Shown here one piece after another: positions 1 to 20,459 of a DNA stretch of 20,459 nucleotides. The notes beneath the pieces are model-generated. The model was not told the origin of the DNA. It saw nothing but the letters and a program-made list of their open reading frames with translations, and ran no database searches. This stretch comes from a virus. Made by a program: the position numbers and the translations under genes. The stretch's first letter is position 1. Every line of letters begins with the position of its first letter. Where the stretch lies: positions 1-20,459 of IMG/VR virus record IMGVR_UViG_3300042563_001771. The stretch is one strand, 5' to 3'.

Positions 1-118
1 GTATAGTATGCGTGCCCAAGCGATAGTGTTCTTTTATAAAATAAACTTTGCTGTTGCCAAGCACGCAAGATGGTGGCTTACTCTCTACTCTGTAACTCGC
101 AGGTTCTTGCCTTGAAAC
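1..118. repeat. Left arm of 118-bp inverted repeat (TerS 3' end plus TerS-TerL spacer)
   Basis: Positions 1-118 are the reverse complement of 19184-19301 with one mismatch (position 31 C against 19271). The arm starts with GTA TAG, which matches the last codon and stop of the terminase small subunit encoded on the minus strand at the other end. It continues as the non-coding spacer before TerL. Homology stops at 118/119, so 119-147 is unique to this side. The window begins inside the repeat, so 118 bp is a minimum length. Confidence 0.95.
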
Positions 119-147
119 ACAAACTAAATAAAATATTACTTTAAACA
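119..147 (+). promoter_or_regulatory. AT-rich leader of TerL without Shine-Dalgarno
   Basis: The 29 bases before the TerL ATG are almost entirely A and T and contain no GGAGG-like element. TATTAC at 134-139 is a possible -10 box, but no good -35 box lies at the usual distance. The leader is listed because it shows the AT-rich, SD-free start context repeated at most genes of the window. Confidence 0.3.
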
Positions 148-1992
148 ATGAAAGACACCAAACTAGCAGACGAACTAGAATCTAGACTGAGGAAAGTATT
201 CCTTCCAGATGAAGGCGGCGACATTGTTGAATGGCTCGAAAAGAACATACGACAAATCCCATTCTCCCCGATGCCTGCTGGGTTCAGAGCAAAGGAAACA
301 CCTTGGCTAATAGAACCTCTGCGTGCGTGTGCTGACCCAGAAAAAAGACTAGTTCAGATTCTAGCACCAATTCAGTCTGGTAAGTCCTTAGCGGCAGAGA
401 TGCTTTCGTGCTATATTATTGCCCGTCAGCCAGCCCCCACGCTTTTCCTTAACGACACTAACGACAACGCCGCAGACTGGATGAAAACACGACTTCGTGT
501 TCTTTGGGAGAACTGCCCACCAGTAATGGCTAAACTTCCAAAAGGTGAAGAGAAGTCCAAGGGGGATACAGTTCAGACAAATGACATGACATTCTGGTGT
601 CTTGGTGCGTTCAACGAAAAGAACCTTCAAAGACGTTCGATTAGATGGCTACTTGCTGACGAAACTTGGCTCTACCCAAAGGGACACTTGGCGGAAGCCT
701 CCGCCCGTGTCACTTCGTTCGGCTGGCTTGGCAAACGCATCTTTATGTCACAAGGCGGGTTTGCTGGAGACGAGACTGAGGAGTTCTGGGCAACCACAGA
801 TAAGCGAGTATGGTCATTCGCCTGCCCGCTATGTAATCACAGGCAAGAGTGGAAATGGACACAGATAAGAACACCAGAGGACTGCATGATATATGAGGGT
901 GAGTACGACTTTAATAAAATAAGAAACAATACAACTTATGAGTGCGAAGGTTGTAATCACAGATTTAAGGACAGCAGAGCATCCCGTGACGAGATGAACG
1001 AAAGAGGGTTCTATGCTATGACAAACCCAAATGCGGCTGATTATAACGCTGGATACACTTGGAACTGTCTTGCCGCTCGCTCGTGGGGAACTGCCGCAGA
1101 GTCTTATATGCGTGCGAAGACAATGCTTGATTATAACGGTGACGCAGGCCCAATTCGAATTTTTAAACAAAAGCAATTGGCAGAGTTCTGGACAGATGAG
1201 CCAGATTCCTTTGATGCGGTTCAGTCTATTGGCGAATACAAGCAGGGCGAGGAGTGGGAAGATGAGTCTCTAATAAACCCAAAGACCAAGAAAATACATA
1301 ACGATAAGACGCTAAAAGAACAGGTGAGTTCTAGATTTATGACTGTTGACGTTCAGCGAAACGGCTTCTACTGTCTGGTTAGAAGTTGGTCTGACGGAGG
1401 CGATAGCCGTCTCCGTGCTTGGAGATTCGTATCAACTTGGCACGATGTTCTTTCTTTCCAGAAGTTGCATAGTGTTAACAGTGCCCTTGTTTACGTTGAC
1501 TGCGGTGACCAATTTGATGACGTAATAAGACAGTGCGGAATAAATAAATGGACTGCATTGAGAGGGGACGCAAGAGGCGAGTTTCCTTGGAGAATACAGA
1601 TGGCTGGAGGCTATAAGACAGTGAACAAAACATACGCACCAGCAAGGCTTGTAAATGCTGGAACTGGTGTTGTAAGAGTTCACCACTTCTCAAACTTGGC
1701 ACTAAAGGACCAACTTGCAAGATTGAGGAAGAATGGCAAGCATATGTGTCCGCACGACTGCGGACAGGACTATATGGACCAGATGGAATCTGAGGCTAGA
1801 GTCATGGGCAACAACGGAAAGCCAGAGTGGCGAAGAATTGGCAAGAGAGCCAATCACTTGTGGGACTGTGAAGTTATGCAACTTGTTGCTTCGGCGGCGT
1901 TTGGATTCCTTGGAGCCCCAAGAATCGTTGAGCAAATCAAAGAAGATGAAGTCGAAAGCGACAACAAAGAGGTAGCCAAGGACGAAATCTAG
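148..1992 (+). CDS. terL: Terminase large subunit, GpA family
   Basis: Packaging motor ATPase and endonuclease that pumps phage DNA into the prohead through the portal. The 614-aa length is typical of lambda gpA-like (Terminase_GpA) proteins. Visible in order: a Walker A-type loop APIQSGKS at residues 73-80, a Walker B strand ending LLADE with D171-E172, and a zinc-finger-like set of two CxxC pairs (C226/C229 and C266/C269). The RNase H-like nuclease has acidic residues D401 (MTVDVQ), D451 (VYVDCGD) and D573 (HLWDCE). The tail after residue 595 is acidic and probably disordered. The ATG at 148 is the only sensible start. Its expected partner TerS is not upstream in this window but lies inverted at 19296-20090. 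Confidence 0.95.
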   Translation: MKDTKLADELESRLRKVFLPDEGGDIVEWLEKNIRQIPFSPMPAGFRAKETPWLIEPLRACADPEKRLVQILAPIQSGKSLAAEMLSCYIIARQPAPTLFLNDTNDNAADWMKTRLRVLWENCPPVMAKLPKGEEKSKGDTVQTNDMTFWCLGAFNEKNLQRRSIRWLLADETWLYPKGHLAEASARVTSFGWLGKRIFMSQGGFAGDETEEFWATTDKRVWSFACPLCNHRQEWKWTQIRTPEDCMIYEGEYDFNKIRNNTTYECEGCNHRFKDSRASRDEMNERGFYAMTNPNAADYNAGYTWNCLAARSWGTAAESYMRAKTMLDYNGDAGPIRIFKQKQLAEFWTDEPDSFDAVQSIGEYKQGEEWEDESLINPKTKKIHNDKTLKEQVSSRFMTVDVQRNGFYCLVRSWSDGGDSRLRAWRFVSTWHDVLSFQKLHSVNSALVYVDCGDQFDDVIRQCGINKWTALRGDARGEFPWRIQMAGGYKTVNKTYAPARLVNAGTGVVRVHHFSNLALKDQLARLRKNGKHMCPHDCGQDYMDQMESEARVMGNNGKPEWRRIGKRANHLWDCEVMQLVASAAFGFLGAPRIVEQIKEDEVESDNKEVAKDEI

Positions 1993-2084
1993 AAATAAGT
2001 ACGCTTGCATATTCCAAATATTTAAACATGATTAACTCATCGGTTAGTATGTATATCTATATATACATTATATATTGTTCTTTT

Positions 2085-2345
2085 CAATTTTGGCGGTGAA
2101 CTGGTAAGCATATACAGCAATGATATGCAAGGTTGCATAGTCTTACGACTATGCTGATTGCTCTAACCCCAAGAGTATTCAGATATTTCCTCGATTGATT
2201 CCGTTCACCGCCAATTCACTTTGTGTGGCTGATGATGATACGGAACGGCGAAAGCACCGTTAACCTCCGCTGGTGGGTCATACCATCTTAACAGCACACA
2301 TCCCTTTAAAACATAAGGCAGGCCAACAGCCTGCCTTATTTGTTA
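2085..2345 (+). ncRNA. Candidate structured non-coding RNA downstream of TerL
   Basis: There is no credible ORF here, but there is strong base pairing. A 12-bp closing helix joins 2090-2101 to 2203-2214. It encloses three perfect or near-perfect hairpins: 2108-2113/2123-2128, 2135-2142/2147-2154 with a 4-base loop, and 2160-2164/2172-2176 with one G-U pair. A second part follows, with a hairpin at 2244-2248/2257-2261 carrying a C-GAAA-G cap. A further helix lies at about 2263-2280, and the terminator at 2313-2339 ends the unit. A TATATT at 2071-2076 could be a -10 box, with no convincing -35. The RNA could instead be the processed 3' end of the TerL transcript. I do not recognise the family. 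Confidence 0.6.
2313..2344. terminator. Bidirectional intrinsic terminator
   Basis: A perfect 11-bp stem (2313-2323 with 2329-2339) has a 5-base loop. On the + strand it runs into TTTGTT, and on the minus strand into GTTTT. It sits between the + strand RNA unit and the convergent minus-strand gene at 2362-2529, so it can serve both. Confidence 0.8.
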
Positions 2346-2361
2346 TATATATGATTATAAC

Positions 2362-2529
2362 TCACTTCTTATACACCATAAGAAGTAAGCATACATTGGC
2401 AAAGGAATAAGCAAGCCACATCCCTGCGGCGGGCCAATTGCGAAGGTAAATATTTCCGCACCCTGCGACAAAGTAAGCGAGTGTAGCCACCGCTGGAACA
2501 ACAATTGTGGTAAAGGTTACAATGCTCAT
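2362..2529 (-). CDS. Small two-helix membrane protein, antisense to the module
   Basis: Reading the minus strand from ATG at 2529 to TGA at 2362 gives a 55-aa protein starting MSIVTFTTIVVPAVATLAYF and ending LLLMVYKK. Residues about 3-23 and 36-53 are hydrophobic and look like two membrane helices. They are joined by a short polar stretch (GNIYLRNWPAAG), with a lysine-rich end inside the cell. The ORF fills the space between the bidirectional terminator and the promoter region before 2685, and it is the only minus-strand gene inside the module. The first helix is followed by GC and a Trp-rich turn, unlike random translation. It could be a superinfection-exclusion or membrane-accessory protein, but the function is unknown. 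No Shine-Dalgarno is visible upstream. Confidence 0.6.
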   Translation of the reverse strand: MSIVTFTTIVVPAVATLAYFVAGCGNIYLRNWPAAGMWLAYSFANVCLLLMVYKK

Positions 2530-2684
2530 TTGAGTATAGAAGGTTGGGGAATCGTATAAATCACAGACGGGAGGATGTGGCTATCCATTACTGGATTAAT
2601 GCCAACGTATGCTCTTGACATTCAACAAATGTATGCTATTGCTTGACGTAGTCAAGCACAATCAAGTAGACATTACAAAAATAC
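2530..2684. promoter_or_regulatory. Divergent promoter region with inverted-repeat operator candidate
   Basis: This 155-bp region separates the minus-strand small gene from the head operon. On the + strand, TTGACG (2643-2648) lies 18 bases before TAGACA (2667-2672), 12 bases from the ATG at 2685. A second TTGACA lies at 2615-2620. A perfect 8-bp inverted repeat with a 3-base centre (2640-2647/2651-2658) overlaps the first -35 and could be an operator. TATGCT is followed by TTGAC twice (about 2608-2619 and 2632-2647). No coding sequence was found in 2530-2684. Confidence 0.45.
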
Positions 2685-3536
2685 ATGGGACGCTCTTACG
2701 AAATCAAGGAAGGCCGAAAGGTCATTATTCCAACCAAGAAACAGGTTGAGTCTATGGAGCGTAAGCAAGCGGCTGAGAATACGTTAATTGATGCCCTTGG
2801 CAGGACTGGAATGGTAAACACTGTTTCGGACATTAAAATGATTGAGGCTTATATAAAAACGCTTGGACTCTCTCAGAAGCAACAAAAGGAAATACTGGAA
2901 AACGCAAGAGCAACAGATGAGTTTATTCAGTTAAATGTACTAAGAATCCTTAAAGCACTCCGAGACGGAGATACAAAAAACGAAATGGAGGATAAGAAGT
3001 TTAAGTTCTCACTTGATAATTTGATAAAAAAGTGGGCTAACTCGGAAGTCGAGTTGATGGCCTCTTATGATAAAAATGGCAAATTCCTTGGCTATGACAC
3101 GCAAGCAAAGAGCGGTATAGTTTACATGACAACTGGTGCTGGTCAGTTAGTTGGAGGAACCACAATCCACACACATCCAGTCTTAAAAGGAGAATTTTTT
3201 GGAGGAAACTTTTCAATTGGAGACTGGCAGGGATTTAGAGACACGGGGGAAAGAAGAATGGTTGTAACCTCCAAAGAAGGAACTTACATTTTGGAGAAAT
3301 CTAAGCCTTTAAAGTTAACTAACTCTGACATTACTAAGTCTTATGTTAGAACACTGGTTAGAATAAACCTTTCTCAAAAGGGCATCAAAGACGACAAAAC
3401 AACGAAGTTTGGATGCTCAAAGTCAGAACTTGCACTATGGAGAGACAAGCATCACGGAGCAAAAGAAATTGCGGCGATAGCGGGTGTAAAATTCACCTTT
3501 ATACCCAATAAGGGCTTTGAGGGACTTGACAAATAA
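2685..3536 (+). CDS. JAB/MPN-like putative metalloprotease-fold protein
   Basis: 283 aa. The N-terminal third (1-110) is helical, charged and not recognised. Residues 120-182 resemble the JAB/MPN fold found in some phage head and minor capsid proteins. They show a possible active-site glutamate in EVELMASYDKNG (E121 or E123), then the signature IHTHP with H162 and H164, followed by FSIGDW with S177 and D180. The spacing Glu, HxHP, S-x-x-D is the family's metal-binding pattern. The C-terminal 90 residues are lysine-rich and end TFIPNKGFEGLDK. It leads the head gene cluster, upstream of the joiner and portal, so a capsid or DNA-entry role is plausible. Toxin-like or deubiquitinase-like activity cannot be excluded. 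The fold assignment is motif-based. Confidence 0.6.
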   Translation: MGRSYEIKEGRKVIIPTKKQVESMERKQAAENTLIDALGRTGMVNTVSDIKMIEAYIKTLGLSQKQQKEILENARATDEFIQLNVLRILKALRDGDTKNEMEDKKFKFSLDNLIKKWANSEVELMASYDKNGKFLGYDTQAKSGIVYMTTGAGQLVGGTTIHTHPVLKGEFFGGNFSIGDWQGFRDTGERRMVVTSKEGTYILEKSKPLKLTNSDITKSYVRTLVRINLSQKGIKDDKTTKFGCSKSELALWRDKHHGAKEIAAIAGVKFTFIPNKGFEGLDK

Positions 3537-3544
3537 TCACTTTT

Positions 3545-3727
3545 ATGGAAAGCAATAATCCAATCAAAAAAGAAACAATATTCAAAGACGACAGAAGCCT
3601 TCGTGACCCAAATGTCATAAAAACGACAATAAAGCCATCAGATGCTGAAATCGAGGAAATTAGGAAACTATGGGAGAAATTCCATAAAGAACTTATCGAC
3701 AGAAGAGATAAAAGAAGTGACGGGTAA
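3545..3727 (+). CDS. Small charged hypothetical protein
   Basis: A 60-aa ORF between the JAB-like gene and the gpW-like gene, with gaps of 8 and 23 bases. The product is rich in Lys, Glu, Asp and Arg. A predicted amphipathic helix spans about residues 31-55 (PSDAEIEEIRKLWEKFHKEL). There is no signal peptide or membrane segment. Its tight packing in the operon, same strand and helical pattern support it being real. I do not recognise the family, and the function is unknown. Confidence 0.6.
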   Translation: MESNNPIKKETIFKDDRSLRDPNVIKTTIKPSDAEIEEIRKLWEKFHKELIDRRDKRSDG

Positions 3728-3750
3728 CAAGTTGACACTGGGCAACCCTT

Positions 3751-3999
3751 ATGGCCGCTGAAGGAATATTTGTCGGATTACCCCGTGAAACCATTGAAAA
3801 AATGAGGGATAAGGCTGTTGAGTTGATTCTTCAAGGGAAAACGATTATGTCTTACGGAGATGGCGTAAATAACGCATCTAAACAATTTGCAATGCCTCCA
3901 AAAGAAATCCTTCACGAATGCCAATATGCACTCGATAAATTGGATGGCAAGAACATAAGAGGTCTTTGGACCAACTATGGTCGCTCAATTTATAGATGA
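3751..3999 (+). CDS. gpW-like head-tail joining protein candidate
   Basis: 82 aa, and its TGA overlaps the portal start (ATGA at 3996-3999), which implies translational coupling. In lambda-type modules the small joiner W lies directly before portal B, and this gene has that position and a similar size. The sequence fits the gpW pattern: an N-terminal helix (RETIEKMRDKAVELILQ), a GKTIMSYGDG turn and strand, then a C-terminal helix ending CQYALDKLDG. By analogy it would sit under the portal and allow tail attachment. The assignment rests on position and pattern, since no signature residue is decisive. Confidence 0.6.
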   Translation: MAAEGIFVGLPRETIEKMRDKAVELILQGKTIMSYGDGVNNASKQFAMPPKEILHECQYALDKLDGKNIRGLWTNYGRSIYR

Positions 4000-5690
4000 A
4001 CCAAGAAAGTAAAAAGCCGCTCGGGCTCTTTGATAGAGCAAGACTTGCAATCTCAAACGTTATAAAGCCAAAGGCTTATACGGGGACTTGGGACTCTGCA
4101 CGCTATTCTCCCAACAGGACTAGAATAGACGCACCAATGCCGACAGATTTCCGCAAGGAAATGACGGCAACGGTTCGGCGTGAAATGGTTCGTCTTTCAA
4201 GATGGCTTGAAAAAAATAACGGTTTATTTAGACAGCAGATAAAGGACACCGCATTGTATTCCATCGGTGATGGAATACATATGCAGGCAAATGGTGGAGA
4301 CTTTGAATGGCAGTCCCTCATTGAGGCAGAGTGGGAGCAAGAGTCAGAGTCCCCAGAAGTCACTGGAAGGTTTTCTCTCCTTGAGTCACTTTATATCATA
4401 TGTGAGTCACTTGACAGAGATGGTGAGATTTTCTTAATAAAAGCAAAAAGAAACGGCATTCCGAAGTTTCAAATCATAGAGTCGCACAGAGTGGAAACGC
4501 CACCAACTATGCAGGAGGATGTTAATATATCAGACGGAGTAAGATATAATAAATTTGGCATTCCAAGTATATATTATGTAAAGCAGTCTGATGGCTCTCA
4601 TACTCCAATTCCAGCATCGTCAATGATGCATGTATATGAGGCTACACACGCTTCATCATCTCGTGCATACCCTCCGCACCAGCATGCAATTAACAACATG
4701 CGAGACGAGATGGACTTGTTGGCAATGGAAAAAGTTGCGGCTAAAGACAATGCTCGTGTATCTAGAATATTTAAGACACACGACACGTCTGCCGACAATG
4801 GAGATATCGGCCTTGGTCAACCCCTTGGCACTGGTACTACAGATACTGGTAATTTAGATAGAGTTCTTGGCGGCGTTACTGCTGTTATACAACCCAATGA
4901 GGAACTAGTGACTTACACGCCAGCAAGGCCGACAACGGCCTTTACTGGCTTCATTGAACACCTTCGTAGAGACTCTGTAATGGGCTCGTTGCCATATGAG
5001 TTTTTAGCAGACCCAACAAAGGCTGGTGGCTCTGCCGTAAGACTAGTCGTAGCAAAGGCATCAAGATACTTCTCGAAGAGACAGAATATAATAATTAGTA
5101 GATTTCTAAATCCTTATTTCCAGTACTGGCTTGGGACTAAGATTAATCGTGGAGACCTTCCATCAGCAAAAAACTGGTGGCGTGTTGAATGGATGGTTAC
5201 AAAGAATGTAACGGTAGATGCTGGTCGTGACGCTCAGAATGAGCGTGCCGACCTTGAAATGGGAAGAAACACTCTTGAGGATGACTTCGCCGCACGTGGC
5301 TTACAGTATGAAAAGACTATGCGTAAGCGTGCTAAGAACTTCCTGTTCTTGAAGAAACTTGCTAAGGAAACTGGTCTCGACAGGGAAGACCTCTTCAGAT
5401 TCTCCCCACAAGGCGGTGGACCTTCTCCGAATGAAATGGGCAAGCCAGTTATTGGCCCAGACGGACAACCCGTCATTGGCCCAGATGGAAAGCCGTTAAT
5501 GCAGACCGTAGACCCTCAAGAGGGAATCGAGATGCAAGACGACTTGGTTGGTGCTACTCAGCCAGAAACCAGTGAGCCATCTATCGATGGCGGAACATCT
5601 CCCGTTAACGAAACAACAATTTCTTACGAAACCCTTCCGAAGCAAAACGAAGGACTATCACTACCCAAAGAACAAACATACATACGATGA
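3996..5690 (+). CDS. Portal protein, lambda family
   Basis: The 564-aa dodecameric ring protein at the capsid vertex through which TerL drives DNA. Residues 40-110 (RREMVRLSRWLEKNNGLFRQ, then a DTALYSIGDGI strand) and the SLDRDGEIFL stretch are typical of Phage_portal_2/lambda gpB proteins. So are the FIEHLRRDSVMGSLPYEF helix and the lipid-like ending VDAGRDAQNERADLEMGRNT. The tail after residue 475 is low-complexity, containing two copies of the octapeptide PVIGPDG-Q/K and an acidic Pro/Thr-rich end, probably disordered inside the capsid. Start and stop both overlap the neighbours by ATGA (3996 and 5687), linking joiner, portal and protease in one translational unit. Confidence 0.92.
   Translation: MNQESKKPLGLFDRARLAISNVIKPKAYTGTWDSARYSPNRTRIDAPMPTDFRKEMTATVRREMVRLSRWLEKNNGLFRQQIKDTALYSIGDGIHMQANGGDFEWQSLIEAEWEQESESPEVTGRFSLLESLYIICESLDRDGEIFLIKAKRNGIPKFQIIESHRVETPPTMQEDVNISDGVRYNKFGIPSIYYVKQSDGSHTPIPASSMMHVYEATHASSSRAYPPHQHAINNMRDEMDLLAMEKVAAKDNARVSRIFKTHDTSADNGDIGLGQPLGTGTTDTGNLDRVLGGVTAVIQPNEELVTYTPARPTTAFTGFIEHLRRDSVMGSLPYEFLADPTKAGGSAVRLVVAKASRYFSKRQNIIISRFLNPYFQYWLGTKINRGDLPSAKNWWRVEWMVTKNVTVDAGRDAQNERADLEMGRNTLEDDFAARGLQYEKTMRKRAKNFLFLKKLAKETGLDREDLFRFSPQGGGPSPNEMGKPVIGPDGQPVIGPDGKPLMQTVDPQEGIEMQDDLVGATQPETSEPSIDGGTSPVNETTISYETLPKQNEGLSLPKEQTYIR
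5445..5492 (+). repeat. Two tandem 24-bp repeats in portal tail
   Basis: Units 5445-5468 and 5469-5492 each encode PVIGPDGQ or PVIGPDGK. Differences are mostly at third codon positions, so the protein repeat appears to be under selection. It lies in the disordered C-terminal part of the portal protein. Confidence 0.85.
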
Positions 5691-6661
5691 TTAGAAACGA
5701 CCTCTGTTACGCAATATCGGCTGGAAGGCCGATGTTAATTGACCCACTGAAAGCGAAAGCATTCTTGGACAATGCCAACATGATTCTTTCCAATCCAGAC
5801 ATAGCATATTACCTGTCTGCTTGGTCCGATAAGTATGAGAGTAAGGCCAGTAAGCCAAAGAAGCGTCCACGTGCTGGAAACCCTTGGGTTGATGAAGAAG
5901 ATGGCCCAAATGCTGGAATTGATGCTGATTCGTTTTTCTCTACAGTTAAAGACCCAGAAATTAAGGACGGAATGGGATGCATTCCAATTGAGGGCGTAAT
6001 AGGCAAGGGCTTGACGAAGATTGAAAGAATGCTTGGATGTGCTGACCTCAAGGAAATAGCATGTACTTTAGATTGCTGGGAAAAGCGTGATGACATTTCT
6101 GAAATTGTATTTAAGTTTGATTCTGGTGGTGGTTCAACTTCTGGCCTTGAAGAAATGGCTAAGAAGATTAGAAACTACCCAAAGACGACTATTGCTTATT
6201 GCGAAGGAGACTGCGGCTCCGCCGCATTCTGGCTCGCCAGCCAATGCTCTCGCTTCTATGTAACATCCTCCTCAAGCATTGGTGCTTGCGGTATCTACTT
6301 GACACTCAAGAACATGGACAAGAAGTACGAGAAGGAAGGCGTTGAGGTCGAAATCATTAAGTCTGGTGCTTACAAAGCCGCTGGTGTAGAAAACACTGGC
6401 CTTTCTGAGTTACAAAGGCAAAGACTTCAAGATGAAGTTGATGAACTTCACAGAAGATTCATAAGAGATGTTAGACTCGTAAGAGCATTTGCCAGCGAGG
6501 AAGACCTTCAAGGTCAGTCGTTCTATGGCGATGAAGCCGTAAGAAACGGACTTGCTACAAATCTCGTTGACAAGTGGCAGGATGTTGTCGATTCTATCAA
6601 GATGAATAGACAATTCAACATGGACGAAAGCCTTAGCAGGCTTCTCGGAAACAGATTTTAA
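5687..6661 (+). CDS. Prohead maturation protease, S49 (SppA/lambda C) family
   Basis: 324-aa serine protease that trims scaffold and capsid proteins during head assembly. The core runs from GCIPIEGVIGKG (about 97-108) through FDSGGGSTSG, which has the oxyanion-type glycines. The catalytic serine is in CGSAAFWLAS (S178) and the catalytic lysine in SGAYKAAG (K230). These are the S49 Ser-Lys dyad residues at the expected spacing. The N-terminal 95 residues are a basic, Pro-rich extension. Unlike lambda C, the reading frame stops shortly after the protease domain, so no scaffold is nested in its C-terminus. A separate scaffold-like gene follows. The start overlaps the portal stop (ATGA). Confidence 0.93.
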   Translation: MIRNDLCYAISAGRPMLIDPLKAKAFLDNANMILSNPDIAYYLSAWSDKYESKASKPKKRPRAGNPWVDEEDGPNAGIDADSFFSTVKDPEIKDGMGCIPIEGVIGKGLTKIERMLGCADLKEIACTLDCWEKRDDISEIVFKFDSGGGSTSGLEEMAKKIRNYPKTTIAYCEGDCGSAAFWLASQCSRFYVTSSSSIGACGIYLTLKNMDKKYEKEGVEVEIIKSGAYKAAGVENTGLSELQRQRLQDEVDELHRRFIRDVRLVRAFASEEDLQGQSFYGDEAVRNGLATNLVDKWQDVVDSIKMNRQFNMDESLSRLLGNRF

Positions 6662-6665
6662 TACG

Positions 6666-6687
6666 CAACCGAAGTTCGCTTGGGTTG
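6666..6687 (+). terminator. UUCG-capped hairpin after protease gene
   Basis: CAACCGAAG (6666-6674) and CTTGGGTTG (6679-6687) form a 9-bp helix with one G-G mismatch and a TTCG tetraloop. No T-run follows, so termination is uncertain and an RNA-stabilising or processing role is also possible. The 3' arm ends in TTG, the first bases of the next -35 box. Confidence 0.45.
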
Positions 6688-6713
6688 ACAACCAAACATT
6701 TATAACTATTAAT
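6685..6713 (+). promoter_or_regulatory. Promoter candidate for scaffold gene
   Basis: TTGACA at 6685-6690 is a consensus -35. A weak -10 (TATTAA/ATTAAT) lies at 6707-6713, giving a 16-17 base spacer. The predicted start of transcription falls within a few bases of the ATG at 6721, leaving essentially no leader. Confidence 0.5.
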
Positions 6714-6720
6714 ACATAAT

Positions 6721-7875
6721 ATGAGCAAATCCATAGACACCATCCTCAAAGAACTTATCGAGTCTCAGACCAAGCAGACCGTTGCACTCGATGCGAAACT
6801 CACGGCGATGGCTGGAGACAACAACACATACTTCGACCGCATGAAGAAGATGGAAGAAGGTCTCACTGAGGCCATGAAGAAGGTTATTGAAATGGATGCC
6901 TCCATGAAGGAGTGCAACATGCAGATGGGGAAGCAGATAGAGAACATGGAGGCAAAGTATGCTGGGCTCTATCAAGTCCCAGACAAGAACCCAGACAATG
7001 ATGACGAGGGCAAGCGTCTCGAAATGAAGACAGAAGGAAACCCTGTCGATGCATCTCCAGACAAGGTTGGCGGATTTAAGGAAACTGGCGGACGCTTTCA
7101 AGGCCCGAATGAAGCCAAGGCTGAATATGAACAGAGTTCTGAAGACACAGGTCGTAAGCCAGAACAAGAAGCCAAGATGGCCGAAGATGCCCCTGCTCCT
7201 GCTCCTGCCGAAGGCGGAAACGTACTTGATGGTGTCAATAAGACAAAGGTGACTGGTCAGCCAGATGACATGGAAGATGACGAAGATGAAGTTATGAAGC
7301 GTAAGCGTCTTCGCATCGGCCAGAAAGTAAAGGCTGAAGAATCTAATGAAGAACCAAAAGCAAAAGAAGTCAAGGAAGTCAAAGCCGAACAAGCAAGCAC
7401 TGCTCCTGTCGCTTCTCAAGAGTCCTCAATTAACGCAACTGCTAAAGCCCTTAATGACAAGATTGAAGCGGTACTTGAAAAACTTGCTTCCGTAAGTAAT
7501 TCCAAGTCAGAAACTTCAGCAGAAGTAGAAGTCACCAAGGTTGCACTCGCAAAGGAAACAAAGGCAAAAGAAGAAGCCGTTGCACAGATGAAGGCCCTTA
7601 GCGACAAGTTCGACTCACTGATGGCAAAGGTTTCCACAATCGAGAAGTCCGCCTCAACGGTAGAGCAAAAAGCCGCCCAAATCGTTGCACGAACTGGAGT
7701 TGAGGCCGTTGAAGTGTCAATTGACCATAAGGCCAAGGACTCAGAACAGACTGATGAAGAAGCATTTAAGCAGTTCGAAGCCCTCAAGGGTACGGAACAG
7801 CGTAAGTTCTACCTCGCTAATAAGACTATCATCGAGCGTCACGCATCTGCCCTCCTTAGAGCCAAGCGTTCGTAA
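6721..7875 (+). CDS. Capsid scaffolding-like coiled-coil protein
   Basis: 384 aa, rich in Glu, Lys and Ala, with no recognised enzyme motif. It has an N-terminal coiled coil (about 1-85), an acidic Pro/Ala-rich low-complexity middle (about 90-245) containing a short basic patch MKRKRLRIGQK, and a second coiled coil (about 245-315). The C-terminal helical part (about 345-384) is basic and ends LLRAKRS. Scaffolds have this pattern: extended charged helices with a basic C-terminal coat-binding end. It lies between the S49 protease and the major capsid gene, where scaffolds are encoded. The role is inferred from composition and position. A minor structural coiled-coil protein is the alternative. 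Confidence 0.7.
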   Translation: MSKSIDTILKELIESQTKQTVALDAKLTAMAGDNNTYFDRMKKMEEGLTEAMKKVIEMDASMKECNMQMGKQIENMEAKYAGLYQVPDKNPDNDDEGKRLEMKTEGNPVDASPDKVGGFKETGGRFQGPNEAKAEYEQSSEDTGRKPEQEAKMAEDAPAPAPAEGGNVLDGVNKTKVTGQPDDMEDDEDEVMKRKRLRIGQKVKAEESNEEPKAKEVKEVKAEQASTAPVASQESSINATAKALNDKIEAVLEKLASVSNSKSETSAEVEVTKVALAKETKAKEEAVAQMKALSDKFDSLMAKVSTIEKSASTVEQKAAQIVARTGVEAVEVSIDHKAKDSEQTDEEAFKQFEALKGTEQRKFYLANKTIIERHASALLRAKRS

Positions 7876-7886
7876 AAGAACGCTTG
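7863..7886 (+). terminator. Stem-loop enclosing the scaffold stop codon
   Basis: CAAGCGTTC (7863-7871) and GAACGCTTG (7878-7886) form a perfect 9-bp stem. The TAA stop of the scaffold gene lies in the 6-base loop. No T-run follows. The 3' arm runs straight into the TTGACT of the next promoter, so termination, mRNA 3'-end protection and promoter all overlap. Confidence 0.5.
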
Positions 7887-7924
7887 ACTTCAGCAGATTG
7901 TTGAACATATAGTATCGATACTAT
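7884..7924 (+). promoter_or_regulatory. Promoter with 16-bp palindromic operator candidate
   Basis: TTGACT (7884-7889), an 18-base spacer and TATAGT (7908-7913) form a good promoter only 9 bases from the ATG at 7923. A perfect 16-bp palindrome, ATAGTATC with GATACTAT (7909-7924), covers the -10, the start site and the first two bases of the start codon. A dimeric repressor bound there would block initiation. The transcript would be nearly leaderless. Confidence 0.55.
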
Positions 7925-8825
7925 GTCAAGAACGTGGCACGCAACAGGAACTGGCTCCTTCACAAGAGCCTTTGAGGTAAGGGCTGACCGCTCTGCCCTC
8001 AGACAATATAACCAAGACCCAAAGAATGTTATGAATCAAGAGGTGGAGCCCATGCATGGGGCCACAACTTCTAACAGAGAGGGTACAATTAGTCACTCGG
8101 ATGCCCGAGATATGATTAGAAACGGAGACAAAATCAGAACTCCAGACGGAATTCTGCATGTCGTCCGTGCAAGCAATCGTGAGGAATTGATTGGTAGACT
8201 TGGTGCTACTATTCAGCGTCCAGCAAAGGACTTTGGAAGGTCGGCTAAGAACAGCAACGTTCAAAAACGTGGCTCTGTAGAAGTATTTAAGGGCAACGCA
8301 AATACTGCCAAAAAGAATAAAGACGGTACAGTTAAAGGACAAACACGTGGTCAAAAAGGACAGGCTCCTCGTGACACAGGGAACGTGCCAAAATTCTTAT
8401 CACAGGGAATGCTGGAAGCCATTGGTCGTGGTTCTTCACTTGGTCGTGCTGGAAGAACAGGTGGAGAGATTGGATTCAAGGGACAAGTTGGTCCAACATC
8501 TACATACAAGCCGTCTCCCAATTCTAAGAATACGCAAATTGCAAAAGGCCAAAACGAGAGCAAGGGTAACACCAAACTTAACACTCGTGCTGAAAAGACA
8601 GGCGGATTCCTTCCTCGCTCAAGCAAGAGCGTACTTGCCAAGGCCAAGGGCGACAAGTTGAAGCAAAACGTCAAGGACAGAGCGGCTCGCAAAGCCTCTG
8701 GAGTTAAGTCAACTCCAAGACCAAGAAAGCCGTCTGCTCCAAAGTTGTTTGGAGAGAAGTCAAGCACTACCCGTCTCCCGTCTCCTCGTAAGGGAGGTCG
8801 TTCTGGTCAAGGACGCTCCAAGTAA
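7923..8825 (+). CDS. Basic disordered protein A, paralogue of the next gene
   Basis: 300 aa. An N-terminal domain of about 95 residues starts RTWHATGTGSFTRAFEVRAD and includes ARDMIRNGDKIRTPDGI. A very basic, Lys/Arg/Gly/Ser/Pro-rich tail of about 200 residues follows and ends RKGGRSGQGRSK. The next gene has the same plan: RTYYATGAGRF, then LLDVLRSGDTIKFGDG, and the end RKGGRSNKGRSK. The two arose by duplication. The tail resembles linker-histone or DNA-condensing sequences, so a capsid-internal DNA-binding role is plausible. The position between scaffold and coat genes, where decoration or internal proteins are often encoded, agrees. I do not recognise a named family, and an accessory capsid-surface protein is the alternative. 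Confidence 0.75.
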   Translation: MSRTWHATGTGSFTRAFEVRADRSALRQYNQDPKNVMNQEVEPMHGATTSNREGTISHSDARDMIRNGDKIRTPDGILHVVRASNREELIGRLGATIQRPAKDFGRSAKNSNVQKRGSVEVFKGNANTAKKNKDGTVKGQTRGQKGQAPRDTGNVPKFLSQGMLEAIGRGSSLGRAGRTGGEIGFKGQVGPTSTYKPSPNSKNTQIAKGQNESKGNTKLNTRAEKTGGFLPRSSKSVLAKAKGDKLKQNVKDRAARKASGVKSTPRPRKPSAPKLFGEKSSTTRLPSPRKGGRSGQGRSK

Positions 8826-8828
8826 TTT

Positions 8829-9626
8829 ATGGCAGGAGGAGGAAGAACATATTATGCGACTGGAGCAGGTCGCTTCTCTACGGGCAAAGAAATTCGCACT
8901 GATGCCGCTGGCGTAAAAACAGCAACTCGCAAGGGCGAGTTGCGAGTTCTTTCATCATTTGGAACTACTCAAGAAAACCCCAATGGCTCAATGTCCAAGG
9001 AGGAACTGCTTGATGTTCTACGCTCTGGTGATACTATAAAGTTTGGGGATGGAAGTAGCGTTAAAATAAACGCAGGCAATAAAGTTGCTGTAGCCAATAG
9101 ATTAGTCAGTGAAGGTCAGCGTCAATTAACTCCAGCCCCAGCAAACACTGGGCCGAAGATTGGCGGAAGTCGTGGTCTGCCCACACCTGTGGCAAAACCA
9201 GCACAACCAGCACAACCTGCAAAGCCTGCATCAAAGCCCGTACAGGCCGCAAAACCCGTACCCCGTGGTCAACCAAAGCCTGCATCTAAGCCAACGCCAA
9301 GAGTCGCAGGTGGAAGAAGAAATCAGCCCAGACTTGGTCGAGGTATGCCCGCAGTTGCAAAACCGTCTTCAAGTGGCCCCAAGAGAGGTCTTGGTGGTCT
9401 TATAAATCGTGGTGTCGCCAAGCCAGCAAAGGGCGGGAAAGATGGTGGCAAGGCAACAAAGGGTGGTGGCTCTAAGCGTGGTGACGCAAAAGGATTTATT
9501 TCTGCGGCTGGTATAGTCCAAGTTGGGAATAGACGAAAAGGTGGCGGTGGTAAAAAGGATAGAAAAGCAAGAAAAGCAAGACCAAGGCGTAAAGGCGGTC
9601 GTTCCAACAAGGGAAGAAGTAAATAA
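8829..9626 (+). CDS. Basic disordered protein B, paralogue of the previous gene
   Basis: 265 aa, starting 3 bases after the previous stop. The N-terminal domain (about 1-95) matches protein A in pattern (YYATGAGRF at 8-16, LDVLRSGDTIKFGDG at 61-75). The linker at about 113-150 is built of repeated PAQ/PAKP/SKP units, like histone H1 tails. The remainder is Gly/Lys/Arg-rich (KGGKDGG, RRKGGGGKKDRK) and ends in the shared RKGGRSNKGRSK. Predicted charge is extremely positive, with almost no acidic residues after residue 100. No signal peptide or membrane helix is present. DNA or RNA binding inside the capsid is the likeliest role, by inference only. A strong terminator follows. Confidence 0.75.
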   Translation: MAGGGRTYYATGAGRFSTGKEIRTDAAGVKTATRKGELRVLSSFGTTQENPNGSMSKEELLDVLRSGDTIKFGDGSSVKINAGNKVAVANRLVSEGQRQLTPAPANTGPKIGGSRGLPTPVAKPAQPAQPAKPASKPVQAAKPVPRGQPKPASKPTPRVAGGRRNQPRLGRGMPAVAKPSSSGPKRGLGGLINRGVAKPAKGGKDGGKATKGGGSKRGDAKGFISAAGIVQVGNRRKGGGGKKDRKARKARPRRKGGRSNKGRSK

Positions 9627-9636
9627 ATTGCCAAAC

Positions 9637-9665
9637 AAAGGCCCTCAAACGAGGGCCTTTTTATT
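9637..9665 (+). terminator. Intrinsic terminator before the capsid gene
   Basis: A perfect 10-bp GC-rich stem (9637-9646/9651-9660) with AAAC loop is followed by TTATT, and the 3' arm itself ends in TTT. It separates the basic-protein operon from the major capsid transcription unit. Confidence 0.88.
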
Positions 9666-9672
9666 GCAGTGG

Positions 9673-9708
9673 TTGACATGGGCCCATCGTTATCCGCAAG
9701 GATATAAT
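9673..9708 (+). promoter_or_regulatory. Major capsid gene promoter
   Basis: A perfect TATAAT at 9703-9708 lies 9 bases before the ATG at 9718, and a consensus TTGACA lies at 9673-9678. The 24-base spacer is longer than the usual 16-18, so the TTGACA may not be the true -35. The spacer contains the palindrome ATGGGCCCAT (9678-9687). Initiation about 7 bases after the -10 would leave a leader of only a few bases. Confidence 0.55.
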
Positions 9709-9717
9709 ATATAAACT

Positions 9718-10608
9718 ATGGCCAATACTCTCGGAGGTGTAAACCTCACAATCATCGCACAGGACTCGCTCACAACGCTTCTTGCTGAATTCCCGCTCAT
9801 CTCCAAGTTCTCAACGAACTTTGGTGGTGATATCGCTTCTCGTGGAGAAGCAGTCACAACTCGTCTTGCCAATTCCGTCTCTGTTACCGATATCGGTGCT
9901 AACGGTTATGCCAAGTCTGACGTGACTTCCGTTGCCAAGACCGTCACTCTATCTAACCATAAGGGCTTCGTAATGGGCTTCTCGGATGGTGAAGTTGCTA
10001 AGGGTGGTTACGACCTCCTTCGCAGAACCTTCATCCGTCCTGCCGCTCACGCTGTTTCGAAGGCCGTCCTTGACGACATGTTCGCCCTCGTCACTGCTGG
10101 TAATTACTCTTCAACTGGTTATAACAGCACAGTTGCCGCCTTTGATGCGGATTCCGTTGCATCAATCTCTCAAACACTTACCGACCTTGACGTTCCTCAA
10201 GCGGGTCGTTTGCTGATTGTTAAGCCATCGCTTTACACGTCCCTCGCTAAGGATGATGCCATCCAAGCACAGTATGCTTCTGGTACTAACGCTCCTCTGA
10301 CTGAGAACCTTCTGCCTCGTATCCACGGGTTTGAAGTTAACCAGTACTCTGCGTTCCCTGCCACAATCACGAACCTTAAGGGTATCGCCGTGTCACCCGA
10401 AGCCTTCCTTATCGCAACCCGTCAGCCTGCTCTCCCGACCAACTGGTATGGTGATGTAGCCGCCGCCACAGATGAAAAGAGCGGTCTTACCGTTCAAGTC
10501 CGTGAGTGGTATGATGGCACGACTGGTGAGCAAAAACTCTCAATGTCGATTCTCTACGGCATTGCGATTGGTAACCCGAACTGCCTCACCAAGATTATCG
10601 CTTCGTAA
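9718..10608 (+). CDS. Major capsid protein, HK97 fold
   Basis: 296-aa coat protein forming the icosahedral shell. Its order (MANTLGGVN start, EFPLISKFSTNF, TTRLANSVSVTDIG, then a LSNHKGFVMGFSDGE strand) fits P22-like or other small HK97-fold coat proteins. So do the FIRPAAHAVSKAVLDDMF spine helix and the LTVQVREWYDGTTGEQKLSM to LYGIAIGNP C-terminal strands. No cleaved N-terminal delta domain is obvious, consistent with a separate scaffold. Codon choice differs from the neighbours: arginine is almost always CGT and many codons end in C, a sign of selection for high expression. It is transcribed from its own promoter and bounded by terminators on both sides. Confidence 0.88.
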   Translation: MANTLGGVNLTIIAQDSLTTLLAEFPLISKFSTNFGGDIASRGEAVTTRLANSVSVTDIGANGYAKSDVTSVAKTVTLSNHKGFVMGFSDGEVAKGGYDLLRRTFIRPAAHAVSKAVLDDMFALVTAGNYSSTGYNSTVAAFDADSVASISQTLTDLDVPQAGRLLIVKPSLYTSLAKDDAIQAQYASGTNAPLTENLLPRIHGFEVNQYSAFPATITNLKGIAVSPEAFLIATRQPALPTNWYGDVAAATDEKSGLTVQVREWYDGTTGEQKLSMSILYGIAIGNPNCLTKIIAS

Positions 10609-10631
10609 GCGGTAGTTTTAAAAGATAACAC

Positions 10632-10660
10632 TTGACCCCCCGAAAGGGGGGTCTTACTTT
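10632..10660 (+). promoter_or_regulatory. Promoter candidate built around the capsid-gene terminator
   Basis: TTGACC (10632-10637), a 17-base spacer and a weak TACTTT (10655-10660) would start transcription a few bases before the ATG at 10672. The spacer is the terminator hairpin of the preceding gene, so the two elements overlap completely. The -10 match is poor, so this is tentative. Confidence 0.35.
10634..10660 (+). terminator. Intrinsic terminator after the capsid gene
   Basis: GACCCCCC (10634-10641) and GGGGGGTC (10646-10653) form a perfect 8-bp GC stem capped by a GAAA tetraloop and followed by TTACTTT. It lies 25 bases after the coat-protein stop and should limit or tune read-through into the downstream genes. 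Confidence 0.88.
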
Positions 10661-10671
10661 AAAGACCTTAT

Positions 10672-10950
10672 ATGGCACAGAAATTCACATTCATCATTAC
10701 CATCGACAAAAACGGCAACCCAGTTGGCAAGGCTTATCAGCGTACTGACGCTCAATCGGCTCTAGACGAGTTCAACAAGGCTCGTGAGACTGGCAAGGAA
10801 GCGTATTTGTTCCAGCATCCACACCCAACAAAGCGTTGCAAGTCGGAAGCGGCTCGTAACGCCACTACGGAGGCTACAAAGCCAACGTGGGATGCTCCAG
10901 TGGTTGACGCTCCAGTGGTTGATGATAAGAAAATAGACCTCGGTAAGTAA
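10672..10950 (+). CDS. Small capsid-associated hypothetical protein
   Basis: 92 aa, unrecognised. Residues 1-60 look folded (FTFIITIDKNGNPVGKAY strand-turn-strand, then a SALDEFNKARETGKEAYLF helix). They are followed by a Thr/Ala/Pro-rich tail with two exact DAPVV repeats and the end DDKKIDLGK. It forms a one-gene unit between two strong terminators directly after the coat gene, a place often occupied by decoration or head-tail connector proteins. A head accessory role is inferred only. The 15-bp DNA repeat lies at 10891-10905 and 10906-10920. Confidence 0.7.
   Translation: MAQKFTFIITIDKNGNPVGKAYQRTDAQSALDEFNKARETGKEAYLFQHPHPTKRCKSEAARNATTEATKPTWDAPVVDAPVVDDKKIDLGK
10891..10920 (+). repeat. 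Two tandem 15-bp repeats
   Basis: Units 10891-10905 and 10906-10920 differ at one base and encode DAPVV-DAPVV in the tail of the 92-aa protein. Variation in copy number would add or remove five residues without a frameshift. Confidence 0.85.
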
Positions 10951-10973
10951 CCGTTCATCGGTGGACATACCTC

Positions 10974-11004
10974 AAGGGGTGGCTAACTGCCACCCCTTTT
11001 TGTT
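10974..11004 (+). terminator. Intrinsic terminator before the neck genes
   Basis: A perfect 10-bp stem (10974-10983/10989-10998) with a TAACT loop is followed by TTTGTTT. It isolates the 92-aa gene from the neck and tail genes starting at 11041. Confidence 0.88.
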
Positions 11005-11040
11005 TATATAACATAAGGTTACCACTCAACAACAAAGCAT

Positions 11041-11361
11041 ATGTCACTATGGGATGAAATGAGAAGCGATGCCAATGAGTTCCTTTCGGACTTTGGACGA
11101 GAGGTGACGTTTAGAAACGAAAAGTACATAGTGCTTCTTGACAACAATAATGTCCAAGATTCCCTTGATGTTGGTGGTTTTACATTCAAGGCAGGATATA
11201 GAGTAAGATTCTATATTGAAACGGGAAGTAAATTAGAAAAGAAAATTCCAGACTTTGGTGAAAGAATAACAATATTTGGAAGAGTATACGCTATAGATAA
11301 TATAACTTACAGACCGCCAAGCCCGTGGCTTGACGCTAATGTAGTAATATTCAATCAATAA
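11041..11361 (+). CDS. Head closure / head-tail attachment protein candidate
   Basis: 106 aa. A short N-terminal helix (MSLWDEMRSDANEFLSDFG) precedes a compact beta-rich domain (REVTFRNEKYIVLLDNN, VRFYIETG, RITIFGRVYAIDNI). Lambda FII and related neck proteins that plug the portal channel and bind the tail have this shape: a small barrel after a short helix, with a DFGE turn and a 'variable loop' between strands. Position supports it, being the first gene after the capsid genes and directly before the tail-completion and tail-terminator candidates. It starts after a terminator and an AT-rich leader. The next gene begins one base after the stop. Confidence 0.6.
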   Translation: MSLWDEMRSDANEFLSDFGREVTFRNEKYIVLLDNNNVQDSLDVGGFTFKAGYRVRFYIETGSKLEKKIPDFGERITIFGRVYAIDNITYRPPSPWLDANVVIFNQ

Positions 11362-11362
11362 T

Positions 11363-12283
11363 ATGGCCAGATTTGATTTCGCCGCAACAAAGGATTACTT
11401 TGCTTCAGTTTCTGGAGGCGGGGTTACTTTTGACCATTCCGTTAAAAGCAACTTTCCGAGAGCATTAGTAATGTTCTATAAAGAGTTTGAAACCCGAGCA
11501 GAAAATATATTGAGAGTTAATGGTGCTGGGCTTTGCCACGAAATGGCAAAGCATTCAATGCCGCCTCGTGCGACTGCGGCACTTACTGCACATAATGCAT
11601 TGCAAGTATTTGAAAAAGAGAATAAACAGTTAGCCAACGTTGCTTTTAAGCCTTGGGAAAATAGAAGTCCAGAGTTCTGGTTAATGTCTGGTTATCAAAG
11701 CGTTGCACAACATGTGATGGGCAAGGGCATTTCGTTTAAGAGTCCAACACATCAAAGGCTTGCATCTATTGGTAAGTGGGGTTTATTAACTACACTTATG
11801 CAAAATAAGGGCTTTACTACACCAGACGATGCTCCAAAGGCTAAATTTGTTCAAGATGATGCTAAATTAAGAGACTTTATATGGTGGAAGAGTCAGTATA
11901 AGAAAAACCCAAGAACTCACAATTATTACGTAAAAAACAAGTCAACAATACAAAAGGTTTCAAACGCAAAGGGTTTATATACTTACGCAAGTATAGTTAT
12001 AAATGGATGGCTAAAGGCGGCAAAAGGCCTTGGGAAGACGCTTCCTTCTGGAGTATCTCCAACTACTTGGCCTTACAAAACACTTGGATGGGGGAGTGGA
12101 AGCGTTAAAAAAATAGAAAGAGGACACATTAGTATGAAAATAGAAAATAAATTTGCAGATTTAAATGGAATATTTAACAGTTCAATCCAGCAGGCTGTTT
12201 GGAAAAAAGGAATTGCACGCATGGAGGCTGACCAAATAAAACTATTTCGAGACATGCCAAAATTCTGGAATTCAATAAAATAA
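11363..12283 (+). CDS. Neck/tail completion protein candidate
   Basis: 306 aa, basic, without recognised motifs. Residues about 35-65 form a helix (ALVMFYKEFETRAENILRV) followed by GLCHEMAKHSMPPRA, like the start of HK97 gp10/lambda Z-type tail-completion proteins, in which a helix precedes a 'P-x-R/K-T-G' loop. The rest is Trp- and Lys-rich. The interval is right: between the head-closure and tail-terminator candidates. It is longer than usual for gp10 proteins. The role is inferred mainly from gene order. Confidence 0.5.
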   Translation: MARFDFAATKDYFASVSGGGVTFDHSVKSNFPRALVMFYKEFETRAENILRVNGAGLCHEMAKHSMPPRATAALTAHNALQVFEKENKQLANVAFKPWENRSPEFWLMSGYQSVAQHVMGKGISFKSPTHQRLASIGKWGLLTTLMQNKGFTTPDDAPKAKFVQDDAKLRDFIWWKSQYKKNPRTHNYYVKNKSTIQKVSNAKGLYTYASIVINGWLKAAKGLGKTLPSGVSPTTWPYKTLGWGSGSVKKIERGHISMKIENKFADLNGIFNSSIQQAVWKKGIARMEADQIKLFRDMPKFWNSIK

Positions 12284-12289
12284 TAATAT

Positions 12290-12724
12290 ATGAGCGAACG
12301 AAGAGCATTAGAGTTTAATTACGTCCAAAAACTAAAGAATGAATTTGAAGGTTCACTCTATGACGTTGTTGAATCCAACACTTACGAGGAGAGGAAGATA
12401 CCGTGCATAATTGTTGTCGTTGGAGAAAGCAAGCCGATGATTGACCATCCAGACGCACAAGACAACTTTGAATCAGACTTAGACATAATAGTAATGTCGA
12501 GTTCAGATGAAGAGTCTCCAACTGAGCATATGAATGTTGTAGACAAGGTAAGGGCTGTAGTTCTTGATAGAGAGAAAAGAAAACTAACAAATGTTAAGTT
12601 TCTTTTTATATATAATGTTCTTTACCAAGGAGTTACAGACATGAGAGAGGAGCGTAGACTTGGGACGCAAATGAAATTCCAAGTCCACTATAATTACAAC
12701 TCAAACCCAAGCGTTAGCCAGTAA
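12290..12724 (+). CDS. Tail terminator candidate
   Basis: 144 aa. The fold pattern is an N-terminal helix, the strand IPCIIVVVGES, an acidic loop DHPDAQDNFESDLDIIVMSS, a helix with VDKVRAVVLDREK, then strands FLFIYNVLYQG and MKFQVHYNY. It matches lambda U/HK97 gp11-like tail terminators, which cap the tail tube. In these proteins a similar D/E-rich strand precedes the helix. Gene order (after completion protein, before tail tube) supports it. Spacing to the previous gene is 6 bases, with no Shine-Dalgarno. Confidence 0.6.
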   Translation: MSERRALEFNYVQKLKNEFEGSLYDVVESNTYEERKIPCIIVVVGESKPMIDHPDAQDNFESDLDIIVMSSSDEESPTEHMNVVDKVRAVVLDREKRKLTNVKFLFIYNVLYQGVTDMREERRLGTQMKFQVHYNYNSNPSVSQ

Positions 12725-12762
12725 GGTGTTCTGGATATAAGTTGACAGAAGCCAATGCTTAT

Positions 12763-12885
12763 ATGTTGCTCGCTATAGTTGCATTAGTACTTGGATTTAT
12801 TGGTGGATTTATCGTTGGCGTTAAAAACGCCAACTCGTCAAAGATATCAAAAGCAAAAGAAGCGATTGACATTATCAAAAAGTAA
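12763..12885 (+). CDS. Tiny membrane protein in the tail operon
   Basis: ATG at 12763 opens a 40-aa ORF ending TAA at 12885, with product MLLAIVALVLGFIGGFIVGV followed by a short Lys-rich cytosolic helix. Residues 1-20 are a single glycine-zipper-like membrane segment. TTG at 12742 is in the same frame and would add seven residues (MTEANAY). It fills the gap between the tail terminator and tail tube genes with small spacers. The function is unknown; possibilities include a membrane-exclusion factor or a minor lysis-related protein. It has no charged N-terminus before the helix unless the TTG start is used. Confidence 0.6.
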   Translation: MLLAIVALVLGFIGGFIVGVKNANSSKISKAKEAIDIIKK

Positions 12886-12898
12886 ATAACAAACTACA

Positions 12899-13330
12899 AT
12901 GGCTGAAAATTTTGCAACAAATCCTCCGCAGTTCGATGGCATTGAGAACACTCAAGGTAGTACTGGTCTCTCTGTACCGAAGACATACGGAACGGTTCTT
13001 AAATACGGTGCTGATAATCTCTCCGTCACTGGTGTACTTATTGACTCTTATTCAAGAGCAGTCAAGTACTCTAATATGGAAGAAATAATGAATCAAGACG
13101 GAATTGTTTCTGGAATCAGAATGTCAGATGCACGTGCAGAAATTTCAGTAAGCGGAAGAGTTCTTACTTCCGCCATAACAATCGTAAAGGCTGGGGCTAC
13201 GTTTTCAATCAATGGCGAAACTGCTCTTATCACTGAGGTCAGTATGTCTGCTGGCTCAAAAGAATTTGTCAAAGTTGATATCAAAGCCTCCTGTTACGAG
13301 GGCGTTTCTGGAATCACTCTTACCACTTAA
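12899..13330 (+). CDS. Tail tube (major tail) protein candidate
   Basis: 143 aa with a beta-rich pattern: TYGTVLKYGADNLSVTGV, IDSYSRAVKYSN, a variable loop VSGIRMSDARAEISVSGRV and strands ITIVKAGATFSING/ALITEVSMSAGS, ending VDIKASCYEGV. Small tail-tube proteins stack as rings of such beta-barrels. The gene lies just before the assembly chaperone candidate and tape measure, the standard tail-tube position. There is no other tube candidate of suitable size before the tape measure. No sequence motif is decisive. A hairpin follows the stop. Confidence 0.6.
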   Translation: MAENFATNPPQFDGIENTQGSTGLSVPKTYGTVLKYGADNLSVTGVLIDSYSRAVKYSNMEEIMNQDGIVSGIRMSDARAEISVSGRVLTSAITIVKAGATFSINGETALITEVSMSAGSKEFVKVDIKASCYEGVSGITLTT

Positions 13331-13348
13331 GCCTTATATCGGCTTAAG
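13326..13348 (+). terminator. Stem-loop after the tail-tube gene
   Basis: CTTAAGCC (13326-13333) pairs perfectly with GGCTTAAG (13341-13348) over a 7-base loop. The TAA stop of the tail-tube gene (13328-13330) lies in the 5' arm. No T-run follows, so it may be a weak terminator that lowers expression after the abundant tube protein, or an mRNA stabiliser. Confidence 0.5.
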
Positions 13349-13356
13349 GAAAAGCC

Positions 13357-13995
13357 GTGGATAAAAGGTTCTTACAGGCCTTTCTCAACCCCCCCAAGTA
13401 TATCGTTGGGGGTATTGAGTTAGATTTCTTCTGCCCAAGGCACTTCATAACGCTACAGGCTATGGAGTCGCCTTTTCTAGACCCAGAAAAGGCAGAGACT
13501 TTGTCTTATAAAGACCTCTTTATAGCATTGAGGATATGCTCAACTTCGAACTGGGTAGAGGCGGCAAAACGTCCAAAACTCAGAGAGAGGCTAAAGTACT
13601 ATATGCTTGAGGGCATAATATCAAGACAGATGCATGCTTATGCCGAGTTCGGGCACTATTTGTCTGAGTCAATGACAGTCCCCAAACTATGGATGAAGCA
13701 AGACGAAACTGAGACTCAGAAAAAACCATCAAACCTTCCAGAGACGATAGCGATAACAACCATACTTATGACAAAGTTTGGATTCAGCGAGGAAGAGGCT
13801 TGGAATATGCCATTTGCAAAATCAATATGGTATGCCACGGCATTTGGACTTCAAGAAGGTGCAGAGATAAGCATAATAACAACAGATAGCGAAGAAGGCG
13901 AAAAGGAAGACGTTAGTAGACTTGCTAACTTTGAAGAAAGCGTAAAGAAGGCTATTTACGCAAAGAGAGAAGGAAAGGATATGAAGATTCTATGA
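13357..13995 (+). CDS. Tail assembly chaperone candidate (GTG start)
   Basis: 212 aa read from GTG at 13357, with AAGGA 6 bases upstream as one of few SD-like sites here. Composition fits chaperones that coat the tape measure during tail assembly. Visible features are the N-terminal PPKYIVGGIELDFFCPRHF strand region, a helical middle (SYKDLFIALRICSTSNWVEA) and the charged end VKKAIYAKREGKD. The gene directly precedes and overlaps the tape measure by ATGA, as expected. No lambda G/GT-type slippery heptamer was found near its end, so there may be only one product. I infer the role from position and pattern. Confidence 0.6.
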   Translation: MDKRFLQAFLNPPKYIVGGIELDFFCPRHFITLQAMESPFLDPEKAETLSYKDLFIALRICSTSNWVEAAKRPKLRERLKYYMLEGIISRQMHAYAEFGHYLSESMTVPKLWMKQDETETQKKPSNLPETIAITTILMTKFGFSEEEAWNMPFAKSIWYATAFGLQEGAEISIITTDSEEGEKEDVSRLANFEESVKKAIYAKREGKDMKIL

Positions 13996-16106
13996 TTTGG
14001 ACGATGGCTCTAAATGCCGCAAACTTTAATGCGGGCATTTCTAAAATGCGTGGAACTTTTGATGGAATGTTTAACAAAATGTCCAGTGGCATAAGTGATA
14101 ACATATCTAAGTTCAATGCATACCAAGTTGCGTTGGATTACTGCATTGCGGCTGGTAAAAAGTTGATAAATGAGTCAAAGGAACTCATAGCAATATCAAC
14201 TAAATACGACATACCAATTTCACAAATGGGTAAGTTACAGGTAATGGCAAATGCGTCTGGTCAGTCAATTGGTCAGTTGGCTAGAGGGTTCAGATTCTTG
14301 GAGATGAATATGAACAAGGCCCTTCTAAAACCTGGGGGTCCACAAGACCAAGCCTTTAAAGCACTTGGGGTAAGTCAAGATGACATTAACGCCGCCGCTG
14401 GAAATACAGCGTTGGCTATGGATATAGTTAGAAAAAAGGTAATGACAATTGGAGATGAGTCAAGAAGAAATGCTTTTCTTCAAGAAATATATGGTGCAAA
14501 TTGGCAGAATCAACTTTTGATTATTGAGGCTAATGGTACAGCATTGAAAGACGCAGAATCGTCTGGCTACAAGTATAGCACATCAATGACTCAGTCTCTT
14601 TCTGGAATATCCGCAACAATGGAGGAGATTGCACAGGACGTAAAGCCAATTTTAATGCCAGTTGTGCAAGTAATTGCACTTTTAGTATCAATGCTTGGTG
14701 TGATAGTTGAGGCTTTAAAAGTTGGAGTACAACTTATTGGAAAAGCGATTCTCGGAGGTCTTTACTTGATACTTGGGGTTTGGCAAAGAATTGGCGGAGA
14801 AATTGTATTGGCGACTGGTCGTGCAAAGAAGTTTGCAACTGCTGGATTGGCTGGTGATTCTGAAATTGCGGCTGGACAGGCAATGATTGATGCCTCTGAT
14901 AAGAATTTTAAGAGTGGTCGTGGTCAGTATTCAGACATGGGTGAAATTGGAGCAAATGCAGGTAAGGAATTTTCAAAGTCAGCAGACAGAATGACTGGAA
15001 ACGTATATGCAATTGGTGAGTCGTTGGGGATGGTTAAAGAAGGGGCGTTGATTAAGGAAAAGATTGAAGACATGAAGCGTCTTGATGCTCAAATAGCGAA
15101 AAATGAAGCAAGTAGTAAGTCGCACGCTAAGGCTCAAATGGAGATATATAAGGCGATGGCTATCGGTAAGGCTACACAAGAAGATTACAATAAGGCCGAG
15201 GCTCTTTCCATTCGCCTTGGTAACGAAAAAGAAGACCTTATGGATGCTAAAAAGGCAACACAAGCCTCACTTGACCGTGCTGGCTATAAGGCTGAAATAG
15301 TCGTTGACCCGAATGCTCCAGTTCCGATGACGCAAGAAGAAAGAAAGATTGACTTACAAAAGAAAAGACAGGCCCGTGGACGTACCCTCAAGGAGGCAAT
15401 GGCTTCGACTGCAAGTGGCCAACAGCAGGAAAGTGCCTTTGCTGTAGTGGAGGCTTATGAGGAATTACAGAATCTCATAGAGGACAGAAAAGACCTTGAA
15501 GACGCTTCCGCCAAGGACCAACAGAAGATAGCAGATGCTATTCAGAACGAAGGCATGGCAAAGATAAAACTTATGGAAAAAGAAAGGGCCCATGAACTCT
15601 TCATGCTTAAGATGGTTAGAGAGCGTGAGGACTCAGAGAAGGCGAGAAAGGACAACACAATAAAGGCTATGGAAGAGCGTGAGCAGGACTTTATGACAAG
15701 ACAGGGTATGACTGCAATGGACAAGGCATCCGTTAAGGTAGAAAACGCTATTCAGAAAATGCAGAGAGATGAAGCACAACTTCAAAAGGTTATGGACGAC
15801 CCAAAGCGGTCGCAAGAGGAGCGTTTATCGGCTCAGAAGCAATTTGAAGAATCTACTATGGGGGCTCAAAAAGAATTTGACAAACTGTCAATGATGCAGT
15901 TCCAATACAGTGCATCTGATGCCGCAAAGAAGGGCATGGGTGGCGGTATGGACGTTAGAGAAAATCAACTCAGCGTAGCAAAGTCTTCACTTGACTACCT
16001 CAGAAAATCATACGAAATACAACTTAAGCAGTTTGGTCTATCACCAGACCAGTTCGGAAACGTACCACAACAACTTACAGGACCATACACCCGAGGAGGA
16101 AGATAA
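13992..16106 (+). CDS. Tail tape measure protein
   Basis: 704-aa, mostly helical protein that sets tail length and is expelled to help DNA entry. It is the longest tail gene and lies directly after the chaperone. Residues 1-215 are helical. Residues about 219-267 are strongly hydrophobic (PVVQVIALLVSMLGVIVEAL, then GLYLILGV), the membrane-spanning segments expected in siphovirus tape measures. The part after 330 is a long Lys/Glu/Gln-rich coiled coil (KEDLMDAKKATQASLDRAGY; the ERAHELF, EERKIDL and MEEREQD stretches) ending near Gly/Pro-rich residues. Using about 1.5 angstrom per residue, a tail of about 105 nm is expected. The ATG at 13992 overlaps the chaperone stop; ATG 14004 is an alternative start. 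Confidence 0.88.
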   Translation: MIWTMALNAANFNAGISKMRGTFDGMFNKMSSGISDNISKFNAYQVALDYCIAAGKKLINESKELIAISTKYDIPISQMGKLQVMANASGQSIGQLARGFRFLEMNMNKALLKPGGPQDQAFKALGVSQDDINAAAGNTALAMDIVRKKVMTIGDESRRNAFLQEIYGANWQNQLLIIEANGTALKDAESSGYKYSTSMTQSLSGISATMEEIAQDVKPILMPVVQVIALLVSMLGVIVEALKVGVQLIGKAILGGLYLILGVWQRIGGEIVLATGRAKKFATAGLAGDSEIAAGQAMIDASDKNFKSGRGQYSDMGEIGANAGKEFSKSADRMTGNVYAIGESLGMVKEGALIKEKIEDMKRLDAQIAKNEASSKSHAKAQMEIYKAMAIGKATQEDYNKAEALSIRLGNEKEDLMDAKKATQASLDRAGYKAEIVVDPNAPVPMTQEERKIDLQKKRQARGRTLKEAMASTASGQQQESAFAVVEAYEELQNLIEDRKDLEDASAKDQQKIADAIQNEGMAKIKLMEKERAHELFMLKMVREREDSEKARKDNTIKAMEEREQDFMTRQGMTAMDKASVKVENAIQKMQRDEAQLQKVMDDPKRSQEERLSAQKQFEESTMGAQKEFDKLSMMQFQYSASDAAKKGMGGGMDVRENQLSVAKSSLDYLRKSYEIQLKQFGLSPDQFGNVPQQLTGPYTRGGR

Positions 16107-16109
16107 TTT

Positions 16110-16889
16110 ATGCCAACATTCCCATACAGAGCAAACGGTTTTACATCGTCAAAGTCTACCCCCGTCAAGCACGGGGGTATGCCAGCCACTTACAAGGGTC
16201 TTCAGCCAGACTGGGAGATTACAGACAATGGACGTGGACTGCTTGAAGGAAGTGCCAAGTTTGTGTTTGAGCATGCACTCAAAGGCAACGACTCTGATAT
16301 CCCAAAGGTTGGAACGCCTCACCCAGCAGACGACAGACTCTTGTGCTGGGACGTTCAATCAACTTACGGAAAGGCTAGAATCGGCTATGCCAATGCGAAG
16401 TACATTGGCATAGCAAACGGCAACATGACTAAACCAGAAATTTCTTTATCTGGAGCCGCCAGTGAAAATAGCGTCAAATTCCACCCGAAGTTTGCAGAGT
16501 GGGAGGCAGAGGCAAATAACGACATTCAGAAGATAAAGCGTGACGACAATGGCTATTTCGTATCATTTGGACCAAAGCATCCAAAAGTTCCAGCAATTGA
16601 ACAATTCGTTACGCCAACGGCTACTTGCAAGGTTCAATACTATTGCAGGTCCGTTTTGCAGTGGGGTCCGCTTGCGTATGATGGACTTGGAAAACAGTGC
16701 GATATACCTCCATATGCACCAGAGTACTTTGATGCTTCAAAGTCGAACCTTTCTTGGCTACTCACTGGTGTAAATGTAAGCGAACACGGAACTATATTTA
16801 AAGTTGAATTAGACTTAACACTATCAATTCTTGACAAGCCTCATAACATATATATGTATGATAAACTAGAGGTTAGTACAGATAAATAA
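16110..16889 (+). CDS. Tail tip protein candidate 1
   Basis: 259 aa, beta-rich and acidic, no recognised domain. It has a central AKFVFEHALKGND segment, an aromatic-rich run (FVSFGPKHPKVPAIEQFV) and cysteines in DDRLLCWDV, TCKVQYYCR and KQCDIPP. It is the first gene after the tape measure, where distal tail or baseplate-hub proteins are encoded, so tail-tip assembly is the likely job. AGGAGG inside the last tape-measure codons lies 10 bases before the ATG and could act as a Shine-Dalgarno. An intragenic hairpin at 16157-16179 overlaps early codons. Confidence 0.55.
   Translation: MPTFPYRANGFTSSKSTPVKHGGMPATYKGLQPDWEITDNGRGLLEGSAKFVFEHALKGNDSDIPKVGTPHPADDRLLCWDVQSTYGKARIGYANAKYIGIANGNMTKPEISLSGAASENSVKFHPKFAEWEAEANNDIQKIKRDDNGYFVSFGPKHPKVPAIEQFVTPTATCKVQYYCRSVLQWGPLAYDGLGKQCDIPPYAPEYFDASKSNLSWLLTGVNVSEHGTIFKVELDLTLSILDKPHNIYMYDKLEVSTDK
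16157..16179 (+). other. Perfect 9-bp intragenic hairpin near gene start
   Basis: TACCCCCGT (16157-16165) pairs with ACGGGGGTA (16171-16179) over a 5-base loop, within codons 16-24 of the tail-tip gene. The five consecutive C-G pairs make it much stronger than coding sequence needs. It could slow ribosomes or reduce expression at the junction after the tape measure, but no regulatory role is established. Confidence 0.5.
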
Positions 16890-16894
16890 TAACA

Positions 16895-17554
16895 ATGGGC
16901 ATACGACACCTTGGAAGTACAGACGGATATAATCCGTTATACGGCGGAACGCCAAAGTTTACCGTTGGAGACTCACTTCATGTAAATAAACTTCAAGGTC
17001 TTGTAAGGTCTATAGATAGAGCAACCATAACAAGTGGAAATGGATATCAAGTAAGAAGGTATTCCAACTCAACGGTAATACAGAGTACTAACTACGTCAC
17101 TGGCGGACAGTTCAGAAACTTTCAAGTGTTTGGATATACAGACTCTAATGATAATTGCTGGATTACAACGTCTATTGGGACTGTTAATAGAGCAATACCA
17201 AAGGTTGGCAGTAACTACATGGACCAACCAGAAACCGAAATTGGCGGAGCCTTAGTTAATCCAAGAATTCTAATAACTGCTGATGGATATATAGTTGTAG
17301 AGTGTACTTATGATTCACAAAAGCCATTTCCAAGCGTTTCTGAAATAAAGTTTGTAACGGCACTTGAGACGGACACAATGAAGATGGCAACATCTCAGTA
17401 TCCTCTCGCAAGCATAAAGTACAACGCTGGAGACGAGAGCGAGGATGAAAAACCATCAGTTTCAGTAACTCAAATTCATGCATATGGAAACCTTTCTGTT
17501 GCAAGAGTAAAGGCTGGTTCTACAAAGGTATATTGGCAGTGGTGGACTATTTGA
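16895..17554 (+). CDS. Tail tip protein candidate 2
   Basis: 219 aa, beta-rich, with the polar start GIRHLGSTDGYNPLYGGTPK followed by FTVGDSLHVNKLQGLVRSID. It has a Ser/Thr/Asn-rich body and a Trp-rich end (VYWQWWTI). The gene is 5 bases after the preceding stop and 3 bases before the next gene, so it is part of a tight tail-tip cluster. No catalytic or known fold motif is visible. It may be a minor tail protein or an adhesion support. Confidence 0.6.
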   Translation: MGIRHLGSTDGYNPLYGGTPKFTVGDSLHVNKLQGLVRSIDRATITSGNGYQVRRYSNSTVIQSTNYVTGGQFRNFQVFGYTDSNDNCWITTSIGTVNRAIPKVGSNYMDQPETEIGGALVNPRILITADGYIVVECTYDSQKPFPSVSEIKFVTALETDTMKMATSQYPLASIKYNAGDESEDEKPSVSVTQIHAYGNLSVARVKAGSTKVYWQWWTI

Positions 17555-17557
17555 GAA

Positions 17558-19111
17558 ATGATTAAAAAACGAGCATCCGCTTTGCCAGTTTGGACTCAAG
17601 CAAACGCTTCGGCTGGAAGGTATGGGGCAGGTAGTTTAGTGTTTTATCAAGCAGACTCAGCCTTAACTGCTAGTTATGCTTGGAGGGCAATACCCTCGTA
17701 TACTGAAACAACTCAATCTCCAGATGAAAACGGAAACTGGGTAATAGACCCTTCTTGGGCATCAGACTGGAGTTCAGAAGGAGAGTATATAATCGGGCAA
17801 CGGGTATACTACTTTAACGGAGTCAGAGGTTATGTATATATTGCCTCAGTGAGATATTTTGGCGGAAACAGTGAACCAAATCTAGAAGTTGACTCAGATG
17901 GTATAAGAACTTGGGAGATTGAAATGGAGTACAGTACAATCACGGTTGATTCGGTTGAAACTTACCCAGAGGGTTCTAGTGGCCCTTCTGTGACTGTATA
18001 TGAAAAACGCCCAATACACGCAGAGTTTCTGTTTCCAGTAAGGATGCACGGAGGATATAATGGCGACAGACTAGATGTGGCATCACAATTTCCACTTGAC
18101 CCAGAAGAACGGACACAAGTTGAAATTCCAATATATGATGCCACAACCGAGGGCAACGTAACAATTGCAAGATATGTCAGAGACGAAAATGCCTCACCCG
18201 CTGAAAATTATAATGACATAAATTCCGTATATCAATCTTATCCGTATGATGAAGCAACGTATAGATTTTACGAAAGATTGAAAGATTCAAACGGAAATCA
18301 AATTCATCTAAAAAAGGGAATTCATGCGGCGACATACTTGAGGGATTACAGTGGGGGCATAGATGCAATGGCTCAAGGCGGGGATAGACAGTTTGCTTAT
18401 GTGTCATCTGTTTTGCCCAGAAGTATTGGTGGTTATTATAATGCTCATGGATTTTCCATTGAGATGTGGCCAACGTTGAAATCGGATGACTATGAGTTAG
18501 TGCCAAGTTCAAGTTTGCATCATGTAACAGGAAGCCGCAATCATCCACTTCCTTGCCAGCCTTATCATACAATTGGAGTTGACTGGGATATAAGTGCTGT
18601 CATTCCATCTGTCAGATATGGCTACGCTCCAATTGGTGGATTTGGCACGCAGAACAACAACGGCGGAAGTACTTTACATGGTGAATGCATATACCCGATA
18701 CCACCAGAAATAACAGAACGCATTGACCAGAATGAAACTTCGGAAGGGGACTGCAAGTTTCAAGGATTCTTTTACAGAACTAGTCCAGCATTTAGTGAAA
18801 GAACTGCAAGAGTGTATACTATTCGTACATATTCAGAGAGAAAATATGATATTCAAAGTGTAACCTTTAATCCATACAGCGGCGAGTTTACTTACGTATG
18901 GAACAGGCAAAATATAGATAATGGATTTCAAAAGCCAGATGGTTTTGCCGCCTTGGGTACTAGTCCAATTAATTCATTTCAAGATTCTTACACTGATGAT
19001 GATGCTTTAAGTTACGTCACAAGCCCAAGTGATTTTAATTTTAATTTTTATAAGTATATAAGGAAACAGCATGATTCTCTTGTCTTTACTGTTGGGTGGA
19101 AATTAGACTGA
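17558..19111 (+). CDS. Putative tail fibre or receptor-binding protein
   Basis: 517 aa, the last structural gene of the module. Residues about 67-98 (WASDWSSEGEYIIGQRVYYF, then NGVRGYVYIAS) resemble the Trp/Tyr pattern of CBM5/12 carbohydrate-binding domains: W, then G-x-x-V-x-Y-N-G, then Y-x-A. The rest is rich in Tyr, Ser, Asn, Gly and Thr, typical of adhesin beta-structures, including IGGFGTQNNNGGSTLHG and FNFNFYKYIRKQ near the end. Position at the end of the tail genes before the terminator agrees with a host-recognition role. No enzyme motif was recognised. The CBM match is by eye and needs a profile search. Confidence 0.55.
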   Translation: MIKKRASALPVWTQANASAGRYGAGSLVFYQADSALTASYAWRAIPSYTETTQSPDENGNWVIDPSWASDWSSEGEYIIGQRVYYFNGVRGYVYIASVRYFGGNSEPNLEVDSDGIRTWEIEMEYSTITVDSVETYPEGSSGPSVTVYEKRPIHAEFLFPVRMHGGYNGDRLDVASQFPLDPEERTQVEIPIYDATTEGNVTIARYVRDENASPAENYNDINSVYQSYPYDEATYRFYERLKDSNGNQIHLKKGIHAATYLRDYSGGIDAMAQGGDRQFAYVSSVLPRSIGGYYNAHGFSIEMWPTLKSDDYELVPSSSLHHVTGSRNHPLPCQPYHTIGVDWDISAVIPSVRYGYAPIGGFGTQNNNGGSTLHGECIYPIPPEITERIDQNETSEGDCKFQGFFYRTSPAFSERTARVYTIRTYSERKYDIQSVTFNPYSGEFTYVWNRQNIDNGFQKPDGFAALGTSPINSFQDSYTDDDALSYVTSPSDFNFNFYKYIRKQHDSLVFTVGWKLD

Positions 19112-19137
19112 GTATATACTTATATTAAGACAAAACG

Positions 19138-19169
19138 GGCACAACTATTGTTGTGCCTTTTTTGTGCCC
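19138..19169 (+). terminator. Intrinsic terminator of the tail operon, with two 3' arms
   Basis: GGCACAAC (19138-19145) pairs perfectly with GTTGTGCC (19150-19157) over a TATT loop, followed by six T. A second 3' arm, TTGTGCCC (19162-19169), can also pair with 19137-19144 as a larger-loop alternative, so two competing folds exist. It closes the tail operon 26 bases after the last stop codon, before the inverted repeat. Confidence 0.9.
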
Positions 19170-19183
19170 ATTTCACACACCCC

Positions 19184-19301
19184 GTTTCAAGGCAAGAACC
19201 TGCGAGTTACAGAGTAGAGAGTAAGCCACCATCTTGCGTGCTTGGCAACAGCAAAGTTTATTTTATAAAACAACACTATCGCTTGGGCACGCATACTATA
19301 C
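19184..19301. repeat. Right arm of 118-bp inverted repeat
   Basis: Reverse complement of 1-118 with a single difference (19271 C, expected G). Its outer end (19296-19301) is the stop and last codon of the minus-strand terminase small subunit. Its inner end stops exactly 14 bases beyond the alternative 3' arm of the tail terminator. Together the two arms flank the whole TerL-to-fibre module. Confidence 0.95.
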
Positions 19302-20090
19302 AGTTACATCCCCTCCGTCTCCCTCGTCACTAACCTCCCCAACATCCCCAATCAACTCTTCAAACTTAACGTCATCATCAGCCCCTCCAACGCCTCCCAC
19401 AGTCCCAATACCAAAGACCTCCTCTCCATCCACTGGTGCATCCTCAACAGGGGGCAGTGGCTTCGCCACGCCCTCCGTAAACGCTACCTGCGGTGCATAC
19501 TCCGATACCTTCCGAAACAGGTCGTCCTTGAACTCTCTGAACGCCTTCAATGCCTTAGTCGGGTTATCGGGATTAGCCGCAGGAGCAACAGTCAACTCCG
19601 CTCTCTCAATCAAACTCCTCAATGAACCCAAGACCTTGCCAAACCGTTGCGTAGCCTCATCAGCATCAACCAACCGCCCTCTCTCCTGCAACCGTATATG
19701 ACGCTCCCTCTCCAACCTCAACAGCGTGGCTATCGCTCTATCGTAATTCCCATACAACTTACTCTGGCTCGGGTCGCCCTCCCGCAACGCACTCTCAAAT
19801 ACCTCACGAGTCATATCAACTAACGCAACCTGTTGACTAATTCTCCCATCCATCTCGTCATCCCCAGTCCTCTTCTCAACACTCTCCAATATCTCCCCCA
19901 ACCTTTCTAAGTTTATCGGACGCACTGGCTGACTGATATGACCAGCCCTCTGGTTCTCACTCCTCCGAGCATCCCTCCACGCTACCGCCGCTTCTAAACT
20001 TTCAACAGGCATTCCACCACCAACCAACTGAGTTACCCTCACCCTGCTCACCCCGAGCCCTTCGGCCAGTTCTTCATGTGTTAAACTCAT
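19296..20090 (-). CDS. terS: Terminase small subunit candidate
   Basis: 264 aa on the minus strand. It starts MSLTHEELAEGLGVSRVRVT, a helix-turn-helix (about residues 4-24) like that of Nu1-type DNA-binding subunits. The middle (about 88-170) is helical with SKLYGNYDRAIATLLRLERE, then RLQERGRLVDADEATQRFG and LRSLIERAEL, the oligomerisation pattern of phage TerS. The last 45 residues are acidic and Gly-rich and would contact TerL. It recognises packaging sites and loads TerL. The position is odd: it faces the tail genes across a 118-bp repeat rather than sitting before TerL. Its coding strand is strongly G-rich over C with many AGG and GGG codons, unlike the + strand genes. The upstream 81-aa ORF overlaps the start by ATGA. 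Confidence 0.8.
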   Translation of the reverse strand: MSLTHEELAEGLGVSRVRVTQLVGGGMPVESLEAAVAWRDARRSENQRAGHISQPVRPINLERLGEILESVEKRTGDDEMDGRISQQVALVDMTREVFESALREGDPSQSKLYGNYDRAIATLLRLERERHIRLQERGRLVDADEATQRFGKVLGSLRSLIERAELTVAPAANPDNPTKALKAFREFKDDLFRKVSEYAPQVAFTEGVAKPLPPVEDAPVDGEEVFGIGTVGGVGGADDDVKFEELIGDVGEVSDEGDGGDVTV

Positions 20091-20332
20091 ATAAAATACA
20101 AAACCATAAAAAATACCACCAGAATATCATTGACTCCTCCAGTAATACCTGTTTTACTCCAACCATTACCAAGTTTGCGGAAGGGGCCTGTGTATATTCC
20201 CTCGGGGGGGTATCCTTTGAATAATAGATTCCTTAACGGGGGGGGTGGGGGGGTGTATGTATTCTGTGGTACTACTGGGGTATGTTCTTTGCTTTGCTCT
20301 GGGGCATCGATACGGGCCACTGCGTGGCCCAT
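20087..20332 (-). CDS. Possible small Pro-rich ORF upstream of TerS
   Basis: 81 aa on the minus strand, overlapping the TerS start codon by four bases (ATGA), which suggests translational coupling. The product begins MGHAVARIDAPEQSKEHTPV. Its middle TPPPPPLRN is encoded by the C-tract complement of the G7-G8 runs, and it ends with a hydrophobic VNDILVVFFMVLYFI. No family is recognised. The coding strand here is C-rich whereas TerS is G-rich, and the homopolymers are frameshift-prone, so the ORF could be accidental. A competing + strand frame (20130-20351) has no better support. Confidence 0.35.
   Translation of the reverse strand: MGHAVARIDAPEQSKEHTPVVPQNTYTPPPPPLRNLLFKGYPPEGIYTGPFRKLGNGWSKTGITGGVNDILVVFFMVLYFI
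20183..20304 (+). other. Cluster of guanine tracts
   Basis: G4 (20183-20186), G7 (20204-20210), G8 (20238-20245), T, G7 (20247-20253), G4 (20277-20280) and G4 (20301-20304) lie on the + strand upstream of TerS. The tracts meet the base requirement for G-quadruplexes and are rare elsewhere in this AT-rich window. The C-rich complement lies within the possible 81-aa ORF. Confidence 0.7.
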
Positions 20333-20378
20333 TGTGGATGGGATGGCGTAGTGTTTGACTGTTGGTATGGTATCGATG
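20305..20378. repeat. 9-bp inverted repeat containing ATCGAT
   Basis: CATCGATAC at 20305-20313 and its exact reverse complement GTATCGATG at 20370-20378 flank about 56 bases that include a GGGCCAC/GTGGCCC hairpin (20314-20320/20324-20330). The shared core GTATCGAT also occurs in the palindrome at 7909-7924. Confidence 0.55.
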
Positions 20379-20459
20379 ACTAATGGTCTCTTAGTGTATT
20401 ATTAATGTATGTATGTAATAATATATTTATTTATTTATTTTTTTATAGAAAAGTGGGTG
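20333..20459. other. Gene-free AT-rich end of the window
   Basis: No credible coding sequence. The last 75 bases are AT-rich with ATGTATGT and TTTATTTA repeats. TATTATTA and TAATAATA form an 8-bp inverted repeat around 20397-20424. This could be a minus-strand promoter region for TerS or a replication or packaging site, but no clear promoter motif is visible. Confidence 0.5.

Follow-up and report, generated by a model that had tools for sequence, protein, structure and literature searches.

What is encoded between the packaging and head genes of this virus? In the 20.5-kb virus sequence analysed here (20,459 nucleotides, referred to as the window), the folded region 2085-2345 is located between the end of terL (1992) and the start of the first head-region gene (2685). 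A first-pass annotation, made from the sequence alone, had described this region as a strongly folded RNA candidate lacking an ORF. Both points are borne out. The minimum free energy (MFE) of the region is -92.8 kcal/mol compared with a mean of -62.2 for shuffled sequences (z -6.63, with 0/200 shuffles as low), and no ORF of at least 60 aa lies within 2085-2345. A coding reading was rejected on account of this lack of an ORF, together with indels that are not in threes. The features of the locus are collected in the table.

Relatives were gathered by a TerL search of IMG/VR, which resulted in 38 loci; the records are IMG/VR contigs and are cited by their L numbers. Approximately ten related viral contigs carry the RNA at the same position, directly 3' of terL. 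These include all close relatives (L002-L007 and L017) and the divergent relatives L009, L010/L036, and L011. The RNA of L059 was located via a pattern built on the most conserved strand, and L008 contains the second half of the RNA only. Alignment of the close homologues indicates that conservation is high across the RNA and ends at the terminator. DNA resembling the RNA was not found in isolated phages or plasmids, and the only match of a pattern search in bacterial contigs, an SAR86 stretch from a single conserved locus, lacks the RNA.

Table. Features of the terL-to-head interval in the window and of rtcB in related contigs
Feature	Position	Strand	Basis or remark
Terminase large subunit (terL), GpA family	148..1992	+	upstream neighbour; Pfam PF05876, PF20454
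Predicted sigma-70-type promoter, TTGCAT-N16-CATGAT	2005..2032	+	TSS estimated near 2039
Leader motif TGTTCTTT (TGYTCTTT), just before D1	2076..2083	+	7/7 close homologues checked
Domain 1 (D1)	2088..2214	+	covariation, 0/500 shuffles; covariance model R1; folded alone, z -7.5
D1 closing helix P1	2091-2098/2206-2213; bulge 2099; 2100-2104/2201-2205	+	conserved across homologues
D1 hairpin P2, GNRA loop	2108-2128	+	
D1 AGG/CCU contact	2130-2132/2189-2191	+	
D1 hairpin P3	2135-2154	+	
D1 hairpin P4	2155-2181	+	
Near-invariant, mostly single-stranded UAUUUCCUCGAUUGA between P4 and P1	2184..2198	+	alignments, pattern searches
D1-D2 linker, AATTCACTTT-like	2215..2222	+	similar CACTTT/CCCTTT linkers part modules in sister arrays
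Domain 2 (D2)	2219..2303	+	covariation; reciprocal matches of covariance models R2/R3 between clades
D2 stem P5	2223-2227+2229-2231 / 2292-2299	+	
D2 GAAA-capped hairpin	2240-2260	+	
D2 hairpin with CCU/GGG core	2263-2278	+	
Intrinsic terminator, 11 bp stem, U-rich tail	2313..2339	+	conserved in close homologues
Start stump of deleted rtcB, with likely head-operon promoter	2608..2645	- (rtcB)	stump also given as window 2526-2621 (-)
First head-region gene (MGRSYE protein)	2685..3536	+	downstream neighbour; directly after D2 in L008, L009, L010, L059
rtcB in relatives	L002 2560-3783; L006 5400-6620; L005 6953-8173; L004 3360-4580; also L017	-	

The conserved unit starts at the promoter and comprises two separable domains, D1 and D2. 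D1 contains a perfect 12-bp inverted repeat (2090-2101/2203-2214) with three hairpins inside, exactly as the first-pass annotation had drawn it. The 12 unbroken base pairs of P1 in the window are a local variant of a bulged helix, which across homologues consists of 8-9 bp, a one-base bulge, and a further 5 bp. When ten D1 sequences were analysed with RNAalifold, the closing helix and the first hairpin were recovered, with 13/24 pairs double-changed. In P1 and P2 together, 98.8% of cells are paired, and 33 double-changed cells compare with 8.8 expected, a value reached by 0/500 shuffles. The signal disappears in a control in which the partner strand of P1/P2 is slid. In the homologues, the closing helix was not broken but compensated, with 97.7% of its cells paired. 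P2 combines its GNRA tetraloop with a bulged A, and P3 has covariation support in 7/7 pairs. P4 varies in sequence and length, yet it can be drawn by eye in every member. The region is almost certainly a conserved structured RNA. A DNA-level element, such as a cos/pac or recombination site with palindromes that merely look RNA-like, would suit the intergenic position beside terL. It is highly improbable, since the compensatory changes fall in helices that are bulged, GNRA-capped, and multibranched, and since promoter and terminator are strand-specific.

The invariant single strand of D1 is probably a binding surface. As for an antisense target, the window contains no complement to UAUUUCCUCGAUUGA beyond chance (3 mismatches). 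A 7-nt loop, AACCCCA, is located on P4 in the window and in L002, and on P3 in L003, L005, and L006, with nearby variants in L004 and L017; these D1 loops of P3 and P4 correspond to window 2135-2181. The AACCCCA loop could pair with UGGG(G) of D2.

Searches with R1, the covariance model of D1, gave matches with E-values of 1e-27 to 1e-36 in 10 loci, all of which are the model's own members. D1 is limited to the clade of the window, and no match was found in the sister arrays described below. This distribution bears on the packaging RNAs with which the first-pass annotation had invited comparison. A pRNA-like RNA working with the terminase is suggested by the position after terL and by nothing else, and phi29 pRNA is likewise a structured RNA of a tailed phage near packaging genes. 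However, TerL is a lambda-type GpA terminase and thus of another family, the Rfam model of the phi29 pRNA family is unmatched, D1 is absent from sister phages with 67-70% identical TerL, and D2 travels with tRNAs in relatives. The comparison was dropped, as a packaging role has hardly any probability left.

The second section of the RNA, for which a GAAA-capped hairpin and a strong terminator had been proposed, was found as well, and D2 carries the conserved GGGUCAUA. The folding energy of D2 alone is weak in the window (z about -1.4); D2 is supported by covariation, with 9/17 pairs double-changed. R2, the D2 covariance model of the window's clade, also extends to sister phages (TerL identity 67-70%), where its matches are weak but full-length, lie on the same strand, and fall between terL and the head genes. 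R3, the model built from these sister-clade D2 sequences, shows covariation of its own and matches strongly in L018, L026, L079, and L080. In the reverse direction, it finds window-clade D2 at the correct place in L004 (E 1e-5), L005 (3e-5), L059 (0.002), and L002 (0.003), and more weakly in L006 (0.04), the window (0.17), and L003 (0.23). Because of these reciprocal matches, D2 is regarded as common to both clades. D2 is the common core, and D1 is an addition in the clade of the window.

Together, promoter and terminator predict a transcript of approximately 300 nt starting near 2039. The promoter pattern TTGNNT-N16-YATGAT has 8 exact matches in 206 kb (both strands, ten loci), all of them upstream of the RNA, and near-matches with equal spacing are present in L009 and L059. 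The leader motif recurs close to where two sister arrays begin (L018 and L022) and is a possible processing site.

The put and EAR antitermination RNAs share this arrangement, in which a folded RNA lies between promoter and terminator ahead of a long operon. A cis-acting leader of the late or head operon would control read-through of the terminator in the manner of these RNAs, or translation of the first head gene. The succession of promoter, promoter-proximal folded RNA, terminator, and long morphogenesis operon resembles an attenuated or antiterminated layout, and D2 directly precedes the first head gene in L008, L009, L010, L059, and L026. In the first four of these, no terminator is evident between the two, which fits a leader equally well and counts against a free-standing gene. 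On the other hand, in L002, L004, L005, L006, and L017, the RNA is strongly conserved although its terminator is separated from the head genes by 1.5-4.4 kb of genes on the reverse strand, rtcB among them. Furthermore, the head gene is preceded by a separate promoter-like site, which reads TTGACA-N16-TATAAY in L002 and L017 and is degenerate in the window, where TTGACA lies near 2616 with a spacer of 16 (as read from the sequences). In L012, L015, and L016, D2 is located among tRNAs and not before the head gene. A leader function is a possibility to be kept in mind, although an unlikely one.

Action in trans is argued chiefly from the persistence of the intact RNA despite the opposing genes before the head genes. 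Conservation that ends at the terminator, a promoter unique to the site, and the second promoter-like site before the head gene also count in favour of a free-standing gene. It counts against such a gene of tRNA-cluster type that the window is devoid of tRNAs, that its D2 match to R3 is weak (see above), and that RtcB is convergent, outside the operon of the RNA, and absent from many relatives.

The tRNA link, which is absent from the first-pass annotation, comes from the sister phages. Their terL-to-head intervals are 2-5 kb long, contain tRNAs but no convincing ORFs, and are composed of common blocks of approximately 70-180 nt in differing orders and combinations. Such arrays are present in L012 (7797-12543), L013, L015, L016, L018 (7954-10260), L020, L022-L026, L028, and L037. 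Several blocks fold into cloverleaf-like or tRNA-like shapes with expanded middles (L018 8362-8441, 8629-8806, and 8812-8950), and the inserts of the tRNA-like RNAs expand the anticodon side. At the gathering threshold of Rfam, only tRNA was matched in the arrays. Compared with known phages, matches were confined to the tRNAs, except for two trivial cases, an exact 27-base word and a single 75% stretch. The fixed-window MFE z of the arrays is only mildly low (mean -0.8 vs -0.1 for terL, p 1e-4), and their RNA nature therefore rests on the shuffled common blocks, the tRNAs, and the covariation of D2. In L018, 9748-10250 is likely to be a second RNA transcription unit, approximately 500 nt long; it has its own TTGACA site as well as a strong terminator, and D2 (9997-10116) lies in its 3' part.

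In the sister arrays, D2 comes late or last among the modules. In three loci it lies within a few bases of tRNA genes, in the order tRNA-Thr, D2, tRNA-Met in L012, tRNA-Glu, D2 in L016, and D2, tRNA-Trp in L015. This tight packing suggests that D2 is released by tRNA-type processing.

The opposing genes of the five close relatives include an intact RtcB RNA ligase (PF01139, E 1e-79). In the window, only the intergenic region and the first rtcB codons are retained, as recognised by blastn of 2608-2700 to the intergenic region between rtcB and the head gene in L017 and L002. Also in the variable insert are a gene resembling nucleotide kinases and one for a FecR-domain protein (L006 2925-4342, L005 5272-6249, both on the minus strand). 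RtcB is present elsewhere in two sister contigs and missing in many relatives; where it adjoins the RNA, it is convergent and outside the operon of the RNA.

These genes bear on a further explanation, in which the RNA is a decoy or protectant against host defences targeting tRNA or other RNA. It would mimic or shield a target of the tRNA pathway, and RtcB would mend the cut RNAs. RtcB next to the RNA in the five close relatives and its presence in two sister contigs are in line with this, as are the tRNAs and tRNA-like modules at the corresponding place of the sister clade. Neither D1 nor D2 is recognised as a tRNA, however, and RtcB is convergent, situated in a variable insert, and deleted in the window. 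The decoy function is a doubtful proposition. Bacterial Y RNAs (YrlA) in RtcB repair operons are similar in that a structured RNA with ends joined in a closing helix lies near rtcB, as in the five close relatives (the window has the stump), but Rfam gives no match, and RtcB is convergent here rather than co-operonic. A Y RNA was rejected, as a Ro60/TROVE gene was found in 0/22 related records, most of which are fragments.

The expectation that the fold matches no named family was upheld: Rfam returned nothing at the gathering threshold over the whole window, and sub-threshold chance matches only over 2000-2700 at a relaxed E-value. ARAGORN and the Rfam tRNA model were negative for a tRNA or tmRNA; the window contains no tRNA gene. 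Hammerhead and other described self-cleaving RNAs were also rejected, as no Rfam ribozyme was matched and the CUGANGA core is not invariant; the CUGAUGA of D2 reads CCGAAGA or CCGAUGA in L010 and L059. Large ornate RNAs had been a second comparison; of these, GOLLD, ROOL, and OLE also have elaborate folds and occur in phages or mobile DNA, and some have been reported alongside tRNAs (PMC12286853). That comparison is only loosely apt. Their Rfam models are unmatched and their known folds were not seen, and at approximately 300 nt the RNA is much smaller.

The closest parallel is provided by the T4 RNAs C and D (rnaC/species 1 and rnaD/species 2), stable non-coding RNAs of 139 and 119 nt. They are annotated at the 3' end of the tRNA cluster, separated from a tRNA by a few bases, and D2 is placed likewise in L012, L015, and L016; the window itself differs in containing no tRNA. 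To our knowledge, the annotated T4 stable RNAs by the tRNA cluster have no clear function. Searches with R1 and R2, filters off, gave a best E-value of 0.2-0.3 in the T4 region. Because no homology was found, the comparison is restricted to "works like" and does not extend to "is a": the T4 RNAs may be functional analogues. T4 rnaC (L143, NC_000866 70908-71046) resembles the sister-array modules in its expanded middle and its T-arm-like GGGUUCGAAUCCC hairpin; no T-arm-like hairpin was recognised in D1 or D2. The rnaC sequence also contains UCGAGGAAAUA, an 11-nt exact complement of the invariant UAUUUCCUCGA of D1, which is probably a coincidence.

Taken together, the region carries an RNA of an undescribed family. 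Probably, though by no means certainly, this is a stable phage RNA of tRNA-cluster type, approximately 300 nt long, with a free-standing gene and a function in trans. It would be transcribed from its own promoter, end at its own terminator, and consist of two modules that evolve independently. D2 would be an old stable-RNA module, set among tRNA genes and structured blocks in the sister phages, which is probably released by tRNA-like processing and then works in trans, either as the folded RNA itself or within an RNP. D1 would be a clade-specific module, characterised by its bulged closing helix, GNRA-capped hairpin, and invariant single strand. The likeliest role, put forward with low confidence and by analogy with T4 RNAs C and D, would be in the tRNA/translation or RNA-repair programme of the phage. 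In a bolder extension, which we consider improbable, D2 would be the core of a new phage system, a mosaic, module-shuffling array of structured and expanded-arm tRNA-like RNAs between terL and the head genes that, with RtcB, sustains translation against RNA-cleaving host defence; the window would then represent a reduced two-module form.

The shuffled 2-5 kb arrays of the sister phages suggest that, in some phages, RNA genes make up a much greater share of the genome than gene prediction reveals. A covarying family across an uncultivated phage group, with its own promoter and with links to tRNAs and an RNA ligase in relatives, offers a comparative handle on the function of such RNAs.
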